Positions 1-64,000 of a stretch of 64,000 nt of DNA are shown here, piece after piece; positions within the stretch are counted from its first letter, which is position 1, and each line of letters begins with the position of its first letter. The notes beneath the pieces are model-generated. The model worked only from the letters and a program-made list of their open reading frames with translations, searched no databases and was not told where the DNA came from. The stretch spans positions 12,451,001 to 12,515,000 of the forward strand of contig NC_090287.1 of NCBI RefSeq assembly GCF_037392515.1. The letters are read 5' to 3'. Origin of the DNA: Haliotis asinina. Lineage: Eukaryota; Mollusca; Gastropoda; Lepetellida; Haliotidae. The translations under genes were made by a program, and so were the position numbers.

Positions 1-3000
1 TTTTGCGGCTAAGAGGAAGCATTTTTCACAGCGGAAGAGAAGGTTGTCGTCTCCAGCGTCGTCGTTGGGATCTCTGCCGGACGACCCTGACTTACAACCG
101 CCTTCAGCGCCTGTGCCGACGCCTGGGATGGGGCGTTCGTCCAAGACGCCTGTACGTTTGTCCCCGGAACCACCTCGCTCGGATTCCATCGTGGATCTGT
201 TTTCGTCCGGAGGCTTGTCTCATCCGGAGGTCCAGAGGTTCCTGCGCTCCCTCCTCACGCCCGGTGCTGCTGCGATGCCAGCGTCTGTCTCGACACCAGC
301 GCCTATGCCGACACCAGCGCCTGTGCTTACGCCAGCACCTAAGCCTACGCCGGCGCCTGTGCCTGCGCCAGCGCTTACCCCAGTACCTATGCCTGCGCCA
401 GTACCTATGCCTACGCCGGCGCCTATGTCTACGTCAGCGCCTGTCCCGACACCAGCGCCGACGCCGGACCCTGTGCCAGCGCCAGCACCTGCGTCCTACC
501 GTATACCCAGGGTGTTGCATACGTTGTCCAGGGAAGAGGTTTTGCAACGACAGTTGGATGAAAGGCGCGCTCGGCGCTTGGAGGCAGAGAGCTCTCGGCG
601 CAGATCGCGCTCCAGGTTCCCTGGGAGTCGGCGATCCTGTACCCTCCACAGTAGTCTTTGTCGGAGTTCTCGGTCCCCGCGACGCCCTTTGAATGTGGAC
701 TCTCGCTTTACTACCAGGTGAAGATGTTACTTGCTCTCCCAGTCCATATCACCTCGACATTCCTCTAGAACTCGGCGTTTGCGGTCACCGGAACCACCTT
801 GGATCCCGTCCAAGGAATCTGCTGCTCATGCATCGACTCCGTCTCTTACACTGCTGCGTGATTCGAATTCCATGTCCTGTGAGGACCTGGAGGTACAAGG
901 TTTTTGCCCGGACTTCGACGAGGAAGTAGGAGGCGACGGCGATGGTGATGGCACTTGACTACCCTTATCAGTCGTCTTCGAGTGGATTGCTGACAGGTTA
1001 CCGGACTGCCCTTCGCCTTCGGCTGATTCCAGCAACCCTGCAGCAATTCATTTATCACCGGAACTACTCATCCCGCCTCATCCTATGGTGGCGGACGCCA
1101 TGGTTGTATTACATGCGGTCTATGCGAAATTGTCAACTAATCCGAATTTCTAAGCGTGTAAGTCGAGGAAGTCAGATTACAAGATAGACAGCCTGGTTTT
1201 CGCGGACAGCGTGGCTGTCTTGGTTGTATCTCTGTAGCGGTTATTGGGCTCCTCGCGGCTCTCTCATAGAGTGCAGGATTCTAAGCAGGTGGCCATTGAG
1301 ACTGAACTCAAGCGGATGCTTAAGCCGTTGTCTGCGCTGGCGTCAGCTACCTCGGCGGCGGCGATGGACTTGTGTGAAGACAACGCCTCGAGGATCGATC
1401 ACCGTACCAGATATTCCTACGCCGGTAGGTGGGAGGGACTGGTCGCATCCCCGTAGATCCTTACGTTACAATTTGTCTACATATACTTCAAGCGGAGAAA
1501 GTTTTCTTTCACGTGCTTTACTCATTTCGTCACGAAGATTTTACGAGACAACAACAAAGTGACATGCCTAACTACACCTCTTATTACAAGAGAGGACGGC
1601 ATTTATCTTCGGGGAAAATTCCAACACATCTATCTGAAAAACAATTTGTCTACGTCAGTTTCAAGCGGCGGAAGGGTTTTCGCGCGCTTTACTCATTTGG
1701 ACACGTGCTCGCAAACAGCATGGTTACGGTCAAGCCTATAGGCTAGCAGGGTATCACCGTTTACAAGATTTCATGATGATCAGTTACCTGCTACACCGGT
1801 GACGTCACGTCTACATTTTGATTGGTGCCCGAGAGACAACGCCCTGCAAAGGATCCCAGGGTCGTTACATCTACAATTTGATTGGTCATCGAGGGACAAC
1901 GCCCTGTGCAGAATGTGTTGTTATGATTCTAGTGTAAGGAAGTTGTCTGCAGTGACTTACAGTCATTTTACAATGGAAAGATGTCGTTTACACTCTAGAC
2001 TAGCAGTCTACAGCGGCATTGGATTTCTCTAGTCGGCATAGAAATCCTCTAACAGTAGTCTCAACGCTGCTTATCAGGAGGCGTGCAGCGATGTATGGCA
2101 GTTTCTGATCGGACAGACGGCCAGTTATAAGTAGACTTCTTGAAATGTCAACACATTCATAATGTACAGCTTGTTGTTCTGAAGTCGAAGAATGACGCAT
2201 TTTTATGGCATACAAGCTTATCTTGAGAGAGTTGTACTTCATTATCAGGCTGTTAAGTCAGCTTCAACTAACTCCGCGGGATTTGATTCATCACATCGCC
2301 GTCCCAGGTTCAGGGGTCGAAGTTCAAGGCGATGTTAAAAGCAAGCTGTACTCTGTCCGTTATCACTATGTCAGTGATAATGTCTACTCGATTTGCTCAC
2401 GTCACCTTAGGATATGATCAGACGTAGACGTCTACTATTACGTCTAAGACAGGTTTAGGACTTTGGACGTCTTGACTCCACACCAGTGGTAGACTCGCTG
2501 GTCAATGTTTGGAACTTGCATATTAGAGCCGTCATTCAACAACCATCTTTAGGTTGACACGTCTCTACCAGGATTGAGTGCCTATCTAGTCAAGGAGGTT
2601 GCAGCAGGATTCTGGGGGAGTGGAGCTCTATCTCTTCACATCACCCAGTTGAAGATAAAAGCGGTGATGCATGTCTATTATTGGTTGACAGCACCGAGAG
2701 ACAAGCTACTGATGATCCATACGGTCAACTCAATAGTAGCCCTTTAGGTAAACAAGGGTCAAGGAGGCCTCGACCTCTACTACACTTGTCGTTTCTACCC
2801 TTCGACGTGGTCGAGTCTGATCCTCCAAATAAAAGTATCTCACATACCAAGAGCCTGCATCTTCATGGCAGACGCCTTATCTCGCCCCCTACGTCTATCT
2901 CCAACAGAGAATATGTTGTGTCGAGAGACGTTTCAAATAATCTGCTTCCAGAGTGGGACCAATTGTTGTACCATCCTCACAATTGGACACTGCACCTGGA

Positions 3001-4973
3001 TCCGTCACGGTTTCATCTTTGCGCCTGGACCATCTGTGATAGTCTTGAGGGCCAAGGGGTACTCATCTCAAGTGGCGAAATTAATCACCCTGGAGCACAG
3101 GGTTTCCACTCAGTCACTTTATGGACCTGCAGGCGTGGGCGATCGACACGATCCTGCGACTGCTTTTGGTCGCACCTTGGTGGCCAGCCAGGCCATGGTT
3201 CCCCGACCTGCGTCATCTCGCCAGCGGAGAGTCGTACCAGCTCCCAGATTAGTTACGTCTGCTTCGACATCCGCACAGTCGGCAGCTGCATCCGGACCCA
3301 CTGAGATTTCATCTTCACAGTAGGGTCATCTGCAGAAGGCAATAAGAGTTAAGGGCTACTCCTTGTGCGTGGCAAGCGTCCTAGCTTGTACGCATCGAAT
3401 GTCCACTAGGTCCTTATATGACGACAAGTGGCGCTCATTTGAGAGTTTTTGCGCTCAAAGATCGCAAGACCCTATGACAGCTTCTCCACAGTATTTAGCA
3501 AACTTCCTCCTGTTCCTGCATAACTGCAAGCATCTTAGAGGCAGTACCTTGGGGACTTATCTGTCGGCTTTGAACTCTATTCGATTAAAGCAGATAAACA
3601 GATTTCCAAGGTACCAGATCTTATTGCGCTACTCAAGGCCTGCAAATTGGAGGACCGGAAAGTTAAGCTTCGTCCTCCAGTTTGGGACCTCAACATCGTC
3701 CTACAACATCTTAGAGGACCTCCGTATAAGCCTTTAGAGGAAGCCTCCTTCGTGTATTTGTCTCAAAAAAAAAAAAAAAAAAGGACGGTCTTCATTCTAG
3801 CGTTAGCTACTGCAGATAGAGCTAGTGAAATTCATGCCCTGGACGTCACGCAGGTTCGCTTGGATCAGTCGAGGCATGGACCAGCCCACTTGGGTCTCCT
3901 GTGAGATTTTGTGGCCAAGAATCAGCTCCCTGGACAGCCAGACAGGCTGTTCTCCATTCCTCTGTCATCTGCAGTCTTGGGACAACATGACTTGGAGGAG
4001 GAGCTGCTGTGTCTCGTTAGAGCCCTCAGATGTTACATCCGGAAGTTGGCTTCTAAGAGACGTTCCCCTAAAAGACTGTTCATCCCGCTTTCGACTACCT
4101 GCAAAGGGGAGGTGAACAGGAACACAGTCGCCTTATGGCTTCGATCTACGATCCTGGCGGCTTTTGATGCCAAGCGTCTACCTCATCCAGTGGCAAACAA
4201 CCCACACGAGATCAGAGCGTTGGCATCTACCATGGCCTTCCATAGAAATTGCACAGTGCCACAAACTATGGAAGGCTGCTTTTGGAAGTCGTCTACTGCC
4301 TTCGCTTCCAACTACCTGAGGGACTTGGCAGTTGAGGACATGGAGTGGGAGCTGCTGTGTCTCGTTAGAGCCCTCAGATGTTACATCCGGAAGTTGGCTT
4401 CTAAGAGACGTTCCCCTAAAAGACTGTTCATCCCGCTTTCGACTAACTGCAAGGGGAGGTGAACAGGAACACAGTCGCCTTATGGCTTCGATCTACGATC
4501 CTGGCGGCTTTTGATGCCAAGCGTCTACCTCATCCGGTGGCGGACAGCCCACACGAGATCAGAGCGTTGGCATCTACCATGGCCCTCCATAGAAATTGCA
4601 CAGTGCCACAAACTATGGAAGGCTGCTTTTGGAAGTCGTCGTCTACTGCCTTCGCTTCCCACTACCTGAGGGACTTGGCAGTTGAGGACATGGAGGGACT
4701 ACAGTCTTTCAGTCCGTTGGTGGTTGCCCAGCAACTTACCCGGACGTCCGCCCATTAGGTAATAACACTGTTACTTACCGTTGGTCTTAAGATTAACCTC
4801 ACCCTCAGGGTGCGTCGGTTTTTCTTTGGAGTTCCCTTGGGTTACTCTTTGTCCTGCTTCCAGGTTTGTCCTGTGACTGTTGGCATTGGTCTCCCAGGTT
4901 CTCCTAATGCATGTGCACTGGTTGCTGAGGGATGGTCCTCCGGAGTCCACACCACCATCCATCTGTCGAAGCC

Positions 4974-5058
4974 ATATGCATAAGACCTATGGTAAGGTAA
5001 GTTAAAAATTTATTAAAATCTAAATATTTTAGATATTTAAATACTTACCTTACCATAG
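4974..5058. repeat. Internal complementary region of the DIRS-like element
   Basis: A near-palindrome is visible: CTATGGTAAGGTAAG at 4987-5001 is answered by its exact reverse complement at 5044-5058, with an AT-rich centre. The 5002-5058 part is the reverse complement of 5286-5339, and 4974-5001 is a direct repeat of the start of the second block at 5273. A region complementary to the element ends is what DIRS elements use to close their circular DNA intermediate, by family knowledge. Confidence 0.7.
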
Positions 5059-5272
5059 GGCGGTGACTCCCTCCCAACGCTGGATGCTCCTCCCCACTCT
5101 GGACTCTTCGGACCTTCCTGTTGCCAGTAAAAGTGATTTTTGGATTGTTCACGCTTGCGTGAGTGGGGAGATCACGTCACTTCCGTGACTACATTCGTAG
5201 ATTACATGAGGTAGCCATCTAGGGAATGGCGAATCAACGACTGTCTGATCTCTTCTAGCGAAGCTTGAGGTA

Positions 5273-5339
5273 ATATGCATAAGACCTATGGTAAGGTAAG
5301 TATTTAAATATCTAAAATATTTAGATTTTAATAAAATTT
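5273..5339. repeat. Right inverted terminal repeat of the DIRS-like element
   Basis: It begins ATATGCATAAGAC and runs into CTATGGTAAGGTAAG and an AT-rich tail. The block from 5286 is the reverse complement of 5002-5058 with very few differences. Host-like sequence and a host splice acceptor (5510-5511) follow, so this is taken as the right boundary. The matching left terminal repeat would lie outside the window. Confidence 0.65.
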
Positions 5340-5511
5340 GCTTTGAAGAATAAATGCCATTGTTTCCAGATACACTGTACATTAGCATTGTATGTCTGTT
5401 TTTGTGGAATGGAAGAGATAATATGGCAATATAGTTTGAGAAAGTCCTAGAAAAATTCTCAGTCTGATAGAATTTGTAGTAAGGACATAATTACTCATCT
5501 TTTTTGTACAG

Positions 5512-8500
5512 GGGATGAAAGACTACGCAGAGCAGCAGCGCCGCTTACACCAAGAGATTTTGGTGTACTGCGAGCGTAACCAGAAACAAACTGCGGAGAG
5601 GGAAGAACGTCAGAAACAGGAGAAAGTGGAACATGCTCGGCAAGAAGCTGCACGTCAAGAGGTAGTGAATGTAGTGAGAGCTGCACAAGAGGCTCTTCAG
5701 ACAGACATGGATTACATTCCCTCAGCTGAAAAGATCCAGAGACCAAAACTTCTCTTCTCTAACATTCTGGCCCCTCAGCGGTCTCTGGAATCGCCAGGTG
5801 ACTTCCATGAGGACAACATTCCAGTCACCTCCCCACCTGCGTCGTCCCAGAACCTTTCTCTGTGTCTCCCTGCCACAACAACATCACAACAGTTGCTGTC
5901 TACTCCACCAGCAGACATGCTGTTGAGTCCTCAGTACATACCCAAACTAATAACAGCCAAGAAGATTTTTTCTGTGAACAGAGTGACAGAGAGCCTGCCT
6001 TCTCCAACCCTGGTTGCTGGTCAACCAAGTGAAGCCAGTTCCTCTCTCAACCTCCTCGCAGCTAGTCAGGTCCCTGGGGCAGTGCTCTCCCCTGCCATCA
6101 GCCCCACCACACTGTGTCAGGATCTCGCCACAGAAACTGTCAAGGAATATATAGAACAGATTGTATCCGAGGCTGCAGAGAGTGGTACAAGACCTGTGCC
6201 AGATGACAAGACAAGTGTAGACTCTGAACAGACTGCAAACACTTCCTCAGGAGATGGACAAAAGGAAGAGGGTAAGGCTGTCGGGAAGGACAGTGTTTCA
6301 GAACAAAACGAAGGTAGTGAAGCAGATAGTAGTGCTACAGAGGACATGCAAAATATTGAAGCTGCCTCCGCAGATGGAGTGGTTGTGCGTGATGAGGAAC
6401 CAAGTCAGTGTGATAAATCAAAGGATGAAACTCAACCAGAATGTGCAACTGAAGGACATAGTGCTCTGACACAAATTAACAGTCAGAACACTAAAGAAAC
6501 ATGTGTGAAACCAGATCCTTCCAACCAGACTGAGACTGAGCAGTGGCAAACCGTGGACTCATCTGACTTGCAACAGTCCGGACAGTCCACTATCACCACA
6601 GGGGAGACAGAGAAGCCAGATTTCTACACCAACCTTTCTTTAAATGGACTTGCTCGTGAGCTGGCCAGTGCCTTGGACACTGTTGATGAACAGACAGATA
6701 AGGAAGTAGCTGCCACTACAAGTAAGTAACTCATTATTCACTAGCATGCCAATAATCAGTATTGGAGAATAACAACAAATAGTGTTTCAAGTCCTGCACT
6801 AAAATATTAATATTCTCACCTTTATATAGAATTTTCTGTAACATGACCCAGCATGGCCCTAACATTATCGATATTATCATTGAATATGATCAGAATTATA
6901 TCATCATTATCAGTGTTCAAAGTTATGAAGGCTCCTTTCATAATTCTAATGACATTGTGTAATATCAGGGGTTCAAAAATCCCATGGCCCAACGCCCGGG
7001 ACAAGTCAGTTTTCATTTCAGGCAGTGGTATCTTCCTTGTCCATTGGCTACTAGATAATCTCTGCCAATGCTTTCAAACGGCAAATAAACGTGATAAACT
7101 TCAATTTAATTTCATATCTGCTCTGTAGCTGTTAAATTTATTTATAATCAAGTAGAGTCCTCCTTCGTTGCTGTTTATCACTTCTCGATTGATAGTCCTG
7201 TAAACATTAACATCAAATTCCATGTTGAGTTATGCTTTCATAATTACATCATCATGATTATTTCATAAAAACCAGGGCAAGAGGAAACTTAGCAAGGACA
7301 AGTTACTTTCTTAAAGTCCCTTGTCCTGTGGCAAGTGGCTTTTAAAATAACTTTTGAACCCCTGAATATTAGGGTTGTTCTTCACAATGAACATGCATAA
7401 ACAAACCTATGAATACCACTTCAACAACCATTCCAAGTCTTGCTAGTACCTGTGCCACACACATTTCAGCATGATAATAACTCATAAAGTCAACAATATG
7501 TATTGATAGTTATAGGTATACAGGTGTTCTACTGTTTGTACCATAAGTCATAAATGTTTCACAGTATCCTATTTTCTTTTTTTTTAGCAATATATTGATA
7601 TCTGGTTGTGTCATGTCTGAGTTCAGTGAAACTCACTAGAACATGTTTTAACAGATTATAACAATGGTATTTTGGAATGGCATTGGAAGTGATACATGTA
7701 AGAAGAGGGGTCAGGGATGGAAATATCACATTGCCCAACATACTAGTGTATATCTCTTTGTTTCGGTGTCCATTTGACTTTCCAATGTAAAATATGTTGC
7801 TTATTTTAAAAATAAACAAGAAAATCAGTCGGTATAGTGGAAAAATAGTCAGGGCAAGTGAATTCACACATGTCACTGTACCGGAGTAGACTAGCTGCTT
7901 TAAAGCTATTTCCACCCATAGGGTAGTTGTTAGAATATTTGGACGTCAGCCTCTGTGCTGTGAGGAGCACACTGTTAAGAATGTAAGAATGTTTTCCTCA
8001 CAAGTAGAAGTCAACTGCTGTATACTTTGTGCCCTTTTATAACAAAACAATGAACACTTCAACAAGTTCACTAGACATGATTTTCTTTATTTTTGTTGTG
8101 ATACTTACATTTAACCAGCTTCCCGTTTTACAAAATGTGACTTTGATCAGTGCTGATTTTCAACATCTTACACGGTGCACTAGCTGAGCTGTAGTTGTAT
8201 GTTTTAATTTCATCAGATGAGTTTAGTACGACTGATGACTTTGAAAAAGAATTAGACGCCATGTTGGCAAGTGTTGGTCTATATTTACCTTCACAACTGC
8301 GTAAGTATTACACATGAGCCTTCCAAGGGATTAAGTCTTAACTGCTTGTTGCATGTTGCTTTCGGATCCTCATCAACCCTTTCAACACCTTCCTGTACAG
8401 ACACATGCAACTTTCACTTCTAACTGACATTCTCTTCACTGTCTTCACGAATGGTGTTTTAAAGCTGCAGGACATTGGGGCCTGTAGCTTAGTGTAACTA

Positions 8501-11500
8501 ACTGTAAGTTTCAGGTGTCTGTCTGACCCACTGAAATTTTGGTGAAAATACACAGGGCCCATAGAATGAAATATAAAGACATTTCACATTTAATGTTTCT
8601 TATAATTGCAGTTGAAATTATTACAAATGTAAACTTTAGAAACAGCAAACATGTACCGTCACTTATAATACAGTCAAATCCCAATGTGTCAAGTGCCAAC
8701 ATTTCAAATATTATGCATAACTTGAAGTACCTGTCGGTCCTGACCATTCCCTGTTACAGTTGTCAGCATTTGATTTCCACTTACAAAAATTCATCTCATG
8801 ACTCGAGAAGGAAATTTGGTTTCGTGAAATTCAAACAACAGCTGTCTGGTATACATAAGCTGAAGTCAGTCAGTGAGAAGTGTATTGGTGTAGCTAATCG
8901 ATCCAATTAACAAACCAGCGTGGCTCTCACCTTTTCGCCCTTGAGGGGCGAGTTCAAAAGGCAGATTAGTAATTAGTAAGGAAACGAAACAATTAGCACA
9001 TGACATTGAGTTAACTCAACTAAATCAGTGATCATCTGATGATTTAGTTTCTGTAAAAGTCAGGAGTAATTTCAACATTTTCCTTGCTTGGAAAACATCC
9101 ACTAATTTGTGGATAAATGTAAGAGTAATTCACAGAAACAAACATTAATGTCAGACTTTTTCCAGAAGTGATCTCGTCTTTTTTGTTTCAACAAGATTCA
9201 AGATGGCATCATGCAAATCTGTCGATTTCCAGTAAATTTTGTTAATGGATCTTAAGAGGTACATGTAATTTGTATTTCATTATGCTAGTACTGAACTGTC
9301 GTACTAAGGGAGTTGTTCAATTTTCAATCATTTTTTTTCTACCCTCATATACATACCTAAGTCTCAAATACATTGACAGGTCAAATTCAGTACTTGGACC
9401 CCAGCGATTCAACTCATCAGAATTGGACTGTACTTTAGTCAAAATCTGTGAATATACAGTCAGAGACTTGCCCTGGCAGGTTGTAGACTTCAGACCATCA
9501 TCAAGTCTGATGAATTTGTCCAAGGATCAGACGCCATTCATAAACACTGTCTTCATGCAGTAAGTTAGAACAATTCAGAATAAACATGGTAAAAGATTTG
9601 ATTTTAATCAGTTTGCACTGACATTGTTAATATGGTTTATGGATTATATCTAGAGGAGCATTGTCCCTTCGAGGCAGCAACCTCTTGTGCCACCAGTAAC
9701 GTCGATGTTCATAGAGACGTCATGCGTATTCATGTTGTCAGGTTTATTTCATATGTTCATGGAACTCAGTGACTGTGTCAAAAATATTTATGTCACTCAG
9801 TTGGCTGTTTCAGTTACTGAATGTAATGTCCTGTCTTCCTCTGCTCAATGCATCCACATCTCCTGCCTTATCATTGACTGAAAGTAATAAATGGTCCAAT
9901 CGGATTTGAGCTTTCACATTTTTTGAAAAATTGTAACTATACTCCTGAAGATACAAGAGAGGTTTCTACTTACAATTGATCACAGACACGTCATCCACTA
10001 GTTTATGTTAATACAGTCTGAAAAAGTTGCAGGTATCAGTCTGCAATTCATTTTGTAGTGACTGAATGACCTTCACTGTGTTTGTATTTTTGTCATGAAG
10101 GATTAGATGATGAAATAAGTCCCAGATATATTGTTGTAATGATGTTCTGAATCATCTATATCATAACTTCTGCAGACTCATTCATATTCAATGCACATAA
10201 AAGATGTATTGGATAGGGTTTTTTTTCCTTTCCATTATCATTTTGTGGGATGTATATGAGGTATTGTATATTCATGATGATTTCTGGATTCTTGGGTCTT
10301 CTTTCCATTTCCTATTAGCATGTCTGCGCCATATTTATGAGAGTTTTGGAAAACTGTTTTGATGATCATCATCATTTCCTGTTTGTTTGGTTTTTTTCTG
10401 GGTACAATTCACAGCCTTGGTTAATTACACCAGGAGAATATGGTGAAAATGTGTACTAAAAGGACTTAGCATGCAAGATTTGAAAAGGAATAATTCATGG
10501 TCTACTGTATATGCAGTTCATGAGAAATGTTTTAAAAGCATGCTCAATTAGTCAGTTTTGTATCAAGTTTAAAATTAAGATATAATGTTGTACTCTTTAT
10601 TTTGTTATTCAGTATATTTATTTTTAAATTAAACATGTTAAAATAATTTTAGACATATCCAGTTTATTCTTAATTGATTAGAGGATAGTGCTTATGTTTA
10701 AAAAAGCAATATTGAATTCCAGTCTTACAGTGGTTATAGGTACTTTCATGATTAGCAGTCTGACCTATGAAGAGCCAGATTGGAAGTGGTCTGTGGTACC
10801 CCATGCTTGTCATAAGAGGCAACTACTTGGATCGGGTTCACTGACTTGGTTGACATATGTCATTGTAGCCCAGTTGCTTAGGTAGATGCTCATGATGTTA
10901 ATCACTGGATTATTTGGTAGAGGCTGTTATTTACAGACTGCTGTCATATAGCTGGAGTGCTGAGTGCAGCATTACACAACAAACCAACCGGCCAACAAAT
11001 TATGGTATCATTCCTGGATAGAATTTGTCCTCACCAACCAGTGTTTGTCATGAGAAGCAATATATTGAATAAAGGGATATGGCTCACTGACTGTTCATTG
11101 GTTGATTGTTCCACACAACAGCAGTCAGTTGTTGCTCTTAGTATGAAGCCCTAGAATAGTGTCTATTGCTACAAATCAAAACAAATAACAACACAGATGT
11201 TGCCACAATAATTGTTTTTGTGATTTGAAAGAATGGTGATTCCAAAGCAGGGTTACTCAGATCTTTATACTCAGTTGGTGAAACAAAGAATAAAATAGAT
11301 TAGTTCAAACAGGAAAATTATAACTAACATGAAAACATTTTTAGGGATTGAGATTTCCTTCACTATGAGTTGCAGATGTAATTGACAATTGCTTGCTTAT
11401 AAATGAAATAAAATATATATACCTGCAGTGGAACAAATGATTTATTTGAATGTTTTATCACACATCTCCCATGAAACATGACAAGTGAAAAGCTCATGTT

Positions 11501-11582
11501 CATCATGTTGTTGTTGTTTTTTCATTTTTCAGAATTAACAAGTGAAGAGAATACCACACCAATGGGAGATAATTCAAGTTGA
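5512..11582 (+). CDS. Unrecognised coiled-coil/acidic protein, last three exons (5' partial)
   Basis: Three coding exons are supported: 5512-6721 (acceptor TTTTTGTACAG, donor GTAAGT), 8217-8300 (acceptor ATCAG, donor GTAAGT) and 11533-11582 ending in TGA. Splice phases agree (0, then 1, then 1), giving about 447 residues of C-terminal sequence. The first ~70 residues are a charged Glu/Gln/Arg-rich helix, a likely coiled coil (CERNQKQTAEREERQKQEK). The middle is Ser/Thr/Pro-rich, and a long acidic Glu/Asp/Gln-rich disordered stretch follows. A small conserved-looking hydrophobic motif sits near the end (DDFEKELDAMLASVGL). No catalytic motif is visible and I do not recognise the family. The first exons lie upstream of the window, beyond the DIRS-like element, which is probably inside an intron of this gene. 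I am confident that it is a real gene and make no functional call. Confidence 0.75.
6722..8216 (+). other. Intron of the coiled-coil gene
   Basis: This AT-rich intron carries one MITE-like element (6966-7364). Nothing else was recognised. Confidence 0.6.
6966..7364. mobile_element. MITE-like element, 399 bp
   Basis: Terminal inverted repeats CAGGGGTTCAAAA (6966-6978) and TTTTGAACCCCTG (7352-7364) match exactly, and AATAT lies directly outside both ends. No transposase is visible inside. The CAGGG start resembles hAT-type ends, but the flanking repeat is 5 bp rather than 8, so the superfamily is left open. Confidence 0.6.
8301..11532 (+). other. Last intron of the coiled-coil gene
   Basis: Long AT-rich intron. 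The only recognisable content is a decayed abalone-type SINE at about 10764-10975. Short open frames here lack splice context, codon character or similarity and are not called. Confidence 0.5.
10764..10975 (+). repeat. Abalone-type SINE, family A, decayed
   Basis: It matches other copies in this window through CCCATGCTTG, AAGAGGCAACTA, ATCGGGTT, CTGACTTGGTTGACA, TCACTGGATT and the tail TATAGCTGGAGTGCTGAGTGC. Confidence 0.75.
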
Positions 11583-12667
11583 TGGACTTTGCCCTGCACA
11601 TCCGTATCCCACAGCCAACAGAAGGTCCTTGGCCAAGTCACTTGCAATACTTGGAACTTGACAGAAGCTTTGCCCACTATATTGCTTGGTTGGTCTCACA
11701 CCCTACAGTCCATGTGCAAATGCTGTCTTGCTCAATACTGCAGCCTCCATGCTACAGATACAATACATTATACACCCCACAAATATCTTGTTCATCATTT
11801 TTTGCTTTCTCTTCAGATGTGCTTTGATACTTTCATTTTTGTGATAGACAGGGTGTCTATAAATTGATTGTATTGCAGTTACAATTGATAAAGACTGGAA
11901 GCAAATACATCAAGATGAACATTGTAATCCAGAACAGAGGCTTTATGTATGAAGTTAGTATATTTTAGATATGAAATGCATTATGATTGTAAAACTTTAT
12001 AATTATTTTGCCATTGACTTGTTTTTGTATATTGCAAAGGGTCAGTGACATAAGTATTTTTGAAGAATCAAATGTGAATTTTGATACTGATCATGAAACA
12101 GAATTTAAATGAAATATTTGTTAACCTAGTGATGTTTATGAAAGAAGTGGTCCAATGTTGCCATGACAGTATGTGACTGGAGTATGAAAAGAACACCTTG
12201 TATCTTACTCTCTATCTACTCTCAGTGGGTTCTATGTGCCCAAGGGATCAGCTCAACATGGCACATTTTACATGGCTCTCTCATTAATGCATGTAAGACA
12301 AGATACAATGAAGATGAAGTTAATAGTTGCAGTAAGAGATGATATCAGGAAAATGCACACATTATTTTCACCCAAGTTCAACATTTATGTTGTATTAAGT
12401 ATAATAGTGATGATTAAGGGTATGTTTTTGTTCTCCACCAAGACTTGATTGTCGGCATGAAATATAAGCTTTAATATGCTTTCCGATTACCACTTAATGT
12501 AAGGTATTGAGCTATTTTATCTCATGTGCTTGAAGCTCAGTAACTATAGCTTATGATTTATAGTAAGCCAGTCTTCCAGTACTAGAATATATGTCCAAGA
12601 CAGTTAAACTGTCGATTTGGCCTAAACATAACCATGGTAGTTACGTGTGTCAATATGTAATGAACAT

Positions 12668-12905
12668 TCTGTGTACTGTAACTGAACATTCTACTGTAGT
12701 GTAATTAAACATTCTACTCTAATATAATTGGAACGTTCTATGGTACTGTAACTGAACATTCTATTGTCATTGTAACTTTCAATTGTTCAGTAACTGAACT
12801 CCCTACTGTAATGTAACATTCTCTCTCTGTGATTGAATGTGTTACTCTAATGTAATTGGAATATTCTATTATACAGGAATTGGAACATTCTATTGTAGTG
12901 TAATT
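12668..12905. repeat. Diverged tandem repeat, about 25-30 bp unit
   Basis: Roughly eight imperfect copies of a unit like GTAATTGAACATTCTACTGT follow one another with variable spacers and substitutions. The copies are too diverged to be recent. Confidence 0.6.
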
Positions 12906-15902
12906 AGTATTATGAGTATATCAATTTGGACACAAGCACAGTCGAGGTGAACATGCTGCTACTGAATGAAGGCGGATACCCATGTGTTGTGAAACTTCTG
13001 GTAGTTAAATGAACAAGGGTCTTGAAAATAGGATCAAGGCTTGCTATCATTACTGTTTCATAGCCACAAGATAATATGATTAAGAACATTATCTGTTGTA
13101 CATCTACTCAATTTAACTAGTAAACCTCAAGGATGAATTGTCAAAATGATTTGTCTACATTTATGTTCATGGAGTCTCAGATTGCATGTCATCTCAAATA
13201 ACTTTGTGTGTAATGAATATTCCATCTGTAAATGCTGTGTATTGTGTTTTGGTCTGACAAAGTTGTCTATTCCGTTGCTGATGGGAGTGTAGTAGCTTTT
13301 CCCCCTTACGTCTAATATCAGTTCACCTAATGGGTTGGTGAAATGAGTTTTAGCGTTGTGTTCAATATTATTTCAGTCATATGATGAAATGCATACATGC
13401 TGTTTGTACTAAACCAGACTTATGCCAGTTTTTCAATTCCAGTCATACCATGTCACTGTTTTAATTGAGTAAATAACTCAAGACACAGTAACTGACTCCG
13501 AGCCAACCAGTGCTGGTTTTTATCCTCAATGCTTTGCACCAGGCTGGGCAACAAAATGCACCATCTTTCAAGAGTGAGATTGAAGCATCAGCCTCCCCCT
13601 CTCCGGGCAACACTCCTTCCACTGAAGCAAAACATTGGCATCACCACTCCAGTGTTTGCAGTATGCAAATGGTTTGATTCCCTGACAATATATAGATCTA
13701 TTATTGCTAAGGAAATGAACAGATTCGCTCAGAACCAAGATTTAGGCTTCAAGGAATCAGTGACTGTCCTGAGATAGGTTGAGTTTGTAGAAACCATTAG
13801 TGTATCAGTGCTATATTTAGCTTAATATGTGTTTCTTCATTCATTTAACTGTAAGATAAATACTTATATGCTGTCTTTTGCTGGACAATGACATATCAAT
13901 TGAAGTGTGCCCCATCTCTTCAAGGTTGGTATTAGACGTATTAATCATTGTAGATCTGTGTGTTTGATGTGGTGTTATCAGGGCATTTGGTTTCAGATTG
14001 TGCATATGGTTGTGTTGGAGTAAACATTATTTTTCTGGATGTCTGTGGTATAATATGTAATGTAGTTTCAACATGCTATCCAAGTTTCTGTTGCCAAACC
14101 TTTTCCTTGTTTGTAGTAGAAAGAATTCACTAAAGGTACCCTTGAGGAATATGAATCTTAGGAATGCTATAATATTTGCTTATGAGCCCAGTTATTAATA
14201 GAAAAAAAATCAACAACTCTGCTTTTGATAACAATGCTTTAAAACCCAAGATGTGACAAGGATTTTGTGTCTTTTATCACATGTGTTATCAAAAGATTCA
14301 AGGGTAAGATTCTACCATTCTGATCAATACAATTATCAATCGTTATCATTATCAATATTTGTTTTTTTGTATTTTCATTTTATAACTGTAACTACTCTTG
14401 TGTGTAAAAGGTTTTATATATATGACTTCAGCTTCAACACAGTGAAATTGTCATGTTAGAATTTATCATACTCTTTTGATTCAAAGATCCAGGAAGTAGT
14501 GTCATCTATGGGATCCTGCATCAGTGGGATTTCTCATTAAGTACTGATGCACTGGATGAGTTGTCCCTTTTCAGTGGATTATGTAAATATTTCCTGCAAT
14601 GCCGTACAAAATATGCACCTCATTCAAGAGCAGTGCTGTGATGACAATAGTTTTCTTGTCATTTGTCACCTTTGTGTTTTGTAGAACTCTTGACTGTTTA
14701 CAAGTTAAGTTGTTAAATCATTAATAAAAGTAGCACAGGCTCCTTCCATTGTGCGAAATGGCCACTGACTTGCTACCCTGTGAGTAGTAAAACGTTCAGT
14801 CGGCCCAGTAAATCTTCACCATCACTAGCCCAAATGTCTATGAAAATGTTCATTATATTATCAGCCTAATGATGACTTTCTTGAACATGAGCAAACTATT
14901 TCAGTCCTGTATTTTCTTATTTGATTTTGATGGTATTTTGCCATTGATCTTTTCTTTAGTTTCCACATTCAAATTTTGGACTAGTGAAATATTTTTTGGG
15001 CTTGTAACTTTCAGGCATGGTTAATCTGACTGGCTAGCCAAATTTGGCAACTGTTTTGCACTTTGGCTCCTTCAACTTATAAAATACCTAATTTGGGGGA
15101 TGTATTGAAAAAAACGTATTTTAACTTTCTAGTAAGTGCTTATATTCATGAAGATGAATTTTTAATCACAACCAACTATTTGATTAGATCTGCTGGATAA
15201 AATCATGAAAGAAATTCACATTTTAGAAAGGTTATACATTGAATTAGATTGTCATAGTGACATGAATTTTGTGATGTTATTTTAATTTCCACTTGGAGAT
15301 TCTTAATTCAAATAGGCACCAGATATGTTTATCTATTGCCAAAGGCAGTGATGACCTGTTACTATGGTGATCATTGCATTGTGTTGCCATCCTATGTGAT
15401 ATGAACATGACTACTGGGTATATACTGCATCAGTAGGCAAGATATAAAATTATTATATGTATATATTGTTGATATAAATACCTATGCTTGGTGTAAGATT
15501 GGTTTCATCTGACAGTTTGATTGTCAAGATAATCTTTTGAATGAAAGTGCATGTTATGTGTTACATACACATCTTATGGTGCAATTAATTTCTAAATCAC
15601 AATTTGTTCATCACCTTGTGAAAGATATGGCTACATATTTGCTTTTGAAATAATATCTATGTCCAAAGTGCTGGTTACTGGTACATATAATTCTGATTCC
15701 TTACATAAAATTGTGTGGATCAAGCACCATTAATCATGTATGCCTAAGGATTCTTTTCATTGATGTTTGCAGGAACTACATGTAAAGCCATTTCACAAAA
15801 TTTGTGCCATTATATTGATAAAAAATGGTGTAAAGTCCAGTCCACTCATTGGATTGATAGGGCATATACATATTCTATTTGCTTGTATGTATCAGGGCCC
15901 AA

Positions 15903-15993
15903 ATTTTCAAAGCTCCCTTAGCACTAAGATAATTGTAAGTGCCGTACAGTAACATTAACTTGCAGCAATCTTAGCGCTAAGAGCTTTGAAAAT
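15903..15993. mobile_element. Small inverted-repeat element (MITE-like)
   Basis: The left arm ATTTTCAAAGCTC followed by TTAGCACTAAG (15903 onward) is answered by CTTAGCGCTAAGAGCTTTGA near 15970-15989, so the 91-bp segment can fold on itself. There is no coding content. Confidence 0.5.
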
Positions 15994-16429
15994 TAGCGAC
16001 TAGAAAATTAGTTTTATTCTTGAAGAGATGTGTGTGCATCAAAGATCACTTTGCACATTTGGCCTGTTTCATGCTCATTGTTATATATCACAGGTCTATA
16101 TCATATACATGTATAAGAAACAAAGCCTACTTATATTCAGATGTTACCATATGTTTTAGTCCTCTCAATGTGGAATTGCATATGTTCACTCTTTGTGTTC
16201 TAGCTGAATTGAATTCATTGACCTAGCTTGTTCCAGTGAAAAGATTTGTTTGTGTAACTGTTGTGGTTCCCATTACAATCAAACATTAGCACAACCTTAT
16301 CTTCCAGTATGGGGAGATTTGTAACATGCATAATCTTTATTGTGAAGCAGGATTGTTTGAGCTTTTGAAAATATATAGAATTATGCTTGAGAGAAAAGAT
16401 CTCTTTGCCAATCCCCAAAATACAGTCAG

Positions 16430-16565
16430 ATCTGTCATTTAATGCTTTTGTAATGCTTTCTAATACGTCATTTAATTCTTTTTAAAATACTTTCTGACTT
16501 GTTCATTGTTAATGCTTCTGAAATACATTCTAAACTGTCTGTGTTTAATTCGTCAAAAAGTACTT
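16430..16565. repeat. Diverged tandem repeat, about 33 bp unit
   Basis: About four imperfect units contain variants of TTTAATGCTTTTGTAATGCT and ACTTTCTGA. They have the look of an old minisatellite. Confidence 0.4.
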
Positions 16566-17754
16566 TCTGGGGGTTTTTTTTGTTTCATCTTTGAAAACAC
16601 GCTCTGGTCTGTCAAGTTCTTTAATATATTCCGCAATATCCAGGGTCTGGTTTCACAAAATGATCTTTTGGCTGCAATTGTTTTAAGTCTTTGTTTATAA
16701 GGCATATATTGCTTGTGGGCCTACTCGAAACATAAGATCGTGGGTTCAGTGCCTGGTTTCACCCCAATTATGGTTAGTGGTTCGTCTGTATTACATTACT
16801 GCTTCATGGATTTACCACAGTGGTAAATGTTCCATAACACCTTTATTACTCATCTGGAAGAAGTGTAATATGTTTATGGCAATATTGCACTAGTGTAACA
16901 CCGCCAGACACATGACATCATAAGGTTTCAGTTATGACGTCACAATGCTAGTACTGCTGTCGCAATGGTACTTGACCTTCTTTGACTTGTGGAAAGCCGA
17001 GAGTCATGCTAAGAGGTGTGAGCCGCAGTTTCCATCAGTTTACGCTGGCGAGTAATAAACAGAATGCTAAAGTTGCTTCCATGAAATACCAAGAGTGAAA
17101 GAGAGTTTGATACCAAATCATTAACTTGTTTAATACAAATGGTATTATGTGGAAGGTTGTTTAGTATCCTCTGTATATCACGTTAGTCTTTTCCATTGCA
17201 TTAAGCTTCAAATAGAAGATATATAACTGGAATACTGTTTGAAACAGCATTAATCCCAACTCATTCACTCACTTACCAAGTCTGTCTCACAGTCCCTGAA
17301 CCACATTATTTTGCCGAATGCCAAGCCTTCCCTTCAGTGCTAAAGCCTTAAGGGAAGCAAATCTAGATTTCCTCAGGTTCTGTATCTTTGGTCTCCCTGG
17401 GGCTCCTTTTCAGTTAAAATTATTTACATATTCAGAGATTAAGCCTTAGTCTATCAGTCACCCATTGTGGTGATTTTGGAATGGTTCCTGAAAATTCTGT
17501 ACATTTCTGTCTCAGGCAGTGATTATTGAAAGGGGTGTTTTTCCTAATGCTAGTGGTGCTATAGAATATGACATGTTTGTTTCATTTAGCTGAAACATGC
17601 AAGAATGTTTATCCTATTGACTATACATGTGTCACATGGTATTGTAATATTAATATTAATTGAAAATCTGTACTCTCGGTACTGTTCTGAGTCAATTATA
17701 CAAGTATTTCCACTGGACTGAGTTTTGTGGCTCCAAAGGTTTGAATTGTTAAGG

Positions 17755-17887
17755 TATACTGGACAAAATAAGTTAGGGATGTTGGAATTTTTAGGATGAA
17801 TATTTTATCATTTTGTTAAGAAATACATAAATCATTATTCATAATTTCAAAATTTACATATATCCCTAACTATTTTCGTCCAGTATA
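17755..17887. mobile_element. Tc1/mariner-type MITE, 133 bp
   Basis: Long imperfect terminal inverted repeats: TATACTGGACAAAATAAGTT then AGGGAT at the left (17755-17780), and ATCCCTAACTATTTTCGTCC then AGTATA at the right (17862-17887). TA at both outer ends is consistent with TA target duplication. It is non-coding. Confidence 0.7.
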
Positions 17888-20800
17888 AAATTGTAGATTT
17901 CAGCATAGTGAACCCATAGTCAAAATAGAAAGTATTCAATGTCCTGTTCCCTTACTGTTTTGATGTAAGTACACTGTTAGTGAACTATATCTTAGGTAGA
18001 GTTACCTTCTATGCATAGCAGTCTTTATTGCTTGTACGTAGAGACCTAGTGCTGTTGGCATGGATGGACACATTTACATTGAGATGCATTACACTCCCAT
18101 GCTCTTTTGTCTTTCATTTTCCACTGTTGTTGCTTGCTGATGTCCACTGTGTATATTCACATTTGTATAGGTTGTACATATAGACTAGGTTTAGGCCCTG
18201 TTGTAAATATCAGTTTCACAGTTTCTCTTTCATAATCCAGATAAAAGAAAAGTTCAAATTGTGAATGTGCCATCTTTCACCAGCTTTCTGTTTCATACTT
18301 GTGATTCTGCCACTGTACTACAAACAATCATGCTCAACAGCATTCAGAACCTGATTGATAACAAAATACAACCTGCCAGTACCTGAAAATAACTTGTTTG
18401 TCCATCCATTTGAGACAGATTCCATTAGGTGGTAAGGGAAAATAGTTATGAAAGTAGTATGATTGCACAACTTGTGAGGTTGATTATACATGTATTTGTT
18501 TGGGAAGTGTGACCGAATGATTATCAGCTAAATGTCAGCACACTGACATGGCAAACCTAAATTTCTAAGTCTTCACCTTGTGTTACGAACTGAGGGAATG
18601 CTTGTTATCAGGTCTAGTATGATGTCATTTATCTTGCGGACAACGATGAACATTTCATGTGTTACTGTGACAGGTGTAAGGATAGGTGTGCCTGGGTATA
18701 GAATGTGTCAACAGGTAGAGATGGCAAGATCAGCTTAAAACATTTTGTGTGATATGCCTTGAATTTGAGTGAAAGATTTAGTTGATAGACCTAAATGTTA
18801 CCATTATGCGATGTCACTTGCAAATGTGTCCAGTAGGTCTAGATGGTGAATTGACTATAGGTAAGTCATCAAGGTATCCTCCCCAGGTTATTTGTACAGG
18901 CAACTTGAAGCATCTTGCCGTGAGGTGTGGCATCTTGTGACTATATGTGATGAGATATAAGATGTCAGGAATGTTTTGATATCCGAAGAAGACAATCTCA
19001 TTGTAAACTTGTATTTCTTTGGGTTGTAAGATGTCCGGGGTAGAAACAGGAAAGTTTCCGATGGTCATTTCAGCAAGTTTGATACACTTCGATCAGTTCC
19101 AACAATCACCGACTGTTGAAGATGATTAGAATGTAATTGTCTTAATATGGTACATGGGGTTTTTTTGGGTTTTTTGCAGGACAGGCAGACTTAATATATT
19201 GTTATGCTTGGTTAGTAATCCAAGATGATAAAGAATTTGAAAAAGTTAAGGTTTGAGTAAGTTTGACATTTCCAAAGTACAATCTTTTGAAATGAAAGTT
19301 TTAACCAAAATACAAAAAGAAATGTATTCATCCAACACTTCTTATTATTTGTTAAAAAAATGTAGCAATAATAAACAAAAAGATATTTCTTTGTCCATCA
19401 AGAAGTGTATATAACTATGTTTGAATTGTTAGGAACATTATTTGTCAATTGTTTCCATTGTGAACTTTTCAAATTTTTGTTATCCAAATAGCCTTGTTTC
19501 AAGGCTGTACTGAATGTTAAGCCCATGCATGTATAATAATTCTTTCCTTTAAAGTCTTAGTAAGGGACCTGTGCAAGTCTAGTATATTCTCGAAGAGACC
19601 AGTTTTGCTGACATATTGTCAACTGGAATAATCAGAGTATGAAATAGATTATATTTTCATCTCTAATGACGGAAAGTTAGTATTTTCATTGAAATCAGAT
19701 AGTACAGTTTCTACAGGTTGGATATGTGAACTTCAAACACATTTTAAAGCAGTTCATTGAACCAGTATGTGCAGTATTGAAATGACTGCAGCTTTGCATG
19801 ATTGATATGAACATAAATGTCTTGGCCTTTGCTGTTTATGTTCACATGGAGAACAGATAGTATGATAAGCCTGGGGGACCTCCATGCCCCACAGTGTTGT
19901 ATTTTGATGTATCACACACTGTCTACACACTTATTGGCATAGAATCAGTATATTGATATTAAGTCATCAATCTTACCTAGTCAACGACTTTCAAATAAAT
20001 GACAATTTTACATTTTTGCTTTTAATGCATCTGGTTAAATAGGAATTGACAAATAGGACCATTTGCTATGGAGATAATATTTTTGGTTTATTCAATCACT
20101 TTGTAATTAACTGTAATTGTGTGTATATTTTTATGAAAATTGTGTAAATCATGAGTCGTATCTAAATTATCTTTATCAAAATATTTTCTTTTTGCAGCTT
20201 TATGTTTTAATGAATTGTACAAAGGTGTTGATGTACCATGCTGTTTGGTGCAGAGTGCATTGTTAAAAGCAATCAAATTCCCATATGGGTTATTGTGATG
20301 CAGGGGAATGTAATGTTGATATTGAGATTTTTCTGTACAGTTATTATGTGTCCAGTGTCTGACAGGAGCTGCTCTCATTCATGTTCAAGCAATGAGTAGG
20401 GTATGTCTACTGTGAAAACCCATCACTGGAGGTTGTCCAGTCAGTCCTGTGTTTCCATAGGAATAAACCATTCATAGACCAATAAACTTACCAATTATAA
20501 AAGCAGACTTTGTTTTGTCTTTTGTGTCAGAATTGGGAAGGAAGGTGTTAATGTTTAAACAAGGTCACCATCAGGCCAAATTAAGAGAAACATTGGCTCT
20601 GTACTTTTGGCATTCAAGGGCACAGTTTACACTGAAGTACCATGGGGAGGTCGAGCAGCCTTGTGATTGTTTTAGCGTTCTCTCTTCAGACCAAAACCTT
20701 GCAATGGTTCACCACATGTGAGCAACGTGTGAATCTCATTTAGGGTCAATGTGTTGCCAGAGATGGGTTTAATCCATGGGGCATTCTAAGGAAGAATTAA

Positions 20801-21949
20801 AGGACATTATCAACTAACCCTTGTCATGGAAGGGCCTAAAGATATGGTGTGGTGGTGACTTTTTAGTCATCATATCCCAATTGTGTGGATTAATGCTTCT
20901 GTTGTCAACCATGAGATTATCTGGTATGACAATACAGAGTATGACAGCAAACATTTGTTCTTCAAGAGAAGATGCTTCATAGATAATTGATGCTCATTTC
21001 TGATGATATTAGGTACTGGAGGATAAGCATATCAGTGGATGCACAAGTAGTCCAGTAACTCATTTTAGGCTGTGTCCCTTAAGAATTAATCAGGAATTTA
21101 TTGGGATGGCATGTATTTTTGTCAGACTGTACAGCACTTTCTGCATTCCCATAACCCTGGCAGTGGAGAATAGGATAATCATTCCTTGGCAGTTCATTGA
21201 TGACAATCAGTGAAGATCCCGGTTAGAATTGATGGGAATATTGCCGATTGTGGCATAAAACTAAATTCGCTGATGGATGACAACGCTGGGCCTGGATGTT
21301 CTCAAGTCTTTATTGCCCAGAGCAATACCATTGATTCACTACCATCTAGGTAAGGAACATGGATATGAACTCCATCAATTTGTCTCTCTTGAACTCAAGA
21401 TTCGGACAAACGATCCACCTGTTACACGTGGAATTCACGCACTCCACGATAAATTGCGGATAATTTCAATGCTGAGAATTCAATGTTTCATTGACAGTGT
21501 GAGAGTGGTACACCAGAAAAATTCTGATGTGACCGTCAGTGGTGATTCATACATTTACAATCATTGAGATCTGTGTGATTGGTTAAGTTCTTATATGTGC
21601 ATACTTTCCGACATGGTTCACATTCACCGTTTCCTGATTTCAAGTAAATTCATACTTAATTTTAATTTGAGTTTTGGCTATTGTTTTGATCAGAAACTAT
21701 TGTATTACAGGCATCCTACAAAACACAACGTGTGTTCAGATTGCTGCTTCACTACTGTCCGTGTGTATATATCGTTTTGAACTAAATCCAGCTAATTTTG
21801 TTAAGCCATTTGCAAGCATGGACGAGTGTTGGTTACACTCTGAAAACGTGAGACTAAACAGTGTAGGCAGTGGAAACCACAGCGGCGTGTAACGCTAAAA
21901 ATTGCCATCAAGATATGTGCTGTCACTAACGGGGTCTTAGCATTATAGA

Positions 21950-22205
21950 ACCGTGAAGGTCCCGGGATAGAATAGGCCTTCAGCAAACCATGCTTGACAT
22001 AAACGGAGACTCTGCTTGTCGTAAGAGGCGACTAACGGAATCGGGTGTCAGGCTTGCTGACTTCATTGACACATGTCATCGGTTCCCATTTGCGCAGATC
22101 CATGCAGTTGGTCACTGGATTGTCTGGTCAAGACTCGATTTTTTCAGGCCATATAGCTGGAATATGGCTGAGTGCGGCGTAATACCAAACTCACTCACTC
22201 ACTGT
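21950..22205 (+). repeat. Abalone-type SINE, family A, nearly full length
   Basis: It starts with CCGTGAAGGTCCCGGGATAG and contains CCATGCTTG, CGTAAGAGGCGACTAACGGA and GACACATGTCATCGGTTCCC. It ends with ATAGCTGGAATATGGCTGAG, GCGGCGTAA and a CTCACTCACTCAC tail. Confidence 0.85.
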
Positions 22206-23351
22206 TAGCAATATATAACTCGATAGTGCTAAGACACCGTTAGTGACAATACATAGATGGCCGTTTTTACTGTTTTAGCCTTACAAGCCCCTGTGCAACA
22301 AACCATTTGCTCTTGCCCATATATATATTCTTACTTACTCACGTATGTTTTCCGCGGGGACGTACTTTGACTTCGCCATAACGTTCTGTTTGTATACAAA
22401 CTTATCTGTATAGTTGACAAACATCCGGGTGAAAATAACTTCACCTTTGAACGGCGAACCCCAAGGATACAATTAATAGGCCTACACGCATTGCCAAACT
22501 AAAAGTAGAATCACTCTGGCGGTTTGTAGGGTATCACTTTATTGCATCTTTTCAGGTAAGTTTCTAGAAGCCCGCTGGCTACCTAGAATAGGTCTGCCTT
22601 TGTTTGGGTTGTGCGTTTCCTGACTGGCGTAAGGCTTCACTATAGCGAAATTAGGTGACACCCGGAAGTTCACTTTCATTACACATGGCGGACGAACCTG
22701 ACATTCGCAACGACAGCGAGTAGTTTAAGCAGAGATGTTTCCTCTGACCAACACAACCGAGAGGAGCGACTATATCTGCATCTGATAAGGTAGCTGAACA
22801 AACTAAACCCCACGATCGATGCAGTACTTGCACATCACAAATCGCTATTCATGTCGACCGTACTGCCTACTTCGTACCAGCATGGCGACAGGCTGGTACA
22901 ACACGATATAGTTAGCTGATGTCTCTTAATGCATAACTCACATCGATACACAAAATTACACTGTGGGCAGGATCGGGTAGGCTATTCACCAGCACACACT
23001 CACCATGCATATAAACGCACTTCTTGTCAAAATGCATAACAAAGTCACGCGGCACGTGAACACTGTGAAGATGCTCCCAAAGTCTCACCGCTTGCAGCTA
23101 GAAAACATGCCAAATCCATATCGTTCCAGTAACCACTGTTTTATGTTAGATCTTATTTAGGTAGATATATTCAAATGAATGTACGGGAAATTACACTAAA
23201 CAAAAAAAACCCAACAACTTTAAAGTACATTTAATGGATATAGATTCTACAAATGTTTTGAATCCGCATACGTCCGTGTTGACAAAATGTATTTTGTTTG
23301 TCTTCTTTCAGCTGATGTTTGTATATAAGACGATTTCACAAAGGCACCGAT
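22206..23351. other. Upstream region of the VRK-BTB gene
   Basis: This stretch has visibly more CG dinucleotides than its surroundings, which would suit a promoter or 5' UTR for the gene starting at 23352. A short open frame from 22685 (MADEPDIRNDSE) was considered as a first exon. Its possible donor leaves the wrong phase for the exon at 23662, so it is not adopted. Confidence 0.3.
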
Positions 23352-26300
23352 ATGAAGCGACGACTCCCCAAAAGCAAAAACGCTGGTTCGTGTCTATTAA
23401 CCTATTAACCCCAAATAAGAGATTATCAGTTTCTGTTTACAAATATCGGTACATCTGAGAAGCCACGACACGCTGTGCCGAGTTGCTTCCCCTTTCTAGC
23501 TGGGGCAATACCAGCAATGATTTAAAGCTTTGTACCCAATTTGAAAGCAGAATCATTTTCACATTAAAATCATTTTTTTTTTTCGTACTCGGACCTTCAT
23601 TGAGATGGCATTTCATGTTTAGTTATTTTTGCCTGTATGGTTCATTTTAATGTACTTGCAGAGCCAGTGAAATCGCCAAAGGCGAAAAGAGCCCGTCCAT
23701 TCTTGACGGGCGAGGTACTCCAAGACACACTGGGGAAGAAATGGCGTCTGTTATCGGAACTAGCTGAGGGCCACATGGGACCTATATACGCAGGTAGTTT
23801 TCTCGTTGAAATTTATATCATGCTTTTGTTTGAGAATTTAAATACTTTCTGTGTGGTTAATTTGACCTGGAAACAGTACGGATTTCACATATGGTAAAAA
23901 TATGAGCTCGAAACAATAGAGCTGGTGAGCTTGAGAGATAATAGAAGTCAGATGTCAACCCGGCTTGGATTGTTGTGCCCATGCTTATTATTGGTCAGTG
24001 ACCCAGTCGGTCATGTCACTGTACCCCATCGGAATGGGTCGTTTGTCATGCCACCACCGGCTTGCTCTCCTTGACCAGATCGCCTTATGTACATGCAGGT
24101 TGTGCAAAATATAGTGTTATGCATACACTAACGTATAAACTACTGAGGAAAACAAAAACAGGCATCAAACTGTGAATGCTGCATTATTGTGTACTGAGAA
24201 ATTGCGCTTACGTTCCCAGTGATGTTATCGTCGGCGCCTCATCTGCACGTCACCTGTTGTGAGACCATCGCAATATATTAAATACCGTTTTTAATACCTA
24301 TCATATACATCATAACTTCAATAAACCATGGATGTGTGCTTCCTTTTGCCTGGTCTCCTGACTAAACTAAACAAGATATCTTAATTCGTAATGATTGATG
24401 TCGAATTACATAAGCCCCAATTTTCAAAATTTTTTTTTAATGCTTTGAATCTTTTTTTTCAGCGACATCCGATGGTGCTGCATCAAAGTCGGAAGAAGAT
24501 GTCGTCAAAATTGTGAGACTTTTAACATTGACTGTTTAGGGTAGCTCTCTGAGTATTGTTTCTTTCCTAAAGTGTGCAACTTGTTTGGATAATGCAAGAA
24601 GGCTGTCCTCAGGGTCGTTCCCAGGAATGTTAATCATATAGTGGTACCATGGCAACCCAGCTGTGTAGGCATATGGACCATGCAGTTGGTGTCATTTAGC
24701 CACTTAATGCTGATAGTGCATGGTTGTTGATTCAAGATGTGGTTGGTGTGTATTATCCATGGATATTAGCTGTTGTGTTCTCTCTTTAGATTGACTGTGG
24801 TATGTAAGTGAGAACGTCCGGTTAATAAATGATATTTTTCCAGTTATTAATATATAAATTTTTCCAGAATAGTAGAAAGCGTGAGCAATAAATCAATGAG
24901 TTTTGTACAAGGCTACTTAGAACATTATAACAGCTATATCACTGCTGTGATAGTTTAAAGGGCATAATGAATCGGAATCGGCATCTAGTAGGACAACCTG
25001 CAACTGAAAATGCCGATAATGAATGCTTGGCAGCCTGCTTAGCAGTATTTCCAAGCAGGTCAACAACCAAAAAACGTAACCACAAACACACAAATCCAAA
25101 CGGACTCATGGTGCGATCTTACTGGAGGTAAAACACTCCGGGCAATACACCAGCAGATCCAGATTAAAAGTGAGTCTAGCTTTACGCCGCAATCAGCAAT
25201 ATTCCAGCTATATGGCGGCGATCTGTAGATATCGGAGTCTGGACCAGACAATCCAGTGATCAACAACATGAGTATCGATCTGCACAATTGGGAACCGATG
25301 ACATGCGTCAACTAAGTCAGCGAGCCTGACCACCCGATCCCGTTAGTGGCTTCTTACAAGCATAGTCCCCTTTTATGGCAAGCATGGGTTGCTGAAGGCC
25401 TATTCTAGCCCGGAACCTTCACGGGTTAACAACAGTTAAGCAGATGCACAAAGTGTCTTTGTTCCATCTTAAAAAGTACATAGGCTGTGACGAACCTTGA
25501 ATAAGGTGCAAGGTATAGGTTTGTTTGTAGTATGCACTATATCGGGACACATTTATTCTTTATCGCTGTATTAACGAAAAATGTAAGTTACAGACAACAC
25601 GACGCAAGGGAAAATGGGAATGTTGGCAAGCACTGGTTTGCAACAGCCGTTGTGGCACTGCCTGGGCTTTATTTTTCAGGAAATAAAGAGCAGTGGCCAC
25701 CTGTTCAACGAGAATGTGGTTTACCAGGGAATGGGAGTTGCCAAATTAGGTTTGTATATGTTGATATTCCTTCAGGAGAGAGTTGACCATCGGGGATGAG
25801 TTATATTGATGAGTGCATAGTGTTTTACGCCGCTTTTGGCAATATTTTAGCAGTATAACGGCGGGGGACATCAGAAACGGTCTTCACGTATTGTAACCAT
25901 GTGTGCCATCGAACCTTCAGCGTGACCAGCGGATGCTTTAACCATTCTTAGTTGATGAAATGTTAACCATTCAGTATTGATGATTGGGAAATGGTTTAAT
26001 AGCAGAGTATATATTGTACACAGTCTCAAGTCAACTGACATGAAAACGCGGAGGATTTGCTCCCAAAATGAGGCTCTGTTCTGATGTCCTCTATTGCTCA
26101 CAGTGGCTTTATAGCAAAGGGCTTATTGTGTATTTCAGATACACACTAAGCAATGTGTTGTGAGTTAAGGATCTACAGTAAAGAAAAGCACCTATCGTCA
26201 ATACTTGACGAGACACTGGTATTTTTCAGCAGTCAGCGACGAGTATTGTTTTTGCTTCGCTTTTAGCAATATTTCAGCAATACCACGGCGGTGAACACTA

Positions 26301-29300
26301 GAAATGAGCCTTAGACAGTACCCATGTGAGGAATCAAACCCAGGTCTTCAGTCAGACGATCGGTCGCTTTAACCAGTCGACGCTTTAAGCGATCAGCGAC
26401 ACGAATAACGTTCCATCACGTATCTTACGTGTCCGTGTAGCTTATGTCATATACGTGTTCATATTACAGCTAAGAAGTGGACTAAGGATCGTGGCTTGTC
26501 CTATCTAGGGATCCCTGCACCCCGGGGGCAGGGGATGCATAACCATGAGGGTGAGGTCTACAGGTTCCTGGTGTTGCCGCGGCTTGGGACTGACCTTGAC
26601 ACGTTGCTGGGGACAGGGAAGATGCTGGCATTCAAGGACGTTTCCAACATGGCCATCGCTCTGGTACAATAAACCTTAAGGATTTCCTTGCCAGAACGGA
26701 CCCACCCAGCACACCCTGCTTGTCCAGGGAACAGTGCAGTAGGGATAAAGTGTTGAGTGTTGTGGTCATGTGACTGGGCGTTATCATGCCCACATGGAAC
26801 GTGAATTGAACCTGCTGATGGGCAGCGGAATGTCCTAACTTCTTCAGTCACTGTCGGTTCATTTTATCTCTTAACGCAAACAATTTGACGTTTGACTTTT
26901 TAAACATTTTCTACACCAGTTCCAATAATTACTGAAACGTTTTCCTTGAACCTACTGACGGGCAGCGGAATGCCCTCACTTCGTCAGTTACTGTCCGTTC
27001 TCATTTTCGCAGTTAAAGCAAACGATTTGACGTTTGACTTTTTAAACGTTTTATTTCACACCAGTTCCAATAAACTTTGAGCATGTTTTTCTTTCACCAC
27101 TTTTGCAACCCCATGATGCCCTTAGAATTTTCTGTTTTTAAGTTCAGTGGGTTACTGACTGAGTATTGTCTTGTTTTAATTCTTTGTCCCTCTAAGGAAA
27201 TACAAAACATGATGAATAATCAGCGAGTATCGCCAGTATGTCATGACTTTTTTCTGTTTGTTAGGTGTCAGGATGTATGGGATGTTTACTGCAGATATGA
27301 TGGGATCTGTTTCCATAAGCTGAACTTATCTACCATAAAACTCTAAAGGAAGGTTAACACTCGTTTTTCTCTTCAATCACGACAAACCCCCATTTCTTTG
27401 CCTCTCCTTTATGCAGATAGACTGTCTAGAGTATATTCACGAGCACCACTACGTTCATGGTGACATCCATCCCGCCAACATCATCGTCGACGATAGCAAA
27501 GGGACTACTGGCAAAGAGAAAATGGTTAGTATAAGGGTCCACCAATAGACCAGTAATAGCTAGTTGCCCGCAGTACTCTAGTCTGTATGTTTGGGTACCG
27601 TCCCGATCTACCTTTAGAAAATCAGCTGTATTCTAATCGTGTGAACTGTGATCCGTTTTGAAATTGAATCCATACTTGTCCAAAGAGGCCACCAACGGAA
27701 TTGGTGGCCAAGTTCCCGTAATTAACACATATCTTCCGGTCTATGTGCCGTCGGTCTATAAATAATCAGAGTGTGGATCAGACAGTCCAGTGATTGACAT
27801 CACGAGCATCCATCTGATGTGTGCACGACTGGATTGTGTTTCAGACCCGTCCACACAGCTGTAATATTGCGTGTATTATAACTGTGTATTATAAACCAGT
27901 ATCTATACCTTGTTCACAATAAATGCCCACTGTAATACAGGTGGTCTTTTGAAGGGTTGCCAGGGTTACTTATTTTTCCAGGTGCACCTTATCGACTACG
28001 GCTTGGCAAAAAAATACATGGTAGATGACAAGCACAAGTCATACCAGGAAAGCAAGTTCCTGCCGGATTGCCCCACATTGTACATGGGCGTGGATGGGCA
28101 CAGAGGAGCCGGTAAGCCAGTAATCGTCTGACAGTGTACAATGCCCGCTGCCAAGATCAGAGTTGGAATTATTCTTCAGCTGTCAATGTCGAAAGACTTC
28201 CGCTGACATGGTTCATGCACGTTATCGTGTCTCTCTTGAGTAGGTCCATGTCCACAATGAACTGTAGGATGGAGCATGTCAGATTGTGTCTCAACAGACC
28301 ATTACCATGCAAATCCCGACCGTCGCACTGATTGAGAACAATCCCTTAAGATGTTCTCAAAATTTAATAACGCCATGAACTGACTGTCATCTTTATGATT
28401 ACAGCATCTTAACATAATATCAAAATTGGTGAAGTAGGGTTGACATTTCACTCTCCCTGTTTGTCATTTCTGTCTGACGTGACAATACCTAATATGTGGA
28501 ATACTAATCATGACAGTATTTTGTAGCCCTCGTCCATAAATACTAATCATGACAGTATTTTGTAGCCCTCGTCCATAAATACTAATCATGACAGTATTTT
28601 GTAGCCCTCGTCCATAAATGCTATGACGCCTCATCGAATGCTCAGGATCTACACCGTTCTGTCAGGACATGCAATCGGTCATCCATATGTCTATCTCCTG
28701 GGTTATTCCCAAACTATATGGTGTAACAGTTTCCCCCGACAACCCTGATTCCTGCTATAATCTCTGATCTGTCCACAGATCAGTCACGACGTGGGGACCT
28801 TGAGATGCTGGGCTACTGTCTGCTGAAGTGGCTAAGTGGCAGACTGCCCTGGGAGGACAAACCCCAGGACAAGAACTATGTCCGAGATTCAAAAATAAAG
28901 TAAGCTACAAAAATTATATATTTTTCAATTTTATACAAAGGACCTTAACCCTGCCGTATGTGTTGTTCTAAAAGCAACCAGTAAAACGCATAGGCGATTT
29001 CATTATAAGTAACTGAATTCTGACAAATAACCATGACTTTCATAGTTCATCTACTAGCCTATCAGTATATTAACTAGGGTCGCCTGGTGCCAGTAATTGA
29101 GTTCTTGGTTTCCACGCACATTTGATTTACTGTATTTACTGGGGACACGTGTTTATTTTAGACTTAATCCTGTAATACATGCTCTTTTCTTGGATTGGGT
29201 CAGGTTCAAGGAGGATATAGCATCAAAGTCGGATTCACTTTCATGGATAGATGACCCGCAGGCAAGAGGTACTGACATTTTTCAAGCAGAACCTATGTAT

Positions 29301-30564
29301 CTGGTGTACATGTATATCCAGTGATACTAACACGGGCTTGTCAAGTTAAGATCATCAGCACAAGAGGTGTCATCCTCTGCACTTCCAGAAATCTACAGTA
29401 AACGATATGTGAGCCCTGGAGATAGTGAGGATTTAAGATATAGAACTACAAGGGTGAAATTAACACGGCAGTCTCATATTTACCAACTAAACTACTGTGC
29501 TGGTTGTTTATACGACAAGTGTCACTTTGAGTTTTTTCTTTTTGTATTTTTTTTATGTTTTTGTTGTAATTGTTTTCTCACTAAAACCAGTTTTTCATTA
29601 TCAATGTTCCCGGCGTCGTAAACATCACTTTATTAGTAAATATTAGTTGTATGAGAGAATGACAGATCGCCTTGGAAACATTATTTCAGATACTGAATGA
29701 GTCGAGTCAGTTTTCATTTTAGTCATGCTGAGACATCAGTGATGATTGTCATACCGAAAGTAGGATTTGTATCACAACCATCGGAACCCTGCTATGATAA
29801 TCTGGCAAGGTACCTTTTTGTTTGTTCCAGGAGTGTTGTTGTCCTACTTTGACTATGTCTGTGGTCTAGACTATGAGGAGAAGCCCAGCTATGACACTTT
29901 GAAGACCTTACTTCAGGATCTTGTCAAAGGGCCAAAGAAAAAGGAGACAACAGCTTCTGCCAAATCCAAGGGTTCCAAGGCTCGTCACAAAACCCCAGAA
30001 CCCCAACCCGTTTCCGATATATCTAAACCAACTGCAGGTGTGAAAACAACCAAGACAAGTAAAGCTGCAGGCGCTGGTGTATCAAAGGAAACACAGGTTG
30101 ACGACCAAATAAAATCCCCAAACGGTAAATCTCCAAAACAAGCTTCCCATGCAAAAGAAACGAATCCTAAAATAAAGAGGAGGAAACCCGTAATGATAAG
30201 TCGAGGCAGTGGGAGGGACACGGGCGAGAATTCTAAACCTGATAAAAAACACAGCATGAAAACGAGGCCCACCACGAAGATTACCCTCAACGTCGGAGGT
30301 ACAGAGTTTGTGACATATTCGACGACTCTTCAGAAGTATCCCTCCAGGCTGGTCGATATTGCACATGAAGCTGTAGAGCATCAAGACATCCCTTTCATTG
30401 ATCGTGACCCGACATTGTTCCCATACATCCTCAACTTCCTGCGCGACGACGGGCAGACGACACTACCTGAAACCACACAGGACCTGAGAAAACTGCGCCA
30501 GGAAGCTCGCTACTTTAATCTCACGAGTCTAACGGATGAAATCGACCGTCTTGTTTTAGAATAG
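23352..30564 (+). CDS. VRK-family (atypical) kinase fused to a C-terminal KCTD/T1 BTB domain
   Basis: Ten-exon model: 23352-23385, 23662-23793, 24463-24512, 25680-25749, 26470-26663, 27417-27524, 27982-28111, 28779-28899, 29204-29268, 29831-30564. All phases agree, giving 545 residues. Residues ~25-330 are a vaccinia-related kinase domain: degenerate glycine loop (LAEGHMGPIY, 45-54), VVKI with Lys71, FNE with Glu83, YLGIP, YVHGDIHPAN (172-181), IDYG (200-203), RRGDLEMLGYC, LPWED and YVRDSKI. Residues ~333-450 are a Lys/Ser/Pro-rich linker. Residues 451-545 form a T1-type BTB domain (ITLNVGGTEF, IDRDPTLFPYILNFLRDD, EARYF), ending at the stop. Kinase tail and BTB share one 734-bp exon, so the join is not an artefact of exon chaining. 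The Lys of the VRK HGDIKxSN loop is His178, so catalysis may be weak or altered. By family, VRKs are Ser/Thr kinases and T1 domains oligomerise or bind CUL3. The role here is unknown. The first 34-nt exon is the least certain: its phase fits, but the donor is weak. Confidence 0.85.
25166..25427 (-). repeat. Abalone-type SINE, family A, inside VRK-BTB intron 3
   Basis: Reverse-orientation copy with TTTACGCCGCAATCAGCAAT, CCAGCTATATGGCGGCGATC, CAGACAATCCAGTGATCAAC, GACCACCCGATCCCGTTAGT and the end GGAACCTTCACGGG. Confidence 0.85.
25808..25950 (-). repeat. tRNA-derived SINE, family B
   Basis: Reverse-orientation copy. The shared tail is seen as TTTTACGCCGCTTTTGGCAA. The tRNA-like head is decayed, with ATCGAACCTTCAGCGTGACC resembling the B-box region of better copies, and GCTTTAACCA near the A box. 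Confidence 0.6.
26236..26388 (-). repeat. tRNA-derived SINE, family B
   Basis: Reverse copy with GCTTTTAGCAATATTTCAGC, ACCACGGCGGTGAACACTAG, CCATGTGAGGAATCAAACCC (B-box side) and GTCGCTTTAACCAG. It lies in VRK-BTB intron 4, about 80 bp before the next exon. Confidence 0.7.
26806..27078 (+). repeat. Tandem duplication of about 135 bp in VRK-BTB intron 5
   Basis: Two copies in tandem share GGGCAGCGGAATG, CAATTTGACGTTTGACTTTT or its near match, and ACACCAGTTCCAATAA. Unit 1 is about 26806-26943 and unit 2 about 26948-27078. The copies differ by scattered substitutions. Confidence 0.65.
27690..27875 (+). repeat. Possible heavily decayed family A SINE
   Basis: Fragments resemble the family core in order (AACGGAATTGG, TAATTAACACAT, GACAGTCCAGTGATTGACAT, CACAGCTGTAATATTGCGTG), but similarity is low and the order partly mixed. 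Confidence 0.3.
28500..28616 (+). repeat. Three identical 39-bp tandem units in VRK-BTB intron 7
   Basis: The unit AATACTAATCATGACAGTAT followed by TTTGTAGCCCTCGTCCATA occurs at 28500-28538, 28539-28577 and 28578-28616 without differences, implying very recent expansion or homogenisation. Confidence 0.9.
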
Positions 30565-31102
30565 GTCAGTATATACTGACGTTTTGTTTTAAAGTTTTGA
30601 TGAAACAGTATTGTTCATGGCTTTTAGCCTTGATAATACATCTGCCCTCAATTTTCGATGAAGACCGATCTTAAACGTTTTGAGGAGAACCAGATTGTTG
30701 CTTATGAAGACTCTTACAATATTTCAGATAGCCCTGTATTGTAAAGTACGCTCTCAGAACAGGGTTTATAGTTATAGGGAAGGGATATGGACATCATACG
30801 GTCATGGTAAATTCTGACCAAAACAAAGCCTAATTTTATGAAGTACACTGGTCAAGTTTAACATAGAATGGGTGGGTCAGTGTTTGCCAAAACATTATCA
30901 TTCATTTATACATCATATTTTAAATACATGTGGAGCATTCCCGCTCTTTTTTATATTTTGATGTACATTTATTTACATGAATCCCTCGCCAATTTGTATC
31001 GCTTGATTCGCTTGATTCCTCTCTGTCCCGAAATATGTTGGGGAGCTGGAACTAGGGTTCACAACATAAAGAATACAAGTCACAAATGAATTTCGTCACA
31101 TA
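30565..31102 (+). other. 3' flank/UTR of the VRK-BTB gene
   Basis: No coding content was recognised between the VRK-BTB stop codon and the Tc1 element. AATAAA motifs at 33015-33020 and 33030-33035, beyond the Tc1 element, are possible polyadenylation signals, though distant. If they are used, the transposon lies within the 3' UTR. Confidence 0.35.
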
Positions 31103-32535
31103 TACTGAACCGCAAAAGAAACGCGAGACATGTAATAGTCAACAGTGTTTTAATTTCATTAACACATAGGTAAAAAATGATACATGATTAGTTCCTCAGC
31201 TAGCATACACTATCACAATGTTGTGTTTTCATGAGAAAATCTGGCACAAAGTAGTCATGGCATGCTTATTACCGGGTATGCCCTCCCTGACTATTTAACA
31301 CTGCCATACAACGTCGGTACATCGAGTGAATGAGGCGGTTCACGAAACCCATCGGTACTTGTGCCCACACTCTGAGGAAAGCTGCCTGCAAATCAGCACG
31401 AGTTGTCGGTCTTGGAACCACCTGGTTCAGACGCCTCTGGATGTCATCCCAGAGGTGTTCGATTGGGTTCAGATCTGGACTGAGGGCTGGCCATGGCATG
31501 GTTCTGATGTTGTGCTGACGTAAGAAGTCCATAGTTAGCCTAGCTGTATGGGGACGTGCACTGTCCTGTTGGAACACGTGATTCCGGTGACGTGCAAAGA
31601 ATGGTACGATGTGAGGTCTGAGGATCTGGTCGATGTACCGCTGAGCTGTGATGCCATTCCCTCGTCCTGCACCAAAATTTTGAAACATATGGGGTCCTAT
31701 CCTCTGATCCAGCCCTATTGCACCCCAAACCATGATGCTTTGACCACCCCATGCATTTCTCTCCACAACACAATCGTCTCTGAAACGTTCACCCTTCCTA
31801 CGCCAAACCCTCACTCTACCGTATCGGCCCTCATTACGAAAGACTATTGACCTCCATTGTCGATGCCGCCAGTGCTGGTGTTGTCTAGCCCATTGCATTC
31901 TTGCTTGACGGTGACGGGCGATGAGGATTGGCCCTTGAGCAGGACGACGGCAACGAAGATTGTGTGCTGCAAGGCGCCGTCGTACTGTATCCTCGCTGAT
32001 GGGTCTCTGTCGGGTGCCAATAGTCTGTCGAGCTGTCAAGGAGGCTGACCTGAAGGGATCTCGAAGGTGTTGCCTATGGATGAAGCGGTCCTGTCTCGGA
32101 GTGGTCACTCGGGGGCGTCCAGTGCGAGCATGGTTTGCAGTACTGTTGGTGGTGTTTGAACGCTGTTCAGACGGTGGATGGTACTGACGTGGACATTGAA
32201 AACGTCTGCTGCTGTCAATCGTGGCATGCTTGATTCTTCCAGACAACAACTGCCAAAAGTCTACTCTCCACTCAGTCTTATACCCAGAGGCAACATGAGA
32301 TGCACGTGCATTTTGGCTACCTCTAAAAATGTCTGCAACCTCTATCCATGGCGCTCAGATGTGCTCCGTTTTGGCGTTACGTTTCAGGATCCTAAGGTTA
32401 CTTCCTGCAGTTGTTGCAGAAAAAAACTTTTTTTATGTCTTGAGTTATCTACAGTTTTATTTTCAATAAATTTTCACTACATTTTACACTTGAAAGTACC
32501 GTTTGGAAATTTCGCGTTTCTTTTGCGGTTCAGTA
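31103..32535 (-). mobile_element. Tc1/mariner element, 1433 bp, with complete ends
   Basis: Terminal inverted repeats TACTGAACCGCAAAAGAAAC (31103 on) and GTTTCTTTTGCGGTTCAGTA (ending 32535) match over about 24 bp, and TA lies outside both ends as expected for the TA target site. The interior is filled by a minus-strand transposase gene. The terminal repeats are short relative to many Tc1 elements, and no longer inverted repeat is visible. Confidence 0.9.
31269..32249 (-). pseudogene. Tc1-family transposase, inactive
   Basis: A 326-codon frame reads as Tc1 transposase: TGRPRVTTPRQDRFIHRQHL, the tail of the DNA-binding region; MVWGAIGLDQRIGP; VFQQDSARPHTARL with the second catalytic Asp; and SPDLNPIEHLWDD with the third acidic residue. 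The region normally reading like FSDESRF is collapsed to FRNEGRY, with several residues lost, so the first catalytic Asp is missing. The expected helix-turn-helix (FNVHVSTIHRL) lies in another frame upstream, so a frameshift is also present. The protein should be inactive, though the element ends are complete. Confidence 0.85.
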
Positions 32536-33099
32536 TATTTGATAATTGTGGGACAGTCGGTGGGTGTAGTCGGGAGTGTTATTCAGTTAATGCTGATGAC
32601 ATGTGAACTATAAATATCAGCAAATATACTGCATAGAATTATATTTTATGTCAGAGTATGTTCCTGGTGGTGTGTTAGTTTTATGTTCACGTTACCGTTT
32701 TAAAAACGGTTTTACAAATCTCATATAACATGGTGACAATACAGTGTTTTAAGTATTATGACAAGATGGTATAGACTCTGGTACTGTTGTGAAGACTCTT
32801 GTTTGACAATGACATCATTATTACCGTAACGTCGCATCATTATATGAAAAGTTGTCATCCATAGGGTATCTTGCTGTTATAGTTACTCACCAGCTTCTAA
32901 AGCGCCAATCAAAGCATGGACTGATGACAGCCGAGGGAAATATTGTCCTCAGCAGTGTGCCATAATTGTTCGTCATGTTCTGTGTTCTAATTGTTTTCTT
33001 GTCCATGGAGATTCAATAAACAGTGTGAAAATAAAACATTTCGTTTATACATATCATATTTACATTGTTTAAGGTAGTTGGTTCATGAGACCCTTCCTT

Positions 33100-33301
33100 T
33101 GTGGAGCGGGTTGGTGGGGTTGCCTAATAAACAAAACCTTCGCTCGTCACGCTGAAAATCCGGGTTCGATTCTCCTATCACTGTGACACGGTTTCGATTC
33201 CCGTTATGGGTATAATTGGTGAAGCCCATTCTGGTATTCCCCACCATGATATTGCTGGAATGTTGCTCAAGAGGTGTAAAACCATAATGGCTTACTCATT
33301 T
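33100..33301 (+). repeat. tRNA-derived SINE, family B
   Basis: tRNA-like head GGTTGCCTAATAAACAAAAC, then CTCGTCACGCTGAAAATCCG and a B-box-like GGGTTCGATTCTCC, partly repeated as GGTTTCGATTCCC. The body is GAAGCCCATTCTGG and the tail TGATATTGCTGGAATGTTGC. Confidence 0.75.
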
Positions 33302-33414
33302 GAGAAGGAGCTGTTTCTTAGTGAACAAACGTGAATGAATTTTCTAAGCATACTTGAGTGAAAATGTTAAAATGTTTGGAGATAAAACAGCTGATTCCAT
33401 AACAAACTAAATGA

Positions 33415-33465
33415 CGTGTGTGTGTGCGTGCGTGCGTGAGTGCGTGCGTGCCTGTGTGTGTACTT
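33415..33465. repeat. GT/GC-rich microsatellite
   Basis: Imperfect GTGTGTGCGTGCGTGCGTGA-type repeat of about 50 bp. Confidence 0.8.
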
Positions 33466-33807
33466 AACAAACGAAACGCAAGAACAGGTTCATTTGTCTA
33501 TTACTGTAAAACCTAACGCTATATAATTCCCGATTTCATTTGATAAATGAAAACGAAGTTGTTTTTTTCTCTCAAGTATTGGCCACTACCATGGACGAAC
33601 AGTACTAGAATTGGAACGATGAAATCGAGAGTAACGCCACTATCAACATAACATTAACAAAGTTTATTTGTGTCGACTAGTAGTGCTGGTGACCTTGCAT
33701 GCATAACATCAGTTTGGGACACTGAATGAACAAGTCTCTCGAAGAAAGCTGGACATAAATTGTTTCATTCTCGCATACCGGTGCCTATGCCTCGTTCCTC
33801 CCACGGT

Positions 33808-33955
33808 AGACCAGTGATGGTCCGGGGTAGAACAGGGCTTAAGCAATAAAAGGCGACTCTGCTTGTCTTAAGAGGCGACTAACGGAATCGGATGGTCAGG
33901 ATGGCTGACTTTGTTTACAGCTGGAATATTGCTGAGTGCGACGTAAAACTAACCT
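33808..33955 (+). repeat. Abalone-type SINE, family A, internally deleted
   Basis: The head AAAAGGCGACTCTGCTTGTC and AGGCGACTAACGGAATCGGA join directly to the tail ACAGCTGGAATATTGCTGAG, so the central section present in other copies is missing. Confidence 0.8.
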
Positions 33956-34042
33956 CGATCCGAATACGACAAACGTGCCATCTTCTCGTTCTCCTCGAGT
34001 CGAACGCAAGCTAGATGCTCTATTTGATTTCATTGTAATGGG

Positions 34043-34306
34043 ATCCGTGAAGATCCGGGGTAGATCAGGTCTTCAGCAATCCATGCTTGCCGTAAAAGAC
34101 GACTGTGCTTGTCGCAAGAGGCAAGGCTCGCTGACTTGGCTGACACTGGTCATCGGTTCACCATTCCAAAGATGGATCCTCACGCTGTTGACCACTGAAT
34201 TGTCTGGTCCGGACTCGATTATTTACAGTCCGGACTCGATTATTTACAGACCATACAGCTGGACAAGTACTGAGTGCGACGTAAAACTTAAACTCACTCA
34301 CTCATT
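34043..34306 (+). repeat. Abalone-type SINE, family A
   Basis: Contains CCATGCTTGCCGTAAAAGAC, GCTCGCTGACTTGGCTGACA, GTCTGGTCCGGACTCGATTA, ACTGAGTGCGACGTAAAACT and ACTCACTCACTC. The segment TCCGGACTCGATTATTTACA is present twice in tandem. Confidence 0.85.
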
Positions 34307-34699
34307 GTAATACCTAAGACACAATAGCTATGTACCTTAGCAAGGTTTACACAGGACAGAACGACTCAAAATTGCGCATTATTTTTCAATTCAGCATGGC
34401 CGCATGTATAAAACGATGAGAAGCAGAATTCAGAATTTCAGAAATTGGAAATACAATACAGACCCAACTGTATGGATTAGAGCTTCCTTAATTCGTGAGC
34501 CTTTCATAGCGCGGCCAAGCCATAGGTTAAATTGAGATTCTAAGTCAATGATCAAGTATGTAATGTAGTGACTGGTCACGGAGGGTATAGAATTGTGTTT
34601 GTGGTAGAACTATGAATACCTGTATCCTTGGCTTGTCATTTTCAATATGACTTTTTAAGACAGTCGACGAAGACTGCGGAACATCTCAGCACAACACTT

Positions 34700-34774
34700 A
34701 CAGAACGATCATTCGTAACTACTCGTCTCCAGCTTGCCTGAATGACGCAAGTAGTTACGAATGACAGAACGATC
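34700..34774. repeat. Hairpin with flanking direct repeats just upstream of ACTR10
   Basis: CATTCGTAACTACT (34710-34723) is answered by AGTAGTTACGAATG (34750-34763), a perfect 14-bp stem. The 11-bp direct repeat ACAGAACGATC flanks it at 34700-34710 and 34764-34774. The structure looks like a tiny inserted foldback element and lies about 95 bp before the ACTR10 start codon. Confidence 0.65.
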
Positions 34775-34867
34775 GGCAGAGTTGCCTCCCCTTGTCGGCA
34801 GGTGGCACATAGAACTTCCGGGACAGAACTGTAGCTGAATTATTATAAATACATGTAGTGACTGAAA

Positions 34868-37800
34868 ATGCCGTTATACGAAGGTCTTGCGTATGGTGGG
34901 GACAAAAACGTAGTTGTCGTTGACATTGGCAATGCCTATACCAAGTAAGTTATTTCTTATCGAAGAGCATGTGTGCACAGTAAACATAGTTTATCAAGTA
35001 TCGGCGAAATGAGTCAGTCACACTCAGTCACAGTCACCCCTGGACAGTGTTTGGGGCCAAATGTAGATCTACTTGCAGACAAGTACGACGCCTTAGTACT
35101 GCCAGTACTTCATCTACTTTCTTATGAGCTATACTGAACTATGGCTGGAAATGCGCTGATGTCATTCACAATTTCGATGTATGTCAAAATAAATTAGGAC
35201 TTATGCGATACAGTTGGTCCACCAACAACTTGCATAGATCCTTCAGTACGTTACTGATGACAAGGACAACGATCCATTATGATTCAGATGTCACACCTAT
35301 CACAAATATTAGAAAGCGAATGCGAACAATGGCTAATGCAACAACAAACAGTTGATGTATCATTCAGTTTGTTCAATGAACAATACCTTAAATGGAATGT
35401 GTTTATCATGTTGACAGATTAATTTATCATGCAATGACCACATATCTGTCATGTCAAATATATGTAATTGTTGACTCATCACAAATGGCCTGGTTCTATT
35501 TAATCCAGCAGGTCCTGTTTTATCACTCAATTTCAGTTTAAAATATGCCTTTGAAGAATTGAATTCATGATGAAGGGATATAGCTTGACTCTCCTTACAA
35601 AGGTTAGGCACAGTTTTGCAATAGGTTTTATAGTCGTTTATGTCATCACAGAAATGACACAAATGTTTCATATGTGTTCAAAAACCCACACTACAAGGAT
35701 ACATGATAATAATCACATCAAAAAGACAGATGACTTTATTGATTGGTTTATGTCTAATTGGTATTAGAATCAAACCAAGCAATGAAAGTTGGTGCTAGTC
35801 CAGTTATTGTCAATACGTTATCATGATCCTCATTGAACTTTCTATAGAGGTTTGACTGGCTCATCTTATAGGTGTGGTCTGGCAGGAGAGACTGGTCCAA
35901 GGTGCATCATACCCAGTGAAGTGAAGAGTTCCAGGACAGGGAAGGTAGGGAGTTACACAGAGTTCATCCGTGGATACCAAAAGCTACCCAGACCTTGATC
36001 AAGGAATTGCACTAAATCTTGAATTTCCTATGACCAGGGAAGCAGAACTGTTCGATGAAATGAACCATTGGTTGATTCTAGGTACAATTGTCAATGTCGG
36101 TACTTGTAAGAATCTTCACATTGCCTTCTCATAGTGATACAGGATGTATTGTCATGCTCTCAGACTCCCAGTGAGTCCACAGGATAGCATGCCCTGGTTG
36201 AATTATTCCTTTCTCCCTCTCATTCACAACACTGTTTTAAGACAATAACCATGAAACCATTTTATTCTGAAGTAATAAACATGTTTCAATGTTGAAACAT
36301 TCTGAGAAAATGTCAGCACTTCCTTATCATAGAAAATCGTAGCGTAAGTTTTGGAAGACATCATCAAATAATGGTCTACCTGATGATTGTATGATGTACC
36401 TCTTGTGTATAAAGCATATGAAATAATTACATTATCTACCTGATGGATATATTGCATGTATCGTGTGCTTCTGTTTCAGATTACGAAACTATGGGATTAC
36501 ACATGTACAAGTGATTTGCATGACAACCTGAAAGATTTCCTCTATGTGCTTTACTTTAAGTGAGTAACCAAGCAGTAATGTTTGTCCTTTGTTCCCGCAT
36601 GACAATAAAAAACTCATTAGGCCCTTGGACTGTTAATGAATGCAAACTTGATCTCATCACTATTTGGCTAGAGTAATGCTGATGTGACATAAAGCTTTAC
36701 TCCGTTCAACTTTAGTCAGTTGAATCTGTCAGTATCAAACAAACTTGTTCTACATGATGCCAATTGTCCAAAGTATGATTGTTTCTGTTTCCCACCATTG
36801 TCACTTACAGCAACAAGTGTTGGTCAGTTTTATTTGGGGCTTCTTAACCAGGGGGAGATAACTCTATCTTGATTTCCAGCTAACTCGCACAGTTATACTC
36901 TGATTTCAGTTGAGACTGATGAAGAGTTCACAAACACAGAATCTAATGACTGCAAGAGAAAATAAATTTTTCACAGTCACATGAAATCAACATGTGGCTG
37001 TAACAGATCCTTTGTATTTTAGCACTTTGTATATCAATTAGAATTCATGTAAATAATTGACCTGTGAAGGTCTGGGCTAGAAAAGGCCTTCAGTACCCAT
37101 GCTTGCTATAAAAGGCGACTATGCTTCTCATAAGAGGCAACTATTGGGATCGGGTGGTCAGGCTCGCTGACTTCATTGACACATGTCATCAGTTCCCAAT
37201 TGCACAGATTGATGTTCATGTTGTTGATTACTGGATTGTCTTGTCCACACTCTTTTACCCATGTAAATAATTAATTCAAGTGTCATGGAATGATTTTTAT
37301 CTTCCTATTTTGTCATATTATACAGCCTTTAATTACCCAACACTTACAACCAGATCACTGAGCATGCTTACTTCATGTTCACTGCGCCACTCAATAACCT
37401 GAGCCCTTAAGTCTTTTTGTCTTCTAAGCCAGCATGGGCAAATAGCTAAGCTATATATTTTCACACATTACAATGTTTGTGGTCACTCCACATTCAGTTG
37501 TCAGATAAATAACATTTCATGTGGATTTTATTGACAAATGTTTGGATCACATTCCGAGATAAGCATTTGATACAGCAACATCCTCAGGTGTAAAATAAAT
37601 GTATGCTCACACACCTGGGTTGTTGTTTTCTCTGTTAGACACACATCTCCAAATAAACCATTGATCATTGATGAACAAAAATTATCATCTGTTCTCTCAG
37701 TGTGTGACTGACACAGCCCTGCTACTAACAGACCAACTCTTATTGTCTCATAACTTTGGACACCTGAATAAAAACGTTGTTTAACAAGCTATCAGTTTTT

Positions 37801-40800
37801 TTTTTTCATGTGGGAGTACCACTTGCTGGTAGACCAGAAGTAGTGAGGCTAACCTTGTTGAAATGTTTGCTTCCAGGCACTTGCTGGTGAATCCTAAAGA
37901 TCGGCGTGTAGTGGTGGTGGAGTCTTTATTGTGTCCATCAACTTTCCGAGAGGCCCTAGCTAGTGTACTCTTCAGACATTATGAGGTTGGTGCAGTTTTG
38001 TGATGATGGCCATGATTTATGAAAAGTTTTAGAAGATTGTGTGGCTGTATTATGTGTTTATGAGAGTGTCTGTGAGTTTGGTTAGCATCTGTGTGTGTGT
38101 GTGAGAGGGAGTGAAGAGAGGGAGATTATGAATTGCCTTGATATCCGCCATAACCAGCTCAAGAGTCCAGGTACTGATTTAGAAAATGCCACTCGCAGAA
38201 CTTAATTTCGAACATTAGGGTGCCAACATTTTGAATTGCAAGTCTCTTGAAATTTGACACACATGTGACTATGGTTCTCTCTTCTTGCCCTCCTGAGAAA
38301 GTACTTAAGTCCCAAAACATTTAATGTAAATTTAAATCTACCAAGTTTTTAATCATAGTATTCATGTTATTGTAATTTTGGCTAGCATTTCGTACATTCA
38401 CCAATGGCTGAAGGGATGATGTAAATCCAACTAGGGTGCATGCAGGTAGCAAAGGTACTGTAAGTCCCCATGGTCGCTAGTATGGTGATCTACCTTCAGT
38501 TGTTGGCGATCTATAGCCTGTGTTTTATGTTGTATTGTCGGCTTTAATTACTAGAATGTTTCACTTTTTCACGCCAGTTTTATACCCATATCTGTGATGC
38601 ACAAATATTTTTACTGTGCATCGTGACAGGTTTTTTTCTTGAAAAGTTTTCTTTTTTCTCATATAAATTGTTTTCGTCACAATATCTTGCCAGGCAAGTT
38701 CAGTGCTGTTTGCCCCGAGTCACATGGCATGTCTTCTGGTGCTGGGGACAAGCACTGGGATGGTGATGGACATTGGCTACAAAGAGGCACTGGTCATACC
38801 TGTATCCTTCTAATGAGGTAGCTCAACATGGCTGATTCTAGATTCTGTAGCGTTTCTGTATGTTCTTATTTTTTATTATGCCTGGAAGAATTGTGCAGAA
38901 TCACTCATGAGTTCGGTTTCTGGTTTCTTCAGTTTGCCCCAGACATTGTGTAAACATTTCATGCTCAAAGTGAATGTTATAAACATGACAATGCAGCTTT
39001 GTTTGCAAGTAATTGTGTCTGTCATGCTCAGTATTTCATGAACAGAAATTTTGTAACATGGATTTTTTTTTACTTCACCACAGTGCTTGGGAGTTCTTAA
39101 ATTCTGTAAATCCATGTCATGTCTATTCTCTTAAATCATGGCAAATGGTAGCAGAACAAATACAGTTCTTATTTTGTTACACTTTGCATCTTTAATACAA
39201 ATTTCTTGACTTAGTTATTGACATTGATATATATGTAGTAATATATAGATAGCTTGGAAAAATGTGTGAGAGGACTAAATATTTGTTCAAGTCCTTGCTG
39301 ATGTTGATAGAATTCCATCCACATTTGTTACAACACCCTTGACCATGTGAAGGTATATGAAGGAATTCCAGTGCTCAAGGCGTGGCAGTCCATACCTTTT
39401 GGTGGGAAGGCAATTCACAGGTGAGTGACTAGATTTATGTTAAAAGTTACATTAAATGATGCAAATTAATCAGTTTAGAATTTTGTTGTTCCAGTTCCCA
39501 GACATTGATTTCCTGCATGATTCATTGGAACTGATCATGAAGATCTGTGATAAATGTTTACCGGTTGTGACAGTGTTTTCTAACATTTACTCTTCGGGGG
39601 TTTGGTAGGGGGTTAATGATGAGTGAGTGAGTGAGTTTAGTTTTATACCACACTCAGCAATATTCCAGCTATATAGAATAAATAATCGAGTTTGGACCAG
39701 ACAATCCAGTGATCAACAACATGAGCATTGATCTGCGCAATTGGGAACCGATGACGTGTCAACCAAGTCATCTAGTCTGACCACCTGATCCCGTTAATGG
39801 CCTATTACAACAAGCATGGTCGCCTTTTATGGCAAGCATGGGTTGCTGAAGGCCTAGTCTACCCCGGGACTTTCACAGGTCGGTTAGTGAAAAGCATGTT
39901 GAGTATAACAAGTTAAAATACTACAGATTCATAACATAGACGATTCAAAGCATAATTCTGTTTCTGTGAATTCTAGTCATGTATATGTACAGAAGTAAGA
40001 CTTGCTCTACATTATATGAATTCTTTTGTTCAGATACCAAAAGGAATTTCACATTTTTGTGTGTTCGCAGTTAGGAATGATTGTTATTTTGGTCATTTGA
40101 ATCATCAATTCATCCTCATCTGAATTATCAGAACGGGTGATTTTTCTTAAAATTTTATTGATTTTCAAAAACTTATCAGTTATCACCCATATGGTATTTA
40201 GTTCCATATGTTCTGATTTACAGTAGGCGAGGAAGTAAGCTACAAAAACTATGGGAACAATTGCCATGTATTCAATGAAGCTCTAGAGGATTCAGAAGAT
40301 CCAAGCTGGGAGAGTCCCCCATACAACATGTAAAGGGACACTACTCTTTTTAAATGATCAGTCACTCGCTCCTCCCGGGGAGTGTTCTGACGAGTGAGCC
40401 CCATCTACTGTTAGTCTCACGAAACTGTCCAGTTATTACATGATTTTACATGCTGGTATCCATGGTTACATTTCAGCCAAATTGAGGCCCAGTTGAAGGA
40501 GCATGCTACTGTGACAACGTCAGAACAAACCAACAAACCCTTTAGTTCCTGTACAGGTCTGTGTCCTGACATTGAAAGTCCTTTGCGGCATTAGTTCTTG
40601 AATTTCCCAGGGATGGTTTGAATTGAAGTGAAGTAAAATGATTCTAAGCAAACAGCCAGAATTAATGGATTTTAACAGTCAACATAAGAATTTCCATTTT
40701 GGTTGCAGTGGTTTGAGCTCCAGATCTGCTTCATTGTTGCAAACAATATATATTATGTACCAATACTACTCAAGTGCATATGTACAGATGTGTATGAAAG

Positions 40801-43800
40801 GTTTAAAATTGCAGTATTTCAACAACACTCTTCATATTTACCCAATAGGTCCGTCCAAAAATACTTAGCTGTGCTTCTTAGCAAATATGTATTTACAGAT
40901 CAAATGGTGGCTTAAAACAGAAATGAGCTTTACTGCATTGAATAATGCAGGACAGTCATCACTAATAACATGTTTAATACTGTCATCAGTTTATACAACA
41001 ATGTAGACACAACAAACATATACAAATATTTAGTAAACAATTTAGAACATTGATTTTTGTCTTGTCAGTATTGAAGGGCAGTTAGGTAACATAGTGGTTA
41101 AAGTGTTCACTTGTCACACCAGAGATTCCAGTTCGATTCCCCACATGGGTAGGGTACAATGTATGAAGCCCGTTTCTGGTGTCCCTCATCGTGATGTTGG
41201 TAGAATATTGCTAAAAGCAACGTAAGACCTCACTCACTCATTTGCTCTTTGTTTTCAGATGATCTGAATGAAGAAGTTTTGGAAAATATTAAAGGTAAAA
41301 ATATATTTAATTCTAACAATGCCCTGGTTTTCAAGTGATGCTGTGGATTTCTGTTGGGAATTGACCATTATTTCTTTTAAGTTGTTTATGCAACAAGACT
41401 TTTTTTTTATTTTGCTTTTTTTATGAGAGTACCCAATTTACCAGTATTTGTTGGAAGTTTGGCGATAATGTGATATTAATGGTGAACATCCTCTGTGATG
41501 ATTTGAACTGTTTTCAGTGCAGTGCTGCTTCGTGACCAGCCACAGTCGAGCCAAGCAGATTCAGGATGTCCTCGTGAAAGGAGCAGACATAAACAAGGTA
41601 GGGGAACATAAAACAGAGTAGTATGAACATAGCTAGTTTGTGTTTTAAACATTAGCATGACCAGTTGAGACAGAATAGGGAAAATCCTTATATGCAATAA
41701 AGTTGTATTTGCAAGAGTATACACAAGTAGAGATAAGTACCGTTGGCATCGCTGCTTCCTATGGTTATTTAAGAGTTACCTGATGTACATGGATCTCCAT
41801 TTGACTGAAGTGACATGAAAATAAGCTCAGGTAGTGGAAGGGGCCAAGGGTATACCAGTATGTTATCATAGAGTTGAAATATGATACACCGGATGCTGGG
41901 GATTATGATTTATAGCTTTTAACTCTTCTTATGAAGTGTTAGCGGTAGCCATTTTAAAATTAGAGTGAGTGAGTTTAGTTTTAGCCACTTTTAGCTATTT
42001 TGCAGCAATGTCATTACAGGTTACCCCTGTGATGGGCTTCACACATTGTACCCATGTAGGGAATTAAACCTGTGTCATCAGCTAGATATGCGATAGCTTT
42101 AACTACAAGGCTACCCCACCACCCCTTATAAAATTAGATGGACATGCTAGAATTGTGTTGTTACTTCTATTATTGTGATTTTCAAGAAATAAGGTTGAAA
42201 TATATCACATTTTAATTCTTAAGCTAAAACAATAAGTTAACCTTAAAAACTCACATTACAAATCACTACAAAGGAAGTACAACAGCAATTCAACAATGTT
42301 CAAAATAGACTGTACTTCAATTTGGAGGCAGTACAAATACAGAGATAATAAAATATAGAAACCTTGATTATATCAAGTAGACAGTGATGATAACATTAAC
42401 AAAGCTGAAGTTTCCAAAATAGATCTAGGCTGGGAGTCTTGCATCACAGCAAAAACAGTGTAATAGTAATGGAAATATATGTCACTGTCACATATCCTGG
42501 ACTCTGCACAGTTATTTTCTACTGTTGCCAGTTGCCAACACCTCCTCCAGATGTAGATTATCCATTGGATGGGAAGCAAATATTACACATCAATGGCAAA
42601 CTCAGGTATGTATGTGCATTTAGAGAGGAACAGGACCAACGTGATTAAAGGTGTGGAACGATACTGTTGTACAGTGCCAGTGATCTATGGTTTGAGATAT
42701 GTTAGTACAAGGGAGGGCCTTTGTATAGGTGAGGTAAATGTAATGTTCTGAATAAAATTTATATTTTGTACTTATCCTGACTCGTGCTTAATTGCGTATC
42801 TCCTCCTTCCTGGCGAAGGTAGTGGAACACCTGAAATCCTAGAGCTAGTGTAGAGGCCAAGGCTCTGACTTCATGTGGGTTGGAGGCTCGCGGAGGTTTC
42901 AATCCTGGTGATTTGTAGGCTCTCGGTATAACAGCTCTGATCCACACTGAGATAATGTTGCAGGACCAGTGATGGATAGCATGAATCACCGCTTTCATCT
43001 CCAACTGGTTGTTGTGAAGAGCTTGATCTTCCTTCACTCATGATGAGCTTGTATGCAGAGAAGATGCGTTATTCTTCGTCTTTAAATCATCAGCACTCTA
43101 CATTATGAGCAAGTTGACATTCAAAGGAAGGCTATTTTTAGCTGGCTGCCTGTCCGATCATTCAATGTTGCAAGCCTCCTGATAGGCAATGTTGAATCTG
43201 CTGTTTGAAGACATCTGTGCCTCCTAAAGAATCAACTGACACTGTAGACTGCTAATCTAGTGTGTAATCAACATCTTTCCAGCGTTGAAAGTCTGCAAGT
43301 GAATGTTGACAACTTCCAGATACTGGAACAATAACACCACATTCTGCGCAGGCCTTGTCTCTCGGGGACCAATCAGATTGTAGATGTGACATTACCAGTG
43401 TAGCAGTCAACTGATCATCGTGAAATGTTGTTCAGATGGTGACATTCGCTTTGACCTTTGCTAACATTCGGGCTTGTCCTTAACTATGCTGTTTGGCGAG
43501 CATGTGTCTAGATGAGTAAAGCGCACAAATAAAAATGTCTTGAGCCAACCATCTTTTGCTACCTCTTCAATCTTCCCATCAAATATTGTAGGCGCTGACC
43601 AAGGAGCTTGATGTAAGGGCCTTGTAAAATTCTCACTCCATGATGAGGTGGACAGGAGACCTTGTCAATGAAGTAAATTCAGTCCCGCAGTAGTTGAGGC
43701 GAGGTGTTTGAACTGCTGATCCTTCTTCTGTGTGACGAGTGCTGACAGGTTCATTCTCTCTTACTCATTGACAGGATCACTGAACTTTGAGATGAGAGTC

Positions 43801-46800
43801 TTGTTGATAGCTCTAGATCGAGCTAGTCCGAAGAAGGTGCTCCTTCGACGAGCTGGGCAGACGGATGAAGATCTTCTGCGTTGACGAGGAGACCTGTGAG
43901 TCCACTCACCCGAGTGAGTGTCCTCACGCGAGCATAGTCACTCACGATAGCGCCGTCACCCGTGTGGGGGCACTCACTCAATGAGGGTGGATCTCTCTCC
44001 AGACTGCGACAGGATAACAAGGACGACGGTGATGATCCTCTCGAACGGGTGCGTGTCTTCGCTTCCTCTTCATCCTCTGGTGTGGGTGCAGATCTAGTTG
44101 AAAGTTCACACGGAGCAGCAGTCGACGTAGTTGAAGATCACAGTTTTCATTCTTCTTCAAAACGCCACTGTGTCAAGCTCATCATGTGCGTGGATTCTGC
44201 GACAACTTCGATGAAGAGGACTTCGTCTTCGACGACAACGATCTAGACTTCTTAGACTGCGACAGTTTCTGCTGAAGTTCTATGTGACACAATAATCACA
44301 AATTTAACAAATTATGATGCATATACATAAGCCAAATACTGCATACAACATAAATTTAGTTGAAAGGACTGAAATAATTGAAAGACTTATCACCATATCT
44401 GGGACCCCAGGTGCCTCCTCGTCGGGCGATGAGGAGAGAGTGACAAGCATGGTTAGTCATGTGACCAATTTGCTGAGAAAAGGGAGGCTACTGGTGTGTG
44501 AGTGTATTTATGTTCACTTCTTTTAGAAGGGAACTTCAAGGGATTTCATGTGTTCCACTTCCTTCGCCAGGGAGGAGGAGATAAGCAATTAAGCATGAGT
44601 CAGGATAAGGAAAAATAATGGCGCTGTGAAGATTATTTCACTTGTAATCCAATGAGCGTCTAGCTCTCTGTTATTGTATGTACTAGTTGTGATGTACAGT
44701 GATGTTCGCCCAATGAGACACCATAGCATAGTTTAACATGATACACAACTCATACCCATTATACTGACTTCAAACTAACCAGGAGCTCCTTTCACAAAGC
44801 AACCCTAACTAAGGTTAAGCTTGACTCCCATGCTTTAGCATTTCACTAAGGTTACCTTAGTGACTTACGATCACCTTATTGCTTCGTGAAAGGAGGACCA
44901 TGTCTGCTTGACCAGTTTAGCAAGAGCCAGTCTGTTCATTGAACCTGAGACTATCTTTTCTCTTAGGAAATATATAGGATTTTACTGCTTCACTGATATC
45001 TATGTGAATGAAGATGGTAATATTTTGTATGTTTTCTGTACAGAGAACATGTTTGTGAGATTCTGTTCGAACAAGACCGTGATGAGAGATCAGTGGCAAC
45101 ACTCATTCTGGATGCTCTGCTTGAGGTTAGTAACAAATCACCTCTAGCTGCATTCCCTCTCTGCAAATCCAGTGCATTTCACATCTGTATAAGTAGGGGA
45201 GTAAAATGAAGTAAAACTATTAACATTTAAATTCAAACTATTCCCCCACTAGACATTTAGTTACCAGGTGTTCATCATATTGTATTTATATCTACCAGCT
45301 GATGTGAATTGTAGTAGATTAAGCTTGAAATGTGTTGACATGGCAGAGATGATGGAAAAGTGATGAAAGATCTTCTTCTGGAGCAGAATAAAGAGTTTTA
45401 ATGTGTAGGTTTGCATTATGATTGTTAGGATCTGGTAACATTATTGTGAATAGCTGCAACATTTTTCATGGCAATGAAGTAGTAATACTCACTCATTATT
45501 TGTAATAGGTATTTGCCTGAATTTTGTGTTGCAATCTTTTGCAATGATTCATGTTCTGAAATATGTATCACATTATGGAACATATGAAAGCTGTAACAAA
45601 GATAAATATTAATGGTCCTGTACACAGGACAGCAGTGTATCAGTCTTCCACATGTATGCTCTCAACAGTATATAGCACACTGACAAATCTTGATGGTGCA
45701 AATATGCTGAATGCACAGAATTTGCTTATTTATATCCATGCATTGAAGGAAAAGCATTTTTGAAAATCATGCAAGGATGTCGATAACTCAACCAACATTC
45801 AGACTTTGACTTACATGTTTTAAAACATGAATCAGTGATTGCAACTGCTTTTGCAGTGTCCAATTGACTTGCGTCGGAGCCTGTCTGAAAATATTGTGAT
45901 AATGGGCGGTACAGCGATGATACCAGGCTTCCACCACAGACTAAGGGCGGAGCTGTATGAACTCCTGCAGAAACCCAAGTACAAGGACGCCATTGCTCTC
46001 AAAGTGTTTAAGTTCCACAAACCTCCATCCAAAGAAAACTATACTGCATGGCTTGGAGGTGAGATTTACTGTATGCTTGTTTAGTGTCATATGGAAAGTT
46101 GCTTGCAGTTATGTCCTGGCTTCTTGTAATACAGGAAAATAATTATTGAAAAAGACAAATAACAGATGTCTTCTTGAATGTTTATTGAAGTGAACACTTA
46201 TATCATTAAAATGGGAATTATATTAGTAGGTAGTTATATGTAACTGAAAGTGTACAACCTTTGCAGTTAAACAGTAAGTTGTGTCAGAATTCACATCAGT
46301 TAGTGACCAGTCATACTTAGTGACAGTGCAGTGGCATTGCCTTGTGAACTGCAACTTTTATCATGAGGTAGATAACAACTCACAATTGGAATATTTTTGC
46401 GATATTGTTGAAAACACAAAATTATCCCAAGCTTCTATAATATGACCTGTAATGATGCATTTGACTTTATGGCTAACAACTTGTTTGGTGCATAGAGTGC
46501 CATTTCGGTGTAGATTGCATCAAACTTGCAAGTGGTTTAAGAATCCACACTGAAACATCACCCTATGCAATAAACAAGAAGTTTCTTCATTATTGACTGA
46601 CCAACATCTATGATAACACTCAGACAACAACCTATACATGCTGGGCACATTAACTGGGGTCCACAAATCACCAATACATGATGTTGTCTTTGTACCAGGT
46701 GCTGTAATAGGAGCACTAGAGACCCTCCAGAGCAAGTCTCTTTCAAGAGAGGCTTACCTTCAGACAGGCAAGGTTGCTGATTGGTGTAACATTGCCCATG

Positions 46801-46841
46801 AACCCGAGACAGAAGAGCTCTCACCTGTTAAGGCTAAATAG
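34868..46841 (+). CDS. ACTR10: Actin-related protein 10 (Arp11), dynactin pointed-end subunit
   Basis: Thirteen exons: 34868-34944, 35872-35944, 36480-36559, 37877-37985, 38694-38801, 39353-39420, 40477-40556, 41259-41294, 41518-41597, 42532-42605, 45044-45125, 45857-46058 and 46699-46841. All phases agree, giving 403 residues (human ACTR10 is about 417). The start MPLYEGL and blocks such as [40 protein letters not shown] and [19 protein letters not shown] match vertebrate ACTR10 closely. Actin-fold nucleotide loops are visible: DIGNAYTK (19-26), DIGY (139-142) and MGGT (305-308). By family, Arp11 caps the pointed end of the dynactin Arp1 filament with p62, p25 and p27 and helps load cargo for dynein. 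Its introns hold SINEs and a DIRS-like fossil, with no exon disrupted. It appears intact. Confidence 0.95.
37062..37258 (+). repeat. Abalone-type SINE, family A, 3' truncated
   Basis: GTGAAGGTCTGGGCTAGAAA, ATAAAAGGCGACTATGCTTC, GACACATGTCATCAGTTCCC and TGTTGTTGATTACTGGATTG are present; the CTCACT tail is missing. It lies in ACTR10 intron 3. Confidence 0.8.
39620..39880 (-). repeat. Abalone-type SINE, family A, in ACTR10 intron 6
   Basis: Reverse copy: GAGTGAGTGAGTGAGTTTAG, ACTCAGCAATATTCCAGCTA, ATCCAGTGATCAACAACATG, TGCGCAATTGGGAACCGATG and CCCCGGGACTTTCACAGG. It is close to full length. Confidence 0.88.
41074..41244 (+). repeat. tRNA-derived SINE, family B, in ACTR10 intron 7
   Basis: Head GGTAACATAGTGGTTAAAGT (A-box side), B-box-like AGTTCGATTCCCC, ACAATGTATGAAGCCCGTTT and tail AGAATATTGCTAAAAGCAAC then CTCACTCACTC. 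It ends only about 15 bp before exon 8. Confidence 0.8.
41962..42126 (-). repeat. tRNA-derived SINE, family B, in ACTR10 intron 9
   Basis: Reverse copy: AGTGAGTGAGTTTAGTTTTA, TGATGGGCTTCACACATTGT, ACCCATGTAGGGAATTAAAC (B-box side) and AGCTTTAACTACAAGGCTAC (A-box side). Confidence 0.75.
42771..42839. repeat. Inverted terminal repeat (left) of the DIRS-like fossil
   Basis: Begins CTTATCCTGACTCGTGCTTA and is the reverse complement of 44541-44609 at about 64 of 69 positions. Confidence 0.8.
44541..44609. repeat. Inverted terminal repeat (right) of the DIRS-like fossil
   Basis: Ends ATGAGTCAGGATAAG; partner of 42771-42839. Confidence 0.8.
44786..44895. mobile_element. Small inverted-repeat element (MITE-like) in ACTR10 intron 10
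   Basis: Ends CTCCTTTCACAAAGCAA and TTGCTTCGTGAAAGGAG are inverted repeats with one mismatch, enclosing a region with further self-complementarity (AAGGTTACCTTAGTG). It is non-coding. Confidence 0.6.
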
Positions 46842-47147
46842 GTCCATGACTTACTTGCTGGTGATGTGTGCACATGGAACAATTCTCTAAAGTCGCCATG
46901 ACAACTGTGATGTCATGCTTTGTGAAGTGTATGGTGCTGTCCAGTTTGCAAGCTGTTGTCATTGGTAATGGCGTTATATAATACAAACATGAGATGCAGT
47001 TGTTGTAATGGTGTAAGAAATACTTCGATCAATGGAAGTAGTAATACATCTGAGGTATCATTTTGTATTTATTGAATCATAGGTCAAGTGGAGACATGGT
47101 ACAGATTTTTTAAAAAAAATTTTCTTTGTATTTATTTGTTTATTTTT

Positions 47148-47600
47148 ATCCCCCCCCCCCCCAGCATGTAATACAGGGGGATATAGTTGACGCCTCGTCT
47201 GTCCATGCATCCGTAATCATTTTGTTTCCGGAGCTTAACTCAGAAACTGTTCAATATTTTTAGACCAATCTTGACAGATATAGTAATCTCAGCCTATGGT
47301 TGTGCCTTTTGCTATTTACAGATTTTTGGCATTTATATTTTTTTTGTTTTTCCATGAACATTTTGGTGTTAGTCTAATGGAAGGGTGGGCTTCGTTCCCA
47401 GAGCACAACTCGAAAACCATTTCATATCTTTCAACAGATTTTGGCAGACATATGAGACAGATCTTGAAATTGTGACTTTGCTGGTTACAGATATATGGCA
47501 TTTATAATTTTCATGAATTCCATGGAAACAATTAAAACTTAGTCTGAAAAGACATTGAGTAACTCTCAGATTATTTGTCCTTTCAAACATGTGGGGCCGA
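47148..47600 (+). repeat. Old dispersed repeat beginning at a poly-C run
   Basis: After a run of about 14 C, sequence such as GGGGGATATAGTTGACGCCT, TCTGTCCATGCATCCGTAAT and GGAGCTTAACTCAGAAACTG is followed by a related second half (GGAGAGCACAACTCGAAAACC-like; CATTTCATATCTTTCAACAG). A similar layout recurs near 61650-61950 (GTCCGTGTGTCAGTCCGCAC). I recall such sequences as dispersed repeats in mollusc genomes, but cannot name the family. Confidence 0.4.
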
Positions 47601-49276
47601 GTATATGTTTATTATTATTATTATTTCTTTTAGGGCTATTTACAGAGTGTAGGTGCTGGTTTATATTATTAATGTAGACATCCCAACCATTAAAGACAAA
47701 CTAAGTCAAAATGTTTTTTTTGCCAGTACAAAAACTGTTGTACTGAAGAATGAGGCTTACACTTGCCTTCCTAATTTATTGTGTCTCTTTGCAGCTTAAC
47801 ATACATGTATTGATAAATTCTGTACAAAGTGCAATATAGTATTATGAAATCATTGATTTTCTTGTTTCTTGTTGAAAACTTTGATCGTCACTGAAGCTTG
47901 GTCCATGGTGGGCCAGCATAGGTCTGAGGTGGCAGGCAAGTGATCCAGCGAGCTTGAGGTGCTGGGGTCGAGCACTGTGTGTAGACTCTTTCAGTGTTGT
48001 CACAACCCAGTGTACTTAAAAGAATGTGCGAATCTGTTGTTATATTACCAGATAGTGGCCACAAGAATACACCTAGTTGCAGGTACAGCAACGTGCACCA
48101 AACTTGAACAAAGTACTGTGACTATGTGTCCCATTCCACCCGGCCTTGAACGGGTACCTCATAAGGATAGGAAAGCCAGATTAACACCTATGCACCAGCT
48201 CGTATGCAGAATCTGATCGTAATGACAAAAAAATTTCATGTTAATTATAAGTTTCCTTGATTTGTTGTTTGACTCCTCACTCGACAGTATTACAGCTATA
48301 TGGCAGTTTTAGAGATAATTCTCATGCCATGTCTTTCAAATGTTGAATGTCAATGTGCAATTGGCAGGCCTGTTGTGACTGCCAGGACAGGCCAATCTCA
48401 TGGCACGTGACAAAGTCACAGTAGGCCACCCAATCGCACGTTCACATTCACCTTTGGAAGGCATGGCATGAGCATTATCTCTCAAACCGCCATGTATAGC
48501 TGGAATACTTCTGTGTGCGGCAATTATCATATGGTCTCTGGTTACACAATGTTTAGGAATAACTGCCTAGAACGTGCGAAACTGCTTACTTTGCCAAGCT
48601 CGTGCGAAACCCCAGTCCCTAAGAAATAAAAAAAATGTGACTTCATCGTGCTACTGTTGATTGTGGAGGGTGCATCGAGCGGGGGGCATTATGCCTTATT
48701 CTGTATTAGTGTACGTTCTCTATGTCCATAAAACGGATCTGTTCCTCTGTTTGGGAAAGTAACCCATCTGAAATTTCTGTTTTTGTTTAGTGTGTATGCA
48801 CAAATTATTTTTCATTAAAAGTGGTTTGAGATGCTAAGTCGGAAGTGATCAGATGAGGTCAGGTTGAGTTTAACATTGCACTTTTGATGACTTCACGTGC
48901 ATAGGTATGTGCATGCATGTGTGTGCTTGGTGCTTGCTTGGTCTGTATAGGCACATAAACTACATGGCGCCAGCATACTTTGATATCATGGCGTTTTAAC
49001 ATGATTAAACCATTCAGACACACCACAATGACCCGATCTCGATTAATCCATATCGTTGTTTTGATGTGCACCGTGTTTCGATGTGACGCGGTCGAAAGTC
49101 TAACCATTGGCCTTCTGCTCTCTGGGCAGAGGCTTTATCCACAAGACCACACGGATGATGTATACCTTTTGTCACCTAGAAAACCAAGTATATATCTTGT
49201 GAAACATGTTCACTGGTATTCCAATTATATCCTGAGTTCAGCATCATTTACCATTCCCACTGACAACTACAATCAA

Positions 49277-49515
49277 ACCCGTGAAGATCCGGATTAGAAT
49301 TTTACTTCATTAACCCATCGTAAGCAGCGACTAAGGGGATCGGGTGGTTAGGGTCGCTAACCTGGTTGACACACGCCATCCTGTCCAAATTGCCTAGACC
49401 GATATTCATGCGGTTTATGACTGGTATATCTGTTCCAGGCTCGACTATTTACCGACGACCGTCAGTTAGCTGGAATATTGCCGCGTGTGGCGTATAAATC
49501 TAAACTCGCTGAGTG
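49277..49515 (+). repeat. Abalone-type SINE, family A, diverged
   Basis: CCGTGAAGATCCGGATTAGA, GCGACTAAGGGGATCGGGTG, CTCGACTATTTACCGACGAC, TTAGCTGGAATATTGCCGCG and CTAAACTCGCTGAGTG. Confidence 0.8.
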
Positions 49516-49799
49516 AAATATAATCATGAATAACAGTAAAAACTCAGGATGTTAGCACATATTTAATAACTAAGCATACCGAGTGCTAAATGTACAAGCT
49601 TAATGTAAAACAACACATATATATAAATCAATGAAAGCGAGTTTACCAATAGGTCTACAATTAGCATATATGCATCACCAGCATTATTGTCACACACACT
49701 TTCAGATAAAACTTTAACAATACAACTTTGTACCTGGCATTCTTTGACCTATTTATACACGCGTTGTATTCTGGCTATGGCTATATGAACACTTTGAAA

Positions 49800-49964
49800 T
49801 ATACTCATGGAAACAAATAAGGGAACACGTGAAAGTACAAGTGTTCTTTTATTTATTTCCAGAATTTCACATACAGTGCAATACATAGCTTGAGAAGAAG
49901 CCAGGAAAAGAATAAAGGAACACCGGTACTTTCACGTGTTCCCTTATTTGTTTTCCTGAGTATA
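49800..49964. mobile_element. Tc1/mariner-type MITE with ~39-bp terminal inverted repeats
   Basis: The left arm TATACTCATGGAAACAAATA then AGGGAACACGTGAAAGTAC is answered at the right by GTACTTTCACGTGTTCCCTT then ATTTGTTTTCCTGAGTATA. TA/TATA stands at both ends. It is non-coding and the arms are nearly identical, so it is comparatively young. Confidence 0.8.
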
Positions 49965-50138
49965 TACAGTTGTCCCTAATATGTACATGTTATCACACTA
50001 TTAATGTTCATTGAATAAATCTTTATCAAATTATGTAGCACTATATATTTCCTCAAAAGCAGAACAGAGTTAAAAAAAAACATCATATCATAACAAAAAT
50101 CATCGAAATCCGATACTTCAAAGACAGAAACGTGATGT

Positions 50139-51164
50139 TCAGAAGATGAAGAAACTTGGAAAGTCGGCGTCCTTTCTCGCTCGTCTGCGTGGAGGAGGTT
50201 GGCTCAAGCGGCTGACTGACGCTTCCTCTCCGTCTGGAATGGTTTGCATCCAACGCCGGTCTTCTACATTGGAAGAAGGGGGAGCATTGCTCCTTTCATC
50301 ACATTCTCCAAGGCGTCGTTGCTCAAAGTAATCATAGAGATGACGCGGTTTTAACGATGTTGGTTCTGCGGGTGTGGCTGGACGCCTACAGACCACAGGT
50401 GCAGGTTGGCTACAGGAGGCCGAGCCTCTGCAGCCAGAGTTGGTTCCCCCTGTATCAGAAGCCCTTCTTTCCGGGGGACCTTTCACACCATCTCTAGAAG
50501 CAGTGTCAGTTACACTTTGGTCTGAGCTTGCTTTCTTTGCTTCCATGCTGAGAGCCATCACACGGTTGTGATATGACCGCGGGCGTGTTTGAAAAGCTTT
50601 TTGTCCAGCCATGTAGTTGCTCTCTATTTCATCGATGTCCTTTAAAATGGATTCGTCCAAATCTATTGGTTTCCTTTTCTGAGAAAGTGCATCTTTCTTA
50701 GCATTGCTTCCTGGACTGAAAGCGTCCTTGTGTGTGATTTCCCCAACGCATTCGTCTCGCCACATACGAGAGACAGGAATATCCTCAAATCTTTTCGTTG
50801 ACGTCTGCCTGCTGTCATGAATTGAGCTTCTGCTAAAGGACCCGGCGCTGCCAGATAAAGACAATGGTGGTGGCTCATGTTCTCGCTTCCTTTCAGGGAC
50901 AGACTGCTTGCAGAGGGAGCGGGTCGTATTCATGGTGGTATTCTCTTGCGAACACTTCAGATGTTTGTTTTTCCAATCACATGTGCTCCTCGGTAGAGAG
51001 TTCGGGGTTAGAACAACCTTATTAGCACACTTCGGCGTAACCGTCGCCTTACTTGGAATGATTTTAGTCTCTGCTAGTTCTGATTTGATGGATGTGTGTT
51101 GCACAGGGTGGCACCAAGTCTTCCCCTTTCTCGGGGCTTGCTCTTTTCCCGCGGCAGCACCCAT
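50139..51164 (-). CDS. Unknown intronless protein with predicted N-myristoylation
   Basis: A single-exon frame of 341 residues starts at the ATG 51164-51162. A further in-frame ATG at 51215 lies within a CRE motif and gives a less plausible N-terminus, so the inner start is chosen: it begins MGAAAGKEQAPRKGK, a Gly2 myristoylation-type end followed by basic residues. The protein is Ser/Pro/Arg/Lys-rich and looks mostly disordered. One short acidic helical segment stands out (DLDESILKDIDEIESNYMAG, about 168-187), followed by a basic stretch (RPRSYHNRVMALSMEAKKA). I do not recognise the family. It is divergently paired with the STMND1-like gene, 224 bp away, and probably shares its promoter. Frame length and the clean start support a real gene; function unknown. 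Confidence 0.7.
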   Translation of the reverse strand: MGAAAGKEQAPRKGKTWCHPVQHTSIKSELAETKIIPSKATVTPKCANKVVLTPNSLPRSTCDWKNKHLKCSQENTTMNTTRSLCKQSVPERKREHEPPPLSLSGSAGSFSRSSIHDSRQTSTKRFEDIPVSRMWRDECVGEITHKDAFSPGSNAKKDALSQKRKPIDLDESILKDIDEIESNYMAGQKAFQTRPRSYHNRVMALSMEAKKASSDQSVTDTASRDGVKGPPERRASDTGGTNSGCRGSASCSQPAPVVCRRPATPAEPTSLKPRHLYDYFEQRRLGECDERSNAPPSSNVEDRRWMQTIPDGEEASVSRLSQPPPRRRARKDADFPSFFIF

Positions 51165-51388
51165 CACGCGGCCTATGCGGCTGTCACCATCAAGAGAATG
51201 AATCAGGATTGTCATGACGTCAACTTAACAACACGGCATAGAGAGATGACGTCATGAATCATGATATGACGTCTCGTTCAATAACAATGACGTCACGATG
51301 AATGCATGTAACAGCCACGGCAGATTTTGTAGAAGTATCAGTTCCAGTGATAAATTCTTGCTTGTGAACAGTTTGATCATCTGTTGTA
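51165..51388. promoter_or_regulatory. Bidirectional promoter region with four CRE/ATF-type sites
   Basis: In 224 bp between two divergent start codons there are perfect TGACGTCA palindromes at 51215-51222, 51247-51254 and 51288-51295, and a near match TGACGTCT at 51267-51274. Spacing is about 20-32 bp. By established knowledge TGACGTCA binds CREB/ATF/CREM bZIP dimers. Clustering between two head-to-head genes suggests shared cAMP- or CREM-type control; this is inference. Confidence 0.7.
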
Positions 51389-52684
51389 ATGGGGTCCGCG
51401 TCGTCAAAGGAAGGCAAGACTTCTGGAACATCGGAAATTGGAAGGGGCTATAGTCATGGCGCCGTGCAAGTATATAGCCTTGATTCTGAGAGTGATACCA
51501 TTGTTGAAGGATTTGTAAATACACTGTCTACGGGTAAGAGATCTTTTGATGAGACTGCTAACAAAGATGCTATCTCTGATGTGGCTCTCATGGCAACCAA
51601 ACCGTGCGTACCCAACATTCATGAAGAGGCACCGCTTAGAAATACAGCAAAATTAGTTTTGGATAAAGGGGGTCGCCGTGCATCTCGTTTTGGAAAGGAT
51701 AAGTGTTTGGTTGGACTTGAGAACCATCGCAAGGTTGGATCCCCTCAGTTGTTAATGGCAGCGAGAGAAAGCTACGGTCACATTAAGGACGCGGCAGACC
51801 TGATGTGGATGTCGCCGAGTCCAGTGACAACAGAAGGGAATATCCTCGCTGGTACCTCATCTAGTAATCATGAGACAAACAAAGCAGAAGTTACAAACCA
51901 GAATATATTCCGAGAAGTGTCAGACAAAGCACTCAAAGTAAAGGATCCAGTCGGCATGTCAGATCCTGTAAAACATTGTGAAGCTGGGCATCTTCCTCGC
52001 TCTCCGTTACTTGATCATCATTTGCCTGACAAGCGAGAACCCGGAAGGGACAGAATTGGTTTGAATACCCCGCCACCTTGGTTGATGTGTGATACATCCT
52101 CAAGTACACATAACAAACGTCCACACGAGTTGGACTGCATCTTACAATATCCAATACTAAATTCAAGTGACTATCAGATGGGCATTTTGCCAGAAAAAAG
52201 CGTTGGAACTTTGGGGCCTTCCCTTGGACCTCTGAAATATGGGAAACTAGGACTACAAGGGGGTGCTATCCGAAAGGAGCTCGAGAAGGAGGGAATTCTC
52301 GGAACTGGATCCGACGACCAGCAGAACCCGGATGTGGTCCTTCGCGAGCTGCGTCAGATGGGGATTGTTCGACAAACAAGTTGCGGCACTAGTTATGACC
52401 TTGAATTTGACGATGACTGCAGTTCACATGTTGCACGTGCATCGAGACTGCCGCCAATCGAAATCGAGACTTTGAGGCGGAAACTAGAAGAAAAGGAAAA
52501 GCGTCACCACGAGCAAGTGCGAAAGAATGAGATTGAGCGACAGGAGAAGGTTGAAAAGTTCAAGGAGCGGCAGAAGTCTGCCAAATTTCGGCGTCAGCAT
52601 ATTAAGCAGAACCCTAGTCTGACGGAGTCACCGACGGAGGCCGAGAGACTGAAACTAAAAATGTTGGACATGGAATTACAATAA
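51389..52684 (+). CDS. Stathmin-domain-containing protein 1-like (STMND1-like)
   Basis: A single-exon frame of 431 residues starts MGSASSKEGK, a Gly2 myristoylation-type N-terminus with Ser at positions 5 and 6. Residues ~20-310 are low-complexity and show no domain. The C-terminal block from about 314 reads PDVVLRELRQMGIVRQTS and then SYDLEF, the pattern I recall for the conserved part of vertebrate STMND1. Next come RLPPIEIE and a strongly charged helix (~354-404: LRRKLEEKEKRHHEQVRKNE onward) typical of stathmin-like coiled coils. It is longer than vertebrate STMND1 (about 276 residues) because of its expanded middle. By family, stathmin domains bind tubulin or regulate microtubules; membrane anchoring through myristate is inferred. 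An AATAAA at 52969-52974 is a candidate polyadenylation signal. Confidence 0.75.
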   Translation: MGSASSKEGKTSGTSEIGRGYSHGAVQVYSLDSESDTIVEGFVNTLSTGKRSFDETANKDAISDVALMATKPCVPNIHEEAPLRNTAKLVLDKGGRRASRFGKDKCLVGLENHRKVGSPQLLMAARESYGHIKDAADLMWMSPSPVTTEGNILAGTSSSNHETNKAEVTNQNIFREVSDKALKVKDPVGMSDPVKHCEAGHLPRSPLLDHHLPDKREPGRDRIGLNTPPPWLMCDTSSSTHNKRPHELDCILQYPILNSSDYQMGILPEKSVGTLGPSLGPLKYGKLGLQGGAIRKELEKEGILGTGSDDQQNPDVVLRELRQMGIVRQTSCGTSYDLEFDDDCSSHVARASRLPPIEIETLRRKLEEKEKRHHEQVRKNEIERQEKVEKFKERQKSAKFRRQHIKQNPSLTESPTEAERLKLKMLDMELQ

Positions 52685-53010
52685 TACTGATTATCTGAAT
52701 GATTCCTAATTTTTATCTTTGGTCACCCGTTTGAAAGAGAGGACAAAGACATGAATTGCCAAGGCTCCGCATGGCCCATAATGAGAGAGTAAACAGTTTG
52801 ATGCATGGCCGCTAAGGTTGGTTCGGGGTGTCTTTACACTGCGACAACGTCTACATATGTTACACACACACCCCCCCCCCCCCCACACACACCCCACCCC
52901 CCTTATGCTGCAGAATCAATAATGACACATTTTGGATTTAGTTTCCAAATACAAATATACCTCATAGAAATAAAACAGCAACCCTTTCGATCCTGTTACT
53001 AATATGGTTC
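52685..53010. other. Short intergenic gap between convergent genes
   Basis: It separates the STMND1-like gene (+) from the PAN-kringle gene (-). It holds a C/CA-rich simple repeat at about 52862-52902 and an AATAAA at 52969 on the plus strand; nothing else is recognised. Confidence 0.6.
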
Positions 53011-53681
53011 TTAACAATTGGGAATACTGCAGTGTTCCCATCGTACTGAGGGATCTGTAGTGTAACACCACGGTATATTGTCACCGTGTTCCGCCAAGCA
53101 CCTGTTCCCCGCCTCCTCCATACTGGTAACTGTTTGCATGTTGCTTGGCGAGTCGTTCCTCCCGAGATGTTCATGGGGTGTGTGGGAGTCCCATCGCTGA
53201 CATGTCTTGCCGCTCTTGGTCACATTGTGCATTCCTCCATAGAAAGCCCTCCCTCCTTCAAACTGCACACACAGCTTACCTTGATAGACACAAGTCAAGG
53301 TTAGGGCACATCGAATAGTATGGGACTGAGGTTTTCCTCCTGACAACATATTTATGAGTGAGTGGGTTTAGATTTTTTTCGCCGTTTTAGCAAAATTCAA
53401 ACAATATCACAGCGTGGACACCACAAATTTGCTTTACATGTTGTACTCATGTGAGGAATCGAATCCGGGTCATCTGCGTGACGAGTGGACGCTTAACCCA
53501 CAGAGTAACCCCATAGCCCCCACATTATCATGAAGGCGAGCGTTGTACAGTTTCAAACAGTATTTCAGTTCTGTTACCCTTACACACCGATTGGGTGAGA
53601 TGTGAGTTAAGGAGATAAGATGGTGTTTTTTGTTTGTGTGTGTGTGAGTGTGAGTGTGTGAGTGTGTGTGTGAGTGTGAGT

Positions 53682-53760
<79 letters not shown>

Positions 53761-56700
53761 GTTCACATTGGGAATCAAACCCGGATCTTCGGCGTGACAG
53801 GCGAAAATATTTACCGCTTGGCTACCTCACCGCCCGTTTAAGAAGGAAACGTGAGCTGATTGGGAGGCCAGTTACGTCATACCCAAAAACATAAATGACT
53901 CAACTCATATTTACCCTGTCTGGTGAATGGCATTACTGGGGTAACATGAGGACGGATCTGATGAGAGTCGGTATCTGTGTCGCGATGCGTTATTCATTTT
54001 GGGCATGATAGATCCATCAAGATCCGGGCTACATTTGATCGAAGCGACTAACGGGATCGGACGGTCAGGTTCGTATGGCTGACCCATGTTATCGGTTAAG
54101 AATGAAGATTTTTATGGATATCAATTTCTTTATTATGAGAACACAACGTTTCGGAGTTAATGCTTACTCCTTCATCAGGTTGTACCTGTTGATGGATGTA
54201 ACTGCATCATCTCCATATTGATGTCGTATCAAGTCTTTGATGAAGGAGTAAGCATTAACTCCGAAACGTTGTGTTCTCACCCGATGAAGGAGTAAGCATT
54301 AACTCCGAAACGTTGTGTTCTCACCTGATGAAGGGGTAAGCATTAACTCCGAAACGTTGTGTTCTCACCTGATGAAGGGGTAAGCATTAACTCCGAAACG
54401 TTGTGTTCTCAGAATAAAGAAGTTGATATCCATAAAAATCTTCATTCTTATGTATTTCACTTCAAAGTCATGTTATCGGTTCTCAATTGCGTAGATCGAT
54501 GCTCATGCTGTTGATAAAATTGTTTAGACTCGATTATTTACAGACCACCGCCATGTAGTGGGAAAACTGCTGAGTGTGGCGCAAAACTAAACTCACTCAC
54601 TGTAGTACAGTATTTCACAGTGTTAGCAATAATTACCAGAAGTCGCGGTGGCTGAGTGTTCTTTGTGTGCTGGCGATTAGGTGCCTGACTCTGAGGGTGC
54701 GGGTTCGAATCCCGGATGGGACTCAACCGAAAAAAGGACTAGAATTTGTACTTTACTAAGAAAGTGAAATCCCAAATATAACATATGTTGCACCAGACGC
54801 CCAGACAAGCACAGACAACTACACCCTTTCATGCGTTATAGTTAATTTAATCACTCTCAACCGTGACAGAAGGGGGAAATAAGACTGAAAAATAAACACA
54901 TAAAAATCCTAATAATTACCATTCCTTCAGTTCACGAGGTACTGGCACCATTAAGAGAAGATATAGTGAATTTTAGCAATTATGTTAAAACGGTAAACAA
55001 ATCAAACGAAACATTCTAAACACGTGTATCTCGCACGTGTATCTCGTGTATCATGCTGCTTAGAAACAAATACCTGTTCTAAATCAGCACGAGCGCATGT
55101 TTAGACAGGACTTACGTTCTATGCATTGAGTGGTGCCGTGGATACAGACACTTCCCCGGGGGCAAGGGCGAGCAGCACATGTGCCGACAAGTGCCTGTAA
55201 GTGAGAGAGAGAACATTCTAAATGCCACCATCAAACCGCTTTCTACACGAAAACTCTTTGACATTTAGGAAATATTTAGCTGTCTGGTGTTTAAAACAAT
55301 ATGGTGTTAATTATTTTATTAAACTTATGGTATAAACATTCACTCGGCTGTTTTTTATGATTTGAAGTAAATGTAATTACATCGCTTCCTGTGATAGCTA
55401 GACTTGCGCAAGCCTCTGAGGTAAACAAAATATAGTTTAAGTGATAATTTCTGAAAAAATGACCAATAAAAGACACAAGTCCTTAGACTTGCACAAGTCT
55501 CTAAGGTGAAAATTTATAGTTTAACTGATAATTTCGAAAACATAATGCATAACAGACTTGGGTCCTTGGAATAACAAACCTGTGAGTTTACTAAGTTGGC
55601 TAATTACACGATGAGTATTTCATGTAAGAATGGAGGCTGTGCCTCATTTCTACCCAGGAACCTTGCCAACTTCCGTTCTTAATTTAGGTTTAAGTCCATA
55701 CACGTATTAGTACGTGTTAGCTGGAACTGCGATTGTAGATTGCAAACCCGCACGCTAGGCATATACAGTTTGAGGTGTTGTTGAGGTGTCCAATTAAAGA
55801 ACTCTCGGATAAAAAGTCTACTCTGCTGAGTTATAACTGTTCACAACAAAGAAAAAAATCCACAAAACATTTCATTATCCAAATATTGACAACCAGATCG
55901 ACATGCAATGTCACGCAGAACTGAAGAGAACATCATACAGAGTGTACAGAGTACAAAGTGATGTAGGTGTAAGATGTGTATCACTAAATAGCGAAACCAA
56001 ACACCACATATGCTGACAGACATAAAACACAAAAGGTTAGAACCTCAGTTGTGGCAGACCAGTGGACGGTTTGAACTCGTTTGTGTTCTACTGTCTGAAT
56101 GGGGTTGCGCAACAGAGAAAAATGACCAGTGTTGCAGTGTGCCTGTGAATCAACATTGAACCCTTGTGTTTATGGGCACACACTTAAGCATAAAGTTGAA
56201 TCCTTACTGAAAACAATGTCAAAGAGCAATGAGTTCAGTGTTTAGCGAAATTCCAGCAACATCACAACGGGATGGGCTTCATCAACATACAAATATGGCT
56301 AATCGAACCCGGGTCTTTTGGCGTGACGAGCGAACGCTTTAACCACTAGGTTACCGCACCGCCATCTGGGTGAACAAATGTGCTGTAGCTCAACAGATTC
56401 AAATTTTTCGAAATCTAAGGAAACATGAACGGTTTCGAGCGAAACTGCGCAGCCAGAATCTTGGCGTGTCTGTCTTCTTTGATAAAGCGCTGCAGTATGA
56501 AGAGGTTAAAAGACCATCTTGGGCACGTGTACCAGAACGGTACTGACACGTGTACTATGGTAAGTCTTCCTCTCTCTACCTGTATCATAGTTTGATTGTG
56601 TAACGGACGTGTGGTTGACAATACATGAGCCATTTGTACTTATGATAATTTGCACCTAAAAGCCTCCCCATCAACCACAGTATGAATAGTTCGGTGTGCA

Positions 56701-59700
56701 GCAACCAATGCTTGTCGTAAGAGGAGACTGACAGATCCGGTGACCAGACTCGCTGACTTGGTATTCGTATTACGTATATAGATGCAGATGATTGGCGTTG
56801 ACAACGAGCTCAATTATTCGTTTCTCGTCGTTATCAAGTACATCATGCTTAAGATCTTTTTAGTGCCCAACATTTCCAAACGATCACAAATTTGACGTCA
56901 GATGACAAATTTGGTCCTTACCAAATGCTGAGTAGTGTAGTGCCACACAAGAAGATGAACGGGGTCTCTATCCACAAACCGTTCGTAACGCTACGACATA
57001 CCGTAACCTACGACATATCGTAACCTACGACACATCGTAACCCTATTCTACATCACTCACTTGGGAGGTTCCAGGAGGTAGAGTACTCAATCGTATATGA
57101 GAGACGTTGTTGAGGATTAGGTGGTCTCAGTATTCGCCAGAACGTTGTACTCTTCATTAGTTGCAGCTGTTGCACAGAAATATATGGTGTCAGTTATTTG
57201 ACGGGCCCAGCTTCTATTACTTCCAGGCCGCAGTGTTACAGCTGTATTGCGGCATAAAACAATATTCACATGCGAACTGGTCCACCATTAAGCCACTTTT
57301 GGCAATATTTCAGCAATATCAGGACAGGGGAGACTAGAAATGGGATTTACACATTGTACTCATTCATGAGAGGAATCAGGTCTTCTTTGGGTACTAGGCT
57401 ACAACACAGCTCGTACTTCACCGTGAACTGAACATCTGACGCATGGTACATGGTACTATAGTCTGATTGCAAAGAAAAGAGGATAAGCGGAATAGTTGGA
57501 ACAGTGAAACAAATGCACGTGCGGTAAGTGATTAGGCTTAGCTTAGACCGTCCCTGATCGTTCTCGCTGTTCCATTCAATATGCTTACCCCTCTGTAATG
57601 CAAACCAATAATTGCGAATCTACGATTGTTTGTAAAACAACTTTTATCCTCAGTTTAATGAAATTCTGATATTTATATGTTGATTTGGCAAGGTAAATTT
57701 ATAAAGATTCTTCTTACGAAGGTGTTGTCTCGTCAAGAGTTTGGAGATAAGGTTTATTACACGGAGACTGGGGTGATTGTTGTCATTCTTTCATGTTATA
57801 ATTATTAATAGTTAATTTTTAAAATTAATTAAGATTATCATACACCTAGGTGGAACATAAAACGGCTTCATCTATGTTTTTCTTCCCTCTTTTTCCAGCA
57901 TACAAATCTCCGCTTTATCTGTGGTATTATACAGCTTTCAAACGGATATATTTCAAAGGAGATTATTGAAATAACAGTCAGTCCACCCAATTACTCTTCA
58001 GTTTTAGTCTCCAGACCTTGGTGGAATTGGGAATGTGGAAAGGTTAACAGTGCGAGAATAGGGACTTGTAACATCTTCCATGATCTCTGATTACTACTTA
58101 GATAGTTCAAAGAAATGTTTGAAAATAAGTTTTGCGTTAATATAATTTCACCCGAGCTTGAAGTAGAAATGTGAATGAGAGGCGAGAAAACACGGAATGT
58201 GTAAATTTTGTATTGGTTCCACTGGTGATTTTCATTTACGATTTCAGTTTGTCCATTGCCGTTGGCTCGACAAGTGATCAAGGAAAAGTTCTTAACTTAT
58301 TTATAAATTAATCCGGTACTTTTATTGATTAACTATTAAAATTTTCTTTCTTGAGTGTTTCAGTGGAAGATGTAGTCCAAGGGACCGGTTATCGGAGACG
58401 AAGAAACAGAGTAATACGCTCCCCTGTAACCATAATAAATCCAAACGTGAAAGCAGGACTGAACCCGTAGTGAAACCGAACCCATAGTAAAACCAAACGT
58501 GAAAACAGAAATGAACCAATAGCAAAACCAAACGTGAAATGAACCCAGGACTGTGCCAAGAAGTGAACCCAGAAGTAAAACCGGAAGCGAAATTTCCATC
58601 TTGATATCAGTCCAGTCTAAGTAAATTTAGTCTCAGTGTTATTCGTTACACTCCACCACTGAGTCTAACAAACCCTAGTAGAAGGTCGTGTCAGGTAGCC
58701 TTTGAGCGACCCATGACCGTCCAGTCAAACGCAAGACGGTTTAATAGATTTAACCAATCAGACAACGTTTACTACTTGAGGGACTTACAAAATGTTCAGG
58801 TCACTGACACAGATCTATCCACACACAAAAAATCCGCATATAACTTACCATTAACTAATATCTCTACATTCGTAACTAACTCGCCTCTTTCCGTAACCTG
58901 CAAGAAGGCGCCCCGAAATTGAAAACTATGGGTAGCTATAATTCAATATCTGATGTATTACATGACTCAGTTGTTGAGTATACCGGACGTCGAATGACCA
59001 AATCTCGGTTGTCAGATGCGTGCAGAAACTTACAAAACAGCACGGAGTTTGTTTTTTGAACGAAGCGGATCACTCTCCTTAAGCTAGGAAATTGTTAACT
59101 TAATTCAAGTGTTAAAACAAATACAGAAATAGCTTAAATTTACTCAAGCATTTCTCAAGGGCGTTATTCAGAGCTGACACTCATTACACTGACCCTTCAG
59201 CAGACTCTTTTTGTTGATTCTGGGCTTGATGTGAACCTCGCTCCATTTCATCCCTGTCGTGCTCGATAGTGAGGACAGGTACGGAGAAACAGAGGGCCAG
59301 GGGAGTACCGGAAAGTTCTGCTGTCTCAGAAAATCTGACCGAAATTATCTTGCTGATGTGTGAAGGTTCGCCTCTGTGTTGTACGGCTAATTTTCTTGCT
59401 TATTAAAACTGATTCCTGTTGTGCGTTGCCAACACGGCATATAGTATCGATATGCTTTTTGTTATTGTGTTTCCCGGCTACATAGCGTGCTGGATATCTT
59501 TAAAGGATCACAGAAAATAATTCTAGCATTAAAAAAAAATATCAGTATGTCAATGTAACTCGGGGAGCCGAACACAAAAGGCTTCAGTGTGAAACCAACC
59601 ACACCTGTTGTAGAATTAATAAGTTAGGTCTGTGTACAAATCAATACAAATTGGTGTAAAGTGAGATTCTTGACAGGCATTTAGAAGTCGGTATTCTAAT

Positions 59701-62401
59701 ATAAGACAAAGTTTACGGATGTCAAATTCTTCTTTATTGTTTGCACAATGTTCCTGTGGTATTCCTTGCCCCTTCGTCGGGTGGTTGGTAATTAACAGTT
59801 AAACAGGTCCTGCAATTTAATGGCAAAAATAATAGGAACAGAAACAAATTGGAAAATATCATTCACGTTGCAGAAACAGTGGTCAAGTTTCAAAAGTTGG
59901 CATATTCTGGACATTCTATGTGAATATACTATTTCTTCCACAGACTGGATACGTCAACGACGTCTCTCTTTAGGAATTCCTCCTTACTCCTATTGCAATA
60001 CAATGGCTATTTGTCGAAGAGTCTGAGGCGTGTTTTGACAATGAGGTACTCGTCGATCGAATTCATCCCTTAGGTGTTCTATCGGGTTTAGATCTGGTGA
60101 TCGGGAAGGTCATGGCAAGACATTGACGTTAGAATTGTCAAGGTATCGGACTGTGACACGTGCTATATGTGACGTAGCGTTGTCATGCTGAAACATTTCC
60201 ACGTGTCTGCCCATAATCGGAATATAATGACTTCGTTGAGGTACCGATTTACTGTCACATTCTCCTGAACCACTACCATCAGATTGTTCGCTGGATATCG
60301 CACTCCACACCAACACATTGCCTCTACCGAATCTGTCGACCTATCGGATGTAGTTAGGAGCAAGACGTACATTTCTCTGAAGGGAAACACGCTGTGTCCC
60401 ATCTCGCCCGTGAAGAAGAAATCGTGATTCATCAATGGAACAGACTTGACTCCAGTTTCAGAACTCCACCGCAAGCGATTTGCCCCTTCGTCAGGTGGAT
60501 GCTAACTAACAGTTCCGGTCTCACTTATGAAGTCCACCCCGAAATAAATGAAGATAGTAATGTTAAAATGTTATGGGCCCAAACATGTGGTGTAGACTCT
60601 CTTTTTTGAATCGACCATCTTGCATTAGAAGATTGCAGACTACACTGCCCCCAAAAGCGTAAACATGTATTTATTGCAGAAATACACAGTTGCATATAGT
60701 TCAATGAAGAAATCTTAAGAGCAGGATGGAAAAAATAGCAACATTGTTTAACATTACATTTCATTGCCATGTTACGCGATATTGAGCTGCAATTGATGTG
60801 AGCTACAAAACATACCAGTTTATGTTTGAAGTTACAAAGTCAATCATGAGATCGTATGCATGTTGTTGTCATGAAAAGGTGACTTGGGAATATTGGACGA
60901 GACAAACCATTTTATAATTCAACGACTACATGAAAAATATAATAACAATGTTTGACCACACGATTCCATTTTAGGTCTGCTTGCGGACGAACGTGTTACA
61001 GGTCGCCTATTCCAAATCAGCATCTGCAGAATTTGAAACACTTAACTCCTTGTGCTAATAATTTCGAGGGTTTTCACCACAGCAAATATTTAATAATTTA
61101 AGTAGAATTGGAGGCAGCCCAGTTGTTTAAGACCCCTCACCTCGCTGCGTAGAGTTGCGTCTCTTTGGCTAGTCAGGAATCTGTCCTCGTGGGTTTTAAC
61201 TACTGCTTCGCCAGATCATATTTTTAGGTTGGTCAGTCCTATAATTTTGTCAATTAGTTTCAAGTAAGAAATGTAGCTGCATCACTTCAGGCTTTTCTTC
61301 ACCTTCAAGTAAGTGAGTGAGTTTAGCTTTATGCCGCGCTCATCACTATTCCAGCTACATGGCGGCGGTTTGTAAATAATCTAATGTGGAAAAGATACTC
61401 CAGTGATCAACAGCATGAGCATCGATCTTCACGATTGGGTTACGATAACATGATTGTTTATGCACGGAATACTCGCCATGTATAATACGATTCACTCGCC
61501 AAATAGATTTACAAGTGAATTATGACTACGAATTTGGGCTGTGATCCTCAATACCCACGATATATCACCGCTAGCATTGTATTTTATGTTACCGAATGTA
61601 TAAGGCTGTTTGTTGTTTTTCGAGTCCAGACAAGCCGCTGATTTCTTGTTATCCCCTGCAACGCGTTTTGCGGGGGTATTGAAATGGACTTCACCGTCCG
61701 TGTGTCAGTCCGCACGTTTGTCATTTTCAGAGCAGAACTCCTTGGCAACAAGTTTGACTTAAATTGTTGGCAGTTCACCATCCATATTTCTTCAAAAAAA
61801 TTGGCATATATATAGGTCTGGTGGTGAACTTGAGCCTATGGTAGTTTGGAATTTCTGAACATTTTTTTTGCATGTTCATGGAACACGTTTGCCTTCAACT
61901 CACTTTGGTTGCAGAGCTCCTTTCTGGAGCAGAACTTAAATACTTTCAATATGTTCCTTCCCCTTTGCTATTTACACTGTAAAACATTTGACATAGTCAT
62001 AACTAGCAGACATATTCATGAAGAGTATTTTGCAGTTAATTATCAATACCCTACTATGACAATACCTGTGGTAAGCTATCGGCATTGACGTTAATCCATC
62101 CAGGTGCGTTGACTACCATTCCTGGTGTTGTAGTAGATGTTTCGTGGTTCAGCTCACACGAAGACGTATCTGTGTCGTAGTTGAAGGAGGTACAAATAAC
62201 ATCATACATGCACTGCATGGCACAATGGTACTGGGTACGTGAGGACTTCATAACATAGGTGGAGCCCGACAGACGCTGCTTTTGGAACACACTGCCGGAA
62301 AGTCTCTCTGAGAGTTCGGTACATGCCATGGCTGCTTGAGTCACACTCAGAAACAAAACTACCACAACAGATACCACATTTATCATCGTTGACTTTGTCA
62401 C
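53011..62401 (-). CDS. Secreted PAN/Cys-rich/kringle protein
   Basis: Three-exon minus-strand model: 62401-62066, 55194-55116 and 53279-53011, with matching phases (0, then 1), giving 227 residues. Residues 1-26 are a signal peptide (VVSVVVVLFLSV core). Residues ~27-112 are a PAN/apple-like domain (Cys27, HCAMQC with Cys60 and Cys64, Cys70, SFNYDTDTSSCEL with Cys82). Residues 113-138 are Cys-rich (GTCAARPC, GSVCIHGTTQCI). Residues ~142-227 are a kringle with six cysteines and the diagnostic SGKTCQRW, PH, IPWCYTTDP and EHCSIPNC motifs, ending at the stop. PAN plus kringle recalls plasminogen/HGF proteins, but no protease domain follows. Such domains bind proteins or glycans outside the cell, by family knowledge; the ligand is unknown. 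The donors fit well (GTATTG, GTAAGT), while the kringle acceptor (TCAAG) is less usual. Extra exons in the 6.9-kb intron cannot be excluded. Confidence 0.75.
53353..53521 (-). repeat. tRNA-derived SINE, family B
   Basis: Reverse copy: ATGAGTGAGTGGGTTTAGAT, CGCCGTTTTAGCAAAATTCA, GTGAGGAATCGAATCCGGGT (B box), GCGTGACGAGTGGACGCTTA and AACCCACAGAGTAACCCCAT. Confidence 0.8.
53625..53840 (-). repeat. Family B SINE head attached to a TG/TGAG microsatellite
   Basis: The tRNA-like head (GGGAATCAAACCCGGATCTT, GCGTGACAGGCGAAAATATT, TACCGCTTGGCTACCTCACC) at 53763-53840 abuts a long TGTG/GTGAGTGTG repeat (about 53631-53758) where the SINE body and tail are expected. The microsatellite could have arisen from the SINE tail or by insertion beside it. 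Confidence 0.7.
54138..54178 (-). ncRNA. Hammerhead-ribozyme-like motif, minus strand
   Basis: Read on the minus strand: CTGATGA core, a perfect stem II (GGAGT/ACTCC around AAGCATTA), then CGAAAC and GTTGTG. This matches the conserved hammerhead order CUGAUGA-stem II-GAAA with a very short stem III. It faces the array at 54238-54414. Confidence 0.55.
54238..54414 (+). ncRNA. Tandem array of four 44-bp hammerhead-ribozyme-like units
   Basis: Four head-to-tail units of GATGAAGG(A/G)GTAAGCATTA then ACTCCGAAACGTTGTGTTCT and a CACC-type joint. Each has the stem II pairing GG(A/G)GT with ACTCC closing a loop AAGCATTA, followed by GAAAC and a possible two-pair stem III. Two of the four keep the complete CTGATGA core. 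Helix I pairing between tandem units is not obvious, so self-cleavage, possibly as a dimer, is unproven. Confidence 0.5.
54648..54775 (+). repeat. tRNA-Leu-like SINE
   Basis: The head GTCGCGGTGGCTGAGTGTTC (A box), a long variable-arm-like section, and GGGTGCGGGTTCGAATCCCG (B box) resemble a type II (leucine) tRNA, followed by a non-tRNA body (GGACTAGAATTTGTACTTTA). The arms do not form a clean cloverleaf, so it is a tRNA-derived SINE rather than a tRNA gene. Confidence 0.6.
56226..56366 (-). repeat. tRNA-derived SINE, family B
   Basis: Reverse copy: TAGCGAAATTCCAGCAACAT, GATGGGCTTCATCAACATAC, AATCGAACCCGGGTCTTTTG (B box) and GCTTTAACCACTAGGTTACC (A box). The tRNA-like head is well kept. Confidence 0.8.
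56690..56825 (+). repeat. Family A SINE fragment
   Basis: CAGCAACCAATGCTTGTCGT, AAGAGGAGACTGACAGATCC and GACTCGCTGACTTGGTATTC match the family core; the 3' part decays into unrecognised sequence. Confidence 0.6.
56988..57046. repeat. Short tandem repeat, 17-bp unit
   Basis: About three to four copies of TACGACATATCGTAACC with few changes; each unit contains a small inverted repeat (TACGA/TCGTA). Confidence 0.75.
57286..57405 (-). repeat. tRNA-derived SINE, family B, decayed
   Basis: CCACTTTTGGCAATATTTCA, GCAATATCAGGACAGGGGAG, TTTACACATTGTACTCATTC and AGGAATCAGGTCTTC. Confidence 0.6.
58430..58600. repeat. Diverged tandem repeat, about 30-35 bp unit
   Basis: Repeated variants of AAAACCAAACGTGAAA and TGAACCCATAGT/TGAACCCAGAAGT with irregular spacing. 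Frames crossing it look periodic only because of the repeat. Confidence 0.55.
59767..59799 (-). repeat. Penelope-end-like direct repeat, copy 1
   Basis: TTGCCCCTTCGTCGGGTGGT plus 13 more bases recurs at 60479-60511 with about five differences. Read on the minus strand, GACGAAGGGGCAAG and the following bases down to about 59705 (AATAAAGAAGAATTTGACAT) parallel the end of the Penelope-like insertion at 54.4 kb (AATAAAGAAGTTGATATCCA). Confidence 0.45.
59940..60475 (-). pseudogene. Decayed Tc1/mariner transposase
   Basis: Minus-strand fragments in shifting frames read as Tc1 transposase: MNHDFFFTGEMGH (position of the first catalytic block, FTDESRF-like, Asp not kept), MLVWSAISS, VVVQENVTVNRYLNEV and FQHDNATSHIARVTVRYLDN (second catalytic Asp kept). 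Downstream fragments match the DLNPIEHL region only weakly. At least two frameshifts are present. Element ends were not identified. Confidence 0.7.
60479..60511 (-). repeat. Penelope-end-like direct repeat, copy 2
   Basis: TTGCCCCTTCGTCAGGTGGA and following bases match 59767-59799 in the same orientation, on the other side of the decayed Tc1 transposase. Confidence 0.45.
61313..61455 (-). repeat. Abalone-type SINE, family A, truncated
   Basis: Reverse copy: AAGTGAGTGAGTTTAGCTTT, ATGCCGCGCTCATCACTATT, CCAGCTACATGGCGGCGGTT, CCAGTGATCAACAGCATGAG and GATTGGGTTACGATAACATG; the 5' half is missing. Confidence 0.8.
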
Positions 62402-64000
62402 TGCGTGGGCAACGGTTAAGCATTCGTAGAGTCAAAATCACCTCTTTGTATTAATTGCAAGAAAATGTCACAATGTTTCCAATTATGGTCCAGAAACACT
62501 GTACTGTTATCTTCTTAGTCAAAGCTGATACCGCTAAGCATGTATTTTGTAAGGAACTCTCAACTGTCTCATCTTGCGTTTTCCAGCAGTAAATTGTTTT
62601 CATGAAGTTGTGACTGCGCAAGGTCCTGATGAGCTTGCGTTGTAAAGAAACTTCGAACTACATCGATCTTTGAAGTTTCCTTGGATACCTCTTTTGTTAA
62701 AGACACGGCGAATGATGATCTCATTTCTTTCACAGTCACAGACTGGAGTATGTCATGCAGCCAACACAAAGCCAGGAGAACAAATGCTAATTTATGCAGT
62801 GGTAGTCTGTTCAATGACGGATCTATACGGTTATTTGTAATCATTGTGAAGTGAAGAGACGACGTCTTTGTTGGCGGATATCTACCATGACGTTTTTGTC
62901 ATTCATATTTTGATCGGCGGGAAGCCTGGTTGCGTTCACTATTTCCAGCATCAAGTAACAAGTTATTTTTTTGTTGTTTTGTTTCATGTGAAACGGAATG
63001 CTTTTATGTTGTTAGGGAGACACATGAAACAATCAACCCAGCTCATGAATGACTGACATTTAATGTTCTACTGTTCAATTCTCATAAACTTTCATGCGAG
63101 TGTAGAGACTTCACACAACCTATGCAGCATTTAACATCACCGGTTTACACATTTGCTGAAAATGAATGCAGCTAAGTGTACTACGTTTTATGATACTTAA
63201 TTTCAAACAATTTCATTTCCAAACACATCATTTTCGTATAATGAAGCAATTTCAAAGTTTACATGGCAAGATCCCGGTAACCCTGAGTACTTTCGCCACC
63301 AATGCCAGAGGATATCCAGTTCCATTGACCACCAACAGGTAAAACCGTCAAATAGTAGGAAAAAGTCAAAACAGTAGTGAAAGGCAGTTATGGCACCCAG
63401 ACGAATGAGCATGTCCTACTCTACTTCAACACTCTCATTCTGCACCATTTGACCAGAAAAGCAATTTCCTGTCTGTTTTCCAATACGTTAACAAAAGTCA
63501 GAACATGACAAGCCAGGGCTAATGAGTATGAACCATTAGAATGACAAGACATGTTTGTCGATGAAGCCGAAAATAATCTGACGGGCTGAAAAAACGGTAC
63601 CATGGAATAAAAAACAATATCGTGCAATAACAACAAAAGAAAGTGAGGCAATTCGAGAATAGTAGACTCGGTCTCTTTACATACGAATTATTCGAAACGA
63701 GCATCCTTCCTATGGTATCTGACGTCGCAGTTCGTTATTCACACCTTTAATTAGTGTTACCTGGGACTCGTGGAGATTGCAAATCAGTTCGCTATAGCCA
63801 TTAAGTACGTGATAGGGAATTTGTTTTTCACGACTTTTTGATATGATAACATATTGTGGTTTATTCGGGACTTTTAAAACAGTTCGCTATATCTGTCACT
63901 TCGTTATATCCGTGTTCGTTATAAAAGTATTCTACTGAAATTCGTATGTAATGAGGCCGAGTGTGATATTTTATTTATTCTCCACGCCATACATGCACTA
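62402..64000. other. Upstream flank of the PAN-kringle gene
   Basis: This should include the promoter of the minus-strand PAN-kringle gene. Open frames here are short and unremarkable. I see no repeat family that I can name and no convincing exon. Confidence 0.4.

Follow-up and report, generated by a model that had tools for sequence, protein, structure and literature searches.

Can a VRK-family kinase and a KCTD-type T1 domain be parts of one protein, and what would such a protein do? This question is raised by a gene on the + strand of the window analysed here, a 64-kb stretch of Haliotis asinina DNA. Exons were placed by hand from translated reading frames and then joined. Ten exons spanning positions 23352–30564 were observed to encode a predicted protein of 545 residues that ends in one terminal stop codon (30562–30564) (Table 1). 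All nine junctions are GT-AG and have compatible phases. A pseudogene reading was considered and rejected, as the joined 545 codons include no internal stop. Donor strength was estimated with a rough scoring matrix of our own, in which the donors of exons 1, 4, 5 and 9 fell below zero and the remaining five above it. Since four of nine donors score below zero, the junctions are supported mainly by the continuity of the VRK alignment, and exon 1, with 11 residues, is the least certain exon. The introns contain repeats that look like elements from abalone sequences. Searching the 64-kb window by tblastn with the kinase, the linker and the T1 domain revealed no second VRK or KCTD with E below 0.7 outside the gene's own exons, and Rfam had no matches in the same window.

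Table 1 Exons and protein regions of the predicted VRK–T1 gene. Positions are counted from the first nucleotide of the window.
Feature	Residues	Position	Strand	Evidence
Exon 1	1-11	23352..23385	+	ATG start; donor score below zero
Exon 2, N-lobe with G-loop AEGHMG	12-55	23662..23793	+	Exon joining, pairwise alignment
Exon 3, VVK with ATP-binding lysine K71	56-72	24463..24512	+	
Exon 4, helix C with E83	73-95	25680..25749	+	
Exon 5, alpha-C4 region (W99) and hinge	96-160	26470..26663	+	
Exon 6, catalytic loop HGDIHPAN (VRK1 K179 is H178 here)	161-196	27417..27524	+	
Exon 7, DYG motif and p+1 region DCPTLYMG	197-239	27982..28111	+	VRK1 T224/T228 align with P227/M231
Exon 8, SRRGDLEMLGYC, LPWED, YVRDSKI	240-279	28779..28899	+	VRK1 match
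Exon 9	280-301	29204..29268	+	VRK1 match
Exon 10, kinase C-terminal helix, linker and T1 domain		29831..30564	+	Open frame 29764-30564; BTB_2 E 4.9e-17 from the exon alone
Linker	336-450	29932..30276	+	23 Lys in 115; KRRK at 417-420
KCTD-like T1 (BTB_2) domain	451-545	30277..30561	+	KCTD15 6.3e-10; BTB_2 2.1e-16

The five VRK motifs quoted in the initial annotation and its T1 block were found where it had placed them. The last helix of the kinase (residues 302–335), the linker and the T1 domain are all encoded by exon 10 in one stop-free frame. This open frame comprises 266 codons; it starts with a lead-in from intron 9, takes in the kinase helix and closes with the T1 domain. Because both lie in a single exon, the kinase helix and the T1 domain are joined without splicing, and the earlier argument for a fusion that does not depend on exon chaining holds. 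We regard the gene as a well-supported VRK–T1 fusion, known here from DNA.

The linker carries 29 Lys or Arg versus 10 Asp or Glu, 23 of the basic residues being lysines. Large hydrophobic residues make up 9.6% of it, compared to 33% of the kinase and 35% of the T1 domain. Judged by this composition, the Lys-rich linker is probably disordered, and its basic patch KRRK resembles a nuclear signal. Exon 10 also includes donor-like sites at 30038 and 30125, and the linker holds AATAAA hexamers at 30108 and 30171 and in-frame ATG codons at 30193 and 30256. Shorter forms could be conceived from these elements, which by themselves demonstrate none. Between the stop codon and position 31300, neither AATAAA nor ATTAAA polyadenylation signals were found.

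VRKs are conserved chromatin kinases. Comparison with the sequences of solved structures showed that human VRK1 matches residues 5–335 (E 2.1e-71), followed by VRK2 (6.1e-59) and VRK3 (7.5e-44), the best non-VRK match among the best 60 of 153 being the CK1-group kinase Gilgamesh (3.6e-30). In a pairwise alignment, 129 of 324 aligned positions are identical to human VRK1, and Pfam Pkinase matches the predicted protein with E 2.9e-12. By sequence similarity, the N-terminal domain is assigned to the VRK family (CK1 group), ahead of CK1 and TTBK. PMC2639636 describes for VRKs an alpha-C4 insert, in which a hydrophobic and an aromatic residue pack onto an aromatic residue of helix E. With positions counted by offset, W99 and Y166 are present in our protein, and A96 occupies the hydrophobic position, which lies three residues ahead of W99.

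The initial annotation had presented the VRK motifs as those of an ordinary kinase. While the motifs are there, catalysis is made uncertain by replacements in the active site. The catalytic loop reads HGDIHPAN versus HGDIKASN in VRK1, i.e. K179 is changed to H178, and P227 and M231 stand opposite the two p+1 threonines of VRK1 (T224 and T228, respectively). The G-loop, AEGHMG, keeps two of the three glycines of GxGxxG, the first one (VRK1 G44) being replaced by A46. Pairwise alignment demonstrated that the ATP-binding lysine K71, E83 of helix C, D176 of the HGD motif, N181 and D201 of the DYG motif are all kept. HMMER alignment to VRK1 puts H178, P227, M231 and A46 at the same places. A threonine of our protein, T228, is one place off the first p+1 position, and consequently the loss of the p+1 threonines depends on the alignment.

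According to PMC2639636, whose VRK2 residue numbers were converted to VRK1 numbers by a constant offset of 11, the catalytic-loop lysine is conserved and important for catalysis, and the two p+1 threonines are conserved by all active VRKs; both features are lost in VRK3. VRK3 further lacks G-loop glycines, the DFG aspartate and, in human and about half of its orthologs, the catalytic-loop aspartate (PMC2639636). Scored by the motif table of the same paper (G-loop, beta3, hrD and DfG), the predicted protein shows a mild change in the G-loop and passes the other motifs; with this change as the sole deficit, the table would not flag a pseudokinase. VRK3, which is more damaged, was reported to phosphorylate BAF (PMC13030254, in part). 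We lean towards weak activity of this VRK fold; the strongest competing reading is that of an active kinase.

The C-terminal end had been described as a complete T1-type BTB domain, and the profile search agrees: Pfam BTB_2/T1 matches residues 452–535 with E 2.1e-16 (60.5 bits versus a cut-off of 21.4), and exon 10 alone matches it with E 4.9e-17 (62.5 bits). At a threshold of 0.001, 38 distinct sequences of solved structures were matched. The top matches, KCTD15 (6.3e-10) and KCTD1 (1.5e-9), extend over nearly the whole domain, and just below them are two "designed ion channel" entries, KCTD16, KCTD10 and Kv4.2. Identity to seven human KCTDs ranges from 29 to 34%, and hence allows no placement within the KCTDs. 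A Kv-type T1 was rejected, as the Kv4 matches break off at about 60 residues and score lower than those to the best KCTDs. A zinc-site motif with cysteine is a mark of non-Shaker Kv T1 domains; the domain has no cysteine, and therefore no zinc site of this kind. KCTDs usually consist of an N-terminal BTB that is followed by a C-terminal domain (PMC5664961, in part). In our protein the T1 domain is the last 95 of 545 residues, with the kinase before it. Since this is not the KCTD layout, we classed the protein as a T1-bearing VRK and not as a KCTD.

What the T1 domain would do can be approached through its relatives. KCTD BTB domains range from monomers through tetramers and pentamers (PMC5664961); KCTDs are mostly pentameric (PMC10856315, PMC5664961), and SHKBP1, KCTD10 and KCTD13 ran as monomer-dimer mixtures (PMC5664961), so that T1 rings are not general. 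KCTDs bind CUL3 through the alpha2-beta3 loop and the alpha4-alpha5 hairpin (PMC4431850, PMC10856315), and binding was lost in a chimera with a foreign alpha2-beta3 loop (PMC4431850). We measured the segment that contains the alpha2-beta3 loop, taking the TL close to helix 1 and the IDR of strand 3 as its limits. It has 22 residues here versus 26–30 in seven human KCTDs (KCTD13, counted by hand, has 26), which makes it the shortest of the eight domains and 4–8 residues shorter than binders and non-binders both. We infer that so short a loop may prevent CUL3 binding, whereas the papers blame long or rigid loops, which known non-binders possess (PMC10856315). The same paper indicates that overall similarity fails to separate CUL3 binders. 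On the present sequence comparisons, self-assembly is a better guess for the T1 domain than CUL3 tethering.

Taken together, we tentatively favor a T1-assembled, catalytically weak VRK whose main role would be that of a multivalent scaffold or competitor. The protein would consist of an N-terminal VRK-family kinase fold, the Lys-rich linker and, at the C-terminus, the KCTD-type T1 domain. Self-assembly of the latter would most likely yield a small, probably pentameric ring, with several VRK folds hanging from one T1 hub. With neither the catalytic-loop lysine nor the p+1 threonines retained, the kinase fold would probably be weak or inactive as an enzyme. The complex may mainly serve as a multivalent scaffold, or compete with ordinary VRK for partners such as BAF and chromatin; a nuclear location of the fusion protein and an ordinary VRK in the same genome are presumed.

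Somewhat unlikely, in our estimate, is that the VRK domain is competent and that the T1 domain gathers copies of it so that they trans-autophosphorylate or act on chromatin substrates with many sites. Such an active, clustered kinase would agree with the five kept residues, with the identity to VRK1 and with the beta3, hrD and DfG tests that the protein passes (PMC2639636, in part), the G-loop change being mild; however, the catalytic-loop Lys is His, the alignment shows other residues in place of the p+1 threonines and the first G-loop Gly is Ala. The suggestion of the initial annotation that the T1 domain tethers the kinase to CUL3 appears more doubtful still. Here the T1 domain would bind CUL3 and the VRK fold would recruit substrates, as a kinase-shaped ubiquitin-ligase receptor. 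The domain is a BTB_2 domain, 15 family members are known to interact with CUL3 (PMC10856315, in part), and binders such as KCTD10 score near non-binders against our T1. The EARYF hairpin also carries Tyr and Phe at the position of the aromatics that pack on CUL3, but hairpin aromatics are seen in binders and non-binders alike (PMC4431850, in part). The proposal is weakened by the shortest loop segment and by the best-scoring relatives, KCTD15 and KCTD1, both of which are CUL3 non-binders (PMC10856315).

It is very improbable that the kinase and the T1 domain never form one protein, whether because they belong to separate transcription units or because the join is false. A promoter within the last exon, use of alternative donors, premature polyadenylation or a misassembly could each have this effect. 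The donor-like sites, AATAAA hexamers and in-frame ATGs of exon 10 would suit this explanation, but one 266-codon frame runs from intron 9 to the end of the T1 domain within a single exon and needs no splicing. Returning to the scaffold that we prefer, a broader proposal would be that in an animal lineage the addition of a C-terminal KCTD T1 turned a VRK into a scaffold that is ring-shaped, many-armed and weakened in catalysis, by a route to a non-catalytic VRK separate from that of vertebrate VRK3, and that this scaffold competes with or organises ordinary VRK on chromatin. In this full form the proposal is speculative and we hold it with low confidence.

We searched the literature and viral sequences for similar proteins. 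None of the open-licence PubMed Central matches listed, for the combination or for mollusc VRKs, describes in its title or the opening of its abstract a VRK that carries a BTB or T1 domain. VRK and BTB do not occur in the main text of an oyster kinome paper (PMC4883820), nor does the word "kinase" in a KCTD review (PMC13361646). Viral contigs scanned with the T1 domain alone yielded 10 matching stretches and one locus of 15 residues that we judged uninformative, and a scan with the kinase core yielded five stretches and no relative; both scans reach only close relatives. With an alignment of two kinase sequences, 51 stretches of viral contigs were matched, again with no relative. VRK orthologs are present in most poxviruses (PMC2639636, in part). 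Because of this, and of the reach of the T1 and kinase-core scans, the viral negatives say little. The automatic annotations of related animals may well already contain a VRK–T1 protein.

To our knowledge, no VRK with an assembly state conferred by a T1 domain has been described. A T1 tail would give a VRK such a new state, and the kinase could become a many-armed complex, which raises the question of whether an assembly hub replaces or boosts catalysis in a VRK. With its altered active site, the protein can also be compared with VRK3. If several species share the layout, it would represent a stable new architecture; if it is confined to this genome, it would be a young fusion or an error.

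The T1 domains of Kv4 channels resemble that of the predicted protein, with E 6.1e-8 to Kv4.2, but that match spans only about the first 60 residues, and our protein has no channel part and no cysteine in the domain. The BTB domains of KCTD15 and KCTD1 are T1-type and each share 31 identical residues with our T1 domain, over 92 and 90 aligned positions, respectively; unlike in these proteins, the T1 domain is the last in the chain, without the KCTD C-terminal domain, and has a shorter alpha2-beta3 segment. Human VRK1 (PDB 2rsv, 7tan) shares the kinase fold of residues 5–335 together with SRRGDLE, LPWED and YVRDSKI, and differs in its catalytic-loop Lys (His here), its p+1 threonines (replaced here in the alignment), its G-loop Gly (Ala here) and in the T1-ended tail of our protein. 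Human VRK3 (PDB 2jii) has likewise lost the catalytic-loop lysine and two p+1 threonines, whereas the HGD and DFG aspartates that it lost are kept here (PMC2639636, in part). Its match is weaker than that of VRK1 among the best 60 of 153, and its extra domain is N-terminal, at residues 1–147 (PMC13030254, in part), whereas the T1 domain of our protein is C-terminal.

The TAG stop codon of the VRK-T1 gene, which encodes a VRK kinase fold with a C-terminal KCTD-type T1 domain, is immediately followed by a donor-like GTCAGT (stop and motif together 30562-30570; score 2.78 on our rough splice-donor matrix). Judged from this motif, the gene may possess an intron within its 3' untranslated part. The Tc-type transposase frame lies 705 bases from the stop codon, on its downstream side, and was matched in a Pfam scan to DDE_3 (2.4e-12) and HTH_Tnp_Tc3_2 (9.6e-12).

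Other features of the window, with the VRK-T1 gene's transposase neighbour
Feature	Position	Strand	Remarks
Retroelement-like long frames	1-4700		
Dispersed short repeats	25197, 25832, 26259, 61344 and others		
Tandem array, 39-base unit, 3.2 copies	28500-28623		98% matches; inside intron 7 of the VRK-T1 gene
Tc-type transposase frame, open, 361 codons	31269-32354	-	Pfam domain matches
Kringle frame	53011-53367	-	Pfam 1.1e-16
Tandem array, 44-base unit, 4 copies	54238-54411		97% matches
PAN_1 frame	62054-62431	-	Pfam 6.9e-8

The Kringle and PAN_1 frames are probably pieces of extracellular protein genes. Among the dispersed short repeats, which resemble repeats of abalone, the 22-base word from 25197 occurs at 12 places with up to 5 mismatches and the 33-base word from 26259 at four with up to 8, both being raw counts in the window taken without a chance control.

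At the window start, a Pfam scan of four of the long frames gave no match. The same region includes a 347-base unit that is repeated twice (3989-4696), and these frames together with the repeat have the appearance of a DIRS-type retroelement.
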